Origin: Clostridioides difficile ATCC 9689 = DSM 1296
GTDB taxonomy: Bacteria; Bacillota; Clostridia; Peptostreptococcales; Peptostreptococcaceae
Length of the DNA stretch: 64,000 bases
Reading direction: 5' to 3'
NCBI RefSeq assembly: GCF_001077535.1
Contig: NZ_CP011968.1
Span: 3,720,001 to 3,784,000 of the forward strand
A program made the position numbers and the translations under genes. This document shows positions 1 through 64,000 of this stretch, piece by piece (position 1 is the first letter of the stretch; every line of letters begins with the position of its first letter). The notes under the pieces are model-generated. The model saw nothing but the letters and a program-made list of their open reading frames with translations. It had not been told where the DNA came from and did no database searches.

Positions 1-621
1 AAGATAACAAAAAATAATTATAATGTTCCATTTGACTATGTTCGAAAAAAACTCAAAGAATTAGACCCTCATACAATTAGTAATTTAAGTAATATACCTT
101 TCAATAATGATTTAAATAGATTCACACTCAATTTTTTTGATAGACAATATATTATAGACTATCCAAATGGAGAAGTTTGGAATAGTAATGGTAGCCTTTG
201 CAATAACTTTGAGCTTAAAATCTTGATAGTTAGATATTTAATCAATGCTAAAGGTATTCCTAGAACTAATAAATATGTAACTTTTAAAGAAATACCAGGA
301 GGCAATGTTTATTATCCAAATTTTTTAAACAGGACTCTATATAGGCTTTCAGAAGTTTTTACATCTCAAATAGACAAATATAAGTTAGTTATGGAGAAAA
401 TTGGAGCTGAAAAAGTAAACATGGGAGATTTAGCTTATAGGTTTACATATATGGGTAATACATCTATGGTATTTATACTTTGGTTTGGAGATGATGAATT
501 TCCTCCAAATTCAAATATATTATTTGATTCTAATATAGTTTATTACTTCAATGCAGAAGATTTAGCAGTTGTTCCTGATACAGCTATAAATGCAATTTTA
601 AATAAAATAAATCAATTATAA
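1..621 (+). CDS. DUF3786 family protein, 5' end outside window
   Basis: The frame is open from the first base of the window, so the N-terminus lies to the left; 206 residues are visible. The C-terminal half has features I associate with DUF3786: a YPNGEVWN segment, a FKEIPGGNVYYPNF stretch, and a WFGDDEFPPNSNILFD motif followed by an acidic tail. The function of DUF3786 is unknown to me; members often sit near corrinoid or metal-dependent enzymes in anaerobes. A start at a TTG at 223 is possible on paper, but the upstream reading continues the family pattern, so I treat it as internal. No signal peptide or membrane segment is visible in this part. Confidence 0.6.
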   Translation, partial: KITKNNYNVPFDYVRKKLKELDPHTISNLSNIPFNNDLNRFTLNFFDRQYIIDYPNGEVWNSNGSLCNNFELKILIVRYLINAKGIPRTNKYVTFKEIPGGNVYYPNFLNRTLYRLSEVFTSQIDKYKLVMEKIGAEKVNMGDLAYRFTYMGNTSMVFILWFGDDEFPPNSNILFDSNIVYYFNAEDLAVVPDTAINAILNKINQL

Positions 622-647
622 ATATAAATAATATTATAATAAAGTTT

Positions 648-1286
648 TTGATATTTAGCACATGGCGAGAAGATGGACGTTTCAAACTATATCCAAATGG
701 AGGTATTTACCCTTGTCATACTGCAAATGCTGCTAACGTACTCTGTCATATGGGATATGCATCTGACATTAGAATGCAAAAAACGTTTCAACATTTTTTA
801 GATACACAGTATACTGATGGTGGGTGGCGTTGCAATAAATTTAGTTTTGGTCGAGGTCCAGAAACTGAATACTCAAATCCACTACCAACTCTTAATATAT
901 TAAATGCATTCCGTTTTAGTAATTATCTAAATAAAGAATCAAAACTTGACAAAGCTGTAGATTTTCTACTTGACCATTGGACTATTAAAAAACCAATCGG
1001 CCCTTGTCACTATGGAATTGGAACCTTATTTATGCAAGTTGAATATCCTTTCCGTAATTATAACCTATTCCTTTATGTCTACGTTTTATCATTTTATAAT
1101 TGTGCAAAAAAGAATAATAGATTTTTAGAAGCATTGAAGATACTTGAATCTAAAATGATAGGTAATAAAATTGTCGTTGAAAGTGTAGTTCCAAAACTAT
1201 CCAAATTATCTTTTTGTAAAAAAGGCGAGTCAAGTGAAATAGCCAAAACACACTATTACGAAATATTAAAAAACCTAGAAAAATAA
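648..1286 (+). pseudogene. Squalene/prenyl cyclase-like protein, probably 5'-truncated
   Basis: The product resembles alpha-barrel prenyltransferase/squalene-cyclase repeat proteins: it has a DTQYTDGGWRC repeat with the DGGW signature near residue 60 and a second helical repeat ending in a FLLDHW segment. The only in-frame start before the conserved region is a TTG at 648 with no ribosome binding site, and a stop lies just upstream at 603. Family proteins usually have about 100 more residues at the N-terminus. I infer a remnant that lost its 5' end, 26 bases after the DUF3786 gene. It may still be expressed by read-through. Substrate unknown. Confidence 0.45.
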
Positions 1287-1297
1287 TAGTTATATAG

Positions 1298-1346
1298 ATA
1301 AAACATATTAAAAAATAGTGGCTTTAAATTTTTTAAAGTCACTATT
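1298..1346. repeat. 49-bp direct repeat, left copy, with terminator hairpin
   Basis: This 49-base stretch is identical to 8634-8682. It contains an inverted repeat around AGTGGCTTTAAA and TTTAAAGTCACT with A and T tracts on either side, so it can act as a bidirectional terminator. Here it lies between the cyclase-like remnant (plus strand) and the end of the ABC permease gene (minus strand). The two copies bracket the whole agr/ABC module. Confidence 0.9.
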
Positions 1347-1381
1347 CTATATAAATATAACAATATAAAAAATATATTAAA

Positions 1382-2170
1382 CTATTTACTCTTTTTTAAA
1401 ACCGTTGATTTTCTTGCTATATAAAAAACTATTATTATAGAAATAACTACTAGAGAACCTCTATTTATAAAGAAATAATTCTTTAATTCATTAAATCTAA
1501 CATCTATATTGTTAGGCATATAAAACATCTTTTGAATATAAAATCCATTTACATTAATCATACTAACAAATGGGTACATATGTAAAATAAAAAATATATC
1601 AGCAAATGTATATGTAATTAATATTGCTATTGTTGTAAATCTATTTTTTGTTAATGTTAATATCATTAGTGGAAATGTTGTATACCATAATAATGTAGGA
1701 AACGTCTTTAAAAACACATCTATTGGCTTTACACTATAAACAAAATCTATTTTGTCTATGTTAAAACCTTTCACTGACGTAAATGTATATACTATTGTAA
1801 TTGAAATTAATAATAATACAGTATATATAGCTAATATAACACACCATCTAAATACTATAAATTGATTATATTTTTTTTTATTATATAAAGTAAGTATCTC
1901 ATTTATATTACCCGAATAATCTTTTGAAAACACATAAATTATTGTGATTGCTGACATTATTGGTATAAAAACATCTGATATCTTTATAATTCCTAACCAT
2001 CCTGCTATAGAATATGTATCCATTATAGGTACATCATTATAAAATATTAACTCATTATAATCTAATATGCCTGTAATAAATATGCATAATATAGAAATAA
2101 TTACAAATATTAACACATGTTTAAGCTCTATTTTTTTAAGCTCAAATTTTATTAACTCCAATATACACAT
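1382..2170 (-). CDS. ABC transporter permease subunit
   Basis: A 262-residue integral membrane protein with about six hydrophobic segments and no other domain. It looks like an ABC-2 type permease (ABC2_membrane-like). Its start directly follows the stop of the ATPase gene at 2171, so the two are translationally coupled. It is the last gene of a unit of permease/peptidase-like protein, ATPase and permease that lies downstream of a small secreted protein and an agr quorum-sensing locus. Export of, or self-protection against, a peptide is the likely role; the substrate is not shown by the sequence. Confidence 0.75.
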   Translation of the reverse strand: MCILELIKFELKKIELKHVLIFVIISILCIFITGILDYNELIFYNDVPIMDTYSIAGWLGIIKISDVFIPIMSAITIIYVFSKDYSGNINEILTLYNKKKYNQFIVFRWCVILAIYTVLLLISITIVYTFTSVKGFNIDKIDFVYSVKPIDVFLKTFPTLLWYTTFPLMILTLTKNRFTTIAILITYTFADIFFILHMYPFVSMINVNGFYIQKMFYMPNNIDVRFNELKNYFFINRGSLVVISIIIVFYIARKSTVLKKSK

Positions 2171-3043
2171 TTATTTTAACTCCTTATGTAAAAAGTTTAT
2201 ATAAGCATCTTGTAAAGTTGTATCTATCCTTAAGCTATCTTTAAGTTTCTCTGTATTTTTACCTATATACTTTACTTGCACACCATCTTTAACTCTCCTA
2301 TAATCAATAATATCAATATTACGTTCTAAATATTCAAATTCATCATTAGAAACTACTACCGAATACACCTCAACCATATCAATAAACTTATTAATTGTAC
2401 CATCATATAATATTTTGCCTTGATTTAATATAATTAATTTGTCACAGTTAAATTGTATGTCTTCTACTATGTGAGTTGAAATTAATACTATAGAATTTTT
2501 ACTTATTTCTGGTAACAATCTTCTAAATTCATTCCTTTGCTCTGGATCAAGACCAACTGTAGGTTCGTCCATAACTATTAACTTAGAATCACCTATTAAA
2601 GCCTGTGCTATACCTAGTCGTCTCTTTACACCACCTGAGTATGTACCTATTTTTTTATTTATAAACTTGTCCAGATTAACTTTTGATACTACTTTTTGTA
2701 TATGTTTCTTTAAATCATTCTTAGATACACCTCTCATTTTAGCTACAAATTCTAAGTATTCTTGCCCATTTATATTATTATACATATCAAAATCTTGAGG
2801 TACATATCCTACATTTGCCTTGATTTTCTCATTGTTTTTGCTATACTTTATATTATTTAATTCTATCTCTCCAATTGAAGTTTCATAAAGAGTCACTAAT
2901 AACCTCATTAATGTTGATTTTCCAGCACCATTAGGACCTAATAATGCAACTACTCCATCTGTTAGGGTTAAATTTATATTATCCAAAGCTTTTTTATTTT
3001 TGTAATTAAAATTTAGATTTCTTATTTCTAACTTGTTTATCAT
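2171..3043 (-). CDS. ABC transporter ATP-binding protein
   Basis: A 290-residue nucleotide-binding subunit. Walker A is GPNGAGKST near residue 36, the signature is YSGGVKRR near residue 137, and Walker B is KLIVMDEPTVGLDPEQ followed by the switch histidine in ISTHIVED. The C-terminal 80 residues form the extra domain seen in CcmA/BcrA-like ATPases. A strong AGGAGG-type ribosome binding site precedes the ATG. It is coupled with the permease genes on both sides. Confidence 0.9.
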   Translation of the reverse strand: MINKLEIRNLNFNYKNKKALDNINLTLTDGVVALLGPNGAGKSTLMRLLVTLYETSIGEIELNNIKYSKNNEKIKANVGYVPQDFDMYNNINGQEYLEFVAKMRGVSKNDLKKHIQKVVSKVNLDKFINKKIGTYSGGVKRRLGIAQALIGDSKLIVMDEPTVGLDPEQRNEFRRLLPEISKNSIVLISTHIVEDIQFNCDKLIILNQGKILYDGTINKFIDMVEVYSVVVSNDEFEYLERNIDIIDYRRVKDGVQVKYIGKNTEKLKDSLRIDTTLQDAYINFLHKELK

Positions 3044-3057
3044 ATTAACCTCCTTTA

Positions 3058-4767
3058 TTATTTATCTATTATAAGGATATTTCCTGAAAGCCAATGATAA
3101 ATAGTTATGCTAATTTTCTCTCCCTTTGAGTCTTCATATAAAAATTCATTGCTAGGTAAGTCAGCAACTAATATCATATTAATTTTTTTTCTTTTTATTG
3201 ATTCCATAACATTATCTACTTCATCTACATATTTTTTAGCATCTACAGATGCTTTGCTATCACCTAATATTTCATTTCTTGTTTCAATTAAAAATTTAAT
3301 TTTTTCCTCTATATCCATATTTACATTACTATCTGATGGATAGATTATTTTTATATCATCTTTTACCTCTTCTTTAAACTCACCTGCATATATTGCAATA
3401 TCATTTGACTTTCCTTCAAATATATAATCTTTTTTTAAAAAATTACTAGTCTTATTCAGTAAAGGTAAATTTGAATAGACATTACTTTTAGAACTTAAAT
3501 TTATTTTATAAGCCATATAACTTGATTGATTTACTTTTGGGTACCACGCTAAAGAACCTGGTGGAAGCATAATATCATCTTTAGTAGCTATATATTTATT
3601 TTGATTCCAAGATGTCAACACATTAATATAGCCTTCATACTCTATATCTAATGTCACCTCGTCATTAGGCTCTAAACTTTCCTTTAAATTAACTTCAATT
3701 AAATCCTTTTTTATGTTAAATTTTATATTTTCCGAATTTACTTTTATATATTTTATATCAAATATTTCATCTAAAATCATATTAATATTTGTTAACTCTT
3801 CATTTGATGTGTTTAATAAAACAATTCTATCTTTTATATTTGACTTGCTTTTAAAGTCAATCTTCATATCATGCGATTTTATTTTAATATCACTAATATT
3901 AGATTTCTTTAAATACTCTCCATAACTACGCTCCTCATCTCTATATGTTGACATATCTATTGATATATAATTTAATCCAATAAATAAAATACTGTACACT
4001 ACTATAACTATTAATGATTTAATCTGTTTCTTTCTAATATCATTTAATATCAGATATGCTACTATTATTAAAGTAATTGCAAATAGTGTAGGTATAATCT
4101 TATCTATAACATATGCTGAATTATTAACTTTCCCTACAAAATCAGAATAGTAAGCATATGATTGATCTTCAAATATGTTAAGTGATTTAAATAATGCTTT
4201 AAAAAATGGTTCTTTAATATCAATAACTCTATCCAACATATTAGTTGATGTTAAATATAAAAATACTGATGATAAGGTAATCTTTAGTATTAAATTATTT
4301 ATAATAACTGAAATAAATGATATCACTATAGATAAAATAGTAAGTGGTAAAAACCATTCAAATATCAATATAAATATAGTTGATTTAATCGTTACAATTG
4401 ACAATGTTCTTATTAAACTTGAGTATGCTATAGCATATATAATTGGTATGCAACAAAATATAAAGTTGTTTCTAGTTACAGCAACAGAAATACCTAAAAA
4501 ATAATCAAAATTATTTCTACATAATATTTTTACAGTATCATAACTTTTTCTCATATAAAAAATTACATTTAACATGGTTAAAATACTAATTGTCATACAA
4601 GTATATACACTCAAGGATAAGTAATCATTAAATGAAATTCCTCTATTGGATATATGTGTCCATCGTTGTATGAGATGGTAATTTATAATAATAACTGTTA
4701 TTGCAAATAAAATATTTTTTCTAATTATTTTGGTTATAAAGTCTGATATAACCTTAATACTACTCAT
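3058..4767 (-). CDS. Membrane protein: ABC permease fused to a truncated M1 peptidase-like domain
   Basis: A 569-residue protein. Residues 1-270 carry about seven hydrophobic segments like an ABC-2 permease. The rest is soluble and resembles the beta-rich N-terminal part of M1 (aminopeptidase N-like) domains, which are fused to some ABC permeases. The protein ends, just after a HWLSGNILIIDK tail, about where the zinc-binding HEXXH region of a full M1 domain would begin, and no HEXXH is present. It is therefore either a non-catalytic variant or a trimmed form. The stop lies 14 bases before the ATPase start, so the gene is neatly packed. Function inferred only from context. Confidence 0.6.
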   Translation of the reverse strand: MSSIKVISDFITKIIRKNILFAITVIIINYHLIQRWTHISNRGISFNDYLSLSVYTCMTISILTMLNVIFYMRKSYDTVKILCRNNFDYFLGISVAVTRNNFIFCCIPIIYAIAYSSLIRTLSIVTIKSTIFILIFEWFLPLTILSIVISFISVIINNLILKITLSSVFLYLTSTNMLDRVIDIKEPFFKALFKSLNIFEDQSYAYYSDFVGKVNNSAYVIDKIIPTLFAITLIIVAYLILNDIRKKQIKSLIVIVVYSILFIGLNYISIDMSTYRDEERSYGEYLKKSNISDIKIKSHDMKIDFKSKSNIKDRIVLLNTSNEELTNINMILDEIFDIKYIKVNSENIKFNIKKDLIEVNLKESLEPNDEVTLDIEYEGYINVLTSWNQNKYIATKDDIMLPPGSLAWYPKVNQSSYMAYKINLSSKSNVYSNLPLLNKTSNFLKKDYIFEGKSNDIAIYAGEFKEEVKDDIKIIYPSDSNVNMDIEEKIKFLIETRNEILGDSKASVDAKKYVDEVDNVMESIKRKKINMILVADLPSNEFLYEDSKGEKISITIYHWLSGNILIIDK

Positions 4768-4814
4768 ATTTATGCCCCTCCTAGCCAGTCTTTTGATTAT
4801 AACAATTACAAAAA

Positions 4815-4840
4815 CATCCTATAAAAATAATTATAGGATG
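4815..4840 (-). terminator. Intrinsic terminator after the small secreted protein gene
   Basis: A perfect stem CATCCTATAA/TTATAGGATG with a short A/T loop is followed on the minus strand by a run of T. It lies between the secreted-protein gene and the ABC unit, so the transporter would be expressed by partial read-through or from its own promoter. Confidence 0.7.
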
Positions 4841-4849
4841 CTTTTAATA

Positions 4850-5224
4850 CTAATTTAAAGTTGCATATGTTTTAGCATTATTCGTTGAACCTTCATACCT
4901 TATATAGTATGTTCCTCCTGATAAACTAACTTTTGAAGAAGCATTTGCTTCATGTCTTTTTACAATTCTATCTGGGCTAGATCCTGAGAATCTTTCTGTT
5001 AGCCTACAAGAAAATCCCCCTTGAGAATCTGTCGTTTTAAAGGTTCTACTTCCAGAAGTGTATACTGAACTAGATATAATATTGTTTTTACCTGAAAAAG
5101 CTTTAGATATTAAAGCATATGTGCTAACCTCATCTGCAAATACAGATGTCCCTAAACTTGATACAATTATAGTTCCTATTGCAAATGTAACTCCTAACTT
5201 TTTAATTTTTTTCTTCAAATTCAT
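4850..5224 (-). CDS. Small secreted protein encoded with the agr module
   Basis: A 124-residue protein with a clear signal peptide: a lysine-rich start, a hydrophobic core, and a likely cleavage after SVFA near residue 30. The mature part is about 94 residues, rich in Ser, Thr, Gly and Tyr, with one cysteine and a C-terminal segment VSLSGGTYYIRYEG typical of beta-sandwich secreted proteins. I do not recognise the family. It sits between agrB and a three-gene ABC transporter on the same strand, so it is a good candidate for the effector (bacteriocin-like or surface peptide) of this quorum-sensing module. A good ribosome binding site (AGGGGAGGGAT) precedes the start. Confidence 0.6.
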   Translation of the reverse strand: MNLKKKIKKLGVTFAIGTIIVSSLGTSVFADEVSTYALISKAFSGKNNIISSSVYTSGSRTFKTTDSQGGFSCRLTERFSGSSPDRIVKRHEANASSKVSLSGGTYYIRYEGSTNNAKTYATLN

Positions 5225-5262
5225 TGTATGTATCCCTCCCCTTAGTTAATATAATTTTTATA

Positions 5263-5287
5263 AAAATGTAATTTCAAATTACATTTT
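5263..5287 (-). promoter_or_regulatory. Perfect palindrome in the leader of the secreted-protein gene
   Basis: AAAATGTAATTT, a single C, and AAATTACATTTT form a 12-bp perfect inverted repeat about 40 bases upstream of the start codon. On the minus strand it is followed by a short T-rich tract. It could be an attenuator hairpin or an operator. Confidence 0.45.
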
Positions 5288-5480
5288 CATACTATCGTAT
5301 TAACTTTTACAATTCAATACTCTGTTACAAACTGGTTATTAAGTGAATCTATTTGTCCTTTGATACAACCCACAATAGATTCAACTATATTTAATAAGTT
5401 CAAATACTTACCTTGACATTATTTTTTTAAAGTTAATATTAATTAGTGAAGTTAATTAATTTAGAAAATGTTTTATAATC

Positions 5481-6058
5481 TTACTGATCACTATTAACCT
5501 TCATTCCAATATATATTAATATAGCAATCCAATATATAGAAATTATTGCATAAATCATATATTGCTGAAAAATATTAAGTATTTTACATAAAATAATTAA
5601 ACATATTATTACGAATAGTATTTTTTGCACAGTCTTTCTATAATGCTTTTTCTCACTTTCACTAAGAGGTTTGTTTCTATGTTCTAAAGGAGCTAACTTG
5701 TAAATTGTTAGTATACTAATAATCATTAATAATACTAATAAATACTTATATTTATATCTATATTATTAGCTGAAAAAATAGTTATCAAATAAATAACTGC
5801 AAATGTTAATGTACACTCTTTATAATTCCTAGCATGATAACCTCCTGTGAACTGTCTTAAAGTGCAATAACAACTTAAAAATATAACTGTATGTATAAAT
5901 CTATCAAAAATAATTCCTATAAATAATGCTACCAAAATATTAACTATGAAATAAATCAAAGTTTCAAATCCATATCTATATATTTCAAAATCTTCACTTT
6001 CTACAATCTCATTATTAACTAATATATTGGCAAATTTATATGATAATCTTTTAAACAT
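5481..6058 (-). pseudogene. agrB: AgrB-type peptide-processing membrane protease, frameshifted
   Basis: Two consecutive minus-strand frames together encode one AgrB of about 190 residues, the normal family length. The first frame (6058 to 5735) ends with a stop after 107 residues. It holds the RQFTGGYHA motif with the expected catalytic pair His75 and Cys82, spaced by seven as in S. aureus AgrB. The second frame (5726 to 5481) carries the C-terminal part with the APLEHRNKPLSE segment and two membrane helices. The switch needs a -1 shift around 5735-5745, and I see no classical slippery heptamer. It is therefore probably a real frameshift mutation, a sequencing error, or less likely programmed frameshifting. 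A good ribosome binding site (GAGGAGGAAAT) precedes the start. Confidence 0.8.
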
Positions 6059-6079
6059 ATTTCCTCCTCAACATGTAAA

Positions 6080-6103
6080 ACCTCTCCTTTAATAAGAAGA
6101 GGT
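6080..6103 (-). terminator. Hairpin between agrD and agrB
   Basis: ACCTCT/AGAGGT stem with a 12-base loop lies between the agrD stop and the agrB ribosome binding site. It could set the agrD to agrB expression ratio, since the peptide precursor is usually needed in excess. Confidence 0.45.
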
Positions 6104-6116
6104 CCTTTTATTAATG

Positions 6117-6257
6117 TTATTTTTTTAGTTTTTGTAAAGCTTGTGGCTCTTTTGCCTGATGTGCTACCCAAGAACTTGCACTGTTTGCTGATAATACAGC
6201 TATCCCAAAACTTAATGCTGAGATGTTTTTAAGTAAGTTTAACGCTATTTTTTTCAT
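6117..6257 (-). CDS. agrD: AgrD-like autoinducing peptide precursor
   Basis: A 46-residue ORF with start MKKIALNLLKNISALSFG, a hydrophobic amphipathic leader, a short core ASSWVAHQ and a charged tail KEPQALQKLKK. This is the AgrD layout: leader, macrocycle core, recognition tail. Where AgrD cores normally have a cysteine before the ring residues, this one has only serines, so a lactone instead of a thiolactone is predicted. A ribosome binding site (AGGAG) sits before the ATG. The gene lies between agrC and agrB on the same strand, as expected for the precursor that AgrB cuts and cyclises. Confidence 0.8.
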   Translation of the reverse strand: MKKIALNLLKNISALSFGIAVLSANSASSWVAHQAKEPQALQKLKK

Positions 6258-6268
6258 TTTGTACTCTC

Positions 6269-7585
6269 CTAACTTTTTATTGGTATCATTATTTTTAATA
6301 TAAACTCATTATCTGAGTAATTAACTATTGTTTCACCACCATATTTATTTACTATATATTTAATACTAGCAAGTCCTATTCCATGTATCTTATTATCATC
6401 CTTACTAGTTTGAATACGTTTATCAATAAGTTTAATATCATTTACCTTAGTATTTATAAATTTTATTATTGCAAATTTATTTATATATGTAGCTTTAACT
6501 TCTATTCTTTTTTCTATCTCATTATTTATATCCATACATGCTTCAATTGCATTATCTAGTGAATTTGCAAATATTGAACATATATCATTATTTTTAATAA
6601 AGTTTAATTTAGATATATTTATGTTATCTTCAATTTGAATATCATACTTTTTACAAATACTTATTTTTTCTGCTAAAATTAAATCTAATGTTTTATTTCC
6701 AGTATTTTTAAAATGTTCAAATTCACTTATCTGAAACTCTAAGTTATTTATATATGATATAATTTCTTCTTTAGTGTCATAATTTTTTATACAAATCATA
6801 TGGTTTTTCAAGTCATGATAAACATATTTTAATCTATCATGAACTTCGTTTATATTTTCATAATTCCTGTAGTTTGTTTTTATTCTTTCATTTATAAGTT
6901 CATACTCTAGATTTAATTTATCGTCTTGTACAATTTTCCCTATTACTATTAAAAGTATTATACTTGATGATAAAATCAATAAAATTGCAAATATAAATAT
7001 AAATAAGTTTTCTGTAGTAATTGTATTGACTCTTAAATTATATTCAAATATAAGTAATAAGCTAACTATATTAGATAATATAGGTATTCCTATTAGTATC
7101 ATATCTTTAGGTTTAAAATCTAAAGATAATTTAAAATACTTAAACAATATAAAACCTATAAATAAAAATACCTTTGACATAATAATAGCTTGTATTCTAA
7201 ATAAGTTTTCATGTTGTGTTATGTTAATATTATTTAATTTATTTATAAATACTACTAGACCTACTGCAGAACCTTCAGCAACCATTAATCCTAGCCAAAA
7301 CAATAAACTAACTATTATACTTTTATAGATTTTATCTTCATATGATGTTATATAAAATGATATTCCTATTACCATACATAGAAGAATCTTAATATTTGGA
7401 AACACTTTAACTACATTTATGTATGCCATAAATATAATTATAATTATTGTTGTAAATATATATCTTATATTAGATATTTTCCTCTTTCCAACTAAGTGGA
7501 TTACTAAAAAAAATATAATCCAATCTATAGTACCTGAAACTAAATTAATAATATTCCAAAATCCTACACTTAAATTTGTTAGCAT
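6269..7585 (-). CDS. agrC: AgrC-type sensor histidine kinase
   Basis: A 438-residue GHKL (HPK10-like) kinase. Residues 1-215 hold six or seven membrane segments that form the peptide sensor. The phosphorylated His is in YHDLKNHM at about residue 257. The N box is in a FANSLDNAIEAC stretch and the G box in HGIGLASIKYIVNKYGG near the C-terminus. Its start overlaps the response-regulator gene by 7 bases, which indicates translational coupling. It would sense the processed AgrD peptide and phosphorylate the neighbouring regulator. Confidence 0.9.
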   Translation of the reverse strand: MLTNLSVGFWNIINLVSGTIDWIIFFLVIHLVGKRKISNIRYIFTTIIIIIFMAYINVVKVFPNIKILLCMVIGISFYITSYEDKIYKSIIVSLLFWLGLMVAEGSAVGLVVFINKLNNINITQHENLFRIQAIIMSKVFLFIGFILFKYFKLSLDFKPKDMILIGIPILSNIVSLLLIFEYNLRVNTITTENLFIFIFAILLILSSSIILLIVIGKIVQDDKLNLEYELINERIKTNYRNYENINEVHDRLKYVYHDLKNHMICIKNYDTKEEIISYINNLEFQISEFEHFKNTGNKTLDLILAEKISICKKYDIQIEDNINISKLNFIKNNDICSIFANSLDNAIEACMDINNEIEKRIEVKATYINKFAIIKFINTKVNDIKLIDKRIQTSKDDNKIHGIGLASIKYIVNKYGGETIVNYSDNEFILKIMIPIKS

Positions 7586-8289
7586 ACTATGTCCCCTAAT
7601 ATATTAGTTATCGCAAGCTTCAAGCCTTTAACCCTATATTTACTTATTGGAATACTTTTTCCATCTACTATAACAGTACTTCCACTCATTGATTCTACTA
7701 ATTTTAAGTTAACTATATAGCTATTATGACATCTAAAAAATCCATATTCATTTAATATCTTTTCTATTTTAGATATACTCATTTTAGTAATATACATATC
7801 ATCATGTGTATAAATCAATATATTCGGTCTATCTGTTTCTATATAAGTAATAGAATCTATTTTAATTCGGTCTACATAATTTTTTACATTTATAGTTAAG
7901 TAATTATTTCTCTTTTTCATCATCTCATTTATACAAGGTAATACACTTTTAGAAATTTTTTCTTTATTTATTGGCTTTAGTATATATCTGTATGCTTTTA
8001 CCTCATAACCTTCTTGCATAAACTCTACAAATGAAGTAACAAATATTATTTCTAACTTATGATCAAACTCTCTTATCTTCCTAGCAGTATCCATACCATT
8101 TATTGTTTTCATTTGTATGTCCATAATTAATATGTCTAAATCTTTAGGATAGTTATTTAGTAACTCTTCTCCTGCTGAAAATTCATATATGTTATAATTT
8201 ATAGGATATGAACTTAATATTTCACTTAATATATCTTTTATTTTTATTCGATAATGTAGTTCATCATCACATATTCCTATATTAATCAC
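7579..8289 (-). CDS. agrA: AgrA-type LytTR response regulator
   Basis: A 236-residue regulator with an N-terminal receiver (acidic pair CDDE at 7-10, phospho-acceptor Asp57 in LIMDIQM) and a C-terminal LytTR DNA-binding domain (residues 135-230, with RCHNSYIVNL). It is the first gene of the locus in transcription order: agrA, agrC, agrD, agrB. In C. difficile this arrangement corresponds to the agr2 type known from ribotype 027 strains (from memory). Confidence 0.9.
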   Translation of the reverse strand: MINIGICDDELHYRIKIKDILSEILSSYPINYNIYEFSAGEELLNNYPKDLDILIMDIQMKTINGMDTARKIREFDHKLEIIFVTSFVEFMQEGYEVKAYRYILKPINKEKISKSVLPCINEMMKKRNNYLTINVKNYVDRIKIDSITYIETDRPNILIYTHDDMYITKMSISKIEKILNEYGFFRCHNSYIVNLKLVESMSGSTVIVDGKSIPISKYRVKGLKLAITNILGDIVC

Positions 8290-8402
8290 AATTCTTAAAC
8301 ATCCTTTCTTATATATTTTTAATAAAAATATATAAATTTCTATTCATTTTACATATTTTAACATACTTCTGTAGTAAATAGCTATTTAGATTTTAATTTT
8401 AG

Positions 8403-8433
8403 CTTTTTGGACATTAAGTATTACTTTTTGGAT
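8403..8433 (-). promoter_or_regulatory. Candidate LytTR operator upstream of agrA
   Basis: CTTTTTGGA occurs twice, starting at 8403 and 8424, exactly 21 bases apart. Direct repeats of 9-10 bp with starts about two helical turns apart are the usual layout of LytTR-type sites. The pair lies about 115-145 bases upstream of agrA, so autoregulation is plausible. The sequence itself differs from the S. aureus AgrA box. Confidence 0.45.
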
Positions 8434-8633
8434 TTGCAATCTATTTTGATTTTCATTATAATACAATTTTTTAATATATATTAAATATATTTAGGGATTT
8501 TAATAAAATATTCCTCGAAAAGTTTTTAATATCTAGTTTTTGTTAAATAAAAAGTATGCACCTTCCTTTTTATAGTAATGTTTTAATTATCGCTATAAAT
8601 TTGAAGAATACACACTTTATTTTAAATACTCAT

Positions 8634-8682
8634 ATAAAACATATTAAAAAATAGTGGCTTTAAATTTTTTAAAGTCACTATT
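8634..8682. repeat. 49-bp direct repeat, right copy, with terminator hairpin
   Basis: Identical over 49 bases to 1298-1346. Here the hairpin serves as terminator for the DUF1062 gene on the minus strand. The unit from one repeat to the next is 7,336 bp and contains exactly the agr/ABC module. Confidence 0.9.
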
Positions 8683-8727
8683 TTTTTAAATGATGTTCCT
8701 GAAAATATATTAAGTTAGTTATTCTAA

Positions 8728-9303
8728 TCAATTTGAAGACTTTTGCTTCTCCTTGCCTATATCTAACATAATTTCATAATTTAATTTACCTTTCTTTAAA
8801 TCAACTCCTGAGTTACTTCTAATAATCCCACAATCCAACATTTCGTCAAATACCTTCCTAGATAAACCTAGTTTCTCACGTAATAATGTTGATACCTTTA
8901 ACTGACATGGATATTTACTAATAATATGAACTTGTGTAAGGTCATTAATATTAATTTCTTGTCCTACTATTTTATACTCTGGAATACCAACTTCTGCTCC
9001 ATTTCTATGTAAAAGTTCCATATTCATAGCATATTGCTTAACAAGATTATAATCATTTGTATGGAATTGTTCTAGTATTTCTGGATTTAAGCTTTTTGGA
9101 TTAACACGAGAATATATAGTTGAGTTCCATGTTGAATCACAATTTGAACACTTGTATATTAACCATATATCCAAATATTTATGTTGAGCATTAACCCTAA
9201 ATAAACCTGAACAAATATATTCAGTCTTTTTTCCACATTTTTTACAATACCTAATTACAGGTAACTGGGAGATATATTCCACCTCCCAAGTAATTTTTTT
9301 CAT
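8728..9303 (-). CDS. DUF1062 domain protein with zinc ribbon
   Basis: A 191-residue protein of the DUF1062 type. The N-terminal zinc ribbon is formed by CKKCGK (residues 20-25) and CSNCDSTW (residues 53-60). The C-terminal part has an S4-like stretch, LREKLGLSRKVFDEML. Functions in this family are not established; RNA binding is a reasonable inference from the zinc ribbon plus S4-like helices. It is a stand-alone gene whose terminator is the right copy of the 49-bp repeat. Confidence 0.7.
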   Translation of the reverse strand: MKKITWEVEYISQLPVIRYCKKCGKKTEYICSGLFRVNAQHKYLDIWLIYKCSNCDSTWNSTIYSRVNPKSLNPEILEQFHTNDYNLVKQYAMNMELLHRNGAEVGIPEYKIVGQEININDLTQVHIISKYPCQLKVSTLLREKLGLSRKVFDEMLDCGIIRSNSGVDLKKGKLNYEIMLDIGKEKQKSSN

Positions 9304-9558
9304 AAATGCAATTTCCTTTCTATAAGATTACTAAATTAATAGAAAGTTATGAAAAGGTGGAATATAATCAAGTATTTTTTTCAAAACAAGACCTCCTAAT
9401 TTTAATAAATTTTAATTTCAAACATATAAAAAGCTACTACTTCTTATTAGATACTTTACAACCAGCTTTGTTAGCTACTGTATAAGTTATTGAAATTACT
9501 TAAATTATATCATCCACTTAAAAGAAACTATACCTCAAACACTTTTATCAAAAGAAAA

Positions 9559-9592
9559 TGAGCCAGTATAATTATAAAACTATACTGGCTCA
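9559..9592 (-). terminator. Intrinsic terminator of the CD3324-like gene
   Basis: TGAGCCAGTATA pairs with TATACTGGCTCA across a 10-base loop, directly after the stop at 9596 on the minus strand. Confidence 0.8.
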
Positions 9593-9595
9593 TCC

Positions 9596-9874
9596 TTAGA
9601 TATCTTTTCTTTTTTCTTGTAATACAATTCTTTGGATACTTTTCAAAGATAAATAATACTTTTCCGATAAATATTGCAAATCATATCCAACTTGATAGTC
9701 TTCGTAAATCTGCATATTTCTAATTGACAACTCTTCACGAGTAGGTGTATTACTTCCCCATTCTTTTTTATTATTAGATTTTCTAGGAATATAGATACAT
9801 TCACCATCTACATATTCCTGTATTAATTCAAGTAATTCTTCTGGTAATATATGTATTGCTTTTTTATAGCTCAT
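9596..9874 (-). CDS. CD3324 family helix-turn-helix protein
   Basis: A 92-residue protein. The N-terminal half (ILPEELLELIQEYVDGECIYIP) and the C-terminal helix-turn-helix (LSEKYYLSLKSIQRIV) match the small Mor-like family that databases call CD3324. It is likely a DNA-binding protein of unknown target. A ribosome binding site (AGGAGAG) precedes the ATG. The gene stands alone between two hairpins. Confidence 0.7.
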   Translation of the reverse strand: MSYKKAIHILPEELLELIQEYVDGECIYIPRKSNNKKEWGSNTPTREELSIRNMQIYEDYQVGYDLQYLSEKYYLSLKSIQRIVLQEKRKDI

Positions 9875-9910
9875 TTTGCTCTCCTATTAAATAGTAATTT
9901 TTCATTAGGA

Positions 9911-9964
9911 ATAGCAAAGGGCTATTTATATATTAAATTTCATAGTTGCAATAGCCCTTGCTAT
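9911..9964 (-). promoter_or_regulatory. Long hairpin upstream of the CD3324-like gene
   Basis: ATAGCAAAGGGCTATT pairs with AATAGCCCTTGCTAT across about 23 bases. It lies 37 bases upstream of the start codon, so it would be in the mRNA leader and could be an attenuator or a protein-binding element. Confidence 0.4.
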
Positions 9965-10182
9965 GCAAAAATAAAGATTAAATCAAACATAAAATCTCAA
10001 CCCTCCTTATATATCACAGCGATACATATAAGTCTATCAACAGTATAACTGGTTGTCAATCAACACAAATTATTTATCCATTTTTTAAACACATTTATTT
10101 AGTTTTTATATTATATTTATTTTGATAACTAAAATTTTTTCATTATAAACTATCTTTAAAATTATTAGTCAACTTAAGTCCA

Positions 10183-10944
10183 TTATCTTGATGGGTTTAT
10201 TACTGAACAAGGAACTCCAACTATACACTTTCCACAAATATCACATCCACCTATATAAGTGTATTTTTTTTCATTTATCATACACATTTCATAACACTTA
10301 TTCCTATTAAATCCATCTTCTTTTAAAGCTTCTTTCACGCATTTATTGACACATTTTTTGCAACTATTATTATGTTTATACAAGCAGTATTCATTTTCTG
10401 GTCTTTTAGTTGGCTCTAATTCTAAACTTGTGATTATGCTTCCTATTCTTCCACAACACCCTTTTTCTGTAATAAGCATATTATTTAAACCAAAAGTTCC
10501 AAGACCTGCTATGAATGCTACATGTCTTTGTGACCAGTCACTTACCAATTTTTCACTGTCAAAATTATACGACCCAGGAATAGCATATGAATTAGCCCCT
10601 ATCTTCTCTAGTTCTTCACATAAGAAATCATTTAAATTTGAAATCAACATATTAGTTTCTATGTACGCTCTTGCCCATATTTCAGAACATTCAAACCCTC
10701 CAATATTACTATTATTTACACTTTCATCAAAAGGTATAAAATATGTAATTATAGTTTTTCCATTTTCCAGAAAATCTTTTGGCATAGCATGAGATGTTCC
10801 TACAACACTTTTTAGCTTCTGAAACATATCATCTTCAGCAGATGCATAAGCAAACAAAAGTTCTTGCCACTTTGTAGTTATATTATTTGATTTATGATAA
10901 TTTTTTACAAAGTTGTTCATTGATATTTCAATCTTATTTTTCAT
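10183..10944 (-). CDS. Epoxyqueuosine-reductase-like 4Fe-4S protein
   Basis: A 253-residue protein related to the QueG/DUF1730 group. The N-terminal two thirds has a GTSHAMPKDFLENGKTIITYF segment and a GLNNMLITEKGCCGRIGSI region. The C-terminus has cysteine clusters CKKCVNKCVKEAL and CDICGKCIVGVPC that fit two 4Fe-4S clusters. Shorter than true QueG (about 380 residues) and without its HEAT repeats, so it is more likely a corrinoid or redox accessory iron-sulfur protein than the tRNA enzyme. Stand-alone gene. Confidence 0.65.
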   Translation of the reverse strand: MKNKIEISMNNFVKNYHKSNNITTKWQELLFAYASAEDDMFQKLKSVVGTSHAMPKDFLENGKTIITYFIPFDESVNNSNIGGFECSEIWARAYIETNMLISNLNDFLCEELEKIGANSYAIPGSYNFDSEKLVSDWSQRHVAFIAGLGTFGLNNMLITEKGCCGRIGSIITSLELEPTKRPENEYCLYKHNNSCKKCVNKCVKEALKEDGFNRNKCYEMCMINEKKYTYIGGCDICGKCIVGVPCSVINPSR

Positions 10945-11067
10945 AGTATCACCCCTAGATAATTCTATATTTCCAATTTAATGTTATTATTTTATATTAT
11001 ATAATAGTATTTTATAATATGCGCACTAATTAATATTAAAACTATGTTCATCAATCATTCTTAAAAA

Positions 11068-11098
11068 AGCTCCTAATATCAATACGATATTAGAAGCC
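11068..11098 (-). terminator. Intrinsic terminator of bclA3
   Basis: A stem made of AGCTCCTAATATC and GATATTAGAAGCC with a 5-base loop, followed on the minus strand by a T tract, 15 bases past the bclA3 stop. Confidence 0.85.
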
Positions 11099-11112
11099 TT
11101 TTCTTATCTAAT

Positions 11113-13203
<2,091 letters not shown>

Positions 13204-13242
13204 CTATATATAATATGTCAAATTTAGTATGATTGTGACCTA

Positions 13243-14319
13243 TCAACTATTTTTAAATTTACTAAAATAATTTTCATTGTGCAAAACAGCACTATCGTTA
13301 GGTTTGATTTCTTTTGTTTTTTCATGATAATAAATAGCTTTATCTGATTCTCCTAACCTGTCATAACAGACACTTAATTGTATAGATGGTATATATCCAT
13401 AACAATCATTTGACTTAAAACCTCCATTAGTATCATTCTTATCTCTTGTTAATGCTACCTTATACCAAAAAATGGCTTCTTTATATTTTTGTCTATCAAA
13501 CATATGCTTTCCTATGTCACAACAAATTTCTGCTCTTGGCTCATCAAATTCGAAACTTCTAAACAATGAATATAATGCACTTTTTTCATCATTAATTAAG
13601 TAATAACATGTGGCTAAATCTCTGCAAGCACTGATACAATCCTCAATCCATCCTCTTGATGAGTCTAAAAACTTAGTAAAACCTTCTATTGCTTCTTTAT
13701 ACCTAGCATTATAGTACAACTCTCTAGAATAATAGAATTGGTGTCTTGGCTCCAATGTTTTTCCTTCTGAAATCATTTTTTCAAAAATTCTAAGATTTCT
13801 TAGAGGGTCCTGTCTATGAAGCTTTTTATGAGATATTGCAATGTCAGAATAAAATACCTCTCCAAAAAGAGGTACTACTTCATGAATAGGGTCAACCCAT
13901 TTATGATTAGAACTTCTTTTAAACAATCGTTCTCTATAATACGAGAGAGTTGGGTTACCATTTTCATCAAAGGATACATTGTATTTTGCCATAACAATAT
14001 CAATGGAAGTATCCAAGCTTTCTTTAATCTTTAATAATTTTTCTCTATCAGCTTCTAAAATTATGTCATCTGCATCAAGCCACATAGTATAGTCTTTAGA
14101 AGCTTTAGAAAATGAAAAATTTCTTGCAGCAGAGAAATCATCTATCCATTCGAAATCGTACACCATGTCTGTATATTTTGAGACTATTTCTTTTGTGGAA
14201 TCTGTAGAACCGGTATCTACAATTATAATTTCGTCTACTATATCCTTTACACATTCTAAGCATCTGCCTATAACTTCTTCCTCATTCTTAACAATCATGC
14301 ACAAACTTATTGTAATCAT
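13243..14319 (-). CDS. sgtA: SgtA-type family 2 glycosyltransferase with TPR tail
   Basis: A 358-residue protein starting MITISLCMIVKNEEEVIG; the ATG at 14319 has AAAGGAG at proper distance, while an in-frame TTG three codons earlier would abut it. Residues 1-200 form a GT-A domain with the nucleotide-binding VDTGSTDSTKEIV and the metal-binding DADD (MWLDADDIIL). The C-terminal 160 residues contain TPR-like helices (KEAIEGFTKFLD, ALYSLFRSFEFD, AIFWYKVAL). It lies 78 bases upstream of bclA3 on the same strand and is known in this species to glycosylate BclA3 (from memory). Confidence 0.88.
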   Translation of the reverse strand: MITISLCMIVKNEEEVIGRCLECVKDIVDEIIIVDTGSTDSTKEIVSKYTDMVYDFEWIDDFSAARNFSFSKASKDYTMWLDADDIILEADREKLLKIKESLDTSIDIVMAKYNVSFDENGNPTLSYYRERLFKRSSNHKWVDPIHEVVPLFGEVFYSDIAISHKKLHRQDPLRNLRIFEKMISEGKTLEPRHQFYYSRELYYNARYKEAIEGFTKFLDSSRGWIEDCISACRDLATCYYLINDEKSALYSLFRSFEFDEPRAEICCDIGKHMFDRQKYKEAIFWYKVALTRDKNDTNGGFKSNDCYGYIPSIQLSVCYDRLGESDKAIYYHEKTKEIKPNDSAVLHNENYFSKFKNS

Positions 14320-14530
14320 AATGTACAACTCCTTTGTCTTCTATATATTGCAGACATAAGTAATATATGGTATTTTCTCTTGTTTTGTTATTAAATTTAT
14401 AAAAACTTTTGACGACAGAAAGTTACTAAAGAACCTTATCTTTTATGTATTTTTTATAGTAGAATTTATTAAACTTGAAATTTGGTAATAATTGTTGAAA
14501 TGATAAAACCATATTTAATTTCATACAAAA

Positions 14531-14573
14531 AAGAGTGTCCCATAAATTAAAAAGTTCATTTTGAGACACTCTT
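14531..14573 (-). terminator. Intrinsic terminator after clpP
   Basis: AAGAGTGTC pairs with GACACTCTT across a long loop, followed on the minus strand by TTTTTT. It ends the araC-clpP unit. Confidence 0.8.
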
Positions 14574-14630
14574 ATTTAATATTATATATATACTTGTAAA
14601 ACAGACATTTTAATATGATACTTTGATACT

Positions 14631-15215
14631 TTATTCATTCCTATTCATTATATAATCAATCAGCCCGTACTCTTTAGCCTCTAGTGCAGTCATAAAATTA
14701 TCTCTATCTGTATCTCTCCTAATATCTTCTATTGATTTACCTGTATTTTCAGAAAGAATTTTATCTAATCGTTCTTTTATTTTCAATATATTATCTACAG
14801 CTATTTTTACATCAGTTGCTTGACCTTTAGCTCCTCCCATTGGCTGATGAATCATAATCTCTGAATTGGGTAAAGCACATCTTTTTCCATGTGTTCCTCC
14901 TGCAAGTAAAAAAGCACTCATGCTTGCAGCCATACCAATACAAATAGTCGATACATCACATCTGACATAATTCATAGTATCATATATAGCAAATCCTGAT
15001 GTAGCAGAGCCACCAGGGCTATTTATATATATAATTATATCTGAATCTGGGTCTTCTGATTCTAAAAACAGTAATTGAGCTACTACTAAACTTGCAATAG
15101 CATCATTAATTTCTTCTCCTATAAATATAATTCTATCTTTTAATAATTTTGAATATATATCATAAGACCTTTCCCCTTGACCTGTTTGTTCAATTACATG
15201 TGGCACTAAACTCAT
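14631..15215 (-). CDS. clpP: ATP-dependent Clp protease proteolytic subunit, second copy
   Basis: A 194-residue ClpP with the full catalytic triad: Ser98 in GMAASMSAF, His123 in MIHQPMGG and Asp172 in RDTDRDNF, plus the N-terminal LLKDRIIF and the INSPGGS oxyanion region. Length is normal. It is not next to clpX, and its start overlaps the stop of an AraC-type regulator gene (ATGA), so it is likely the accessory clpP2 of the two ClpP isoforms known in C. difficile. Translational coupling to the regulator is predicted. Confidence 0.9.
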
Positions 15216-15694
15216 GCTACTTTCACCTCACAATTAATATTAAAGTTCAGATAAGAATTGATTTCATCTCTTCTTTGTTTATAATTCATATTTGCATAAG
15301 AAATACATTTTTCGCTTTGAATTTGATGATTTAGATTTAAAACAAATCTCTGTTGAATAGGATAAAATTCATCTTTATTTCTATATACTTGTGGAGATTC
15401 TTTATATAAATTTCTAAATGCTAGTGTAAAAGATTGATGTGTAGAATATCCTACTGTAATAGCTATGTCTATAATATATTTGTCTGTAAATATAAGTTGT
15501 CTAGCTGCTTCAGTAAGTCTCCTCCTCTGTATGTATTGATGGATAGTACATCCTACAACATTTGTAAACATTCTGTGTAAATGGTATTTTGAATAATTAG
15601 CAATATAAGCTATTTTATCTAAATTTAGATTTTCTGTAAGATTTTCTTCTATATAATCAATTATCTCCATAATAACATCTGTATTTGTTTTCAA
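15212..15694 (-). CDS. Short AraC/XylS-family transcriptional regulator
   Basis: A 160-residue protein whose first 105 residues are a complete two-helix-turn-helix AraC domain ([19 protein letters not shown] and [19 protein letters not shown]). Related regulators with the DNA-binding domain first usually continue with a GyrI-like effector domain to about 280 residues. Here only 55 further residues follow before the gene runs into clpP. The C-terminal domain is thus missing, or the gene has been shortened by fusion to clpP. A good ribosome binding site (AAGGAGAGG) is present. Confidence 0.8.
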
Positions 15695-15892
15695 CTCTAT
15701 CCTCTCCTTTTAAGTATTATAACCTATGCAAAAAGTTTTTTCTTAATATAAATTGCTATCTTAATTTAGTGTATAGCAATAAAGTATCGATAAAAAAATA
15801 TCAGGTATTTTTATACAAAAATATTAATATATATTTCTTTTAAAGTTTAAACTTAATTACATCTATTATATGTAGATTGCTATATGTTTTAT

Positions 15893-17308
15893 CTATGTAC
15901 CTTGATTCATATGTATTATTTTGCTGAGTATTTTTACACCTTTTTCAATTTCATCAAAACTAAGATGAGCATAACCTAGTATAATTTCATGGTCATATTC
16001 TAATATATTCTCAATTGCATATTGTTGTATAGGATAAACTTTTATACCTGCTTCAAAAATTTTATGAATTAAACTTTCCGTAAATTTAACATTATAGAAA
16101 TGAGCAACTATATGAAGCCCTGCTGCTTCACCTTTTATTTTAAATTCATTTTTAAATTCCGTGTTTAAAACTTTTATGAGGTACTTACGTTTTCTATTGT
16201 ACAACTTCTTCATTCTAAATATGTACTTCTCTAAACCTCCATTTCCAATAAATTCAGCTAATACATGTTGCAATATTGTTTCTGTATGAACATCAGAGTA
16301 CATTTTTAAGGTTTTATAGCTTTCTAAAATATTGTCTGGTAATAACATAAATCCAACACGAATAGCTGGAGATAATATTTTACTAAAAGAACCTATGTAA
16401 ATTACTTTATTTGGGCTAAGTTCATAAAGAGAACTAATTGGTTGACCCTCATATCTAAATTCACTATCATAATCATCTTCAATTATATAGTAATCATTCT
16501 CTGTTGCACATTTAATAAGCTCTAGTCTTCTTTGAATAGGTAAAATCCCTCCTAATGGGTATTGATGAGAAGGTGTAGTATAAACAAAAGAAATCCCTTT
16601 TATTGATTTTATTAAGTTGGTATTCATTCCCTTATCATCTACTTTAATTCCAACAACTGAATATCCAATAGATGAAATAACCTTTAATAAGCCTTTATGA
16701 ATAGGGTCTTCTACAGCAACCTTTTTATTACTTTTGTATAAAAGCTGTGAAATTAAAGATAAACCTTGTGTTGAACCAGAAACAATCATAATGTTTTTGG
16801 GATTACATCTAATTCCTCTAGTACGAAATAAATACTTAGATATTTCCACTCTTAAAACCCATACACCAGCTGTACTTCCATATCTGAAATCCGAATCTGA
16901 TAAATCATACAGTATTTGTTTATATAGCTTTGAAAATTCTTTGCGTGGAAATAGTTTTAATTCTGGAACTCCTGAACGAAAATCTATATAATTTTTTTGT
17001 TTATTAGTATGTAAATCTTTTTCATCTCTAAAAGTATCATTTAACTTAAAATCAACTTTATGCCCTGATATTCCTTTAGCTACAATTGTTCCATATCCAT
17101 TCCTTGTTTCCAAATATCCTTCTGCAATTAATTGATTATATGCATCTAAAACTGTATTACGAGATACAGATAGTTCTTTTGATAAAGTCCTAGATGATGG
17201 CAGTTTTTGCTCAAACTTTAAGCTTCCATCCAGAATCATATCTTTTATCTCACAATAAATTTGTCTTGATAATGATATATTACTATTTCTATTAATCGTA
17301 ATCCACAT
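15893..17308 (-). CDS. MocR/PdxR-type GntR regulator with aminotransferase domain
   Basis: A 471-residue chimeric regulator. Residues 1-75 are a GntR winged helix (LPSSRTLSKELSVSRNTVLDAYNQL). Residues 110-465 are a fold-type I aminotransferase domain that binds PLP, with the likely Schiff-base lysine in IYIGSFSKILSPAIRVGF. It is transcribed divergently from the B3/4-domain gene at 17423, with a 114-base gap that holds the promoters, so it probably regulates that gene or itself. The gene is not next to pdxST, so I do not call it pdxR. Confidence 0.88.
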   Translation of the reverse strand: MWITINRNSNISLSRQIYCEIKDMILDGSLKFEQKLPSSRTLSKELSVSRNTVLDAYNQLIAEGYLETRNGYGTIVAKGISGHKVDFKLNDTFRDEKDLHTNKQKNYIDFRSGVPELKLFPRKEFSKLYKQILYDLSDSDFRYGSTAGVWVLRVEISKYLFRTRGIRCNPKNIMIVSGSTQGLSLISQLLYKSNKKVAVEDPIHKGLLKVISSIGYSVVGIKVDDKGMNTNLIKSIKGISFVYTTPSHQYPLGGILPIQRRLELIKCATENDYYIIEDDYDSEFRYEGQPISSLYELSPNKVIYIGSFSKILSPAIRVGFMLLPDNILESYKTLKMYSDVHTETILQHVLAEFIGNGGLEKYIFRMKKLYNRKRKYLIKVLNTEFKNEFKIKGEAAGLHIVAHFYNVKFTESLIHKIFEAGIKVYPIQQYAIENILEYDHEIILGYAHLSFDEIEKGVKILSKIIHMNQGT

Positions 17309-17422
17309 TCTAATACCTCCAAAAGTGGTTCTATAAAATTACTATAAAAATGGAACTACAAAATCCACTTTTAATTTGCTAAGATTATATCATAAAATAT
17401 AAAATAAAAAGGAGTCTATATT

Positions 17423-18091
17423 ATGTTAGAAATATCACATAAAGTTAAAGAAATTTATCCCAATATTAAATTTGGAGTTATGGTTATAAATATTACACAT
17501 TCAAAACCTAATAAAGAAAATTTTTTAGTTCTTAAAAACTCTACAATTAAAAATATTATAGAACAACACCCAGAATACAATCGTAAAGAAAAAATTAAAA
17601 CAGAGCCTGTTTCAAGTTATATAAAGTATTATAAAAAATTCAAGAAAACTTACCCTGTATTGCTTCAATTAGAATCTATTCTATTAAAATCAAAAGGTAT
17701 CCCAGATGTAGGTGTAACAATTGAGTCAATGTTTTTAGCAGAATTGAAAAATCTTCTTCTAACAGCAGGTCATGACCTTGATAAAATGGAATTACCTTTG
17801 AAAATAGAATTAGCAAATGGAAGTGAACATTTTTATGGTATAGGTGGTAAAGAACATATTTTAACAAAAGATGATTTATTTTTATCAGATAATATTGGTA
17901 TATTATCTAGTATTCTTAATGGCCCTGATAATCGAACAGCTATAACAAAAGATACTAAAAATATTATGTATTTTGTATATGGACCTGATAAAATATCAGA
18001 AAAGCAAATTCAAGACCATTTAAATGATATAAAACACTATATTTCAAGTGCTTTTCCAGATTTGAAAGTTAATTCAATTGATATATTTTAG
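17423..18091 (+). CDS. B3/B4 tRNA-binding domain protein
   Basis: A 222-residue protein resembling the B3/4 domain of the phenylalanyl-tRNA synthetase beta subunit, as found in stand-alone proteins: KTYPVLLQLESILLKSKGIPDVGVTIESMF is split by family-typical positions, followed by a LSDNIGILSSILNGPDNRTAI stretch. Such proteins may edit or bind aminoacyl-tRNA or amino acids; the actual role is unproven. AAGGAG precedes the ATG. Likely target of the divergent MocR regulator. Confidence 0.75.
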   Translation: MLEISHKVKEIYPNIKFGVMVINITHSKPNKENFLVLKNSTIKNIIEQHPEYNRKEKIKTEPVSSYIKYYKKFKKTYPVLLQLESILLKSKGIPDVGVTIESMFLAELKNLLLTAGHDLDKMELPLKIELANGSEHFYGIGGKEHILTKDDLFLSDNIGILSSILNGPDNRTAITKDTKNIMYFVYGPDKISEKQIQDHLNDIKHYISSAFPDLKVNSIDIF

Positions 18092-18132
18092 TTAATATAT
18101 TAAAATCCTCATAAATATTTTGAATAAATAAA

Positions 18133-18176
18133 TTAGTGAAGTATACATTCTAGTTAAACTAGATATACTTCACTAA
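18133..18176 (+). terminator. Terminator after the B3/4-domain gene
   Basis: TTAGTGAAGTATA pairs with TATACTTCACTAA; it is 42 bases past the stop and is symmetric enough to work in both directions. Confidence 0.75.
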
Positions 18177-18266
18177 AATTAATTATATGTAGATATTATT
18201 TATTTTGAATTTTGTTTATAATAAACACTTTATTACATTTATCCTATGAATAACTTAATTTTATAA

Positions 18267-18785
18267 TTAAAGAGTTTCATAAGAAACAATTTCACTTAAA
18301 GGAACACGAGTTTTTTCATGTCTCTCTGGGCTCTCTGGTATCTTAGATTCATATCCCATCAATAATATATTTATTGGTTCTAGATTATCTGGCAAACTAA
18401 ACTCTTCTCTAATTATATCTGGATTAAAATAGCACACCCAAACACTTGCCAATCCAAGTTCAGTTGCCTGTAACATCATATGGTCTGTAACTATACTTGT
18501 GTCAATATCTGTAAGTTGTTTCCCATCAAAAGGTCTTGTCCAAACTTTGTCTTTATCTCCACATACAAGAATTGCTAATGGCGCATCATATATATTGGCA
18601 GCCTTAGAAAGTTTATTTATACCTTCTTTTTCCTGAATAACAATCAATCTTTGAGGTTGACGATTACCACCAGTTGGAGCTATTCTTGCAACATCTAAAA
18701 CCTTCTCAAGTTTTTCTTTTTCAACCTTTCTATCTTGATAATTACGGCAAGAATATCTTTTTTTTGCAAGTTCAACGAAATTCAT
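18267..18785 (-). CDS. Nitroreductase family protein
   Basis: A 172-residue FMN-dependent nitroreductase-like protein. The N-terminal KKRYSCRNYQDRKVEKE and the TGGNRQPQRLIVI motif bind FMN, and the TELGLASVWVCYF region is typical. It would reduce nitro compounds, quinones or flavins in the cytoplasm. Transcribed divergently from an HxlR regulator at 18937 with 151 bases between them, which suggests that the regulator controls it. Confidence 0.88.
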   Translation of the reverse strand: MNFVELAKKRYSCRNYQDRKVEKEKLEKVLDVARIAPTGGNRQPQRLIVIQEKEGINKLSKAANIYDAPLAILVCGDKDKVWTRPFDGKQLTDIDTSIVTDHMMLQATELGLASVWVCYFNPDIIREEFSLPDNLEPINILLMGYESKIPESPERHEKTRVPLSEIVSYETL

Positions 18786-18936
18786 TTATTTACCCCCTAT
18801 TGTTTTATTAGGCTAAGTTGATGATTTATTTAACCTATGCTATAATTTTATCACTATGGTACTATATTACAATAATGCACTTTTTTGTAATATAGTACCT
18901 AAAAAGATACTTTAAAATAAATAAAGGAGCCCAAAA

Positions 18937-19260
18937 ATGAAAAAATGTTTAGATAATTACAGTTGCCCAATAGAAGCAACACTTGCATTGATTGGTGGTA
19001 AATATAAGACACTTATACTTTGGCATCTTAAAGACACTATATTGAGGTTCAATGAATTAAAAAAATTAATTCCTAAAGCAACGCCTAAGATGTTAACTCA
19101 ACAATTACGTGAATTAGAATCAGATGGTTTAATTATAAGAGTGGTTTATCCTGTTGTTCCTCCAAAAGTAGAATACTCGCTATCTGATTTTGGAAAGAGT
19201 ATTATTCCAATTTTAGATTCCATGTGTGACTGGGGTTCTGATTACTTAGAAAATCTATAA
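18937..19260 (+). CDS. HxlR-family transcriptional regulator
   Basis: A 107-residue winged-helix protein with a Cys close to the N-terminus in the usual [22 protein letters not shown] segment, then the recognition helix region [18 protein letters not shown]. Small redox- or electrophile-responsive repressors of this family often control divergent nitroreductases, and that is the arrangement here. The intergenic TATAGTACC/GGTACTATA motif (18853 and 18890 region) is a possible operator: TACTATATTACAATAATGC and GTAATATAGTACC are inverted. Confidence 0.88.
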
Positions 19261-19264
19261 ACCA

Positions 19265-19849
19265 TTACAGTTTAAATCCCATTGCTAATTTAACTTCATC
19301 CATTTGTTCTTTAGATGTCAACATTTCTAAAAGCTTAAAAGCTACATGTGGAGCTGTTTCTGGACAATATGAGGTTATAATATTTTTATCTACAACAATT
19401 GGTTCATTAACTACATTTACATCAAACTCACTTAACTGTCTTTGTCTTTTACCATTTTTCAAATGATATGTAGTAGCTTTACGATTTTTTAAAACACCAC
19501 TTTTTCCAACTGGCAATGCTGCCACACAAATAGAAGCGATTATTTTTTCTTTTGAATTAAACTCCCTTATTAGATTTAAAAAAGATGAATCATATGCTTC
19601 ATCATAAAATCCAAATTCTTCAAATCCTCCAGGAATAGCTAGAGCATCATAATCATCAACACATACTTCTTCTATCGTCTTATCAACTAATACTTGTATA
19701 TTAAATGTGCTCATAACTTGTTTTTTAAATCCACAAGTCACTACATCAATATCATGCCCATAATCGTTACGAGCCCATCCCATAACATCTACAAATACAC
19801 TAAATTCCATAGTTTCAAAACCTTTTGCTAAAAAAACTAAAACTTTCAT
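19265..19849 (-). CDS. DJ-1/PfpI family protein
   Basis: A 194-residue protein of the DJ-1/PfpI/ThiJ class. The nucleophile elbow ASICVAALPVGKSG carries the reactive Cys near residue 108, and the early LAKGFETMEFSVFVDVMGWA with its Glu completes the site. Possible roles are chaperone, deglycase or amidase-like activity; none can be chosen from sequence. It is convergent with the HxlR gene, with only 4 bases between stops. Confidence 0.85.
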   Translation of the reverse strand: MKVLVFLAKGFETMEFSVFVDVMGWARNDYGHDIDVVTCGFKKQVMSTFNIQVLVDKTIEEVCVDDYDALAIPGGFEEFGFYDEAYDSSFLNLIREFNSKEKIIASICVAALPVGKSGVLKNRKATTYHLKNGKRQRQLSEFDVNVVNEPIVVDKNIITSYCPETAPHVAFKLLEMLTSKEQMDEVKLAMGFKL

Positions 19850-19897
19850 ATTCTATTTTCCTCCTAAAATATAATTAACACTTTACTAGTAAATTAT

Positions 19898-20353
19898 TTA
19901 AAAAATATCTTTTATTGTATTAAATTCTTCTTTAATTGTAGATAAAACAATGGTTGTATTAGCTTTTTGAATCCCCCCAATTTCCTTCAAAGTCACTGAT
20001 ATAAACTCTTCAAGATTACTTGTATCTTCTGCTAATACTTTTATTAAGTAATCATACTCTCCTGAAATATGATGACATTCTAATACAGTATCATATTCCA
20101 ATATAGTTTTCTTAAATTCTTTCATACTTTTAGATAAATCAGTATTGATAAATATAAAAGCCAAAAGCTTATATTTTGTTTTTTCCCGATTAATTTGAAT
20201 AGTGTACTTTTGAATTAAATTTGACTGCTCAATTTTCCTTATACGCTCTGAGACTGCTGGTACTGATAAATTAATTTGTCTGCTTATTTCAGAGGTTGAA
20301 GCCCTACTATTCTTTTTTAGAGAATTAATTATTTTTAAATCTATTTCATCCAG
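19898..20353 (-). CDS. Lrp/AsnC-family regulator with apparent CTG start
   Basis: A 151-residue Lrp-type protein. The N-terminal helix-turn-helix (SRASTSEISRQINLSVPAVS, residues 19-38) and the C-terminal RAM domain (EYDYLIKVLAEDTSNLEEF) are both complete. The only start that keeps the whole helix-turn-helix is CTG at 20353, which sits 7 bases after AAGGAGGTG; the codons before it run into a stop, and ATG or GTG in other frames stop at once. The next in-frame start is a TTG at 20164, which would remove the DNA-binding domain. The predicted first residues, MDEIDLKII, are typical for the family. Confidence 0.8.
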   Translation of the reverse strand: MDEIDLKIINSLKKNSRASTSEISRQINLSVPAVSERIRKIEQSNLIQKYTIQINREKTKYKLLAFIFINTDLSKSMKEFKKTILEYDTVLECHHISGEYDYLIKVLAEDTSNLEEFISVTLKEIGGIQKANTTIVLSTIKEEFNTIKDIF

Positions 20354-20912
20354 AGCTACTCACCTCCTTAATTATTTAATACAATTTTAGCTAATAATTT
20401 ACATTAAGTAAATAAATTTAATCATTTCAATAAAATTTAATACAAATATGTTATTTTTCCTTAAAATTTTAGTTTTCTTTAATCAAAACACATATAATAC
20501 TTAAAATTATTTAAGTTGAATTAATGTTTTTATTTTGTATAATATATTAGAACCTTAATATATCATTGAAAATTCAACAATACTAGACATATACTTCTAC
20601 ATGTTGTAATATTTATGAAAATAGTATCCCTATATCAAAATTATAAAACTCATAATCTTAATTTTCTTATAGACTATAAAATTTTATTGATAGCGAGTCT
20701 TCAAATAACTTTGTAATGATAGATTTACTAAATTAATATAATAATAGTAAATATAACTTTCTTATTGACTATAACTAAGTATTATGATAACATAACTTAA
20801 GCTATAATTAATAAAACGTATTTTAAATAAATAAGATAATCCACAAAGTACAAAAGTACAATTTAAATATAGATAAACTAGAATTAATACTAAGATTAGG
20901 ATGTGAATAATT

Positions 20913-21008
20913 ATGATTTATATAGAATTAGTTAAACTTGTTAGAAAACTTAACTCTACACAAATGTATACGATGAAGCGTTGTGTAGAGGTTAATCTGA
21001 AAGCTTAA
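20913..21008 (+). CDS. Leader peptide of the ABC-F resistance gene
   Basis: A 31-codon ORF (start MIYIELVKLVRKLNST) located 226 bases before the ABC-F gene. Its 3' half overlaps the first of a series of hairpins. This is the arrangement of leader peptides whose ribosome stalling in the presence of an antibiotic changes RNA folding. The ribosome binding site (AGGATG) is weak and a little distant. Confidence 0.55.
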   Translation: MIYIELVKLVRKLNSTQMYTMKRCVEVNLKA

Positions 21009-21187
21009 AGCTTTCTATCTTCATCGGCAAATATAGGTTTAGTATAGTTTTTTGGCTATGCTTATTTAAAATTACCTATTTGCCGATAGATAATATAGAT
21101 TTTCTGGTCATAGACAACAATGCTTGTCTATGACCTTTTGTTTTTCCAAAAGCAGAGGTCGGCATTTTACAATGCCATTCCTCTGCT
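20954..21187 (+). promoter_or_regulatory. Transcription attenuator of the ABC-F gene
   Basis: Four hairpins in a row. CTCTACACAA/TTGTGTAGAG (20954-20990) overlaps the leader ORF. ATCGGCAAATA/TATTTGCCGAT (21023-21087) follows. GGTCATAGACAA/TTGTCTATGACC (21106-21135) is followed by TTTTGTTTTT and is a clear intrinsic terminator. AGCAGAGG/CCTCTGCT (21151-21187) is followed by TTTTTTT and is a second one. GATGAAG in the leader can also pair with CTTCATC just after it, which offers an alternative fold. Two terminators in series before a single gene indicate strong conditional read-through. Confidence 0.75.
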
Positions 21188-21234
21188 TTTTTTATTTCCA
21201 TAAATTTTTTAATAAAAGAAAAGGAGTTTGAATT

Positions 21235-22773
21235 ATGAGTTTATTAAAAGTAACTAATTTATCACAATGTTTTATGGATAAATCACTGTATGAGAAAGCT
21301 AACTTTGATTTATTCAAAGGTGAACATATAGGTGTAGTTGGCCAAAATGGTACAGGTAAAAGTACATTAATTAAAATTTTATTGGGAGAAGTTGTTCCAG
21401 ATTCAGGAGAAATCAAGTGGCAACCTAATATCAATATAGGCCATTTAGACCAATATGCAGAAATCAATAGAGATACAACAATATCACTCTATTTACACAC
21501 TGCATTTGAGGAACTTTATAAAATAGAAAAGGAAATGAATCTACTCTATCAAAAAAGTGCTATATCTGAAAATGGGCAATATCTAATCAAAGCATCAGAT
21601 TATCAGGAACAACTAATAGCAAATAATTTCTATTCTATAGATAATGAAATAAATAAAATAGCAAATGGTCTTGGATTAGATTCAATAGGAATGAATCGTG
21701 TTGTTGGAGAGCTTAGTGGTGGTCAAAGGGCAAAGGTAATTTTAGCAAAATTACTACTTTCTAACCATGATGTTCTATTATTAGACGAACCAACAAACTT
21801 TTTAGATAAAGAACATGTTGAATGGCTCTCAAATTATTTAAATACATTTAATGGGGCATTTATTGTAGTTTCCCACGATTTTGACTTTTTAGAAAAAATT
21901 TCTACAGGTATTCTTGATATAGAATTTGGCATGATTAAGAAATATCATGGAAAATATTCAGAGTTCCTTAAACAAAAATCACATTTAAGAGAAGATTATA
22001 TTAGAAGGTATCAAGCACAACAAAAGAAAATAGAAAAAGAAGAAACATTTATACGTAAAAATAAAGCTGGAGTAAATTCAAAAATTGCAAGAGGAAGACA
22101 AAAACAATTGGATAAAATAGAAAGAATAGCTCCTCCTAGTTTTACAGGAAAACCAAATATTCAATTTTCAGAAATTGAAATATCGGCTCAAAATGCTCTT
22201 ACTATAACAAATCTTGAAGTTGGATACTACTATTCTTTACTTCCAAAATTAAATTTTTCTGTTGATGGAGGTCAAAAAATAGTTATAACTGGTTTTAATG
22301 GAATCGGTAAATCTACCTTGTTAAAGACATTAGTAAAAGATATTCCTCGTATATCTGGAGATTTCCAGTTTTCAGAACAAGTTAAAATTGGTTATTATGA
22401 GCAAGATTTAAAATGGGAAAATCCTGATAAAACCCCACTTCAAATAGTAGCAGATAAATATCCAAAATTAAATACAAAAGAGATTAGACGTCATCTAGCC
22501 AGATGTGGTGTGAAGGAAGAGCATGTTTCAAGGAGTGTATCTACTTTAAGTGGTGGTGAACAATCTAAGGTTAAATTATGTTGTATGATGTTATCTCCTT
22601 GTAATTTTCTTATTCTGGATGAACCAACCAATCACTTTGATGCAGAGACAAAGGATGCTTTACAAAATGCTTTGAAACAGTTTAGAGGAAGTATAATCCT
22701 AGTTTCCCATGAAGAAAAATTTTATAAAGGTTGGATTGATAAAGTATTTAATATAGAAAAACAATTAGTATAA
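21235..22773 (+). CDS. ABC-F ATPase, probable ribosome-protection antibiotic resistance factor
   Basis: A 512-residue cytoplasmic protein with two ABC cassettes and no membrane segments. Cassette 1: Walker A GQNGTGKST (about 37-45), signature LSGGQRAKV, Walker B LLLDEPTNFLD. Cassette 2: GFNGIGKST, signature LSGGEQSKV, LILDEPTNHFD. The linker (about 245-300) is the charged helical region RRYQAQQKKIEKEETFIRKNKAG. ABC-F proteins displace antibiotics or act on stalled ribosomes. The leader peptide and tandem terminators upstream argue for an inducible resistance factor of the Vga/Lsa/CplR kind rather than a housekeeping EttA homologue; which drug class cannot be read from sequence. A good AAAAGGAG site is present. 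Confidence 0.85.
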   Translation: MSLLKVTNLSQCFMDKSLYEKANFDLFKGEHIGVVGQNGTGKSTLIKILLGEVVPDSGEIKWQPNINIGHLDQYAEINRDTTISLYLHTAFEELYKIEKEMNLLYQKSAISENGQYLIKASDYQEQLIANNFYSIDNEINKIANGLGLDSIGMNRVVGELSGGQRAKVILAKLLLSNHDVLLLDEPTNFLDKEHVEWLSNYLNTFNGAFIVVSHDFDFLEKISTGILDIEFGMIKKYHGKYSEFLKQKSHLREDYIRRYQAQQKKIEKEETFIRKNKAGVNSKIARGRQKQLDKIERIAPPSFTGKPNIQFSEIEISAQNALTITNLEVGYYYSLLPKLNFSVDGGQKIVITGFNGIGKSTLLKTLVKDIPRISGDFQFSEQVKIGYYEQDLKWENPDKTPLQIVADKYPKLNTKEIRRHLARCGVKEEHVSRSVSTLSGGEQSKVKLCCMMLSPCNFLILDEPTNHFDAETKDALQNALKQFRGSIILVSHEEKFYKGWIDKVFNIEKQLV

Positions 22774-22908
22774 GTTTATACACAATATACAATATTATTT
22801 AATTGGTATTTCAATGCAAATTTTAATGTTCTAGTTAATGTTTCACTGCAAATAAACTAAAAAAATTTTATTAGAACATAAAGTACATTACCAGGATATA
22901 AACTTAAT

Positions 22909-22937
22909 GAGGCTATCTCAAAATAGAGATAGACCTC
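22909..22937 (+). terminator. Terminator after the ABC-F gene
   Basis: GAGGCTATCTC pairs with GAGATAGACCTC over a 6-base loop. The 22774-23044 interval otherwise holds no gene that I can support. Confidence 0.55.
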
Positions 22938-23044
22938 TTCTTCATTGTTGAGATAACGAAAATACATTTGATTTCACCCATAAAAGAATGCCTCATTAAC
23001 TAAAAATTCAACTTGAGATATCTTCATTAATATTAAAATCTATT

Positions 23045-23758
23045 CTAATCGATTCTATTCACAAGTTTATATCCTAGTCCTTTAACTGTTATAAGTATTT
23101 TAGGATTTGAGGGGTTATCTTCAATTTTTTCTCTTATATGTCGTATATGCACCATAATTGTATTGTCACAAATACTACTATATACTCCCCATACTTGTTC
23201 ATAGAGTCTTTCTTTTCCTATAATTTTATTTACATTTTTAGCCATGTAGCTTAAAAGATGATACTCCCTTCCAGTTAACTCAATCTCATTTCTATCTTTA
23301 TATACACGGTTTCCTTCTATATCAATAGTAATATCTCCTATTTTAATAACTTCACTATCTGATGGTACAATGCTTTGATACTGTTGTCTACGTAATTGCG
23401 CTTTAACTCGAAAAGCAATTTCTCTTGGACTGAATGGCTTTGTTATATAGTCATCTCCCCCACTACTAAGACCTAGTATTTTGTCAATATCATCATTTTT
23501 TGATGATAAAAAAAGAATAGAACAGTATGAAAACTCTCGAATTTTTTTACACACTTCTATACCATCTATATCTGGTAACATTATATCAAGAATGACAACA
23601 TCTGGACATGCTATCTTACACAGCGAAATAGCATCTAGACCATTATAAGCTTTAATAATGTTTTTAAAACCATCATTTATGAGTACTTCTTCAATTAAAT
23701 CTACTATATCCTTTTCATCATCAACAAGTAATATTTTTTTATTAAAACATGTATCCAT
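23045..23758 (-). CDS. OmpR/PhoB-family response regulator, orphan
   Basis: A 237-residue regulator. Receiver: acidic pair LVDDEKD (residues 12-18), phospho-acceptor Asp in DVVILDIMLPDIDG (about 57), and the conserved Lys in YITKPFSPRE. C-terminal winged helix: ELTGREYHLLSYMAKN and CDNTIMVHIRHIREKIEDNP. No histidine kinase gene is adjacent; the neighbours are the ABC-F gene (convergent) and a MATE pump upstream on the same strand. Its partner kinase must lie elsewhere. Confidence 0.9.
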   Translation of the reverse strand: MDTCFNKKILLVDDEKDIVDLIEEVLINDGFKNIIKAYNGLDAISLCKIACPDVVILDIMLPDIDGIEVCKKIREFSYCSILFLSSKNDDIDKILGLSSGGDDYITKPFSPREIAFRVKAQLRRQQYQSIVPSDSEVIKIGDITIDIEGNRVYKDRNEIELTGREYHLLSYMAKNVNKIIGKERLYEQVWGVYSSICDNTIMVHIRHIREKIEDNPSNPKILITVKGLGYKLVNRID

Positions 23759-24017
23759 ATTGAAATCTCTCCATAAAAATTTATTATATTCTAATCTTGC
23801 AGTATCACTATCTTGTTTTTTATATTCACTACTCTTGCTTTTACATTACTAATAGTAACATCTCTAATAGACAAATTCAATCACTATGAAAATTAAGATA
23901 AGTTTCTTTAAAATAAAGTGTATGATACATTAAAACCTATAGAAAATTAATTTCATCCAAAGTTTATAATATTAGACTAATACACTTACAGATACAGATT
24001 AATACAATAGTAAAATA

Positions 24018-24074
24018 AAAGGAGTTGTCTTAAAATTGACTTTTTCTAATCAAACTTTAAGTTCAACTCCCTTT
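24018..24074 (-). terminator. Terminator after the MATE gene
   Basis: AAAGGAGTTG pairs with CAACTCCCTTT across a long loop; a T run follows on the minus strand. It lies in the 447-base gap between the response regulator and MATE genes, in which I see no ORF. Confidence 0.6.
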
Positions 24075-24205
24075 TAAACTTTTATATGTTATTTTTATTA
24101 ATTCTTTATATCAATTATAACTTTAATTTTCAATAGTATATATCTACCACTAATTGAATTACTTATTAAAACATAAAATATCTATCTAAGCTATTTATTT
24201 AATAT

Positions 24206-25606
24206 CTACATATATTTATATCTATTCTTATACTTAAATATACAAAAAACAGTTAAAAATAAGGTTAAAATCTCAGCACTTGGTACTGCTAACCATATCC
24301 CATTTATATTTAATATATTTGGCAATATCAATAAACCTATAGTTATAAATCCAAATGTACGTAGAAAAGATAATATTGCAGACACCTTTCCATTTGATAA
24401 TGCTGTAAACATAGATGAGGTAAAAATATTATATCCACAAAAAATAAAACTAAAAGAAAATATATAAAATCCGGACCTTGCAATTTCATAAACTCGGCTT
24501 CCTCTTTGAGAAAAAGTCTCTACAATGATTGGTGAACATGATATAGAAAAGATAAATACCAATAAAGATGCTACTGAAATAAATAATATACAAATCTTAA
24601 AAACATGATTTAACTGCGTATTATTTTCACTTCCATAGTTATAACTTATTATTGGTGCAACACCCATTGAGAAACCTATATAAAGCGAAGTTAAAAGAAA
24701 TTGAGAATAAATAATTATTGTAATAGCTGCAACCCCATCTTCACCAATTAATTTCATCATCATAGCATTAAATAAAAAAGTAGTAACTGCTGTTGATAGT
24801 TGACCCACCATTTCAGATGAACCATTAAAACAAGCTTCAAATAATATTCTTTTATCTAGTCTAGGTATACAAAATTTAAGTAACCCTTTATTTTTTGAAA
24901 AGAAAACCATACCTGAAATGGTAGGAATTAGGTATCCTACTCCAGTTGCAAGTGCTGCTCCACTAATACCCATTTGTAACAGAACAATGAACACATAGTC
25001 AAGAATTATATTAGCACACCCAGCACCTAACACTAGCCATAATCCAAATTGAGGCTTTCCAGCTGTTACAAATAAACATTGAAATAATACTTGTAGTATA
25101 TTTGCAGAAGCAAAAACCAAGATAATAAAAAGATATGAACGACAATATTTAATTAAAACTTCACTTGCTCCTAACCATATAATGATATAATCCATAAATA
25201 CAATACCTATACCAGTAATTATTACCCCAATTACAACTCCTGATAATACGATTAAAGAAAAAGCTTTATTTGCTCCCTCAATATCACCATTTCCCATCTT
25301 ACGTGCTACAATAGCACTTCCTCCAGTGGCAAGCATAGTTCCAATTCCAACTATAAGATTAATAATTGGACATACAATATTAATTGCTGATAGAGCATTT
25401 GTATTAATAAATCTTGATACAAATATAGTATCTACGATTGTATACAACCCCATAAAAATCATCATAAAAATAGTAGGAAATGCAAACTTCAATAGAGTAA
25501 ATAAATTAAATCTTTGTGCCAGTAAATTATCTTGCTCATAAAGATTATCTTGTTCATGATTTTCTGAATAATATACATCACTCATTTTGTTTATTTTTCT
25601 GTACAT
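24206..25606 (-). CDS. MATE family multidrug/cation antiporter
   Basis: A 466-residue protein with twelve hydrophobic segments in two similar halves, typical of MATE exporters. Conserved pieces include FPTIFMMIFMGLYTIVDTIFVSRF (segment 1), GNGDIEGANKAFS between helices, and the corresponding second-half GSSEMVGQLSTAVTTF stretch. It exports cationic drugs or metabolites in exchange for Na+ or H+. The start is uncertain: the ATG at 25606 lacks a good ribosome binding site, and a second ATG seven codons later is equally possible. Confidence 0.9.
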   Translation of the reverse strand: MYRKINKMSDVYYSENHEQDNLYEQDNLLAQRFNLFTLLKFAFPTIFMMIFMGLYTIVDTIFVSRFINTNALSAINIVCPIINLIVGIGTMLATGGSAIVARKMGNGDIEGANKAFSLIVLSGVVIGVIITGIGIVFMDYIIIWLGASEVLIKYCRSYLFIILVFASANILQVLFQCLFVTAGKPQFGLWLVLGAGCANIILDYVFIVLLQMGISGAALATGVGYLIPTISGMVFFSKNKGLLKFCIPRLDKRILFEACFNGSSEMVGQLSTAVTTFLFNAMMMKLIGEDGVAAITIIIYSQFLLTSLYIGFSMGVAPIISYNYGSENNTQLNHVFKICILFISVASLLVFIFSISCSPIIVETFSQRGSRVYEIARSGFYIFSFSFIFCGYNIFTSSMFTALSNGKVSAILSFLRTFGFITIGLLILPNILNINGIWLAVPSAEILTLFLTVFCIFKYKNRYKYM

Positions 25607-25869
25607 TAATTATTTTTAAAATATATTCCAAACAATTAGACATTTACAGACCTCCTTTCTGCATAAGAATTATATCTAATTATTTGGATATAGTTTTAAT
25701 TAATCTTGCTTTTTTACACAATTATATTTCTACTAAAGAAACTTTTAAATTCTTACTTTAATAATTTTATAGCTTTCAGTGCCTTTAGCGCAAATACTTG
25801 TTCACATAGTTTAGTGTCATATGAAACGTATTTATATATAGTTATACATTGTTTATTTTTACTAATTTA

Positions 25870-26664
25870 TTAACTACTTGCACTTTTATAATGTCTCATA
25901 CCTAACTTCCAAAATCTCCACATAAACAATGTAAACAAAAATACAATTAAAATTGAGTATATTAATCCATTAATTGTTATTGTCCCAGCCAAAATTTGAG
26001 TCGGAATTGTCGACATAATTCCATATGGTAAGATTAAATAGAATAATACTTTAAAAACACCTTCATATATTACACCAGGAATTTTCATATTCATTGGCAA
26101 TAAATTATCTTCTAATCTCATTATCGCAGAAGATGATATAACAAAAAATGAAACTGTTCTAAGTATGATACATACATCATAAAAAAGTAATGTCATCAAT
26201 AACACCATGAAAATATATATTATTATCATAACTAAAGTTATCTCTGAGTTTAACTCAGATATTCCATATAAAACAATAAGTATACTTGCTAGAATTAATG
26301 GTGATGAACCAATATTAATATTTTCAAATGTTAACCTAAATAGTGGATCTAATGGTTTTGTAATATAGTAGTCTAATTCTCCTTCTTGGATTTTTCGTGG
26401 AATATCATAAATACCAAAAAAGAAAATCGTCATATTTATCGCATTTATTAATGAGAAAGTTCCTATAAATATTAACATCTCTCCTTGTTGCCATCCCCCT
26501 ATTGAGTCTACATGAGAATATATACTATTAAACATTAGAAGTTGTAATATAAATAATGAACTATCTACAAAAAATGCTCCAAAAAAATCAAATCTAAATA
26601 CCATCATCTTTGATAATTTCATTTTTAATAACATAAATATTATTTTCAAATTTTTTTTCATCAT
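25870..26664 (-). CDS. ABC transporter permease (COG4587/COG3694 type)
   Basis: A 264-residue permease with six hydrophobic segments and the family piece IPRKIQEGELDYYITKPLDPLFRL after the second helix, which I associate with the ABC-2 permeases that pair with COG4586 ATPases. Its start overlaps the previous permease gene by 4 bases. Third gene of the ATPase-permease-permease unit; substrate unknown. Confidence 0.85.
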   Translation of the reverse strand: MMKKNLKIIFMLLKMKLSKMMVFRFDFFGAFFVDSSLFILQLLMFNSIYSHVDSIGGWQQGEMLIFIGTFSLINAINMTIFFFGIYDIPRKIQEGELDYYITKPLDPLFRLTFENINIGSSPLILASILIVLYGISELNSEITLVMIIIYIFMVLLMTLLFYDVCIILRTVSFFVISSSAIMRLEDNLLPMNMKIPGVIYEGVFKVLFYLILPYGIMSTIPTQILAGTITINGLIYSILIVFLFTLFMWRFWKLGMRHYKSASS

Positions 26665-27527
26665 ATACCCACCCCATCAAATAATGTTCTCATTCTTTTA
26701 TACATAACTTTATTTACTACAGAAAAAAATAAAACCCATAATGCTAGAATAATTAATCCTTGTATTGCCTCATTGCTGTTTCTACCTATTAGTAACATAG
26801 ATGGCAAATATGTTGTATAATAAAATGGAAATACCTTCATAACTGTTACTATAGTTTCTGGTAAGAGTACAAGTGGTATCATTGTTCCTGTAATAAATTC
26901 AACAATATTTTCAATTATCATTCTAAAAAAACTAATCTCAAGAAATTTAAATGACAAAATCCCAATAAAGAAGTGGAGTTTCATCATAAAAATAAACCCT
27001 AGAAAAATCATCAAAATTGAAATTAATATTTGAACTGGATTTGATGTAAAGGCAAAATCTATTTTAAATATAAAAATCCATACAAATGCAGAAATCATAT
27101 TAAATACAAAATAAAAACATGTCATTCCAAAATTTTTAGCAATAAAATAATTTTGAACATTAATTGGAATAATCATGTACTTTGAAAAGGTGCCCAATTT
27201 TACACGATTACATATCTCTTCACTGGTACTCTTTGACATATCAATACCTGCTAAAAATGAGCTTATTATATAGTAAGATAACATAGAGTTAAATGTAAAA
27301 CCAGAGACTATTTTATTTTCACCAAAAATTGCTTTCCATAAAATATAAGCAAATAAAATTTTTACAATCGTAAACACCATATTAACCACCACATCAAATC
27401 TCCAGATAAGTTGCACTTTAAAATTAATTTTGGCTACTTCATAATACCTTCTAATACTCTGTTTAAATTTATAAAACATTGAATAATTTGAACTTGCTTC
27501 ATTATAGTTGCTCATAATACTCATCAC
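26661..27527 (-). CDS. ABC transporter permease (COG4587/COG3694 type)
   Basis: A 288-residue permease, paralogous in layout to the next gene: six hydrophobic segments and the piece EICNRVKLGTFSKYMIIPIN at the position where its partner has the EGELDYYITKPLD motif. Its start overlaps the ATPase gene by 26 bases, so translation is coupled. The two permeases likely form a heterodimer. Confidence 0.85.
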   Translation of the reverse strand: MMSIMSNYNEASSNYSMFYKFKQSIRRYYEVAKINFKVQLIWRFDVVVNMVFTIVKILFAYILWKAIFGENKIVSGFTFNSMLSYYIISSFLAGIDMSKSTSEEICNRVKLGTFSKYMIIPINVQNYFIAKNFGMTCFYFVFNMISAFVWIFIFKIDFAFTSNPVQILISILMIFLGFIFMMKLHFFIGILSFKFLEISFFRMIIENIVEFITGTMIPLVLLPETIVTVMKVFPFYYTTYLPSMLLIGRNSNEAIQGLIILALWVLFFSVVNKVMYKRMRTLFDGVGI

Positions 27528-28512
27528 TTCCTTTCTTATATATTCTCTCTACAATACTACCTATATCTTCTTCTTCAATCATTACATCTTTAACATCATA
27601 TTTATCAAAAATCCATTTAATCGTTTCATTTCCTCTTTCTTTTGGCACAATTACTGATATCTTATGATTTGTTTGTTCAACAACTTTACAATCTTTTGGA
27701 AATACAATGTTAGTTTCATTGGAAAAACTAACTGTTATTTTTTTATATTTTTGAAAATGATTAAATAGTTTCTCTGTAGAACCATCATATATTTTACGGC
27801 TATTTTCTACAACAATACTTCTACTACAGAGACTCTTAATATCTTCCATGTAATGAGAAGTAAGTATAATAGTAGTTCCTTTTGTTTCATTTACTTCTTT
27901 TAGGAAATACCTAATTTGTTTTTGGGCTATAGCATCTAAGCCTATAGTTGGTTCATCCAAAAATAATATTTTTGGATTATGTAGAAGGGCTACTATTAGT
28001 TCCATTTTCATTCTTTCTCCTAAAGAAAGCGTCCTAACTTGAACATTTAAATAGTCAGATACCTCAAATAATTCGATAAAGTAATCCAAGTTTTTTTTAT
28101 ATTCTTCATTAGATATATCATATAATTCTTTAAATAAAAGAAACGTATCTGCTGGTGTCAATTCAAAGAATAGTTGACTTTTTTGGCCCATAACAACAGC
28201 ATATTGTTTTTTAAAATTATTTTCTAATTTGTTAGGGTAATAACCCATAACAGATATTTCTCCAGAAGACGGTACAATAATACCAGTTAACATCTTAATA
28301 AGAGTAGTTTTGCCAGCTCCATTTTGACCTATTAATCCAACAAATTCTCCTTCTTCTATCTTTAAATCAAATGACGATATAGCTGTTTTTTCTGTATATT
28401 TCCTATTAAATAAAGACTTTACACTCCCCATAAATCCTGCCTTTTTCTCAAATCTTCTATAAGATTTAGTCAGTTCATTAAGTTCAATTATACTCATTTT
28501 AACTACCTCCAT
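27502..28512 (-). CDS. ABC transporter ATP-binding protein (COG4586 type)
   Basis: A 336-residue ATPase. Walker A GQNGAGKTT near residue 60, signature LSLGERMKMEL (with Ser-Leu-Gly-Glu instead of SGGQ, typical of this group), Walker B KILFLDEPTIGLDAIAQ, switch His in LTSHYMED. The long loop before the Walker A region (AGFMGSVKSLFNRKY) is usual for COG4586. The gene follows a leader RNA of nearly 400 bases that ends in a strong terminator 15 bases before the coding region, and whose paralogue precedes the RNHCP-rsgA operon. Expression is therefore probably induced by a signal read by that leader. Confidence 0.9.
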   Translation of the reverse strand: MEVVKMSIIELNELTKSYRRFEKKAGFMGSVKSLFNRKYTEKTAISSFDLKIEEGEFVGLIGQNGAGKTTLIKMLTGIIVPSSGEISVMGYYPNKLENNFKKQYAVVMGQKSQLFFELTPADTFLLFKELYDISNEEYKKNLDYFIELFEVSDYLNVQVRTLSLGERMKMELIVALLHNPKILFLDEPTIGLDAIAQKQIRYFLKEVNETKGTTIILTSHYMEDIKSLCSRSIVVENSRKIYDGSTEKLFNHFQKYKKITVSFSNETNIVFPKDCKVVEQTNHKISVIVPKERGNETIKWIFDKYDVKDVMIEEEDIGSIVERIYKKGSDEYYEQL

Positions 28513-28534
28513 ATTTCATAATTTATATAAAAAA

Positions 28535-28905
28535 AGTCCACAGGTATATATCTGCCTTTTTCTGTGCTTATATTTAACAGCACAAAAACAGAAAACTCCT
28601 GTGGACTAGAAAAATTAATACTCTCTATTTCAAAATAGTTATCAAAATAATACTATACAAAATTAATAAAAGTGTAGCAGATTAAAGCCTACTACACCAT
28701 AATTTAACAAAGTAATATATATTTTAAATACTATTTGTTGTCATATGTCAGTTATCTATAAAGGCAGAATAAGACACAAAAATTAAATGTATTAAAAATA
28801 CACTTAAAATTTCTGATTATACAGAATATATGTGTCTCCAACTATTTAATTGTTGGTTACCATTATATAACTCCGACATCAAGGCACTCCTCTCATAATA
28901 TTATT
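28535..28905 (-). ncRNA. Structured leader RNA with terminator, copy A (ABC exporter operon)
   Basis: The promoter is TTGAAC (28935-28940), 17-base spacer, TATGAT (28912-28917), so transcription starts near 28905 on the minus strand. The leader contains the hairpin CCAAC/GTTGG, a long-range pair GACACA/TGTGTC, the hairpin GTGTAGTAGG/CTGCTACAC, and ends in a long terminator AGTCCACAGG/CCTGTGGACT with an inner hairpin and T-tract (28527-28607). Order, spacing and most of the sequence are shared with 34362-34746. It matches no T-box or riboswitch class that I can recognise. Confidence 0.75.
28817..28879 (-). CDS. Possible leader peptide in leader RNA copy A
   Basis: A 20-codon ORF starting MSELYNGNQQ, preceded by GAGGAGTG at a fair distance. 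The first five codons (MSELY) are the same in copy B. A second, nested ORF MVTNN (28846-28863) is also matched by MVTNK in copy B. Either could be a sensing peptide; no proof of translation. Confidence 0.35.
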   Translation of the reverse strand: MSELYNGNQQLNSWRHIYSV

Positions 28906-29199
28906 ATTGATATCATATCATAAAGGTTATTTATGTTCAAGTATGGATTTATATACTAATACATTTAGCTTATTTCTTCAGGGTTGAATTTAAATTTCAT
29001 TTATAATATTCGTTTATAAATTAAAAATATAATACGTATATTAAAACTGGTTATTTTACTGTAATATTTTTATTGTAAAAGATATACTTTTACCTATACA
29101 GGATGTAATTTCTTTAGTTCTATATTATAATAATATTGTAATAAGAGTTCAACTTATAATACATTAAAATATAAACTGTAAATCTTAAGGGGGTAATCT

Positions 29200-30156
29200 A
29201 TGGAAAATAATACAATACAAAAACAATTAAGAGATTTATCAAAAAAAATTTGGCATATTTATATTTTAAATCCAGAAGAAGAAAACCTTAAATTTATTAT
29301 TTCCTTATTAGATGACAACCTTGCATTAATTGGAACAGGAAAACATGAATTTTACGAAACATTAGAAGAATTTATTATAGGTCTTGAAAAAGACCAAACA
29401 GAATCAGAGCAAATAGACTTTGAGATTATAGATGAGTGGTATTCATGTACCAAAGTTACAGACGAAGCTTTTATAGTATATGGTACTCTTTGGGTAATAG
29501 AAAAAGATTACCTAGAAAAAGATATCTATGTAGAAATGGATACTCGATTTACTATGGTATACAGAGTTACAGATGATATGATTAAACTTATCCATGTTCA
29601 CCATTCTATTCCAAACTTTGACCAAATGAAAGATGAGTATTACCCTAAAACAATAACTGAAAAAGCACAAGAAGCACTAGCAATGGCAAATGAATTTAAA
29701 CTAAAATCAGAAAAAGACCTTATGACTGGACTATACAATAGACATTTTTTTGAAGTACACATAAAAGAAATGCTTAAAACTGTTTCACATGGATACTTTT
29801 ACATCTTTGATTTAGATAATTTTAAACAGGTAAATGATATCTTTGGTCATGTTCGAGGAGATGAAATACTAATACATTTTTCAAATATTTTGACTAAAGT
29901 ATTCGTAAATGATGCTATTATTGGAAGACTTGGTGGAGATGAATTTGCTGTTTTTGAATATAGTAATCAATCAAAAGAGAATGTTGAAAATAAGGCAAAG
30001 AAGGTTTTAGAATTATGCCTAGAGAGTAATTCTTGTTCTATAGGTATATCTAAATTAGAAAATAACTCTGATACTTTCCAGTCTTTATACAAACAATCGG
30101 ATTATGCTTTGTATTATTCAAAACGAAATAATAAAGGAAACTTTAGTTGGTTTTAG
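29200..30156 (+). CDS. Diguanylate cyclase with N-terminal SnoaL-like domain
   Basis: A 318-residue protein without membrane segments. Residues 10-150 look like a SnoaL_3/NTF2-like ligand pocket (LDDNLALIGTGKHEF, FIVYGTLWVIEKD). Residues 165-318 are a GGDEF domain: metal site DLDNFKQVND, an intact active loop RLGGDEFAVF, and no RxxD inhibition site before it. It should make c-di-GMP in response to something bound by the first domain. AAGGGGG precedes the ATG. A c-di-GMP riboswitch lies 5 kb downstream at 35127. Confidence 0.9.
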   Translation: MENNTIQKQLRDLSKKIWHIYILNPEEENLKFIISLLDDNLALIGTGKHEFYETLEEFIIGLEKDQTESEQIDFEIIDEWYSCTKVTDEAFIVYGTLWVIEKDYLEKDIYVEMDTRFTMVYRVTDDMIKLIHVHHSIPNFDQMKDEYYPKTITEKAQEALAMANEFKLKSEKDLMTGLYNRHFFEVHIKEMLKTVSHGYFYIFDLDNFKQVNDIFGHVRGDEILIHFSNILTKVFVNDAIIGRLGGDEFAVFEYSNQSKENVENKAKKVLELCLESNSCSIGISKLENNSDTFQSLYKQSDYALYYSKRNNKGNFSWF

Positions 30157-30445
30157 TACAAAAGATATTAAAATAGGCAAATTTATTAGAGTATCTTGTC
30201 CTATATACTAATAAGTAAAGTAAACAACAAGCTATCTTTGCATATATTTATATAAACCAACTATTCTTAATAAAACTACAATAGTCAACATGACCACTAT
30301 TATAGAATATAATAAACTAAAAACATTATTAACATGATTAATATTATATTTTAATAATTTTATTTTTAAAAGTAAGTCCAAAATGTTATATGTTTTGATT
30401 AAAACTGATGTTGATATAAAAAATTTTACTTAAAAAAACACTTAG

Positions 30446-30467
30446 AAAGGCTTTATAAAGAGCCTTT
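30446..30467 (+). terminator. Intrinsic terminator downstream of the GGDEF gene
   Basis: AAAGGCT pairs with AGCCTTT and is followed by TTTGCTTTT on the plus strand. It lies 290 bases past the stop; the stretch between holds no gene that I can see. Confidence 0.6.
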
Positions 30468-30530
30468 TTTGCTTTTATTGATTAAATTTTCATATAAAAT
30501 TCCTTATTAAATTTCAAATCAATAAAAAAA

Positions 30531-30546
30531 GGCTCTATAAGAAGCC
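30531..30546 (-). terminator. Intrinsic terminator of the transglutaminase-like gene
   Basis: GGCTCTATAAGAAGCC folds into a short stem and is followed on the minus strand by seven T. It is about 10 bases past the stop at 30557. Confidence 0.7.
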
Positions 30547-30556
30547 TCCCCTATTT

Positions 30557-31447
30557 TTATTGATTAAATCCTAATATAGACAATGCCTTAGCATCATAGT
30601 AAGTAGTCATCTCTCTTGTTGCATCCTTTAATTTACGGTAATCAAAGTCTAATGATCCACCAAAATCTGATATTTCAGACCCATCAAACCTATACCATTT
30701 CCCATCAATTTGTATATAGTTCCAAGCATGATTTAATGACGGATTTAATATAAATAGTGAATTCATTCCCATTAACCTTGTTAATAAATGAAAGCTACTT
30801 GCAAAACTTCCACATACACCACGTTTATCAACCAGATTACCATAGACTATATTACAATATTTAGAGTCTGCATATTTTGCTTCGGTTACCAATTTTGCAG
30901 CTCTATTAGCTCTTTCCATCTCAGATGCATTTCTCCAGTCAAAACTATTTAAAAAATTCCTGATTACTGTAAGTGTATCTTGAGCTTGTTTGTAAGAAAT
31001 CCAATTTCCATCGGCTATTACTTCTATAGGGTCAAGTTTTCCAAAGCCTATTCTCTGATATGAGCCACCTGACAATGCTGCCGCATAAAATCCTAGCCCT
31101 TCCATACCTTTATTTATATAATAATATTTACCATCTGCTCGAAGCTCAACTCCATTGGGATTTCCTCCATAGAGTAAATCCCATCCCTCTTTACCTGTTG
31201 TATTAAGACCAAGTTGTGTTAACATTCCTTTAAGAGGATATTTAGGGTCATAATTAGCACCTTTACTTATTGCATTTGTTTGCACTCTGCCATCCATTGT
31301 GCCTATATTAGTCTGATTACGTTCATTTGCACTCTGTTTTTTCAAGCTAGATGTTTCATCTTCTTGATATGGCTCTGCCATTACTGTCATACTCATCATC
31401 AATATAATAATCATGGTAATCATAGTAGTTAATATATTCTTCTTCAT
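30557..31447 (-). CDS. Secreted transglutaminase-like domain protein
   Basis: A 296-residue protein with a signal peptide (KKNILTTMITMIIILMMSMT, cleavage likely after VMA at about residue 24). The C-terminal third is a transglutaminase/protease-like fold: catalytic Cys in GVCGSFASSFHLL, His in NHAWNYIQIDGKWY and Asp in RFDGSE. The middle region is not recognised. It probably acts on peptides or cross-links at the cell surface. Single gene with its own terminator. Confidence 0.85.
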   Translation of the reverse strand: MKKNILTTMITMIIILMMSMTVMAEPYQEDETSSLKKQSANERNQTNIGTMDGRVQTNAISKGANYDPKYPLKGMLTQLGLNTTGKEGWDLLYGGNPNGVELRADGKYYYINKGMEGLGFYAAALSGGSYQRIGFGKLDPIEVIADGNWISYKQAQDTLTVIRNFLNSFDWRNASEMERANRAAKLVTEAKYADSKYCNIVYGNLVDKRGVCGSFASSFHLLTRLMGMNSLFILNPSLNHAWNYIQIDGKWYRFDGSEISDFGGSLDFDYRKLKDATREMTTYYDAKALSILGFNQ

Positions 31448-31624
31448 ACTACTCCCCCTTATTTAATTCTTTTTAAAACATAAAATTATTAACTCATAAA
31501 TATATGGTTATTAGTAAATTGAAATTAAATCTGATTCATAAATTATTGGTTTAATAGAAGTGTATTGAAATTGTACCTTTATATTTTCATTATATAATAA
31601 ACTTATTTTTTTAAAACATATTGT

Positions 31625-32323
31625 TTAAATCAGTACATTTATATGTTTTTTTTGTTCATCTGTTTTATCAAATATATTAGTCTTTGAATTTTGTTTGTAT
31701 TCTTCAGCATCTTTATCTAACTTTTCTATTCTCGACTCAAGTTTCATTATTTCTTCTTGTGTTAAATTTATAAAATTTTTAAGCATATTTTCAAGCTCTT
31801 CACGAGTTTTACCTACTAAAGATAAGTCCTCAGATACTTTCTCTTTTTTATTGGAATCCTCTTTATAATCCTTTTTTTGTTCTAACTCTTCTAATTTTTC
31901 ATCATTTAATATTTCTTCTTCAATTTTTTCATTAGACTCTTTAGTGATTAAAGATTCTTTTTCATCATTTGTATTTAGATAAGTTGAATTTTCATCTAAC
32001 ATTGTACTTTTATTTTTATCTTCTATAATGCTATTTTTAATACCTATTTCTATATTAGAAAAGTTATTAGTTGTTTCTCTTATTTCTGATTTACATAAGT
32101 TCTTAATTGCGTCATTTATTTTTTTAGCATAAACCTCTTGTCTATATTTTAAATCTCTAATTCTATCATTAAGTTCTTGCTTTTGTTTCATAATATTAGA
32201 TAAATAAGTGTCTTTTCCTACAGTTTCATTTTTCTTAACCATATTTTCATTTATTCTTGTATTATTTATATTACTTTCATATCTAAATGAATATTGACTT
32301 CTATATTGACTAGATATTTTCAT
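31625..32323 (-). CDS. Hypothetical coiled-coil protein
   Basis: A 232-residue, highly charged protein rich in Lys, Glu and Asn. The N-terminus is MKISSQYRSQYSFRYES, followed by a coiled-coil segment (IMKQKQELNDRIRDLKYRQEVYAKKINDAI is split here by heptads), a low-complexity acidic middle, and a second helical piece at 175-215 (TREELENMLKNFINLTQEEI). No signal peptide or membrane segment. I do not recognise the family; it resembles the short helical proteins of unknown function common in clostridia. Confidence 0.6.
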   Translation of the reverse strand: MKISSQYRSQYSFRYESNINNTRINENMVKKNETVGKDTYLSNIMKQKQELNDRIRDLKYRQEVYAKKINDAIKNLCKSEIRETTNNFSNIEIGIKNSIIEDKNKSTMLDENSTYLNTNDEKESLITKESNEKIEEEILNDEKLEELEQKKDYKEDSNKKEKVSEDLSLVGKTREELENMLKNFINLTQEEIMKLESRIEKLDKDAEEYKQNSKTNIFDKTDEQKKHINVLI

Positions 32324-32762
32324 TTATTTCACCTCCCTAAAATAAATTTATGTTTATAGAAACCAACTTAACTTAATTATATTTTATCATCAAAAGTATA
32401 CATTTACAAATATTAGTTAATAGTTTTATAGGTTCGAGCATTATTTTCAACAAAAAATTTTTATTATAAATTAAAACAATAATTTTTATAAATATATTAT
32501 TTGTATTTTATAATTCATATATTTTTACTTTATAAATTAGCAATATTGCAGTTTTGCTCTTAAGAAACATCTCTATCATACATAAGCATATACTCTATTA
32601 TGTATTAGTATAAATATGCCTTTTCTTATCTTACATAAGACCTCTTTATAAAGAAGCCTATCGTAACAAATATGTATACATTATCACATGTATATATCAT
32701 CATATAAAAAATCAAACTTTATTAAAAAAATTAATAAATTGCTTTAAATAATACCACAAACC

Positions 32763-32810
32763 AAATTTGCCATCAAAATCACATTAAAGTAACAAATTGA
32801 TGGCAAATTT
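32763..32810. repeat. Hairpin repeat, copy 1 (after rsgA)
   Basis: AAATTTGCCATCAA and TTGATGGCAAATTT form a perfect 14-bp inverted repeat, 50 bases past the rsgA stop (minus strand). The repeat and about 25 bases after it are similar, gap-free, to 36891-36960. The rest of 32324-32858 is AT-rich with no gene that I can support. Confidence 0.7.
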
Positions 32811-32858
32811 AATATATTAATAGTATATAGACTCATAGAATGAACAAAAAAACTACAC

Positions 32859-33926
32859 TTATCTTCTAATCTTCTTATTTATTTTTGAGATATTTTTAAA
32901 TTTCTTTTCTTTTTTTGCTAAGTATTCGCTTTTATTGTCTGCAAATACTGCTTCAGTTTTAAGCCTACGATAGGATTCCCATCTTTTAGGCGAAAGTTCT
33001 TGATGAGCAATAGCTTCCCAGATAGCACAGCCTGGTTCTGAGGTGTGAGTACAATTACGAAAATGACATTTTCCGAAATAAGCTTCTATATCTGCAAAAC
33101 TTTTATCTAAACCTTCTGAAACATCCCACATTCCCAACTCTCTCATACCTGGTGTGTCAATAACAATACCACCACCTGAAATTAAAAATAGCTCTCGTCT
33201 AGTCGTGGCATGTCTTCCTTTATCATCATCTATGCGAATTTCCTTTGTATTTAAAAATTCTCCACCCATCAGACAATTAATTAATGAAGATTTTCCAACT
33301 CCTGAAGAACCAAGTAAGGCAACAGTACAGCCTGGTTTAATATACTTAGAAATCTGTTTATAACCATCTGGCTCTATAGATGAGGTAACAACTACATCTA
33401 CACCCAAGGCTATAGAATTAACTACTTGTAATTTACGATGCACATTGTCACATAAGTCTGATTTAGTAAGTACTACTACTGGGATAGCTCCACTTTCCCA
33501 TGTTAAAGACAGATACCTCTCCAATCTATGAATGTTAAAATCCTTATTCAGTGACATGCACAAAAAAACAATGTCAATATTAGCTGCAACCACCTGCTCC
33601 TCATTTACCTTTCCAGCAGCCTTACGCACAAACAAGCTTTTTCTATGAAGCACATGATGAATAATAGCATTACCATTTTTATTATTGCAACGATCCAACA
33701 TAACGAAATCACCAACTGTGGGAAAATCAGATTGTATAGTAGCCTCAAAACGCAGCTTTCCTGAAACCTCTGCAAACAGTACACCATTTACACATACAGC
33801 TTGATAAAAGTTCTTTTCCTGCGAGATAATCCGAGCAAGGTATAAATCATGATATTCCATACTTTGAGTAATAAAATTTCTATTTAGACCATAGTCTTGT
33901 AAATTGATTTGTTTCATACCATTCAT
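32859..33926 (-). CDS. rsgA: RsgA-type circularly permuted ribosome GTPase
   Basis: A 355-residue RsgA. An OB-like N-terminal domain (60-115) precedes the permuted GTPase: G4 LTKSDL, G1 GSSGVGKSS, G3 DTPGMRELG. The C-terminal zinc domain is CHFRNCTHTSEPGC. RsgA checks 30S subunit maturation and stalled states. The species normally has a housekeeping rsgA in a different locus, so this is likely a paralogue. Its start overlaps the RNHCP gene by 4 bases, and the operon is under the leader RNA at 34362-34746. A stress or antibiotic response function is inferred from that. Confidence 0.9.
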   Translation of the reverse strand: MNGMKQINLQDYGLNRNFITQSMEYHDLYLARIISQEKNFYQAVCVNGVLFAEVSGKLRFEATIQSDFPTVGDFVMLDRCNNKNGNAIIHHVLHRKSLFVRKAAGKVNEEQVVAANIDIVFLCMSLNKDFNIHRLERYLSLTWESGAIPVVVLTKSDLCDNVHRKLQVVNSIALGVDVVVTSSIEPDGYKQISKYIKPGCTVALLGSSGVGKSSLINCLMGGEFLNTKEIRIDDDKGRHATTRRELFLISGGGIVIDTPGMRELGMWDVSEGLDKSFADIEAYFGKCHFRNCTHTSEPGCAIWEAIAHQELSPKRWESYRRLKTEAVFADNKSEYLAKKEKKFKNISKINKKIRR

Positions 33927-34324
33927 TCTGTTTCCTCCTTTTCCAACTTTTCAATGATTCTTTCTAGTGGGAAAGGGGGCTGTGCCAGTGGTTTTAATGC
34001 AATTGACATTAATTTCACTGAATTATCATCAGCTGCAATACGATTAGAACTAAGATGTCCACAGCGTGTACAACGATGAATAATTGCCCACTCACCATTT
34101 TTTCTCACCCACACTCCAATAGGTTCCATATTAGCATCACAATCTGCAGCACGGTCACCAGGAATGATATCTACATGAAGACTATGTAAACAATGTGGAC
34201 AATGATTTCTATGTTGTGTACCAGCTCCTTCAGGAACTACAAGACAACCACAATTTTTGCAAATAAAGTTATCCATACAGGAATTTTCCTGATAATAAGC
34301 TCGTTTTCTATTTTTATAATTCAT
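33923..34324 (-). CDS. RNHCP domain protein
   Basis: A 133-residue protein with the name-giving motif RNHCPHCLHSLHVD, preceded by FICKNCGCLVVPEGAG, and a second zinc knuckle HRCTRCGHLSSNRIAADD. The four Cys pairs fit two zinc sites. Function unknown in detail; it is often encoded next to RsgA. The ATG is preceded by ACGGAGGAAA. First gene of the leader-controlled operon. Confidence 0.88.
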   Translation of the reverse strand: MNYKNRKRAYYQENSCMDNFICKNCGCLVVPEGAGTQHRNHCPHCLHSLHVDIIPGDRAADCDANMEPIGVWVRKNGEWAIIHRCTRCGHLSSNRIAADDNSVKLMSIALKPLAQPPFPLERIIEKLEKEETE

Positions 34325-34361
34325 TTTTATTTCCTCCGTATCTTGTATTTTCTACAAAAAA

Positions 34362-34746
34362 AGTCCACAGGTATTTATATCTGCCTTTTTATGTGGTATA
34401 CATATTTACCTACACAAAAACAGAAAACCCCTGTGGACTAGAAAATTTAGTATCTTCTATTTCAACATAATTATATTCAAAATAATACTGTGTAAAATTA
34501 ATAAAAGTGTAGCAGATTAAAGCCCACTACACCACAATTTAACAAAGTAATATGTAATATTATTATTTGTTGTCTAATGTTAGTTATCTATAAAGGCAGA
34601 GTAAGACACAACAATCAAATGTATCAAAAATACACTTAAAAATTCTGATTAAACAGGACCCATATGCGTCTCCAACTATTTATTTGTTGGTTACCATTAT
34701 ATATAACTCTGACATCAGGCAAGACACTCCTTCACTAATAATTATT
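34362..34746 (-). ncRNA. Structured leader RNA with terminator, copy B (RNHCP-rsgA operon)
   Basis: Paralogue of 28535-28905. Promoter TTGAAC (34776-34781), 17-base spacer, TAAAAT (34753-34758). The same hairpins occur in the same order: CCAAC/GTTGG, long-range GACGCA/TGTGTC (one base of copy A changed, pairing kept as G-U), GTGTAGTGGG/CTGCTACAC, and the terminator AGTCCACAGG/CCTGTGGACT with inner hairpin (34362-34439) and T tract. The start codon of the RNHCP gene follows 30 bases later. Confidence 0.75.
34680..34715 (-). CDS. Possible leader peptide in leader RNA copy B
   Basis: An 11-codon ORF, MSELYIMVTNK. It starts like the ORF in copy A, but two extra bases put the conserved MVTN codons in frame here. 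Preceded by GGAGTG about 13 bases upstream. Translation not shown. Confidence 0.3.
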   Translation of the reverse strand: MSELYIMVTNK

Positions 34747-35126
34747 ATTGAAATTTTATCATAAAATATAAGTATGTTCAAGTATAATTTAATATATTCA
34801 TATATTTATGTTTGTCTCATTTTCTTATTCTATAAAATCTAGTGGTATTTTAAAATTTAATGTTCACCTAGTATTAATAATAAAAATTAACTGCTATTAT
34901 TTGTTTTCTCATTTTATGCCTGTTGCTCAATTTATCTCACTTAAATTAATAACAACTGTCTTTTCATACAAAACCTACAATCAAGTTTTTCCATATATTC
35001 TACATGCATAGTCTATTTTTTTGATATAAAATAACGTTCATATTTGTAAATTTATTTAATTTTCAAATAAGTATATTGAATAATAAGCAATTCTATTGTA
35101 TTATTGTAATTGTAGAATAAAACTAA

Positions 35127-35240
35127 ATCGGCAAAACTAGAGAAATTTAGTGACGCAAAGCTATAGGGACTAACGCTTATAAAATAAACTATGAGTTATG
35201 TCAGCCAGTTGCCAAAAAGAGATATTCTTTTTGTTTTTAT
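35127..35240 (+). promoter_or_regulatory. c-di-GMP-I (GEMM) riboswitch with terminator
   Basis: The core has the class I signature: CGGCAAAACTAGAGAAA, the invariant GACGCAAAGC, a second stem with AGGGACTAA, and the closing CAGCCAGTTGCC that pairs with GGCAA at the 5' side. Directly after it, CAAAAAGA/TCTTTTTG forms a terminator stem followed by TTTTT (35213-35240). The terminator stem competes with the end of P1, which fits an expression switch set by c-di-GMP. The regulated gene is the small protein at 35270. Confidence 0.85.
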
Positions 35241-35269
35241 GAAAGTTTTTTAGGGGGATAATAATATAT

Positions 35270-35446
35270 ATGTTTAGAGATAAAATGGATAGATGTACAC
35301 ATATGTTGACTGCTTATATTGGTAGTTCATATGATTATTGTGATTTTATAGATACACAACTAGATGATTTTATACTAGAGTACGGAGAAAATGTGGTAGA
35401 ATCTTGTTTGCATCAAGTGATGGTATTAGTAAGTAAGTATAATTAA
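35270..35446 (+). CDS. Small cysteine-containing protein under c-di-GMP riboswitch
   Basis: A 58-residue acidic protein starting MFRDKMDRCTHMLTAYIG, with cysteines at positions 9, 24 and 46 and no signal peptide or membrane segment. TTAGGGGG lies at a suitable distance before the ATG. I do not recognise the family. It is the only gene between the riboswitch and a terminator at 35455, so it is the c-di-GMP target here. Confidence 0.7.
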   Translation: MFRDKMDRCTHMLTAYIGSSYDYCDFIDTQLDDFILEYGENVVESCLHQVMVLVSKYN

Positions 35447-35454
35447 ATAGATTT

Positions 35455-35470
35455 GGTTTTCTAGAGAACC
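35455..35470 (+). terminator. Terminator after the riboswitch-controlled gene
   Basis: GGTTTTC/GAGAACC stem followed by CTTTTT. From here to 35790 I see no gene. Confidence 0.6.
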
Positions 35471-35855
35471 CTTTTTAGTTTTATCTACTTTAAATAGCCT
35501 TATGTTAGAAAGCTAATTAAGATAGATTTCTAGTATTCATAATTTTATTTTTTATTTAAAATACATATAATAAAGATGTAAATTTGTATCAAATAATAAA
35601 TATGAGAACTTAAATTCTCTTATCTATGTGAAAATAAACATCTCTTAAAATGAAATTCTGCAAACATAAATGATTTTTTAGTTTGAAGGATTAGATTAAC
35701 AAAATTATAAATTTGCAAATAAGCTATATTAAAAAATATAATAATTTTTTATATAACTTATTCTTTTATAACTTTTAATTTTAAAAGAGGAGAATGTATA
35801 TAAGAGTATTCAATGTACTAGAAAAAATCAAAAGAAATATTAGAAGAAATGGATA

Positions 35856-36494
35856 TTGAGTAATCAAAGAAAAGATTTTGATATTACAAATGATATGTTT
35901 CAAGAAAGCATTCCTATCACAACAAAAATTATTCTTGAAGACATGCCTTCAAATGATGAATTAAATCATGTTTTTTCAAAAGGTTGTGAACGAAAAATGA
36001 AAAAGAGAAAAATTGTATTAATCACACTACTATTAATAGATGTTTTGTTATTAGGAAGTATCCTATATAATCTTTTTTTAGGAAAAACAGCTAATATTTC
36101 AATGCTAAAGGAATCTTGGAATTTTGATATACCAATACCTAACAAAGAAATTGAAGTATTTGATACTCAAGATAGTATTAATGGAGATGGACAAAGTTAT
36201 TTTATTCAAGGATTTTCTGAAAAAAATTTCAAAAAAGTTTTTAATTTAAAAGGTGGTATAGTTGTAAGCAAAGATAATATTAATGAAATAGAAAAATATA
36301 TTGATAAATTTAAAAGAGATTCTGTTAACATTAATAAAAGTAATAAAAATAAAATTGAAGAAGATTTTAAAAAATATAAGTTAGAAGTTAAAAAAGATGA
36401 TAAGTATATATATAAGAGAAATTATGAAAACTATGTAGTTTTAATTATAAAAAAAGATGAACAAAAATTATACAGTTTAATATGGAATCAGTAG
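35856..36494 (+). CDS. Single-pass membrane protein, possibly anti-sigma-like
   Basis: A 212-residue protein: 50 cytoplasmic residues, a KMKKRK stop-transfer cluster, one membrane helix (IVLITLLLIDVLLLGSILYNLFL, about 52-74), and an extracytoplasmic lysine-rich domain. The layout resembles clostridial anti-sigma factors. The TTG start at 35856 overlaps the end of an upstream frame whose last residues are KSKEILEEMDIE, which looks like the tail of an ECF sigma factor, but that frame is broken by a stop about 15 codons back. So this may be the surviving partner of a decayed sigma/anti-sigma pair. The start is uncertain; an internal ATG (MFQESIP) exists. Confidence 0.5.
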   Translation: MSNQRKDFDITNDMFQESIPITTKIILEDMPSNDELNHVFSKGCERKMKKRKIVLITLLLIDVLLLGSILYNLFLGKTANISMLKESWNFDIPIPNKEIEVFDTQDSINGDGQSYFIQGFSEKNFKKVFNLKGGIVVSKDNINEIEKYIDKFKRDSVNINKSNKNKIEEDFKKYKLEVKKDDKYIYKRNYENYVVLIIKKDEQKLYSLIWNQ

Positions 36495-36572
36495 GTACAT
36501 ATGTATTATTAAGAATTATAAATAATAAAAATAAATTTTAGTCAATATACAAAAACCTTTTAAATTGTTTGG

Positions 36573-36624
36573 AAATCACCTCCTCATTTGTTATAAAAAC
36601 ATACAACAAATGAAGAGGTGATTT
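36573..36624. repeat. Inverted repeat sequestering a ribosome binding site
   Basis: AAATCACCTCCTCATTTGTT pairs with AACAAATGAAGAGGTGATTT. The right arm contains AGAGGTG directly before an ATG at 36626 that hits a stop after two codons. In another frame right after it, 25 codons read as a hydrophobic peptide (ending PIFANEL). This looks like the relic of a short peptide gene. Nothing else is visible in 36495-36880. Confidence 0.5.
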
Positions 36625-36890
36625 TATGGTTTAAAAAAAAATAATTATAAGTGGATATGTGCTTTCACATGTTTATCAACATTTGTAATGCCTATATTTG
36701 CTAATGAATTATAATATAAAAATATTAAATAATATTCAACTATAGATTATGTAAATTATTCTATGAAAAAAATGAGTTGTATAAAATCTGGCTACTGTAG
36801 ATTGACGATTTCTTTTAAAATTACAATTATAATAAGTTTTATAGAATTAAAAATAAAACTTTAGAGATTTTTGATAACATTGTAGACTAA

Positions 36891-36934
36891 ATTTGCCACC
36901 AAAATCGCTTTACAGTGGCAAATCGGTGGCAAAT
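36891..36934. repeat. Hairpin repeat, copy 2 (at the edge of the conjugative element)
   Basis: ATTTGCCACC and GGTGGCAAAT form an inverted repeat. Together with the following AATATATTATTAGTATATA it is about 80% identical, without gaps, to the repeat after rsgA at 32763. It lies 54 bases from the stop of the serine recombinase, so it is at or next to the left junction of the element. Confidence 0.65.
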
Positions 36935-36987
36935 ACAATATATTATTAGTATATAATCTATATAAACATTACTATTGTTTGATTATC

Positions 36988-38748
36988 TTAGCTACAGTTT
37001 CCACATGTGTCGTTACTACTATCGGAACACATTTTATCAACCTCGTTGCTGTCATGTGAACACAATTCATTAGTCCTATGCCGTCCTCTTGCATTTTTCC
37101 TTTGTGTTTTAAATTTAGCACCATCTACGCTATTCTTCAAGCCTGTTTTATAAACAAAGGTCAACTGTGCAGGGTCAACATTTCCGTTTTCATCAAGTCC
37201 ACCTACAATTACTTTTTCAACAATGCTTTCAAACACATAGCGGTCAAATTTATCAAGAACCTCATTCTGTTCCAGAGTTTTCTTAAACTCTTTCAAACGT
37301 TTTTTTATGTCTTTCTCATTATCAGAAGTTTCTTGTAACTTTTGTCTTTCTTCAACAAGCTGTTCTTGTTTACTTACTAAATCAGCATATTTACTTTCGT
37401 AGGTTTCCTTATCAATAATTTCTTCCAGACGCATATCCACAAGTTTACTTTTTTTCTTCTCTAATGCGTCTATCTCCTTTTCCGCTTTTGCAAGTTGTTT
37501 TGACACCACACTACTACTAAGAGTATCGTCCATTCTCTGCAAAAATTCTTCCAGAACATCTTTATTATCATCACATAATAAACGATAACTTTCTACAAAT
37601 GCTTCTTCAATAGCTGTTTCTGGAATACCTTTGCTATGTTTACAAAATTTCTTTCCTTTCTTCGTAGCCGTTACACATTGCCATATAACCTTGCTGTATT
37701 TTGAGCCACTGTGCCAATTACGTCTTGTTAAAGTACCACCACAAAAGCCACATTCTAGCATACAGCTAAATGCGTATTTCCTGCTATACTTCTCACGCTT
37801 ACCGCTGCCTACCGTTGTTCGGTTCTTATTTCTCCGATTAAGAATTTCCTGTGCTTTTTCAAAAACTTCTTCACTAATAATCGGCTCATGGTGATCTTTC
37901 ATATAAAATTTATCTTCTTCACCCATGTTTTCAAGGCGACGTTTGGAAATCGGATCAACAGTAAAAGTTTTGCCTAAGAGTATATCACCCTTGTATTTCT
38001 CATTCTTAATAATTCCAATAACCGTAGATGGTGCCCATGTGGAACTCCCATACTTCGTTTTATAACCTAGACTTTCAAGCTCCTGTCCAATAACAGAACC
38101 ACCAGCACCATCAACATAACGGTTGAAAATATATCTGACAATCTCTGCTTCTTCTTGATTTACAGTTATTGTCTTATCCTCTGGGTGATAATCATATCCA
38201 ATACAACCTTGAAAACCTACCAGCTCGCCGCGCTTCATTTTCATTTTCAACCCTTTTTTTACATTGGCTGAAATGTTCTCGACTTCCTGCTGTGCAACAG
38301 AACTAAGAACAACAAGCAATAACTCTCCATCCATTGTAAGTGTATTGATTTTTTCATCTTCAAAATAAACGGCGATATTTCTCTCTTTTAGCATACGAAC
38401 ATATTTCAATGTGTCTAAAGTATTTCTGGCAAATCTTGATATGGATTTTGTAAATACCATGTCAATTTCACCATTCATACAGTCATTTATCATACGCTGA
38501 AAATCTTCTCGTTTTGTTACTTGTGTCCCCGTAATTGCTTCATCAGCATAAATGTCAGCTAACACCCATTCCTTGTTTTTCTTAATCATGTCAGTATAAT
38601 ACTGAACTTGTGATTTATAACTGTTTAACTGATCTTCGCTATCTGTACTTACACGGCAATATGCAGCTACACGCAAACGCTCAATGGCTTTTCCACGGGC
38701 TTGTCTTGCCAAAACATTTTTTGCTTTTATTACTTCAACTTCCTGCAT
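36988..38748 (-). CDS. Large serine recombinase of the conjugative element
   Basis: A 586-residue recombinase. The catalytic domain (about 25-170) has the nucleophile in AAYCRVSTD (Ser about 34) and the arginine-rich SISRFARNTLDTL. A Recombinase domain follows (GFQGCIGYDYHPEDK, STVIGIIKNEKYKGD), then a zinc ribbon (CMLECGFCGGTLTRR and CKHSKG) and a coiled-coil (about 440-500). It cuts and joins DNA between a chromosomal site and a circular intermediate. Similar to TndX-like enzymes, but I would not equate them. No tyrosine integrase is seen. Confidence 0.93.
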   Translation of the reverse strand: MQEVEVIKAKNVLARQARGKAIERLRVAAYCRVSTDSEDQLNSYKSQVQYYTDMIKKNKEWVLADIYADEAITGTQVTKREDFQRMINDCMNGEIDMVFTKSISRFARNTLDTLKYVRMLKERNIAVYFEDEKINTLTMDGELLLVVLSSVAQQEVENISANVKKGLKMKMKRGELVGFQGCIGYDYHPEDKTITVNQEEAEIVRYIFNRYVDGAGGSVIGQELESLGYKTKYGSSTWAPSTVIGIIKNEKYKGDILLGKTFTVDPISKRRLENMGEEDKFYMKDHHEPIISEEVFEKAQEILNRRNKNRTTVGSGKREKYSRKYAFSCMLECGFCGGTLTRRNWHSGSKYSKVIWQCVTATKKGKKFCKHSKGIPETAIEEAFVESYRLLCDDNKDVLEEFLQRMDDTLSSSVVSKQLAKAEKEIDALEKKKSKLVDMRLEEIIDKETYESKYADLVSKQEQLVEERQKLQETSDNEKDIKKRLKEFKKTLEQNEVLDKFDRYVFESIVEKVIVGGLDENGNVDPAQLTFVYKTGLKNSVDGAKFKTQRKNARGRHRTNELCSHDSNEVDKMCSDSSNDTCGNCS

Positions 38749-38810
38749 AGTACACCTCCTTATTTTGTGTTCCTTTCATATTGTTATTGTACTACTTTAA
38801 AAAACACAAT

Positions 38811-38954
38811 TCAAGCAGTTATGTCAGAAAGCACCTTATAGTCTTTCATCAGACTTTGTTTTACAAGAGTGTATTCTTTTTCAGAAATCAGTTTACGGGC
38901 AAGCAGTTGTTTTAACATAGCAATTTGCATACTATACCTAATTATATTATTCAT
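38811..38954 (-). CDS. Small SHOCT-like protein
   Basis: A 47-residue protein. I chose ATG at 38954 (MNNIIRYSMQIAMLKQLLA) because GGAGGG precedes it at 6-8 bases; a longer frame to 39032 has no such signal. The helical hairpin LKQLLARKLISEKEYTLVKQ is the usual short SHOCT-type helix pair found in proteins encoded just before serine recombinases of such elements. Possibly a directionality or accessory factor. Confidence 0.65.
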   Translation of the reverse strand: MNNIIRYSMQIAMLKQLLARKLISEKEYTLVKQSLMKDYKVLSDITA

Positions 38955-38984
38955 TAAAACCCTCCTTGCTTTTTTATTTATGGA

Positions 38985-39250
38985 AGTAATCAGACGGCTT
39001 CGGCAGCTCCACTGGACTTTCACCATTCCCATTCTGATGGGTGAACCGTGTCATACGGGTGTATCATTATTCAGATATACGAGTCATGGCAGCAACCTTT
39101 CCAAAGATCGCTTGCGGTTCACTGGCATAATCGCTCGCTGCTTTCCCCATTTCAGTGGTCGTGGCGTTCCAGTCCGCTGGCTCGTCGTATATCAAACGTA
39201 TCTGATTACTGTATTCACTTGTCAAAGAACGGAAAAGAGTTAAAATGAGG
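38985..39250 (-). other. GC-richer block upstream of the SHOCT-like gene
   Basis: About 265 bases with roughly even base composition. On the minus strand a frame from about 39245 reads LTLFRSLTSEYSNQ and IYDEPADWNATTTEMGKAA and ends at a stop near 39067, without a good start. The following bases (CACCCAT/ATGGG, GGTGAAAGTCC) could fold. It could be a gene remnant or a piece of a structured RNA. Confidence 0.35.
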
Positions 39251-39272
39251 TGGTAGATACTCTCTGTTATAT

Positions 39273-39512
39273 TTACTTCACTTTGACTTCAAACCCTAAG
39301 ATTACTTTAATCAACGCTGCCCGTATCCTGCCTTTCAGTTCCATATCAAGCACGATATACATATTCCCGTGTTCGTCATAGAACGGGCGTAGGCTGGCTT
39401 TTGATATGTAAGCGTCATAATGGTTCAAAATCTTTTCAATTGCCACCTCGTTACCGTCAGCTGCAGAACTGATGGTCGAGAATGATGGACACTTTTTTGT
39501 AGACTTCATCAT
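39273..39512 (-). CDS. Orf8-like helix-turn-helix protein
   Basis: A 79-residue protein with the piece SAADGNEVAIEKILNHYDAYI, DEHGNMYIVLDMELKGRIR, which matches the small HTH_16-type proteins paired with a sigma-like factor in Tn916 (Orf8). Its start lies 5 bases after the stop of the sigma-like gene, so the two are co-translated. Regulator of element transfer or excision genes by analogy. Confidence 0.8.
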   Translation of the reverse strand: MMKSTKKCPSFSTISSAADGNEVAIEKILNHYDAYISKASLRPFYDEHGNMYIVLDMELKGRIRAALIKVILGFEVKVK

Positions 39513-39516
39513 GTTT

Positions 39517-39933
39517 TTATTCCTCCTCGTACATATCCTTAATAAGCTTTAATGTGTGCAGCCTGTTTCTACATACGGAAAATCGTTCCATTTCCATAAC
39601 CTCTGCAATTTCAGCGTCGGTCATTTCAAGAAAGTAGGACATAAGCAGAATGTTACGTCGGCTTTCTGTTAATTCTTTGATAGCTTCACATAAGCGTTCA
39701 TCATAGATATGGACTTCTGAACCAAATACATCAAATGACGTAAACTCAACGCAATATTCGTCCATGGCACCGATCTGGTTTAACTCCATTTCAGATAAAT
39801 CACAGAACGGCGTTTCACGTCTTGCACGTCTGCCAAGCTCTCGGTCATAGTTCTTTACAGTTCGTCCTACAACCTTGCGAGCTAGACAATCAAATTGAAG
39901 TCTGATAGCGCCCTCGAAAGAAGATGGTTTCAT
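39517..39933 (-). CDS. Orf7-like sigma-70 family factor
   Basis: A 138-residue protein with a region-4-like helix-turn-helix at the C-terminus (LTESRRNILLMSYFLEMTDAEIAEVM, then CRNRLHTLKLI). It corresponds to Tn916 Orf7, which activates the excision and transfer genes. The preceding 350 bases (39934-40289) can be read as a 119-residue frame, but that frame lacks a credible start and any family resemblance, so I do not call it. Confidence 0.82.
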   Translation of the reverse strand: MKPSSFEGAIRLQFDCLARKVVGRTVKNYDRELGRRARRETPFCDLSEMELNQIGAMDEYCVEFTSFDVFGSEVHIYDERLCEAIKELTESRRNILLMSYFLEMTDAEIAEVMEMERFSVCRNRLHTLKLIKDMYEEE

Positions 39934-40297
39934 AATCTCACCCCCTTTCCAGCGAAAGTTGCTAAAGCGAAAAGACTTCTACCTCTTTTCGCACTAACAC
40001 TCACCATGAAAGGTGGGATTTGATACCCAACCGCAAAAATTTTTTGAAAAAGTTTTATGCAGTAAAAAAGCACAAGGGCAATACAGACGTACTGATCTTG
40101 TGCTAAACAAATTATTCCTGTTATATGCTGTAAAAAACCACATATAGGAGCATTATGTTCCGTAGAATTTAAATGTTTTTTTAATGAACTACCGATGGTC
40201 GAAAGTTGTTGAATATGTAAGTGTTTCATACGGCTACCCCTAGAGCCGATAAAACAAGACCATCCAGTAATTTGTCCAACGTTAGGCAAAAATAAAA

Positions 40298-40319
40298 CGG
40301 CGGCTATATAACCGTCGTC
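40298..40319. terminator. Hairpin between regulators and cargo
   Basis: ACGGCGG pairs with CCGTCGT across eight bases, with A and T rich flanks on both sides. Confidence 0.5.
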
Positions 40320-41220
40320 TTATTCAAAAGTTCAAAAAGAACTAAACTAAACCCTCTAAAGCAGTATGTATTTATAATCAGTCTTGCAAAATAACAAAGT
40401 AGAATTGAAATATAAGGTAGCAATCCTTGTGCATCTAATAAACTTATAGGGGTTACAGCAGACCACGGAATAATATTTTGTATACTTTCAGATCAATATA
40501 GTCCAACAAAACCAATTCCCGATATTTAGTAACTAAAAAGTAAACTAGAGTAGAAAACATTTCTTTGCAAAACACAAATAATAAGTAATGGACTCATTGA
40601 CAATAGATTGAGAAATCCAGTTTTTTAGACTTAGATAGATTATCTCACTTGTAAATGATTTAAGTTCTTTGACTTCATATATAGCGGTATAATCTGTCAA
40701 CGTGATCATTACAAACCATAATGCCTATATAACATACTTTCCAAGCAAAAACTTTATTCTATTAGTTGGGGAATACAAAATATTTATCATTGTGCGTTCA
40801 ACATATTCTTTTTGTATAAAAATGTAATTACAAAACACCACTCAATATAAGATAGATAATAATTTGAATAGGAATTATCAATCTACGTAACCATTCATTA
40901 CCTGTCATTGTTGTTACAATAGATTTGGGATTCTGTTTCCATTACATAATTTTTTTATCCTTCTTTCAGATATCTCCTCATTTTATCGAAGCTTCTTCTA
41001 CAGACATACATTCCATAATAAAATCTACCTTTGAATATTATTTCACGATTTCGTTATAGACGCGTAAACAAACAATAAAAAACGAAATTTCTTTTAAGTA
41101 CCATAATTTTTATATCGAAATTACAATTATCCACTTATATACAGCATTTATAGGTAATTCAATGATAAAAAAACACATACTTTACTACTAAATTGCCACA
41201 ATTGAATGCGCCTTGATATG
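40320..41220. other. About 900 bases without an intact gene; possible permease relic
   Basis: All six frames are interrupted. On the minus strand near 40400-40430 a short piece reads DAQGLLPYISIL, a phrase typical of lantibiotic-immunity ABC permeases (MutE/EpiE group). The rest is AT-rich. I infer a decayed transporter gene left of the cargo, with low certainty. Confidence 0.3.
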
Positions 41221-41223
41221 ATA

Positions 41224-41257
41224 GGGAGATTCCACAATAAAAAACTGTGCATCTCCC
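41224..41257 (-). terminator. Terminator at the end of the mgtA cargo unit
   Basis: GGGAGAT/ATCTCCC with an additional CACA/TGTG inner pair and an A-rich loop; it follows the small membrane protein gene on the minus strand. Confidence 0.65.
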
Positions 41258-41279
41258 TTGATTCATTCATACTGATATC

Positions 41280-41447
41280 TTATTTATAAGACTCTTTTGT
41301 GTCTTTTTTTGGTTTCATGGACCAAAATACTACATTCATTACAATAACAATCAGCAACACAACTGCCATAGCCACCCAAAAGCCGATATTAAGACCAAGC
41401 CATTCGGTAGTTCCAAAAAGGGTCATCCAAAGTTCTTTCCAGTTCAT
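41280..41447 (-). CDS. Small membrane protein after mgtA
   Basis: A 55-residue protein: start MNWKELWMTLFGTTEWLG, a single hydrophobic helix (GFWVAMAVVLLIVIVMNVVF) and a charged tail KPKKDTKESYK. There are two consecutive ATG codons; the second (41447) has the better distance to AAGGAGGTGG. The gene begins 12 bases after the mgtA stop. I do not know a family for it. By position it could be a regulator or stabiliser of the P-type ATPase, as the MgtR and MgtS small proteins are in enterobacteria. Confidence 0.65.
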   Translation of the reverse strand: MNWKELWMTLFGTTEWLGLNIGFWVAMAVVLLIVIVMNVVFWSMKPKKDTKESYK

Positions 41448-41459
41448 CATTCCACCTCC

Positions 41460-44225
41460 TTAAAGCAGTTCTCCGAAATGACGGACATAGGCTTTTTTTA
41501 AACTTGTTGCCAAAGTCATATACAGCAGAATACATGGAATCAGATAAGCAAAGTATGCTGCAGGCAATGCAACAAATCCAAGCATAGTTCCAAACACAGT
41601 AAACGGAATAATGGTCAGAACTATAATTCCAGTCATTGTTAGCAAAGTCACCGGAGCTGATGCACGACTCTGAACAAAAGGTAGCTTTGGAGTACGAATC
41701 ATGTGAATGACTAATGTCTGGCTCCACATAGATTCCACGAACCACCCTGCTTGGAACATCCCGATATACTGTGCCTGAAGCATTGCCAGTTCTGCACCGC
41801 TGAAATGAGCAGGCAAATCATTAAATAATACACCATTCGATACGAACAATGGACAAAATACAAAGTACATAAAAATATAGGTTGTAAAATCAAAGATAGA
41901 ACTGGTTGGTCCAATCCAGATCATAAAACTTCCAACACTGGAAGCGTCCCATTTACGAGGTTTGGTAATAAACTCCTCATCCACATTATCCCAAGGAATT
42001 GCAGTACAGGATAAATCATAAATTAAGTTTAGAAATATAAGATGAACACTCATCATTGGTAAGAAAGGTAGCAAAGCAGATGCAGCAAGCACTGAGAACA
42101 TATTGCCGAAGTTGGATGAAGCAGTCATTTTAATGTACTTGATCATGTTGGCATATGTCTTTCGTCCCTCAATAATACCCTGTTCCAAAACCATCAGATC
42201 TTTTTCCAATAGAATAATGTCAGCAGATTCTTTTGCCACGTCCACGGCGGTATCCACCGAAATACCAATATCGGCGGCTTTCATAGCTGCAGCATCATTA
42301 ATACCGTCACCCATGAAACCGACCGTATGACCATTTTCACGGAGAACAGAAACCACACGGGCTTTCTGATCAGGGGTTAGCTTTGCAAATACATCTGTAG
42401 ACTCTGCCACTCTTGCAAGCTCTGCATCGCCCATTTGTTCCAAATCAGAACCGAGAAGCATATTGCGAACCTCTAATCCCACCTGCTTGCAGATAGTTCG
42501 AGTCACTTTGTCGTTGTCACCTGTCAAAATTTTGGTTATAACACCATGGTCTTTCAGAGCTTTAATAGCATCCGCAGTAGATTCTTTTGGAGGATCAAGG
42601 AATGCCAGATATCCAATCAGTACCATATCACACTCATCTTTAACACCAAATGCGCCGATTGGGGAAGGATTACTCTTCTGTGCAATAGCTAGTACGCGGA
42701 ATCCCTTATCGTTAAGATTGTCCACTGTCTCCAGAATTCTGTAACGAACGTCATCAGTCAGAGGCTGCACTCCTCCATTACACTCTGCAAACGCACAAAT
42801 AGAGAGCATTTCTTCCACAGCACCTTTTGTTACCATCTGGGTCTTACCCTTATTATCCTGTACCACTGTAGTCAGACGACGACGTGTGAAGTCAAAAGGA
42901 ATCTCATCTACTTTCACATAGTTTTCAGACAGGTCAATGAGACGCGAATCTGCGGCTTCCTCTTCCTCCGTCTTATGGATAATTGCCAAATCCATCAGGT
43001 TTTTATAGCCAGTCTGGAAGTAACTATTGAGGTAAGCGTGACGCAGTACTCGCGTATCGTCCTCGCCATTTACATTCAGATGGTATTCCAGCACAACCTT
43101 ATCCTGGGTCAGCGTGCCAGTCTTGTCAGTACAGAGAATATCAATAGCACCGAAGTTCTGAATGGAATTGAGGTTTTTAACGATTGTCTGCTTCTTGCTC
43201 ATGGAAACAGCGCCTTTCGCAAGACAGGTTGTTACAATCATCGGCAACATTTCTGGTGTCAAACCAACAGCAATAGAAACGCCGAATAAGAAGGCCGCCA
43301 ACCAATCGCCCTTGGTGATACCATTGACAAAGAACACCAGCGGAACCATAATGAGCATAAAACGAATCAATACCCAAGAAACGGCATTGACACCCTTGGT
43401 AAAGCTTGTTTCAACCGCTTCTCCAGCAACTGCGGACGCCATAGAGCCAAACAGAGTATGATCGCCAACACAAACAACAACAGCTGTTGCGCTACCAGAA
43501 ATTACATTACTCCCCATAAAAGCAATGTTTGTGTAATCAGTCACGCTTTCTTTCTGAGCACTTACATTGGGTGTTTTTTCAATAGGTTCACTCTCACCAG
43601 TAAGACTTGCCTGACTGACAAACAAATCCTTCGCATCCAAAATACGAACATCCGCCGGAATCATATCTCCAGCAGAAAGATGCACAATATCTCCCACCAC
43701 CAAATCATCCATAGGAAGTTCTTTTTTTTCATAGTTTCTACGAGTAACTGTACAAGTGGTCGTAATCATGGCTAACAATTTCTCTGCTGCATTTCCGCTT
43801 CTGGATTCCTGTACAAAACGAAGCGTACCGGAAATGAATACCATTGTTAAAATGATTACAACAGTCAGGGAATCAAAGTCCTCTGGCACACTGCCAAACA
43901 GAGAAAAATACGGAAAAATCATATCTGTAATTGTGGATACTAAAGCCAGACAAAATAAAATGGCGGTAAATGGATTGATAAATGCGCCAACCAGTCGTTT
44001 TGCCAGAGATTTCTTTTTTTCATGAGTGACTTTATTGGTACCATATTTAGCACGACTTACGGATACTTCATCTACTTCTAAGCCACGAAGTGTGGTATGA
44101 AGTTTTTTTAAAACTTCTTTAATAGGATTGGTTGCCGCAAATTGAATGCGGCGGTTCTGTTCGTCACGGATGACTGCTTTTTCTACAGTCTGACGAATAG
44201 CCATACGATTTTCTTTTTTGTTCAT
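41460..44225 (-). CDS. mgtA: MgtA-type magnesium-transporting P-type ATPase
   Basis: A 921-residue P3B ATPase. The actuator motif is ASLTGESEP, the phosphorylation site is [12 protein letters not shown] (Asp around 370), the nucleotide-binding domain follows, and the hinge is [21 protein letters not shown]. Ten membrane helices are expected; the C-terminal ones are visible from about 690. It imports Mg2+ using ATP. It is preceded by a 35-codon leader ORF that runs into its ribosome binding site, and is followed by a tiny membrane protein. The genomic location, inside a Tn916-like element at the tet(M) position, is unusual. Confidence 0.93.
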
Positions 44226-44230
44226 TGGTC

Positions 44231-44338
44231 TTACCTCCTTGAATTTTCATAGGGGCAAGGAATATTATATGAGCGACACGGAATCTCCAAATTCTCATAT
44301 AATATTCTCTGCCTTCGTGGACTGACATCAGAGTCCAT
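44231..44338 (-). CDS. MgtL-like leader peptide upstream of mgtA
   Basis: A 35-codon ORF, start [13 protein letters not shown], with GAGGTG placed 7 bases before the ATG. Its last codons AGG AGG TAA are at the same time the ribosome binding site of mgtA, whose ATG follows 5 bases later. The N-terminus combines acidic residues, a proline and an Arg cluster, as in E. coli MgtL (MEPDPTPLPRRR), where such nascent chains destabilise the ribosome at low Mg2+. Inside the ORF, GAATATTATATGAG pairs with CTCATATAATATTC (about 44259-44312), so ribosome position on the leader would alter folding. Confidence 0.65.
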
Positions 44339-44390
44339 GTCTTTCACCTCACAATCTTAAAAAAATATCTATGTGAAACCTCAATGTGGA

Positions 44391-44702
44391 TTATTGGTTG
44401 CGATAGCGGACACTTTTTTCGATATACCAGACATCAAAGCCGGCAACAATCAGCCATGCGATTATTGCAAATACAAACCAGTGGTTTGAAAATCCCGGCA
44501 AAAATCCTTTCATTAAGAATATAATCCCATTTAACGCAATCATTTCTCCAACATTACGACAAAGCGGGACAATATTAATTTTATCTTTCTCCTCCTGCGG
44601 CATATTTTTCCACAGGGAAAGATGACGATATCCTTTTCCAAAGGCCAACCAAAAGCCTGCAAGAGTAAATAAAATTCCAAAAAAGATACATGTAAAATCC
44701 AT
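44391..44702 (-). CDS. DUF3784 family membrane protein
   Basis: A 103-residue protein with three hydrophobic segments; the piece FTLAGFWLAFGKGYRHLSLWKNMPQEEKDK is split over the first helix and loop as in DUF3784 proteins. Function unknown. It lies in the mgtC unit (mgtC, 76-residue protein, DUF3784), upstream of the mgtA leader. Confidence 0.65.
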   Translation of the reverse strand: MDFTCIFFGILFTLAGFWLAFGKGYRHLSLWKNMPQEEKDKINIVPLCRNVGEMIALNGIIFLMKGFLPGFSNHWFVFAIIAWLIVAGFDVWYIEKSVRYRNQ

Positions 44703-44717
44703 CGTTTGTTCCTCCTT

Positions 44718-44948
44718 TCAATGCTTAAACCTGTTTCTTAGTTTTGTCAGCTTCAGAAGTTTAATGAAGAGCACAATAATAGTAACAGCAAGAATAAACC
44801 AGATCACAATACTCACCTGATACCATATCTTAAAGATTACCATTCTTTGTTCAAAGAAATTCCAACCCAAATAGCTACATAAGATTGTAAATACAGGGTA
44901 GAAAGCAAAAAGAATTGCTCGTTTCAAATCTTCGATTTCTCTCCTCAC
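44718..44948 (-). CDS. Small two-helix membrane protein
   Basis: A 76-residue protein with two hydrophobic helices (AILFAFYPVFTILCSYLGW and VSIVIWFILAVTIIVLFI) and a basic C-terminus. It starts with GTG directly after the mgtC stop, so it is translationally coupled to mgtC. Family not recognised. Confidence 0.6.
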   Translation of the reverse strand: MRREIEDLKRAILFAFYPVFTILCSYLGWNFFEQRMVIFKIWYQVSIVIWFILAVTIIVLFIKLLKLTKLRNRFKH

Positions 44949-45635
44949 TCACAACACCTCCCAACCAGCACTAATCACTTCCGGAATTACCAATACCTGC
45001 CCAACGATTCCTTCTAAAATATTGTTTTTGGATTTTCCGACAGAACAGTATTCTGCGACAATCTCAACCTTGTCACCAACCACATCACCGCTTTCCAGAT
45101 TGTTCAAAAAGAGCGTCTTACAGGAATTGCTGTTAATCAGCAATAAGCGTATATCCTGCTCTGCCTTTTCCTGACATGTAACCGAAATACGATACTGCTT
45201 TTCAGATTCATCACTGGAAGTAATTGGGTGAAACTTTCTTGCAAAGGGACGTAGAATCAGGTTGGAACCAATTAAAATAGTAGCGGCGGTGATCGCCATT
45301 GCATACATTCCCGTACTTGCAAGAATTCCAATCGCTGCAGTACACCATAAGGTGGCAGCGGTATTCATTCCACGTACTGTCCCTCTGTCCTTGAAAATAA
45401 CACCACTGCATAAAAAACCAACACCGGATATAATACTGCTTCCGACACGGAATACCTGATCCGAACCGTAGAGCATAGGAAACAAGGTAAAGAAACTTGT
45501 ACCCATGCAGATTAACACATTGATACGAATACCTGCAGGATGACCAGTCAATTGCCGTTCTAATCCAATAAGAAATCCAAGTGTTAAGGAGAGGGCAATT
45601 CTCAAAATAAAATCTGTGTAAAACATATGAAACAC
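44949..45635 (-). CDS. mgtC: MgtC/SapB family membrane protein
   Basis: A 228-residue protein. Residues 1-140 form the MgtC membrane domain: GFLIGLERQLTGHPAGIR, NVLICMGTSFFTLFP and GVGFLCSGVIFKDRG, AATLWCTAAIGILASTGMY. The C-terminal ACT-like cytoplasmic domain has about 85 residues. MgtC proteins help cells survive low Mg2+ and modulate ATP or Mg2+ balance. GGAGGTG precedes the ATG. Two perfect 11-bp repeats lie upstream at 45692-45713. Confidence 0.9.
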   Translation of the reverse strand: MFHMFYTDFILRIALSLTLGFLIGLERQLTGHPAGIRINVLICMGTSFFTLFPMLYGSDQVFRVGSSIISGVGFLCSGVIFKDRGTVRGMNTAATLWCTAAIGILASTGMYAMAITAATILIGSNLILRPFARKFHPITSSDESEKQYRISVTCQEKAEQDIRLLLINSNSCKTLFLNNLESGDVVGDKVEIVAEYCSVGKSKNNILEGIVGQVLVIPEVISAGWEVL

Positions 45636-45691
45636 CTCCCTTTAACTACTAACAGTATATAAAAAATCCAAATACAATCCTATGGCTAAAG

Positions 45692-45713
45692 TCTTGCGAT
45701 TTTCTTGCGATTT
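45692..45713 (-). promoter_or_regulatory. Tandem 11-bp regulator boxes upstream of mgtC
   Basis: TCTTGCGATTT occurs twice head to tail without a gap, 57 bases upstream of mgtC. OmpR/PhoB winged helices bind direct repeats with an 11-bp period. The same pair, slightly degenerate, lies upstream of the second mgtA at 49019-49040. The winged-helix gene at 45764-46270 is the obvious candidate binder. Confidence 0.7.
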
Positions 45714-45724
45714 GGTAAGAAAAT

Positions 45725-45760
45725 AGACGGACTGAAACCGAAAATGGTCTTAGTCCGTCT
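45725..45760 (-). terminator. Terminator between the regulator and mgtC
   Basis: AGACGGACT pairs with AGTCCGTCT; it directly follows the regulator stop on the minus strand and separates the second-mgtA unit from the mgtC unit. Confidence 0.8.
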
Positions 45761-45763
45761 TTG

Positions 45764-46270
45764 TCATATCTGATCATTAAATTTGTATCCAATACCCCAG
45801 ATGGTCAAAATATATGTGGGACAATCCGGAGCAGGTTCAATCTTTTTTCGCAACTTCCGGATAAAAGCCATAATGTTGCTGTTATCCAGAATATAATCTT
45901 CCTCCCATACGGCACGATAAATCTGTTCCTTTGTAAAAACTTCACCTTTGTTCTGGACAAGAAAGTACAAAATATCAAATTCCTTTGGAGTCAGGTTGAC
46001 TTCAGAACCTTTTATCAGTACTTTTCTGCCTCTTGGATAAATTTCCAGATCCCCTGCCAGGATTCTATCTGACAGAGTACCCACTGGCCAATCGCTTTCT
46101 TCTGATGCTCCTAACAATAACGAAGATACCTCTCCACGAATCATCTCCTGAATACCAGAAAGTAAATCCTTCGCACAATCACTGTCCGGTGGATCTCTTA
46201 GTAGTTTTTCTAATAGCCAGATTTCAAGAGCCGAATCCATCGGAATATAACTAATATTCTTTTTCATCAT
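45764..46270 (-). CDS. Receiver-less winged-helix regulator of the Mg cargo
   Basis: A 168-residue protein. Residues 75-165 are an OmpR/PhoB-type Trans_reg_C domain (LTPKEFDILYFLVQNKGEVF, NSNIMAFIRKLRKKIEP, WGIGYKF). The first 75 residues are not a receiver domain: there is no acidic pair and no phospho-acceptor, and the only odd feature is a Cys in PPDSDCAKDLL. It is therefore not a standard two-component regulator and may sense its signal in the short N-terminus. It lies 12 bases after the second mgtA. GGAGGCATTC precedes the ATG. Confidence 0.85.
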   Translation of the reverse strand: MMKKNISYIPMDSALEIWLLEKLLRDPPDSDCAKDLLSGIQEMIRGEVSSLLLGASEESDWPVGTLSDRILAGDLEIYPRGRKVLIKGSEVNLTPKEFDILYFLVQNKGEVFTKEQIYRAVWEEDYILDNSNIMAFIRKLRKKIEPAPDCPTYILTIWGIGYKFNDQI

Positions 46271-46282
46271 GAATGCCTCCTC

Positions 46283-48946
46283 TTAAATCAACTCTTGATA
46301 TTTTTTCTTATAAAAATATTTGGCTACTGAATTCAGCAGCATATAGAGAGATACCACCAGCAGTAAAAATACGAAATACCAAAGAGGTAATTTCGTCAGT
46401 CCAAACAACGACGCACCGCCGACAAATGTAAGGGAAGTAAAAGCAATAATCCCCACTAGAGTTATAGAAATGACCGGTGCAGATGCCCTGCTCTGGAAAA
46501 AAGGAATCTTGGAAGTTCGCAGAAAATGTAAAATCAAAACCTGTGTCCACATAGATTCCAAAAACCATCCAGTCTGAAACAGTGCTACATACTGAAGTTG
46601 CAGGGAAGGATCTGTAAGCTGCAGATAGGTTGCCCCTCCACATAGCATCGGACATAGGAAATAATACAAAAATAGGAAGGTGACAATATCAAACAGAGAA
46701 CTGATCGGTCCGAAAGACAGCATAAACTGTCTCAGTGTTTTGCCGGACCAGTCTCTTGGGGACAGCATCTCTTCCTCATCTACATTGTCCCAAGGAAGCA
46801 CAATACACAACGTATCATACAGCAGATTCAAAAGCAGAATCTGAATTGAAGTCATAGGCAGGAACGGTAAAAAGGCACTGGCACAAATGATGGAAAAAAT
46901 ATTTCCAAAGTTAGAGCTAGCGGTGATTTTAATATATTTCAGCATATTGGTAAAAGTTTTTCGCCCCTCCATTACACCTTGCTCCAAAACATTCAAGTCC
47001 TTTTGCAGCAAAACCACATCGGCAGCATCTTTTGCTGCGTCCACTGCCGTATCTACAGAGATTCCCACATTTGCTTCATTCAGTGCCGGAATGTCGTTGA
47101 CTCCATCACCAAGAAATCCCACGGAATGACCATTATCCTGCATAGCAGAGACAAGACGCACCTTATGTCCCGGAGTAAGCTCTGCAAAAACATGAGTATG
47201 TTCCACAGCCTTTTTAAGTTCACAGTCTGTCATTTCATCCAGTTGAGTACCAGTTAAGATACGCTCTGTATAAATACCCACCCGGCGGCAAACAGACACA
47301 GCAATCGCTGCCTGGTCCCCTGTCAGAATCTTAGGGATAACTTTTAATCTTTTGAGTGCAGTTACAGACTCCTTTGCTGTCTGCTTTGGTGCATCAAAGA
47401 AGGATAGATAGCCAACTAGAGTCATGCCCCATTCGTCATCAGGAGTTATTTTCTTTTGCGCTCCCACATTTTTTCGTGCCACCGCAATGACCTTCATTCC
47501 GTCCTGTAACATTTCACCTACTACAGAAGATACACTCTGTCTCGCATCCTGCCCCATGGGGAGAAGTTTTCCACGATATTCTACATGGTTGCAGCGTGAG
47601 AATATATGTTCAATATCACCTTTCATAATAAGCTGACTATTCCCATTGCTATCCTGTACAAGTGTACTGACAAACTTACGAGCATAGTCAAAGGGAATTT
47701 CATCAGCTTTTTGGAATTTTGTCAGAAGATTTGCGTAATGGGCTTCCCGCCCTGGCATGGTATTGCAGGCAAGAATGGCATTATCAATGGTATTGCAGAC
47801 ACCAGAATGATAGCAGCTATTCAGATAAGCAAGATCAAGAACCTCTGCATTTTCATTTCCAAAAATATCCATATAATATTCCAGCAGGATGCTTTCATTG
47901 GTAAGTGTTCCTGTTTTATCCATACAAAGCACATCCATGCTACCAAAGCTCTGCATGGCATTAATATCCTTGATAATGGTCTGCTTTTTGCTCATAGCAA
48001 GACTTCCTTTGGCAAGGCAGGCTGTAATAACCATAGGAAGCATTTCCGGCATCAGACCTACAGCAACTGACAGGGCGAAAGCAAAAGATTCCATCCATTT
48101 TCCATCAGTAATCCCCAGTAATATAAATACAATGGGAACTAATATCGCCATAAAACGTATCATCACCCAGGCGATGGAATCGGCTCCTTTTTTAAAGGAA
48201 TTTTTATCATCAGAATCCGGTTTGGTAAATCCTCCATACAGGGTATCTTTGCCTACTGCCAGTACAATGCCTTCCCCTTTTCCACTGATGACTGTGGTTG
48301 CCATAAAAGCGAGGTTTTCAAGCTGAGTCAGTGTATCCTGCTCTCCGTAACTGAGTTTTCGGCAGCTCTTTTCAATGATGGCGCTCTCGCCAGTAATCGC
48401 AGCCTGAGAGATAAAGAGATCCGTAATCTTCGTCAATCTGATATCCGCCGGAACACGATCACCTGCAGAGAATAGTACAATATCCCCTACCACTAATTCT
48501 TCGCCAGGAATCTCTATTAACTTTCCATCACGCCTCACTGTGACGCTTTCATGAACTAGGCGATCAAGCTGAGCAGCAGCGCTCTTTGCTCGCAGCTCCT
48601 GAATCAGACGAATTACGCCACTAATTACGATCATGGAAAAGATGATAATGGCGGTAGTAGCATTTCTCGCAAAATTGGATGCTACGAAAACATCCGTAAC
48701 AAGAGAAACAATGCCCAGAACAAAAAGAATCACATGAAACGGGTTAATAAATGCCCGTCTCAACCGTTGCATCGTCGTATCATTTTTCCGCCCATTGAAG
48801 CTGTTCGCTCCGTATTTCTCCCGCATTGAACCGATTTGCTCAATGGATAAACCATCCGGAGATGAGCCAATGTCTCGATAAATTTCTGATGTTCTACAGT
48901 ATGCGTATTTTTTGATACGACTATCAAATAGTGTTGCTTTTGACAC
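46283..48946 (-). CDS. mgtA: Second MgtA-type magnesium-transporting P-type ATPase
   Basis: An 887-residue paralogue of the ATPase at 41460. Actuator AAITGESAI, phosphorylation site LCMDKTGTLTNE, hinge GFLGDGVNDIPALNEANVGISVD. It starts with GTG at 48946, preceded by GGAGGGG. Clearly diverged from the first copy along its length, so it is not a recent duplication. It lacks an MgtL-like leader; instead, tandem 11-bp boxes lie 75-95 bases upstream, and the receiver-less regulator is encoded just downstream in the same unit. Confidence 0.92.
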   Translation of the reverse strand: MSKATLFDSRIKKYAYCRTSEIYRDIGSSPDGLSIEQIGSMREKYGANSFNGRKNDTTMQRLRRAFINPFHVILFVLGIVSLVTDVFVASNFARNATTAIIIFSMIVISGVIRLIQELRAKSAAAQLDRLVHESVTVRRDGKLIEIPGEELVVGDIVLFSAGDRVPADIRLTKITDLFISQAAITGESAIIEKSCRKLSYGEQDTLTQLENLAFMATTVISGKGEGIVLAVGKDTLYGGFTKPDSDDKNSFKKGADSIAWVMIRFMAILVPIVFILLGITDGKWMESFAFALSVAVGLMPEMLPMVITACLAKGSLAMSKKQTIIKDINAMQSFGSMDVLCMDKTGTLTNESILLEYYMDIFGNENAEVLDLAYLNSCYHSGVCNTIDNAILACNTMPGREAHYANLLTKFQKADEIPFDYARKFVSTLVQDSNGNSQLIMKGDIEHIFSRCNHVEYRGKLLPMGQDARQSVSSVVGEMLQDGMKVIAVARKNVGAQKKITPDDEWGMTLVGYLSFFDAPKQTAKESVTALKRLKVIPKILTGDQAAIAVSVCRRVGIYTERILTGTQLDEMTDCELKKAVEHTHVFAELTPGHKVRLVSAMQDNGHSVGFLGDGVNDIPALNEANVGISVDTAVDAAKDAADVVLLQKDLNVLEQGVMEGRKTFTNMLKYIKITASSNFGNIFSIICASAFLPFLPMTSIQILLLNLLYDTLCIVLPWDNVDEEEMLSPRDWSGKTLRQFMLSFGPISSLFDIVTFLFLYYFLCPMLCGGATYLQLTDPSLQLQYVALFQTGWFLESMWTQVLILHFLRTSKIPFFQSRASAPVISITLVGIIAFTSLTFVGGASLFGLTKLPLWYFVFLLLVVSLYMLLNSVAKYFYKKKYQELI

Positions 48947-49018
48947 GAAACATCCCCTCCTTTATAAGTATAAGTAATAATATTTTAACACAGTGTTCTG
49001 AAAATGCTATATTTATAT

Positions 49019-49040
49019 TCTTGCTTTTTTCTTGCAATTT
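49019..49040 (-). promoter_or_regulatory. Tandem 11-bp regulator boxes upstream of the second mgtA
   Basis: TCTTGCTTTTT and TCTTGCAATTT are head to tail, the same period and core as the perfect pair at 45692-45713. A third, weaker copy (TCTTGCGATTT at 49501-49511, preceded by TCTTATCTAT) lies 460 bases further. Confidence 0.65.
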
Positions 49041-49248
49041 ACTTTGATATGGCATTTTTCAGCTCGATCAAATCCGTCTCGTTAGGGCGAGATAAATCCT
49101 TATCAAAGTTTTCAACCATTCCTTCTAAATTTGGAGCACGGATGGATACGGCAAGCATTTTCTCATAGCGCTCTCGCACATAAATAGGCATTTCCCCTTG
49201 ACACATATGAGTGCTGACAAACTTCTTCTTGATTTTCACCTTGACCAT
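49039..49248 (-). CDS. Hypothetical protein at cargo/conjugation border
   Basis: A 69-residue basic-then-acidic protein starting MVKVKIKKKFVSTHMCQGEM. There is no ribosome binding site before the ATG, so it may be truncated or not expressed. Family not recognised. It overlaps the 11-bp boxes by two bases at its 3' end. In 49249-49690 I see no supported gene. Confidence 0.4.
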   Translation of the reverse strand: MVKVKIKKKFVSTHMCQGEMPIYVRERYEKMLAVSIRAPNLEGMVENFDKDLSRPNETDLIELKNAISK

Positions 49249-49691
49249 GTATCAAATTTAAATGAACTACTTAGAAAAGTTGCTCATAATAATATTTGTA
49301 TTATGAGTGATAGAATGACAAAAGTGGCAGTATGGAAACCGAGTGTAAAAACAATACAATTAGTTTGTATGGAATATCTGAACTACATAATTGACCACTC
49401 TGTAATTTATGAAAAAATACAATGCGCAAATTGGAACGGGACAGAAGAAACCAATAGTATTTTTAATAATTCCCCTTCACCATTGATTACTCTTATCTAT
49501 TCTTGCGATTTACAACAAAATAAAACAACATAAATTTTAAATACGTTGACTGGCATAATTCATATGTATAGTAAGTCTACAATTAAGATGCGCTTTTTCT
49601 AATCCAAATATATTAAGAAAAAAATTTTGCGAAGCCATTAATACTTTGTTTAAGATGTCTTTCATAAATATAAAGAATAATGCTCTTAACA

Positions 49692-49725
49692 AAAGCGTGC
49701 AAATTCCTAAAGAAATGCACGCTTT
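49692..49725 (-). terminator. Terminator after Orf13
   Basis: AAAGCGTGCA pairs with TGCACGCTTT; it is directly after the Orf13 stop and marks the end of the transfer operon as in Tn916. Confidence 0.85.
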
Positions 49726-49731
49726 CAATAA

Positions 49732-50643
49732 TTATCCTATAATCTTCCAATTGCTCTCCTTATGTAGCACTAATTCAAACTGCGATACCTGTGTTGCCTT
49801 TGTCTGATTATCAATGAATTTCACGGCAACCTTGACTTTCACATTGTCCCCATCAACCGTAAAGATAGGGTTTACCAATTCAGAATAGAGGTAGTCCCTG
49901 CCGATAGACTCAAGCACATTTCCAGACACATAGTAAGCAAGCTCCTTTTCTGTGGCTGTTGGGTATAGCTTAAAGAAAGTTTCCAGAAATGCAGTAGCGT
50001 CATTTATGGTATCCGCGTCTACACTTGCGTCTGCTTCTGGTGTCTTTGGTTCATAGTCTGATTTCTCGATTGCTGGTGCAAGGGTAGGGTTCTGAATAAT
50101 TACCATATTCCCGCCAGCGTCCACATGAACTTTTACGGTATAGGTTGCCTTAACCGCTGTTGTCTGTTCCCCCTCTTTTATCTGCTGATCTACTTCGTAG
50201 GTAGCGGAAAAAGTGTCCGTTCCAGACTGTTCAATGCTCCATACAATCACATCTGTAATGGCAGAGCTGGTCGGTATATCCGTTCTAATGGTATCCATAT
50301 TCAAGTCCTGCAATTCCTTTGTCAGATAACCGCTGATTGCCTGCGTCCTTGCGTCAATCGCTTCTTTGCTGTTACTCCATGTGTAATAGGACTTTGCAAA
50401 ATTCTTCACGAAATTTTCTATCCCGTTGGTGTCCTGCAAGCGAAGCTCAATCACTTCTTTTTCATGGGTCGTGTGCTGGTCAATAGCGGTAAAATTCTTA
50501 TATACTCCAAAGCTCACGCTTGCAATAAGCACCACCCACAATGCAATCACGGTTTTCTTATGTGTGCCTACCTTGACAGTACGTACCTTTTTTTCTTTGA
50601 CATTTTCTGTCTGTTTCTTATTCTTCTTAAACATATTTTTCAA
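49732..50643 (-). CDS. Conjugal transfer protein Orf13 (TcpC family)
   Basis: A 303-residue protein with a short cytoplasmic start rich in Lys, one membrane helix (VIALWVVLIASVSFGVYKNF, about 32-51) and a large external part with two NTF2-like domains, as in TcpC/Tn916 Orf13. It is a bitopic component of the transfer channel. It is the last gene of the conjugation operon and ends at a strong terminator. Confidence 0.88.
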   Translation of the reverse strand: MKNMFKKNKKQTENVKEKKVRTVKVGTHKKTVIALWVVLIASVSFGVYKNFTAIDQHTTHEKEVIELRLQDTNGIENFVKNFAKSYYTWSNSKEAIDARTQAISGYLTKELQDLNMDTIRTDIPTSSAITDVIVWSIEQSGTDTFSATYEVDQQIKEGEQTTAVKATYTVKVHVDAGGNMVIIQNPTLAPAIEKSDYEPKTPEADASVDADTINDATAFLETFFKLYPTATEKELAYYVSGNVLESIGRDYLYSELVNPIFTVDGDNVKVKVAVKFIDNQTKATQVSQFELVLHKESNWKIIG

Positions 50644-50650
50644 GTCCTTT

Positions 50651-51658
50651 CTATTGTTTTACTCGTCCTGCACCGATTAAGTGCTGTTGCCAGTAACTAC
50701 TACTTAGGTCTGTATATCCTATCGGGTCGCCTGCATGGTACATCTGATTATTTCCCACATAGATACCGACGTGGGTTACATACGAACCAGCGTTATAGGT
50801 GGAATGGAAAAATACCAAATCGCCAGCCTTTGCCTGCGAGAGTGGAAGATGTTGGGTAGCGTCATACTGGGCTTGTGCCGTTCTCGGTAAGGAGATACCA
50901 GCTTTTCCATAGCACCATTGCGTCAGTCCCGAACAGTCAAAGGAAGTGGTTGGAGAAGAACCACCAAACACATATTTCCACCCTTGATATTTCAACGCTT
51001 CATTCATTACCTTTTGTGCCAGCTCTCCCGATACCTGCGGAACAGTTAAATACTGATTGACTAATTCCACATAGAACATATCTCCATAGCCATACCGCCA
51101 GCCTCCGTTCTTCGCAACGGCTATCGGGTTGGTATAGGTTACTTTCTTTCCACCCGATTTCTCACGGGCGAAGCTCTCTGCAAGATTAAAAGTGTGTTTC
51201 TTTCCGTTTCCTGCCACATAGCCCACATAGCCACCGCCATAGTTATAGGACTGTATCGCTACATTCAAATCGTCGATATCTTGATTTTTGCAGGAAGAAA
51301 GCAGGGACGCAAAATACTTACACCCCTGCTTGATTGAGCTTTCCGTATCTAAGGAACTAGGCGGTAAACCAAGACTTTCTGAACTCTGCATAACATCTTC
51401 TGCCGTACCGCCACTTTCTACTTGAATGATAGCCAGTAGTACATTGACGTACTCGGAGATACCGTTTTCTCTGGCGTATTTTTCTACCATAGGCTGATGT
51501 TTCAAAACTTCTGCGGATAAGTTCATACCCGTAATGCCAGAAGAAAAGTTGCTGTTTTCGTCGTCGCTGTCCGCACTAATCAGCACCCCAAAGAAAAGCA
51601 CCAGAGAAAAGAGAATAGGAAACAGACTTCCAATGATAGCGATATGTTTCAGTTTCAT
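50651..51658 (-). CDS. Conjugal transfer cell-wall hydrolase Orf14 (lysozyme + NlpC/P60)
   Basis: A 335-residue two-domain hydrolase: N-terminal membrane anchor (HIAIIGSLFPILFSLVLFFGVL), a lysozyme-like domain (YVNVLLAIIQVESGGTAEDVM, catalytic Glu in VESGG, residues 70-190), and a C-terminal NlpC/P60 peptidase (TSFDCSGLTQWCYGKAG with Cys, THVGIYVGNNQMYHAG with His). It opens the peptidoglycan for the transfer channel, as Tn916 Orf14/CwlT. Overlaps the next upstream gene by 4 bases. Confidence 0.93.
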   Translation of the reverse strand: MKLKHIAIIGSLFPILFSLVLFFGVLISADSDDENSNFSSGITGMNLSAEVLKHQPMVEKYARENGISEYVNVLLAIIQVESGGTAEDVMQSSESLGLPPSSLDTESSIKQGCKYFASLLSSCKNQDIDDLNVAIQSYNYGGGYVGYVAGNGKKHTFNLAESFAREKSGGKKVTYTNPIAVAKNGGWRYGYGDMFYVELVNQYLTVPQVSGELAQKVMNEALKYQGWKYVFGGSSPTTSFDCSGLTQWCYGKAGISLPRTAQAQYDATQHLPLSQAKAGDLVFFHSTYNAGSYVTHVGIYVGNNQMYHAGDPIGYTDLSSSYWQQHLIGAGRVKQ

Positions 51659-53862
51659 TTTTTCTTCTGTCCTTTCTTCGTTACAAGATTACGGATTTTC
51701 TCTGTGGTCTGCTGGTTCTTCTGGACAGTCTGGGTCTGCTGAACCTTTGTCCTACGGTCTTTGGTGTAATTCTGGCGTGTTTCCTTTGACACGGTAACTT
51801 TTTCTACATTCTGCCTATATGTCGATTGGGTCGCTTTCCCGTCAGGAGTACTAGAAGATAGCGGACGTTCTTTGACACCGCTTGTCTTAACTGGTTCGCT
51901 TGCTTTCGTAGTCGGAGTTGTGGCAGGGCGTTTGACTTCCTGCATTTTTTCCGCACCCGTCTTTGAAACGGTTGAAGCTGTGGCTGGTCGCTCATGGGGA
52001 CGGGTAGCTCCCGTTGTCGCTGATCCGTCAGCCTTTCGCTGTGCCTGCCTTGCTTCTTGTGCCTTTTGAAGCTCCATACGCTTGACAGCGATACTTTTCT
52101 TATGCTGTTCCTGCTTTTCCAAGCGTCCCGTCTGTCTGGACTGCTGTTCCTGCACCATACCACGCTTGAAATCAGACACGCTGGACTTTGCCTTTTCCTT
52201 TGCGGAATACACCGCATAAGCGGTCTGTGTGGGCATATCCTTGATATTCTCTTTGACAGCGTTTGCCTTGTCTTTCACTTTATTTTTCGTATCTAAGACA
52301 GCACCCACCTTTGAGCCTGCACGCTGTCCCATACTGGAAGTGGTATTGCCCCGATTTTCTTTAGAAGCCGTATTTTTTCTTTCGGATCTCTTGCCAGCAA
52401 CGGCACTTCCAGCTACCGCACCAGCCACACCGCCCGAAATACCGCCAGCACTTACAGCCCTTGCAATACGGTGTTCCATACGCCTAGCCCGATGTCGCAT
52501 GAACAGATACGGTCTGCGGAATATCCTGCGTCCCATGCTTTGACTGTCGCCAGCGTTGAGAGAAAACATACTCATTAAGTCGCCCAGCTTCATATAGATA
52601 CCAGCGAAACATACTATCTGCAAGAACGCCACCATGAAAAACGGATAGTCCGTGGATATGTTATAAAACATACTGGAAATGCTAAACGCAACCGTTATAA
52701 TGAGCGTTATTCCTGCCCGTGTCATTATGGTATTAAATACCCTCACGATTGCCTGCTTTGCCATGCTTTCATAGCTCGGTATCATGGAAAGTAGAAAGCT
52801 GATAGGTAAAAACATAGCGAAGATAATAAAAAGTATCTGGCTGAACAACATCATACCCGTAAGCAAGAATACAAATATCGTAATACCAAGATTAAAGAAC
52901 AAGAGGAAGAACACCATACCTAAACGGTTTACCACCTGCGGTATCGTCAGATTGTTGTTGTCGTTGTCCTCGATTTCTGTTTTCACGACTTCTTCTCTGG
53001 TCTTTCCGTCCTCGTCCTCTGGACTTGCCGATACGAGAGCTTCGACACGGTCTGTCCCGATTTCCTCTGCGTTGCTGTTTCCAAACTGTAAGAGTAGCCA
53101 CGGCTGTTGTACTTGAATAGAAAATAGGCTGTCCCGTATCAAGTCTACGCTGTCCTTGCCCTCGCTGTCAGAGTTGGGGAGCATGATTTTTGTTCCCAAA
53201 TCAAGCGAAGCGGTACTGATGTCTGATGAAAATTCATTTATCTTCTTGATGTAGTCGGGAGCGTAGGCAATAAACGAAGCGGACAACACGAACACCACCA
53301 CAAAGTTGATAACAGCGTGAAGTGCCTTGCTGGTTTCCCGTTTTATCAGTCCCGTATAGGCAACATACATTCCCACCACTAAGATAATAAGAAGCAGGAA
53401 ACCAACATAGAAGCCCGTAGAAGAAAAGCCGTTCTCGGTAACGCCTGCAAGGGTCTGTATGCTTTTTCCGATACTGTCTGCCATATCGTTAATAAAATCA
53501 AGTTTATAGGCTTCCTGCACCACATAGCCAGTTGCATTGCTTAAATAAAGGCTTATCGTCCAGACAAAGTTGGTAATGCAGTAAAGCCCGTACTGTACCG
53601 ATTTTCCGATACCGTCCAGCCAGTTCCACGGAAGCCACGACCAGCTATTATCGACGAAAAAATCAAGCTGGTAGTTGGAAAGCGGATATTTTGAATATAG
53701 ATTTTCTGCGTTTATGGTATCGTCCACAAGCCCCGTCGCATGAGCCACCGTCCCCAGAAGTGAAAGCAGGATAAGGGAAAGTGCCACCACGAACAGAGCC
53801 ATTTTGAGAAAGTGAAGTATCTTCCTTTTTGTGAACGCACTCTGTATCCTTTCTTTCATCAC
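51655..53862 (-). CDS. Conjugal transfer membrane protein Orf15 (VirB6-like)
   Basis: A 735-residue polytopic protein. Residues 1-430 carry about eight hydrophobic segments; the remainder is a long basic, low-complexity cytoplasmic tail rich in Lys, Gln, Thr and Ala. This is the layout of Tn916 Orf15 (CD3337/EF1877 family, TcpH-like), the integral platform of the transfer channel. Start overlaps Orf16 by 4 bases. Confidence 0.88.
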   Translation of the reverse strand: MMKERIQSAFTKRKILHFLKMALFVVALSLILLSLLGTVAHATGLVDDTINAENLYSKYPLSNYQLDFFVDNSWSWLPWNWLDGIGKSVQYGLYCITNFVWTISLYLSNATGYVVQEAYKLDFINDMADSIGKSIQTLAGVTENGFSSTGFYVGFLLLIILVVGMYVAYTGLIKRETSKALHAVINFVVVFVLSASFIAYAPDYIKKINEFSSDISTASLDLGTKIMLPNSDSEGKDSVDLIRDSLFSIQVQQPWLLLQFGNSNAEEIGTDRVEALVSASPEDEDGKTREEVVKTEIEDNDNNNLTIPQVVNRLGMVFFLLFFNLGITIFVFLLTGMMLFSQILFIIFAMFLPISFLLSMIPSYESMAKQAIVRVFNTIMTRAGITLIITVAFSISSMFYNISTDYPFFMVAFLQIVCFAGIYMKLGDLMSMFSLNAGDSQSMGRRIFRRPYLFMRHRARRMEHRIARAVSAGGISGGVAGAVAGSAVAGKRSERKNTASKENRGNTTSSMGQRAGSKVGAVLDTKNKVKDKANAVKENIKDMPTQTAYAVYSAKEKAKSSVSDFKRGMVQEQQSRQTGRLEKQEQHKKSIAVKRMELQKAQEARQAQRKADGSATTGATRPHERPATASTVSKTGAEKMQEVKRPATTPTTKASEPVKTSGVKERPLSSSTPDGKATQSTYRQNVEKVTVSKETRQNYTKDRRTKVQQTQTVQKNQQTTEKIRNLVTKKGQKKK

Positions 53863-56309
53863 TCCACCTCATTTCTCTGTACGGGCGGTCTAGTATCAAA
53901 GGCGTGTAGTAATTCTTCAAAGACTGGGTGTATCTGCACCACACCGACACGCCCGTATAAGTCCTGCAATAAACATTGTCCGTTCTCCAAATCACGCAAG
54001 CGTTTCTGGTTGTTTTCGTCGTCCTTGTCGATACCGAAAAATTCTAAGGTCTGCTTTATCTCGTTGATGTCAGTAGAACGAAATGCAAACTTCAAACCGA
54101 TATTGTTTTTCAGACTTTCCTTTGACACGTCATAGGCAGACTGGGTAACGAAATAAACGCCTGCCTGCATAGCTCGTCCAGCACGAACCAGCTTATTTGA
54201 TAGGGTTTCGCCTTGTGCCACATTTAAGAACGCCCACGCTTCGTCCAAATCTACAATCTTAAAAATGCTTCTGTCCGAATGGATAAAATCAAGGGCAAAG
54301 GTACTAATCACAATCAGCATAGACACCGACAATAATTCAATGGTCGTGTATTCCTCAAAAGTGGTATCTTTATCTGGCAGTACAAGGTCTGCTACTTGAA
54401 TGATATTGAGCTGGTTATCAAGGCTTATAGCATTTTCTACCGTCCCGTCTGAAAACAGCAGGTGTGCAAAGTCGTAGTCCGTGAAGCTGTCGATATGGTC
54501 TGCGATATTGCGTGAGATAGCGGTATCTTCTTTTCTCAATTCCTCAATAACGTGTAACAGTCCTCTATTTTCACTCTGGGTAACAGAACGCACCGCTTTT
54601 CGTAACACGGGGAATTTTTCGCCGTCCCTAGAGGAAATACCCGTAAGGAATGTTAAGATGTCGATTGCCAGACTTTCAGCGTCTTTCACATTCTTCATAA
54701 TCACAAATGGGTCAAGAAGTCCTGCATTGTCCTTGTCGCTGGTAAGGTTTACGATATTGATTTCATGGGCTATCTCTGGGAGCGTTTCTTTCCAGTTGCC
54801 ACGCTCACTTTTAGGGTCTAACAGAAGTGCTTGACCGCCAAACAGCACCGCATAATATACAAGTAGATTGTTGCAGAATGACTTTCCACCGCCAAGACTT
54901 CCCACAAAAGCAGAAGCAAGGGCATTAGTAACTGTGCCTTTTACTCCCTGCGAAGCTAAAGACGGTTGCAGGTACACATTTCTTCCCGTATCAACGGAAT
55001 AGCCCATATAGATACCCGTGTTTTCCCCTAACTGCTGGGTCGCACCAAAACCAAGCCCAGCCAAGAAGTCTGACTTTACATACTGCACATAGTCATTGAT
55101 ATATCGCTTGCTGGCAGGTAAAAATTCAGAATGAAGTCCCAACATATCGCCAGCAGGACGCACCAGTTTTACATTGAGGTCGTCGTAAAAGTCCTTGACT
55201 TCATCACAACGGCGTTTCAGCTCGTCAAGATCGGGTGCAGACACCCGTATGACGTAGCTTAACTTATACATACTTTCTTTGCTCTGGTCTAAATCGGTTT
55301 CCAGCTCGTCCACGCTGTCTAAAGCGTCCACCACATTTGAGCTGGTTTCACTTCCTGCTTGATAGGCGTGATTATCCAAATCTTTCAATTCCTTTTTCTT
55401 GTTGCGGACTGTCGTTAATGCCTTACGGTTCTCCACGATTTCTACATTCATAGAAGTATCAACGGGGAATGTGAATTGCTGTTGCTGGAAATAGAAGATT
55501 TCAGAGGACGGAAAATCCAACTCCCCGACAATTACATTGACGGTAAAATAGGACACATAGCTTTCCTTGTCCTCATGTTCCAATCGTAAATACCGCTGGC
55601 TTTCCTCAATCACACACCTTGTCGGACGGATAAGGTCGTAGTATTTTATCAGCGTTTCTTTCTTCAATTTCTTCTTTGGTAGCTGGTACTCATAATCTTC
55701 ATAGGCGATACCGTCCCTGCCGTAAAGATGTTCCATGAGATACCCAAAATCATGGATTTCCAAGCGACGCACCTTAAAGCGACGGGAGATTTTATTTTCC
55801 AGTAACTTTTCCATTTTCATGTAACGGTTGATTTCATCATTCGGCATGGAAACAAAATCATTCATCAGCGTGTGGTTCACTTCATGAAGAAATTCCTTGA
55901 ACGTCAGCCATGCCGATTTTTTGATGTTCTTCAGATTGAGCTGTTCTTCCGTAACCATGAGCTTAAAGCCAAGAAAAAAGCGGTAGTCCACTTGATTGTC
56001 CCCAATCATTGATACTAACGCTTCGGTCTGTTCGTCTATTTTTTGGACTGCCACCTCACGAAGTTTGCCTGTTACCAGTTTCTTTGACTGCTCCTGCATA
56101 CTTCTAATGGAGCTTTCTGTGGCAATCTGCAACGCATGAATTTTTCCCTCACGGGACTGTGCGATTAGCTGTCGAAAACTGTCATGCACGATAAATTTCT
56201 GCTCTGCGGATAGAAAAGAATAGTTGTACGGTATCAGCTCATAGTAGGCGAACACCTCATTGTCCTTGTTCCAGACAAGGTTATTGTCAATATATTTTAT
56301 CGGGAACAT
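53859..56309 (-). CDS. Conjugal transfer ATPase Orf16 (VirB4-like)
   Basis: An 816-residue cytoplasmic ATPase. Walker A is GSLGGGKSFCNN at about residue 465, Walker B lies in a IFKIVDLDEAWAFL segment, and FVTQSAYDVSKESL follows in the usual helicase-like core. It powers the channel together with Orf21. Start overlaps Orf17 by 23 bases. Confidence 0.92.
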   Translation of the reverse strand: MFPIKYIDNNLVWNKDNEVFAYYELIPYNYSFLSAEQKFIVHDSFRQLIAQSREGKIHALQIATESSIRSMQEQSKKLVTGKLREVAVQKIDEQTEALVSMIGDNQVDYRFFLGFKLMVTEEQLNLKNIKKSAWLTFKEFLHEVNHTLMNDFVSMPNDEINRYMKMEKLLENKISRRFKVRRLEIHDFGYLMEHLYGRDGIAYEDYEYQLPKKKLKKETLIKYYDLIRPTRCVIEESQRYLRLEHEDKESYVSYFTVNVIVGELDFPSSEIFYFQQQQFTFPVDTSMNVEIVENRKALTTVRNKKKELKDLDNHAYQAGSETSSNVVDALDSVDELETDLDQSKESMYKLSYVIRVSAPDLDELKRRCDEVKDFYDDLNVKLVRPAGDMLGLHSEFLPASKRYINDYVQYVKSDFLAGLGFGATQQLGENTGIYMGYSVDTGRNVYLQPSLASQGVKGTVTNALASAFVGSLGGGKSFCNNLLVYYAVLFGGQALLLDPKSERGNWKETLPEIAHEINIVNLTSDKDNAGLLDPFVIMKNVKDAESLAIDILTFLTGISSRDGEKFPVLRKAVRSVTQSENRGLLHVIEELRKEDTAISRNIADHIDSFTDYDFAHLLFSDGTVENAISLDNQLNIIQVADLVLPDKDTTFEEYTTIELLSVSMLIVISTFALDFIHSDRSIFKIVDLDEAWAFLNVAQGETLSNKLVRAGRAMQAGVYFVTQSAYDVSKESLKNNIGLKFAFRSTDINEIKQTLEFFGIDKDDENNQKRLRDLENGQCLLQDLYGRVGVVQIHPVFEELLHAFDTRPPVQRNEVE

Positions 56310-56685
56310 AGTTCACACTCCTTACTGCCGTGATTGTTTCATTCAATATCTGCTTATGCAGTTTTACGGCTTTTCCTGCATAAGTGATTTTAGGTCGCAA
56401 GGCATAGGTTATCTGTGATTTCAAAAAGCTGTACGGCTTCTTTCCGTCAAAGGTTTTCTGCGACATAAACCAAGTGAGAGCAACGGGAATACCGAAGTAT
56501 TTGAGAAATGCTCCCTCAATCATGGAAAGTGGGGGCATATCCCCAAACAGAATGATGATAAATTCCGTAATCACAAACCATGTAATCTGTGTAAAGGTAA
56601 CGGGAAAGGGTAAGTTAAAGTCATTGATTGCATATAAGACTTTTTCCACGTTCCAGATACCCGTGTAGCTTTTAATCTTTTTCAA
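56287..56685 (-). CDS. Conjugal transfer protein Orf17 (TcpE family)
   Basis: A 132-residue membrane protein with two hydrophobic segments (FTQITWFVITEFIIILFG and AFLKYFGIPVALTWFM) and a conserved FDGKKPYSFLKSQITY loop, typical of TcpE. TTG start with AAAGGGG upstream. An internal terminator lies just before it. Confidence 0.85.
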   Translation of the reverse strand: MKKIKSYTGIWNVEKVLYAINDFNLPFPVTFTQITWFVITEFIIILFGDMPPLSMIEGAFLKYFGIPVALTWFMSQKTFDGKKPYSFLKSQITYALRPKITYAGKAVKLHKQILNETITAVRSVNYVPDKIY

Positions 56686-56724
56686 GTTCTTTCAGCCCCT
56701 TTCGTAAGTTCTTCAAAGAGAAAA

Positions 56725-56747
56725 GGACAGCCATTTTCAGACTGTCC
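56725..56747 (-). terminator. Terminator between ardA and Orf17
   Basis: GGACAG/CTGTCC stem followed on the minus strand by TTTTC. It probably tunes transcription into the channel genes. A second hairpin (CAGTAGCAACA/TGTTGCTG) lies at 56775-56797. Confidence 0.65.
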
Positions 56748-56802
56748 CTTAAAGAGAAATACGCTGTCAGTAGCAACAATGCTTGTTGCTGATCTTCCAG
56801 CG

Positions 56803-57306
56803 TTAATATGGTATCTCACAGATACCTCGGCTTGTTTCAATGAATCGACCACCCATATCCAAATCTCGCCCGTAGGCTTCATAGTCAATATAGTTCTGTA
56901 AGTTAGCTGGAATGTCCCCAAGTGCGTTCAATTCGTCTATGTAGTAGTAGGCAACATCTGTCATGGTTTCACAATCGGGATAAAAATAAATATCGTCCTT
57001 ATGTTCCACGACTTCTTCCAGCGTCCCATAGTGGCTGATAAATTCGTCCAGACACTCTACGATATAGTCGGGAAGTTCCTCTATCATTTCATACATTTCA
57101 TTGAGTTCTTCAATGGAAACATATTCCCCTATGTCGATAGGAAAGTTGTCGGTATCATGGACAGCGTATTCTTCGTACTGTTCATTCAAGCCGATTTTTT
57201 CTTTTACATCTTCCTCGTCAATAGGGAAAGTGAACCACGCACCGACTAAATATCCCTCATTGTATCTGCCAAGATTAGCAATATAAACCGCCATATCATC
57301 AATCAT
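56803..57306 (-). CDS. ardA: Antirestriction protein ArdA (Orf18)
   Basis: A 167-residue very acidic protein that mimics B-form DNA: VYIANLGRYNEGYLVGAWF at the N-terminus, then many Asp/Glu residues, and DYEAYGRDLDMGGRFI near the end, all typical of ArdA. I chose ATG at 57306 because GAGGTG stands 6 bases before it; upstream GTG codons would overlap that site. It blocks type I restriction enzymes in the recipient. In an overlapping frame 56682-56921 an alternative ORF is a shadow. Confidence 0.92.
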   Translation of the reverse strand: MIDDMAVYIANLGRYNEGYLVGAWFTFPIDEEDVKEKIGLNEQYEEYAVHDTDNFPIDIGEYVSIEELNEMYEMIEELPDYIVECLDEFISHYGTLEEVVEHKDDIYFYPDCETMTDVAYYYIDELNALGDIPANLQNYIDYEAYGRDLDMGGRFIETSRGICEIPY

Positions 57307-57323
57307 AAGCACCACCTCATTTC

Positions 57324-57827
57324 CTACTCTGGCAGTTCAAAGATACCGTGTTCCGTTACTAAAAATTTTCCGTGTTCCTGCAAGTGAGAAGCATAGGCTT
57401 CAAAGTCAAAATAGTATTCTTGACAGTCCTCGGATAAATGTTTGAATGTCGGGTCGTTCATCAGCTTTTGCCTTGCAACATCAATCATGCTTTTGCAGTC
57501 GGGATAAACGGTAATCACGTTCCTGCAAATATAAAGTGCTTCTAAATTCTCATACACGGTAAGTAGTGATACATATTCTTCCTGCATATCACTTGAAAGC
57601 TGGCGGTACATAAAATCTAATTCGTTGAGCTGATACACGCTGGTGTGTTCGTGGACTTCATCAGCATAAGGCAGTACCTTTTCGATAATGCGGTAATCCC
57701 CACTTTCTGCACCGACACCTAATTTTTCTTCAAACTCGGCAACATCTATCGGCAGGTCAAACCAGTATGATATTGTTTCTTCGCCAGTTGTTCCTCTCGT
57801 TTCCACCAGCACCCTTGTTTCCTGCAT
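57324..57827 (-). CDS. Second ArdA-like antirestriction protein
   Basis: A 167-residue acidic protein with ArdA-like ends (ETISYWFDLPIDVAEFEEKLG; CQEYYFDFEAYASHLQEHGKFLVTEHGIFELPE is split over the last helix). Same length as the ArdA just downstream but clearly diverged, so the pair is an old duplication. It may widen the range of enzymes blocked. Confidence 0.8.
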   Translation of the reverse strand: MQETRVLVETRGTTGEETISYWFDLPIDVAEFEEKLGVGAESGDYRIIEKVLPYADEVHEHTSVYQLNELDFMYRQLSSDMQEEYVSLLTVYENLEALYICRNVITVYPDCKSMIDVARQKLMNDPTFKHLSEDCQEYYFDFEAYASHLQEHGKFLVTEHGIFELPE

Positions 57828-58042
57828 TGTTCCTCACGTCCTTTCTGTTGTTTCCTCACATCTTTTATGGTCTGGTACGACATACCAAACACATACTTTG
57901 AAAAATCTTCTAACTGTTTTTCTTCATAATCGGCAGGGTTCAGTCGTTTCATTTCATGCCACACTTTACGCTTGTAAGAGGGCAGGTCGGAAATGTATTC
58001 ACAGCCGACTTTTGCCTGCATATCCTTAAAAATATCGTTCAT
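57746..58042 (-). CDS. Hypothetical conjugative-element protein
   Basis: A 98-residue protein, MNDIFKDMQAKVGCEYIS and SYKRKVWHEMKRLNPADY in the first half. It resembles small proteins often found before ardA in Tn916-like elements. Its last 27 codons overlap the second ardA-like gene in another frame, so the 3' end may be longer than the original gene. Role unknown. Confidence 0.6.
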   Translation of the reverse strand: MNDIFKDMQAKVGCEYISDLPSYKRKVWHEMKRLNPADYEEKQLEDFSKYVFGMSYQTIKDVRKQQKGREEQCRKQGCWWKREEQLAKKQYHTGLTCR

Positions 58043-58071
58043 TTCATCACTCCAATCTGAAATTTTGGCAA

Positions 58072-58103
58072 GAAAAAAGCAGTCAATCCTAAGACTAACT
58101 GCT
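58072..58103 (-). terminator. Terminator after cat; 32-bp sequence shared with 62143
   Basis: AGCAGT/ACTGCT stem, with T tract on the minus strand. The 32 bases are identical to 62143-62174, where they follow the SieB-like gene. Confidence 0.8.
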
Positions 58104-58124
58104 TTGTGTATATCTGGTATTAGA

Positions 58125-58772
58125 TTATGAAATTGAGTTTATCAATTCTTGTACTTCATTAAAAAATCTGGATAAATGAAAACCATCTGCAACGGCATGA
58201 TGTATATTCATTGTAAGAGGCATTATATATCTTTCTCGCTCTAATTCGTATTTACCCCAAGTAATAACTGGTGCAAGAAATTTCCCTTCGTCAAAAACAT
58301 GAACATCAAAATGATTGTATTTTACCCATGGCAAACAAGATACATCAAAAAAGTTCAAAGGTTGATTTGCTACGAATGCACGTTCCATTTTATGTTTCTC
58401 TCTATCTAACATAAATCGTTCATGAAATTCAAATATGCTATCAGAAAAATCTGTAACCATTTTTGTGAAATTCTCATCTTCTTTATGAAATTCAGCATAG
58501 GACGGGGAAATATAGTCCCATTTAATTAAATTACCTTTATTGTCCCAACTATATTTAAACTCATCATGTTCATTAACGACCTTTGAAACAACCCATATCA
58601 TAGCTGGATAAAATTTCAAATCATGGCTTTTTGAAAATTCAATTAGATTTGTTACATCAATATCTACGGTTAAGCTCATAACGATACGCATATCATCAAT
58701 GTAACTTTGAAACAATTTACCTCTATTCCATTTTTCTAAATCAATTTTTGTATATTTATATTCCATGTCCAT
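58125..58772 (-). CDS. cat: Type A chloramphenicol acetyltransferase
   Basis: A 215-residue CAT of normal length. The catalytic His is in MNIHHAVADGFHLSRF (about residue 189), and the substrate region FYPAMIWVVSKVVNEHDEF and DVSCLPWVKYNHFDVHV are as in the family. Clearly divergent from CatP of Tn4451/4453. It acetylates chloramphenicol; some divergent members act poorly on the drug. It is inserted between the TcpD-like gene and the ardA region of the conjugation module, with its own promoter, leader and terminator, so it is cargo. Confidence 0.9.
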   Translation of the reverse strand: MDMEYKYTKIDLEKWNRGKLFQSYIDDMRIVMSLTVDIDVTNLIEFSKSHDLKFYPAMIWVVSKVVNEHDEFKYSWDNKGNLIKWDYISPSYAEFHKEDENFTKMVTDFSDSIFEFHERFMLDREKHKMERAFVANQPLNFFDVSCLPWVKYNHFDVHVFDEGKFLAPVITWGKYELERERYIMPLTMNIHHAVADGFHLSRFFNEVQELINSIS

Positions 58773-58847
58773 TCTCCTTTACATTTTGAAATTCAGTAAA
58801 ATGCAAGGCTCTCTGGATAACATTTCACTCCATGCAAGTCTATTCCA

Positions 58848-58886
58848 TTAAGCCTTGTATGGAGATAATACAATACACAATTTCAT
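58848..58886 (-). CDS. Leader peptide of cat
   Basis: A 12-codon ORF, MKLCIVLSPYKA, preceded by AAGGAGGG. Its 3' half forms the left arm of a stem (CTCCAT..CAAG / CTTG..ATGGAG, about 58820-58862). AAGGCT can also pair with AGCCTT further down near the cat ribosome binding site. This is the design of translation-attenuated cat genes. Confidence 0.6.
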   Translation of the reverse strand: MKLCIVLSPYKA

Positions 58887-58935
58887 AATATCCCTCCTTA
58901 TCCAATAAACCTTAGTTTATTGTTTTCATACTCAG

Positions 58936-58964
58936 ATTATACCATTCATATATAGGCTCTACAA
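58936..58964 (-). promoter_or_regulatory. Promoter of cat
   Basis: TTGTAG (58959-58964), a 17-base spacer and TATAAT (58936-58941) on the minus strand, about 50 bases before the leader ORF. Confidence 0.7.
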
Positions 58965-58973
58965 TAAAAATCA

Positions 58974-59195
58974 TTATGCACCAATAATCTTATTGAACAG
59001 CTCTAACAGTACATCTTTCACACCGCCAGCGTTGAATACTAAGCCGACAGCAATAAGGGCAACTACCAAGAAGCCAATAAGTTTTGAAAACTCACGCTTG
59101 AACCCTAAGTAGATACCGATAACCACAATCGCCATAAGCACTAAGCTCTGTGCATTTGATAAAAACCATTGATACAAATTTTGTCCGAAATTCAT
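58974..59195 (-). CDS. Conjugal transfer protein Orf19 (TcpD family)
   Basis: A 73-residue membrane protein with two hydrophobic helices (SLVLMAIVVIGIYLGF and LIGFLVVALIAVGLVF), the same length and layout as Tn916 Orf19. Its start directly abuts the stop of the DUF3789 gene. Confidence 0.85.
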   Translation of the reverse strand: MNFGQNLYQWFLSNAQSLVLMAIVVIGIYLGFKREFSKLIGFLVVALIAVGLVFNAGGVKDVLLELFNKIIGA

Positions 59196-59330
59196 TTAAT
59201 TGTCCTCGCTTTCTTCTAATTGTTTCATTTCATAGTCAGCTTCTTTGCCGATACTCAAAATACACATCAAGACTACGCCGATACCCATTCCCATAGATAC
59301 CAGCAGGAAGTCTTTTACTAATTCCCACAT
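59196..59330 (-). CDS. DUF3789-type small membrane protein
   Basis: A 44-residue protein, start MWELVKDFLLVSMGMGIGVV, one membrane helix and an acidic tail (KQLEESEDN). Such a gene lies between Orf19 and Orf20 in Tn916-like elements. Shares its stop-start junction with the TcpD-like gene. Confidence 0.75.
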   Translation of the reverse strand: MWELVKDFLLVSMGMGIGVVLMCILSIGKEADYEMKQLEESEDN

Positions 59331-59342
59331 TTTTTATCACTC

Positions 59343-60539
59343 CTAACTTTCCACCAAATCTTTTGCAGGGGTCGTCTGCTGTTTGATTATCATTTCATGC
59401 TTTTCACTCAAAGTTGCCTGCTTTTCAATCGTTTCCATATAGTCAGTCCCGTTTCCCTTATCAATCTTTTTCAGCATTTTCAAGGTAGGTGCTACCTGCC
59501 TTTGTACCCACCGCAATGTACGGTCTAAGGTGTAAGGCTCTGGCTTTGTCGTCAGCTTCAAGCTCTGTCTGTTATCGCCGATAAACCAAGCCCAGCGGTC
59601 ATTGAGTTTCCAGTCATTTTTTCGCTTGTCTGGTTCTTCATCAACAAACCGCACATACTGGTTGATGATAGAAAAGGCGGTCTGTTCTGCGTCATAATAG
59701 GTCAGCAAATCTCGTACTGCATAATAGGCACGCTCATTTCTAAGCCGTATCTCAAAACGGTTGATAATGTCGGCTTCATTAAGCGGTGTACCCAACTTGA
59801 CGTACTGCTCATAGTCCTTTTCATAGATACAGAAATATACATCTGATTTCAGCGAACCAAGATAAAGAGTGCGTCCCATATATTCTCTGTCGTCCTCTCT
59901 GTGCTTGATAAGCTCGCCCGACTGGTAAAACTTATAACTTCTGGACTTTCCGATATATTCCCGTTTCCTGCATTTTTCCGCAAGCTCTGGAATATCCAAA
60001 ATGCCCGTATGGTCGTTGATAGCAAGGTCGATACGCTTCATCACGCCACCGTCTACGAGTGCGTCCATGAGGAAGTCATACCAGCTTCTTTGCTGTGCCA
60101 ACAGGTAACTTTCAAACTGCCTGCAACCACGCCCCTTTAACTCTAAAAGGACACCTTTTTCTTCGTCAGCCGACGTATAGATAAAGATGTCCCCTAAAGA
60201 GTAATGCTCCGTATAGCTGTAATGTCCGTAATCTTCATGGAGCATATAGTTGATATTCAGTTTTAATATATCTTTGATGATGTGCTGTATATCCAGCGTG
60301 GGAAAACGAATTTTTACATAATCAAACAACATGGTAAGCGGTGCTTCTGGATTGAACCTTGCCAGTTCCTTATGCAGAGTTTCCAGAAGTTCCTTTGACG
60401 GCTTCATTTTTCCGCTTTCTATCTTATTGAGATATTCCCTTGTTATACCAGAAGCCACCGCCAGCCTGCCTTGTGAGATACCGTAAGCAATCCGTTTCTC
60501 CCGTAATTCTTTTATCCATTGTTCTTCATTCAGAACCAT
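59343..60539 (-). CDS. Relaxase Orf20 (MobT, Rep_trans family)
   Basis: A 398-residue protein: an N-terminal Xre-type helix-turn-helix (GISQGRLAVASGITREYLNKIE, residues 18-40) and a replication-initiation-like domain (DVYFCIYEKDYEQYVKLG, NRFEIRLRNERAYYAVRDLL). Tn916 Orf20 nicks oriT to start transfer and rolling-circle replication. The oriT lies directly upstream. Confidence 0.92.
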   Translation of the reverse strand: MVLNEEQWIKELREKRIAYGISQGRLAVASGITREYLNKIESGKMKPSKELLETLHKELARFNPEAPLTMLFDYVKIRFPTLDIQHIIKDILKLNINYMLHEDYGHYSYTEHYSLGDIFIYTSADEEKGVLLELKGRGCRQFESYLLAQQRSWYDFLMDALVDGGVMKRIDLAINDHTGILDIPELAEKCRKREYIGKSRSYKFYQSGELIKHREDDREYMGRTLYLGSLKSDVYFCIYEKDYEQYVKLGTPLNEADIINRFEIRLRNERAYYAVRDLLTYYDAEQTAFSIINQYVRFVDEEPDKRKNDWKLNDRWAWFIGDNRQSLKLTTKPEPYTLDRTLRWVQRQVAPTLKMLKKIDKGNGTDYMETIEKQATLSEKHEMIIKQQTTPAKDLVES

Positions 60540-60654
60540 ACCCCCAATCTGTAAAGTGTGAAGTTTTTAGGGGCGACTTCACAACCGATTTTTGCTAGGA
60601 AACCATGCCAGAAGCCTTATGTTTCCTATGTTTTTTGTCTATTGTCTATTTGCA

Positions 60655-60720
60655 AACGTACCCCTCTGTTAGATACCGAGGGGTTTTACCTGCTGGCGTG
60701 GCTTACGCCACACCAGCAAC
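60655..60720. other. Probable origin of transfer (oriT)
   Basis: Located between Orf21 and Orf20, as in Tn916. Two inverted repeats stand in series: CCCCTC/GAGGGG (60661-60683) and GCTGGCGTGGC/GCCACACCAGC (60692-60717). The nick site cannot be set from sequence alone. Confidence 0.65.
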
Positions 60721-60722
60721 GG

Positions 60723-62117
60723 CTAGTCCGTGCCGTCGCCTTTCGCTTCGCACGTCGCCGTCCCGTCCTGCCTTGCTTGTGCAAGAGAACCGATAGTCTT
60801 CAAAAAATCATGTCCTTTCGGGACTAAGGGCGTGTAAAATTCGCTTATCACGCTTGTTCCTACATCACAATAGCCACGACCCTTGATACGCTTCTGGAAA
60901 AACTGCTTTTTCACATCAGAACCGAACAGCATACCATATCCTAACTCGCTGATACGCCCCAATCCTACACGGAAATTGAAGTTATCTCTGATACCGTCCG
61001 AGAAATACTTTGCGTCTGGACGCTGGCAGGCAACGATAAGGAAATAACCTGCTTGTCGCCCCAGCATAACGATTTTCTTTAACTGGCTAAGTAGGCTCAC
61101 GCTTTCTTTCGTTCCCAGCATTTCAAAAAAAGCCACATATTCATCAAAGATAAGAAAGCAGGGTGGCAGTCCCAGATAGGCGTAGTTTTCGCCTGTCTTG
61201 TAGTTCGAGTGTTGCTTCATTTCCTCACTTCGTTGTACCATGCCCTCATAAAAGGAATTGACGCAATCTATCATTTCTTCTTTGGTGTGGTACACGTTTC
61301 CCATGACTGTTCCCAAATCTGCAAGGTCAGCGTTCTTTGGGTCTAAGATGTAAAGGACAGCGTTGGTATGCAGTAAGGCTTCAATGAGCGTCAGCAGAAA
61401 GTAAGTCTTACCGCCACCAGTCCCACCAGCAATCAGGGCGTGAGGGAGTGCGTCATATTCCCAGATAAGATTTTTCATCAGTCTAAGACAGCCGTTTTCT
61501 GCCCGTACTTCATCAATGGTAATGCGGTTTGCTATCATATCATAAAGCAGGGTATATTCAATATAACCGTCATGCAGTGTTTTGTCGGTTAGCTCACAAT
61601 ACAAGCCACTTTCCAATTTATCCTCTAACCGTAAAAGCTGGTCTTGATATTTCCCCAGCGTAATTTCACAGCGGATATGAAGCAGTCCCTTTTCCATTTG
61701 ATAATAAATCTTTGGAAACCAGACGATTTTTTCCCTTGATCTGCTTTGCAGGTCAGTAAAAAAACCGCTGTCTTGTACGGTATCGGCTTCATACCACTTA
61801 TTTTCCAGTATCATTCTTGCCAGCTTTTGACGGTGCAGGAGCTTCTTGAAACTGTCGTAACAGAAGCGATAATACAGAAAAGCGACCAATGCACAAACAC
61901 CAGTCGCTATCAGTATGGTTATCAAGTTGTAAGGGGATAACGTCAAGCCTTTTTCCAACAAGCTGAAATGTTCCCAATCGGTACGCATGAGCTGTTTGAT
62001 ATTCAGTAGCAGGAGAACCGCCACGAATACAAACAGAAGCGTCCCTATGGAAAAGTGATAGACAAGGTGCTTGTCGCTGGCTCTGATACGGTGTCCTTTG
62101 TTCCAAATCTTACGCAT
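60723..62117 (-). CDS. Conjugal transfer coupling ATPase Orf21 (FtsK/SpoIIIE, TcpA)
   Basis: A 464-residue protein with two N-terminal membrane helices (HFSIGTLLFVFVAVLLLLNI and LITILIATGVCALVAFLYY) and an FtsK-like motor: Walker A AGGTGGGKTYFL at about residue 237, Walker B PPCFLIFDEYVAF. It couples the nicked DNA-relaxase complex to the channel. Confidence 0.93.
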   Translation of the reverse strand: MRKIWNKGHRIRASDKHLVYHFSIGTLLFVFVAVLLLLNIKQLMRTDWEHFSLLEKGLTLSPYNLITILIATGVCALVAFLYYRFCYDSFKKLLHRQKLARMILENKWYEADTVQDSGFFTDLQSRSREKIVWFPKIYYQMEKGLLHIRCEITLGKYQDQLLRLEDKLESGLYCELTDKTLHDGYIEYTLLYDMIANRITIDEVRAENGCLRLMKNLIWEYDALPHALIAGGTGGGKTYFLLTLIEALLHTNAVLYILDPKNADLADLGTVMGNVYHTKEEMIDCVNSFYEGMVQRSEEMKQHSNYKTGENYAYLGLPPCFLIFDEYVAFFEMLGTKESVSLLSQLKKIVMLGRQAGYFLIVACQRPDAKYFSDGIRDNFNFRVGLGRISELGYGMLFGSDVKKQFFQKRIKGRGYCDVGTSVISEFYTPLVPKGHDFLKTIGSLAQARQDGTATCEAKGDGTD

Positions 62118-62142
62118 AAATCAATCACTCCTTTCTGGGTAC

Positions 62143-62174
62143 GAAAAAAGCAGTCAATCCTAAGACTAACTGCT
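62143..62174 (-). terminator. Terminator after the SieB-like gene; 32-bp sequence shared with 58072
   Basis: Identical over 32 bases to the cat terminator. Lies between the SieB-like gene and Orf21 on the minus strand. Confidence 0.8.
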
Positions 62175-62183
62175 AGTTACGAT

Positions 62184-62798
62184 TTATTTGAAATGTGAAA
62201 TCTTTCCGTATTTTTCGTATGAATATTTAAGCATTTGATAAATATCTTCTCTAAGAATATACTGGTATGTTTCTGAGATTGTTTCATACACCGGAATAGG
62301 AATTGCTTTTGATGAAGTCCTTTGGTTCGATTTTATCAACACTCTTTTTGCTGGCTTAGATACTGTTTTATGAACCCAATCCGAATTCAATAAACAGTGT
62401 CCCATAGGTGTACCAGAACTGCAATATGGTTGATTTTCATTCTTAATAAATCTAAGCAATAATTTATAATCACTTGAAGATAAGTTATCCACATCTGTCC
62501 AAAGAAATTCTAAACTCTGTTGCCATTCTTCTGCTTGTCTCTGTTTGTTACGTTGTTCCACACCTTTTGAATAATTATGATACTGTATTTTCTGTACCAA
62601 CCATATTACTAATTCGATGATTAGAAACCATACGCAGAATAGGAAAACAGCATACCCCCAAATAGTGAATTTTACCAATAACTTATTATCCGTAGGTGTA
62701 ACGTAATAAGCTATAAAAGAAAAAACTATTGCAATAACTGTCGGTACTAAATACTTTTCAAGAAATATCTTTAATAAATCTAATAACTTTTCACTCAT
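62184..62798 (-). CDS. Membrane protein with SieB-like (superinfection exclusion) architecture
   Basis: A 204-residue protein. Two membrane helices at the N-terminus (TVIAIVFSFIAYYV and YAVFLFCVWFLIIELVIWLV) are followed by a charged soluble domain (about 85-204) with a SSSDYKLLLRFIKNENQPY segment. This order resembles SieB-type superinfection exclusion proteins; the similarity is by pattern only. It has low GC content compared with the transfer genes around it, it splits Orf22 from Orf21, and carries its own terminator, so it is a later insertion. Confidence 0.45.
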   Translation of the reverse strand: MSEKLLDLLKIFLEKYLVPTVIAIVFSFIAYYVTPTDNKLLVKFTIWGYAVFLFCVWFLIIELVIWLVQKIQYHNYSKGVEQRNKQRQAEEWQQSLEFLWTDVDNLSSSDYKLLLRFIKNENQPYCSSGTPMGHCLLNSDWVHKTVSKPAKRVLIKSNQRTSSKAIPIPVYETISETYQYILREDIYQMLKYSYEKYGKISHFK

Positions 62799-62888
62799 GC
62801 ATCTATGCCCCTTAATTAAAAAATCACATTAAAAATATTATACGATTTCTTAATTGCAGAGGCAATCAAAATATATTTGATGAACTAA

Positions 62889-63272
62889 TTATTTTTTCGT
62901 TTGTCCCTGCGGTGTATGGTTCTGGGGATTGCCTGCGTTTTGATTGCCTTTATTCTTCAACACAATATCCTCTGCCTTTACATACCAGTCCACATCTGCA
63001 CCCGTATAGGTCTTTCTTGATACCGTATCGGCTACTGGATTGACAAGCTCCACAACTGCATTGTACGGAAATTCCCTTAACGGTACTTCTGGCGGTACGG
63101 ACACGGGGATAATTCCACCATGCAGACTGCACTTCAAATCATAGATACGCTTTTTAAGCTGAGTACTCGGTGTCCCGTCCTCGTTCTGCAAGAACACATC
63201 ACGCACCGCTGTAAATTTTAATTCTCCAAATGTTTTCTCTTTGTCAATGACAAAACCGTTTGATAATCTCAT
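62889..63272 (-). CDS. Orf22-like DUF961 protein
   Basis: A 127-residue DUF961 protein (FVIDKEKTFGELKFTAVRDV, SRKTYTGADVDWYVKAEDI) with a Gln/Asn-rich tail. Tn916 Orf22 has nearly the same length. Paralogue of the gene just upstream. Function in transfer not established. Confidence 0.85.
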   Translation of the reverse strand: MRLSNGFVIDKEKTFGELKFTAVRDVFLQNEDGTPSTQLKKRIYDLKCSLHGGIIPVSVPPEVPLREFPYNAVVELVNPVADTVSRKTYTGADVDWYVKAEDIVLKNKGNQNAGNPQNHTPQGQTKK

Positions 63273-63287
63273 AAATTCTTCACTCCT

Positions 63288-63614
63288 TTACTTTTCTTCA
63301 ACTGCCACAATATCATCAGCAACTAATACATAATCGGTATGTCCCATATCTCCGATTGCGTAACCTCTGCCGTATAACTTCGGATTGACAAGTTTTACTT
63401 TCTGCTCATACTTGAAATGCTTTTCACCAGCCTGCACGGGAATTTCTACCACAACATTTTCACCTTTCTGTACGTCAGAATAAAGGTTATAGCTTCGTCT
63501 GGCTAAAACCCTGCGGTTATTTTTATCTCTTTCAAAGATAGGCTCGCTTTCGCCTGCAAATTCAAGAGTTCCAAAAGACTGTGCCATATCTGGCACGACA
63601 TATTTCATTTCCAT
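63288..63614 (-). CDS. Orf23-like DUF961 protein (YdcP family)
   Basis: A 108-residue DUF961 protein (AQSFGTLEFAGESEPIFERD, RRSYNLYSDVQKGENVVV). Homologue of Tn916 Orf23 and ICEBs1 YdcP. First clear gene of the transfer operon in transcription order. Confidence 0.87.
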   Translation of the reverse strand: MEMKYVVPDMAQSFGTLEFAGESEPIFERDKNNRRVLARRSYNLYSDVQKGENVVVEIPVQAGEKHFKYEQKVKLVNPKLYGRGYAIGDMGHTDYVLVADDIVAVEEK

Positions 63615-63642
63615 ATTGTTTTACCTCGTTTCTTTCTATATT

Positions 63643-63840
63643 TTATAAGTTGATTGATTGTGATTTCTTATTCTGGCGGTTTGGGAAGTACCAGCAATCC
63701 CACCGATAGTAAAGGGTAAAATAAATGCTTACGCACCCTTGACTATCCGTGTTCTTGCAGGTTGTTGGCAGACAAGCCAGAATAAGCGGAAGTCTGCCGT
63801 TTGACAGCTTCGGCGGAGAGCGTGATTTTCCTTTTTTCAT
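63643..63840 (-). CDS. Doubtful 65-residue ORF in the leader of the transfer operon
   Basis: A basic protein with a Cys/Tyr/Trp-rich second half (MKKGKSRSPPKLSNGRLP). The region is often annotated as a gene in Tn916-like elements, but I see no family and the composition is unusual. It may instead be untranslated leader. Confidence 0.25.
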   Translation of the reverse strand: MKKGKSRSPPKLSNGRLPLILACLPTTCKNTDSQGCVSIYFTLYYRWDCWYFPNRQNKKSQSINL

Positions 63841-63852
63841 GCTATTACCGCC

Positions 63853-64000
63853 CTATGATTTTTTCATTTTACGGCGTTTGTAAAGATATGTTCCAGCAAG
63901 CCCACCACCAGATGTAAGCAACATCACAAGAAATGCAATGACATTTGTACTGTCGCCCGTTTTGGGACTGTCGCTAGGTCTGCTAGGTTCTTCTGGTGTC
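63853..64000 (-). CDS. C-terminus of a sortase-anchored surface protein (partial)
   Basis: 48 residues of the C-terminus are visible: a Pro/Ser-rich stretch, the sorting motif SPKTG, a hydrophobic helix (VIAFLVMLLTSGGGLAGTYL) and a basic tail KRRKMKKS. C. difficile sortase B is known to use SPKTG/PPKTG-type motifs rather than LPXTG. The gene continues beyond the right edge. It is probably a cell-wall-anchored adhesin carried as cargo of the element. Confidence 0.85.
   Translation of the reverse strand, partial: TPEEPSRPSDSPKTGDSTNVIAFLVMLLTSGGGLAGTYLYKRRKMKKS

Follow-up and report, generated by a model that had tools for sequence, protein, structure and literature searches.

A duplicated leader RNA ahead of two unrelated operons in Clostridioides difficile as a candidate ribosome-mediated attenuator

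The window analyzed here is a 64,000-nucleotide stretch of the Clostridioides difficile ATCC 9689 = DSM 1296 genome (contig NZ_CP011968.1, positions 3,720,001 to 3,784,000), and the features described below lie on its reverse (-) strand unless noted otherwise. One operon encodes a drug-exporter-like ABC-2 exporter, with an ATPase (27502..28512) whose best NCBIfam match, drrA, falls under that model's cut-off and two permeases (26661..27527 and 25870..26664, both PF06182). The other pairs an RNHCP domain protein of 133 aa (33923..34324; PF12647, E 1.7e-39) with an RsgA paralogue of 355 aa (32859..33926; PF03193, E 8.2e-49) that is 32% identical to a second RsgA-like gene elsewhere in the genome. 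The CxxC pairs of RNHCP, presumably a zinc ribbon, are invariant in 15 aligned sequences, and a comparison with the PDB gave no usable sequence match for this protein (best E 0.46).

Although the two operons are unrelated, both follow a leader of ~390 nt. The RNHCP-rsgA leader (34356..34746) and the ABC leader (28529..28905), with 5' ends inferred from their promoters, align at 84% identity over ~440 nt (E 1e-128), and a search of the whole C. difficile genome returned these two and no third. Both promoters combine TTGAAC with a 17 bp spacer, followed by TAAAAT in the RNHCP-rsgA leader (34753..34781, a region aligned in 13 copies) and by TATGAT in the ABC leader (28912..28940). A promoter scanner counted 53 candidate sites across the region, where shuffles averaged 49.7, and because this is no excess the weight given to the promoters comes from their conservation and not from the motif match. 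A first-pass annotation had proposed that a control element, with a shared promoter type, hairpin order and long terminator, was duplicated ahead of unrelated genes, and the alignment, promoters, folds and terminators bear this out. It had also placed the terminator 15-30 bases before the start codon; the spacing measured from T run to start codon is 31 nt for each leader, and counted to the longer ABC frame, which starts at 28512, it is 16 nt.

The leader occurs in all eight Clostridioides genomes examined, in 14 copies of which one (L030) is broken by a ~110-nt deletion and was excluded from the leader alignments and every 13-copy count. No convincing copy was found outside the genus among 63 other genomes of the family. 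With blastn against 100 genomes, matches beyond Clostridioides were short (26-68 of 451 bases, best E 1.4e-6) and were taken as AT-rich chance. A model of domain 1 (R1; the domain is described below) was used to search genomes of the family and the order. Among 71 family genomes it gave a match in G010 (E 0.26) that was likewise taken as chance, and among 393 order genomes a single weak full-length match (L066, E 0.04), which was rejected as a relative since no matching operon lies behind it and the surrounding frames are mostly antisense. It should be noted that searches over 40 genomes used stricter filters and scored few candidates, so that distant relatives may escape them. An 18-base pattern matched nine stretches on genome contigs outside Clostridioides; run on these and on twelve short-match loci, R1 matched twice and weakly (E 0.3 and 0.68). 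Plasmids and phages yielded no match. Rfam scans of both window leaders and the loci of four other copies gave no match at the gathering score, and below it the window leaders drew chance matches only, up to E 5. The suggestion that no known riboswitch class fits thus withstands the Rfam comparison, and further copies, whose search had been recommended with it, occur within Clostridioides, with none convincing beyond the genus.

The predicted fold of each leader is more stable than those of shuffled sequences (z -5.6 for the RNHCP-rsgA leader and -7.3 for the ABC leader, with 0/100 shuffles as good in each case). From folding and the alignment consensus, domain 1 (34577..34715 and, in the ABC leader, 28745..28879) is multibranched; folding places behind it domain 2 (34463..34572 and 28631..28740), a long arm of 110 nt with a well conserved hairpin. 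The intrinsic terminators follow at 34356..34439 (stem 34439-34362 plus T run) and 28529..28607 (stem 28607-28535 plus T run). Their sequence, AGTCCACAGG...CCTGTGGACT followed by T7, forms stems of -33.7 (RNHCP-rsgA) and -32.2 kcal/mol (ABC), and a hairpin of -30.1 to -33.7 kcal/mol precedes a T run in 13/13 intact copies. Mean column identity of the 13-copy alignment is 91%, and with identity so high throughout the genus invariance is weak evidence. The earlier statement that changes between copies keep pairing applies in part. Domain 2 has a double change at one pair (A-U to G-C), and the tip of the terminator stem has double changes, identified by eye, in L002, L008 and L009. Pairing holds in 99.1% of the domain 1 cells, but the pair-keeping changes there are all one-sided, with double changes at 0/44 pairs and identical figures from the shuffle control. 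GUGGGCU of domain 2 was also considered as a partner for the 5' arm of the terminator; on inspection by eye this was dropped, as the pairing is not kept in the ABC copies of one clade.

Two elements beyond those of the first-pass annotation are recognized here: a short upstream open reading frame (uORF) and an antiterminator strand. In the RNHCP-rsgA leader a Shine-Dalgarno sequence, AAGGAG (34727..34732), precedes an ATG and the candidate uORF MSELYIMVTNK (34680..34715); the ABC leader has GAGGAG (28887..28892) and the candidate uORF MSELYNGNQQLNSWRHIYSV (28817..28879). A short frame from an ATG near the inferred transcript start, lying within domain 1, is present in 13/13 intact copies, with 11 codons in eight and 20 codons in five, and with a Shine-Dalgarno spacing of 7 or 11 nt. 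AGGAG and ATG are invariant in all 13 aligned copies, the AGGAG being unpaired in the domain 1 consensus, and just 5' of them only 7/19 columns are invariant. In the RNHCP-rsgA leader, an alternative TTG start at 34722 would give a 28-codon frame. The encoded peptide is not conserved: its residues differ after codon 5 as well as its length, and the conservation of domain 1 tracks no single reading frame. Two indels (4 + 2 nt) between the window copies restore the frame YNGNQQ-NSWR and suggested a conserved leader peptide, which fails because L005 and L009 lack a start codon in that frame between Shine-Dalgarno and ATG. MSELYIMVTNK and MSELYNGNQQLNSWRHIYSV contain no run of codons for one amino acid or pathway of the trp/ilv attenuator type, and with two different peptides among 13 copies there is no conserved stalling peptide. 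Such peptides are common in attenuators of this kind, though drugs that stall ribosomes with little regard to sequence make them dispensable.

Domain 1 also contains UCUGCCUUU (34592..34600, with 9/9 columns invariant; 28760..28768 in the ABC leader), the perfect complement of AAAGGCAGA in the terminator (34388-34380 and 28559-28551), and by a simple pair score the helix between them is the third-strongest conserved helix. Across UCUGCCUUU, AAAGGCAGA and the competing terminator strand, 27/27 columns are invariant, compared with 277/398 over the transcript; the terminator loop is a less conserved tract (10/27). The terminator fold of all 13 copies leaves one of the two invariant G's of AAAGGCAGA without a partner and places the other in a G-U wobble, whereas both form G-C pairs in the antiterminator, so the needs of the terminator alone would not explain their invariance. 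In the four copies tested, a helix as good between the upstream region and the terminator arose in 15-24 of 500 shuffles (3-5%).

Whether this helix could form was calculated at the decision point, with the transcript ended before the last terminator arm and a ribosome footprint placed on the uORF. The antiterminator probability of the free leader is 0.00-0.05 in 12/13 copies, and with a footprint at codon 1 it is 0.83-0.94 in 13/13; the exception when free is L006 (0.47), which precedes a decayed rsgA. Footprints at codons 4, 8 and 11 act more weakly in several copies (down to 0.05), and a footprint ~125 nt past the ATG has an opening effect as well (0.28-0.91, three copies scanned). In L009 footprints at a few other places give 0.12-0.27. 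At full-length equilibrium, in the two copies computed, a ribosome on the uORF does not keep the terminator from winning, and forcing the antiterminator costs 11-21 kcal/mol (five copies computed); the switch would therefore have to be kinetic.

Taken together, the reading we lean towards is that the leader is a ribosome-mediated transcription attenuator, used twice, which switches on both operons in response to stalled translation. In the free RNA, as computed, domain 1 would close, pair the uORF start codon and lock away UCUGCCUUU, leaving the terminator to form and the operon off. A ribosome on the uORF would keep domain 1 from forming and free UCUGCCUUU. This strand could then pair with AAAGGCAGA, which makes up the 3' half of the terminator's upper stem, while the last terminator arm has yet to be transcribed, and read-through would follow. 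A normally translating ribosome would be gone well before the polymerase completes the ~300 nt to the terminator, so that only one held by a drug or translation stress would keep the switch open. A single ribosome-level alarm would in this way raise both a pump, the ABC-2 exporter, and a 30S factor, RNHCP-RsgA. We infer from the sequence that the uORF would be translated, that stalling would be the signal and that induction would follow. A translation-stress or antibiotic signal had been suspected previously; the conserved Shine-Dalgarno and ATG and the footprint-dependent fold switch agree with it, while searches of an open-access library turned up no induction data.

Comparable arrangements are known. 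The bmrB-bmrCD leader of Bacillus subtilis places ribosome-mediated attenuation before an ABC exporter, with another leader sequence and another exporter type than here. Among ribosome-associated GTPases, HflX splits ribosomes and RsgA acts on the 30S subunit. Attenuation through a uORF has been demonstrated by experiment in C. difficile for cplR and in Listeria for hflXr, which encodes a duplicated ribosome GTPase (PMC10201436 and PMC6310831, respectively). As described there, the cplR leader likewise has a uORF near the 5' end that sits in a 5' hairpin when off, a terminator before the main gene and a structure opened by a stalled ribosome, as computed for the leaders here. It differs (PMC10201436) in length (212 nt against ~390 nt), in its uORF (three codons, MRI, against 11 or 20) and in combining transcription with translation attenuation, the main Shine-Dalgarno lying inside the terminator hairpin and not outside it as here; the leaders of this study have a separate candidate antiterminator strand and serve two operons. 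The rli80-hflXr leader has a uORF and a mutually exclusive terminator and antiterminator, as predicted for the leaders here, and likewise controls a duplicated ribosome GTPase; its 14-codon uORF carries an RLR motif that the leaders here lack (PMC6310831). The RsgA paralogue recalls HflXr, as a duplicated ribosome GTPase under what would be an attenuator. T-box leaders, of which 26 are counted for C. difficile in PMC11477304, are also long and multi-domain with a terminator and an alternative fold, but the Rfam scans gave no T-box match for the leaders here. A c-di-GMP-I riboswitch, of a class that terminates transcription, neighbors the RNHCP-rsgA leader (35120-35216), though on the opposite strand and before another gene, and the leaders do not match its model.

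The same strand exchange could be driven by a ligand. If domain 1, and perhaps domain 2, were an aptamer that binds a small molecule, for example the substrate of the exporter, the leader would be an orphan riboswitch with the same antiterminator strand, and a mutually exclusive strand pair would be expected of it too; the large, very well conserved domains with conserved loops and the poor fit of domain 1 conservation to one reading frame would suit it. We consider this rather unlikely: aptamers would not be expected to keep an invariant, unpaired Shine-Dalgarno with an ATG behind it, a single ligand would need to fit the exporter and the ribosome factor alike, the leader is seen in a single genus and Rfam offers no match. 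Termination could also be set by a protein on domain 1 or 2, whether RNHCP, RsgA, a ribosomal protein or an antiterminator protein, in keeping with the invariant, presumably zinc-binding CxxC pairs of RNHCP and the conserved domain 2 hairpin. This is highly improbable, as two genomes in which no RNHCP was found (G001 and G004) have the leader before the ABC operon, and no protein-binding leader of Rfam matches.

Slightly less probable still is that the terminated leader works in trans as an Hfq-bound small RNA, with the downstream genes read by leak. An operon stands behind 12 of the 13 intact copies (eight ABC, four RNHCP; behind L006 only remains), and in G005, where RNHCP is broken, the leader (L030) has lost its ~110 nt including the uORF and has changes in all three strands, both of which point to cis action. 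We give as little credence to the view that the duplication brought along a strong but passive terminator and no regulated switch. The high genus-wide identity and the 3-5% of shuffles that match the antiterminator speak for it; against it, the variable tracts 5' of the Shine-Dalgarno and in the terminator loop adjoin fully invariant ones, two G's that serve the terminator poorly have been retained, and the damaged copy drifts at the switch sites. Should the attenuator reading hold, one small sensor RNA links the state of the ribosome to two separate operons in a major gut pathogen, and RNHCP with its RsgA paralogue becomes a candidate for an intrinsic response to drugs that target the ribosome.

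The history of the leader pair can be read in part from related genomes. In three relatives the RNHCP-side leader is followed by decayed remains of the first ABC codons, two clearly above shuffles and one borderline. The duplication that gave rise to the RNHCP-side leader thus probably took in the beginning of the ABC gene as well, and the earlier view that the leader alone was duplicated is probably incorrect. The leader would then have swapped its client gene, with the first codons of the discarded one still visible in sister lineages. Tentatively, the Clostridioides switch and ABC start may have been captured by an incoming RNHCP-rsgA pair as a translation-stress-induced ribosome protection or rescue module, in which case RNHCP-RsgA might represent an unrecognized class of inducible ribosome factor, a 30S counterpart of HflXr. 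Upstream of other RNHCP genes, in a scan that left out two loci without the motif, terminator-like hairpins occur at some loci (e.g., L085 and L086) and at others there are none. Elsewhere in the phylum, RNHCP and RsgA are also found joined in one polypeptide, and these fusions were confirmed.

Two minus-strand operons in the window are each preceded by a leader of about 390 nt. One leader lies upstream of the ABC-2 exporter operon, which consists of an ABC ATPase as its first gene (27502–28512) and two PF06182 permeases, and the second precedes RNHCP (33923–34324) and rsgA (32859–33926). The leaders share 84% identity over an alignment of ~440 nt, and a genome-wide search revealed no leader matches beyond these two. 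Both fold far better than shuffled sequences (z = −5.6 and −7.3; 0 of 100 shuffles equally good), and the promoter and terminator positions given in the first-pass annotation were confirmed in both. Domain 1 of the leader (model R1) was identified in all eight Clostridioides genomes and, save for one chance-level match, in none of the 63 genomes from other genera of the family, while domain 2 (R2) was limited to the same eight among the 71 family genomes. Domain 2 is present in 14 copies and domain 1 in 13, so the set amounts to 13 intact leaders and one damaged copy. Order-wide searches, run with strict filters on 393 genomes (genus included), added a single weak match that was rejected as a leader.

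The consensus was derived from 13 aligned copies, excluding the damaged copy (L030, from relative G005) owing to its deletion. Domain 1 (alignment columns 77–215) forms a rod that carries a CCAAC/GUUGG hairpin, plus a GACRCA/UGUGUC arm bearing two hairpins; domain 2 (columns 220–332) and the terminator (columns 356–433) follow. Of the domain 1 cells in the 13 copies, 99.1% are paired, but none of the pairs shows a double change and covariation scores no higher than in its own shuffles; double changes occur at one domain 2 pair and, by eye, at the terminator tip. As a result, the structure is backed by folding energy and the rarity of broken pairs, with hardly any backing from covariation. In both window copies a domain 2 hairpin followed by a T-rich tract (34506–34533 and 28671–28698, minus strand) scored as terminator-like, and could be a pause or early termination site.

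All 13 copies share an invariant AGGAG and ATG; in the two window copies, 26–31 nt separate the ATG from the inferred 5′ end of the transcript. None of the domain 1 helices includes the AGGAG, and the start codon of the candidate uORF is located in the domain 1 closing helix. The frame extends for 11 codons in eight copies (MSE[LF][YF]IMV[TN]N[KN]) and for 20 codons in the other five (MSELYNGNQQLNSWR...). Within domain 1, UCUGCCUUU is a perfect complement to AAAGGCAGA of the upper terminator, and the three competing strands are invariant at 27 of 27 columns, versus 277 of 398 overall. In the terminator folds of all 13 copies, one of the two G's in the terminator strand that would pair with the antiterminator strand is unpaired and the other sits in a G-U wobble, while in the predicted antiterminator both pair with C. 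For each of the four copies tested, 15–24 of 500 shuffles yielded an equally good helix, and thus the strand match by itself is only suggestive.

The competition between these strands was computed on transcripts cut just before the last terminator arm, with a 33-nt footprint representing the ribosome. In the free leader, the domain 1 GGUA/UGCC pairs are closed at 0.86–0.96 in 12 copies and antiterminator probability is 0.00–0.05 in the same number; the RNHCP-side leader of G006 (L006) differs on both measures (0.40 and 0.47, respectively). Placing the P site of the footprint at uORF codon 1 raises the antiterminator to 0.83–0.94 in 13/13 copies, with values of 0.36–0.94 at codon 4, 0.29–0.87 at codon 8, and 0.05–0.85 at codon 11. 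Elsewhere, in the three copies scanned, the antiterminator is mostly near zero, with the exceptions of a footprint ~125 nt past the ATG (0.28, 0.91, and 0.75) and a few other places in copy L009 (0.12–0.27). Once complete, the terminator prevails at equilibrium, also when a ribosome occupies the uORF (two copies), and the antiterminator state is weaker by 11–21 kcal/mol (five copies); the switch would therefore depend on timing. The free leader would keep domain 1 closed and the antiterminator strand hidden, leading to termination, while a ribosome on the uORF start would free that strand before the last terminator arm is made. The long stretch from uORF to terminator may supply the delay, such that a ribosome would still be in place when the terminator is decided only if it is held on the uORF.

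Based on this behavior, we lean towards ribosome-mediated attenuation as the function of the leader. That it is an orphan riboswitch seems rather improbable; the Rfam comparison suggested by the first-pass annotation returned no matching family. Neither leader appears in the tables of a 2024 C. difficile riboswitch review (PMC11477304). Ribosome-mediated attenuation would work in the manner of uORF attenuators that control resistance genes, such as the cplR leader of the same species (PMC10201436). For this reading we infer the drug signal, uORF translation, and the function of RNHCP-RsgA. In Listeria, hflXr, a duplicated ribosome GTPase, is under a uORF attenuator (PMC6310831), and the RsgA described here is likewise a second copy of its kind. 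The other RsgA-like gene (G000:C1:2835918–2836799), 32% identical to it, is probably the housekeeping copy. RNHCP was found in 17 of 398 sampled phylum genomes (15 above the cut-off, source genome counted), five of which encode it as the C-terminal part of a 431–521 aa frame with an RsgA GTPase domain, a domain carried by 5/5 long frames tested (L083, L084, L085, L087, and L088). Because of these fusions, RNHCP and RsgA are regarded as a recurring unit.

Relatives G001 and G004 possess a single leader, upstream of the ABC operon, and RNHCP is present in five of the 71 family genomes, all Clostridioides, with one of the five broken. A degraded ABC gene start sits 3′ of the RNHCP-side leader at L006 (68/89 identical positions; score 44 vs. 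a shuffle maximum of 24), L007 (74/100; 45 vs. 22), and, as a borderline case, L008 (43/55; 22 vs. 20). The same comparison detected no ABC remnant behind the leaders L001, L003, and L030. Because of the three remnants, the RNHCP copy probably originated as a leader with an ABC start that was later captured by RNHCP-rsgA. Midpoint rooting of the leader tree separates a clade of five ABC leaders (support 100/99) from one that combines the six RNHCP-side leaders with the ABC copies from G001, G004, and G005, a topology that also requires loss or gene conversion. In two relatives, G005 (L030) and G006 (L006), the RNHCP operon has been disrupted or has decayed. The L030 leader has lost ~110 nt, including the uORF, and has altered switch strands, while L006 is nearly intact, with only rsgA fragments behind it (tblastn). 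Plasmid and phage collections contained no leader match (blastn).

The region was placed on strain 630 using two anchors, a uup RNA motif (20944–20991, plus strand, 61.7 bits) upstream of an ABC-F-like gene and a c-di-GMP-I riboswitch (35120–35216, plus strand, 72.4 bits) on the other strand from the RNHCP leader, which precede CD3359 and CD3368.2, respectively, according to PMC11477304. By gene count only, the ABC ATPase would be CD3364, rsgA CD3368, RNHCP CD3368.1, and the GGDEF gene with a SnoaL-like domain (29200–30156, plus strand), divergent from the ABC leader promoter, CD3365. CD3365 is presumably a GGDEF gene. Searches of open-access papers on RNHCP in C. difficile, CD3361–CD3368, and RsgA induction found nothing on the leader beyond one ncRNA passage. 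The main text of a 2024 noncoding RNA survey of 50 bacterial genomes reports one motif in C. difficile and does not mention RNHCP or RsgA (PMC11109978). Table 1 of the published ncRNA study lists CD630_s0642 as ‘5′UTR putative zinc finger protein gene’, with a log2 fold change of 2.2 in infected mice, and this could be the RNHCP leader. Further along the window, a pemK RNA motif (39009–39070, minus strand, 49.5 bits) near a recombinase-like gene (36988–38748) is perhaps part of an integrated element.
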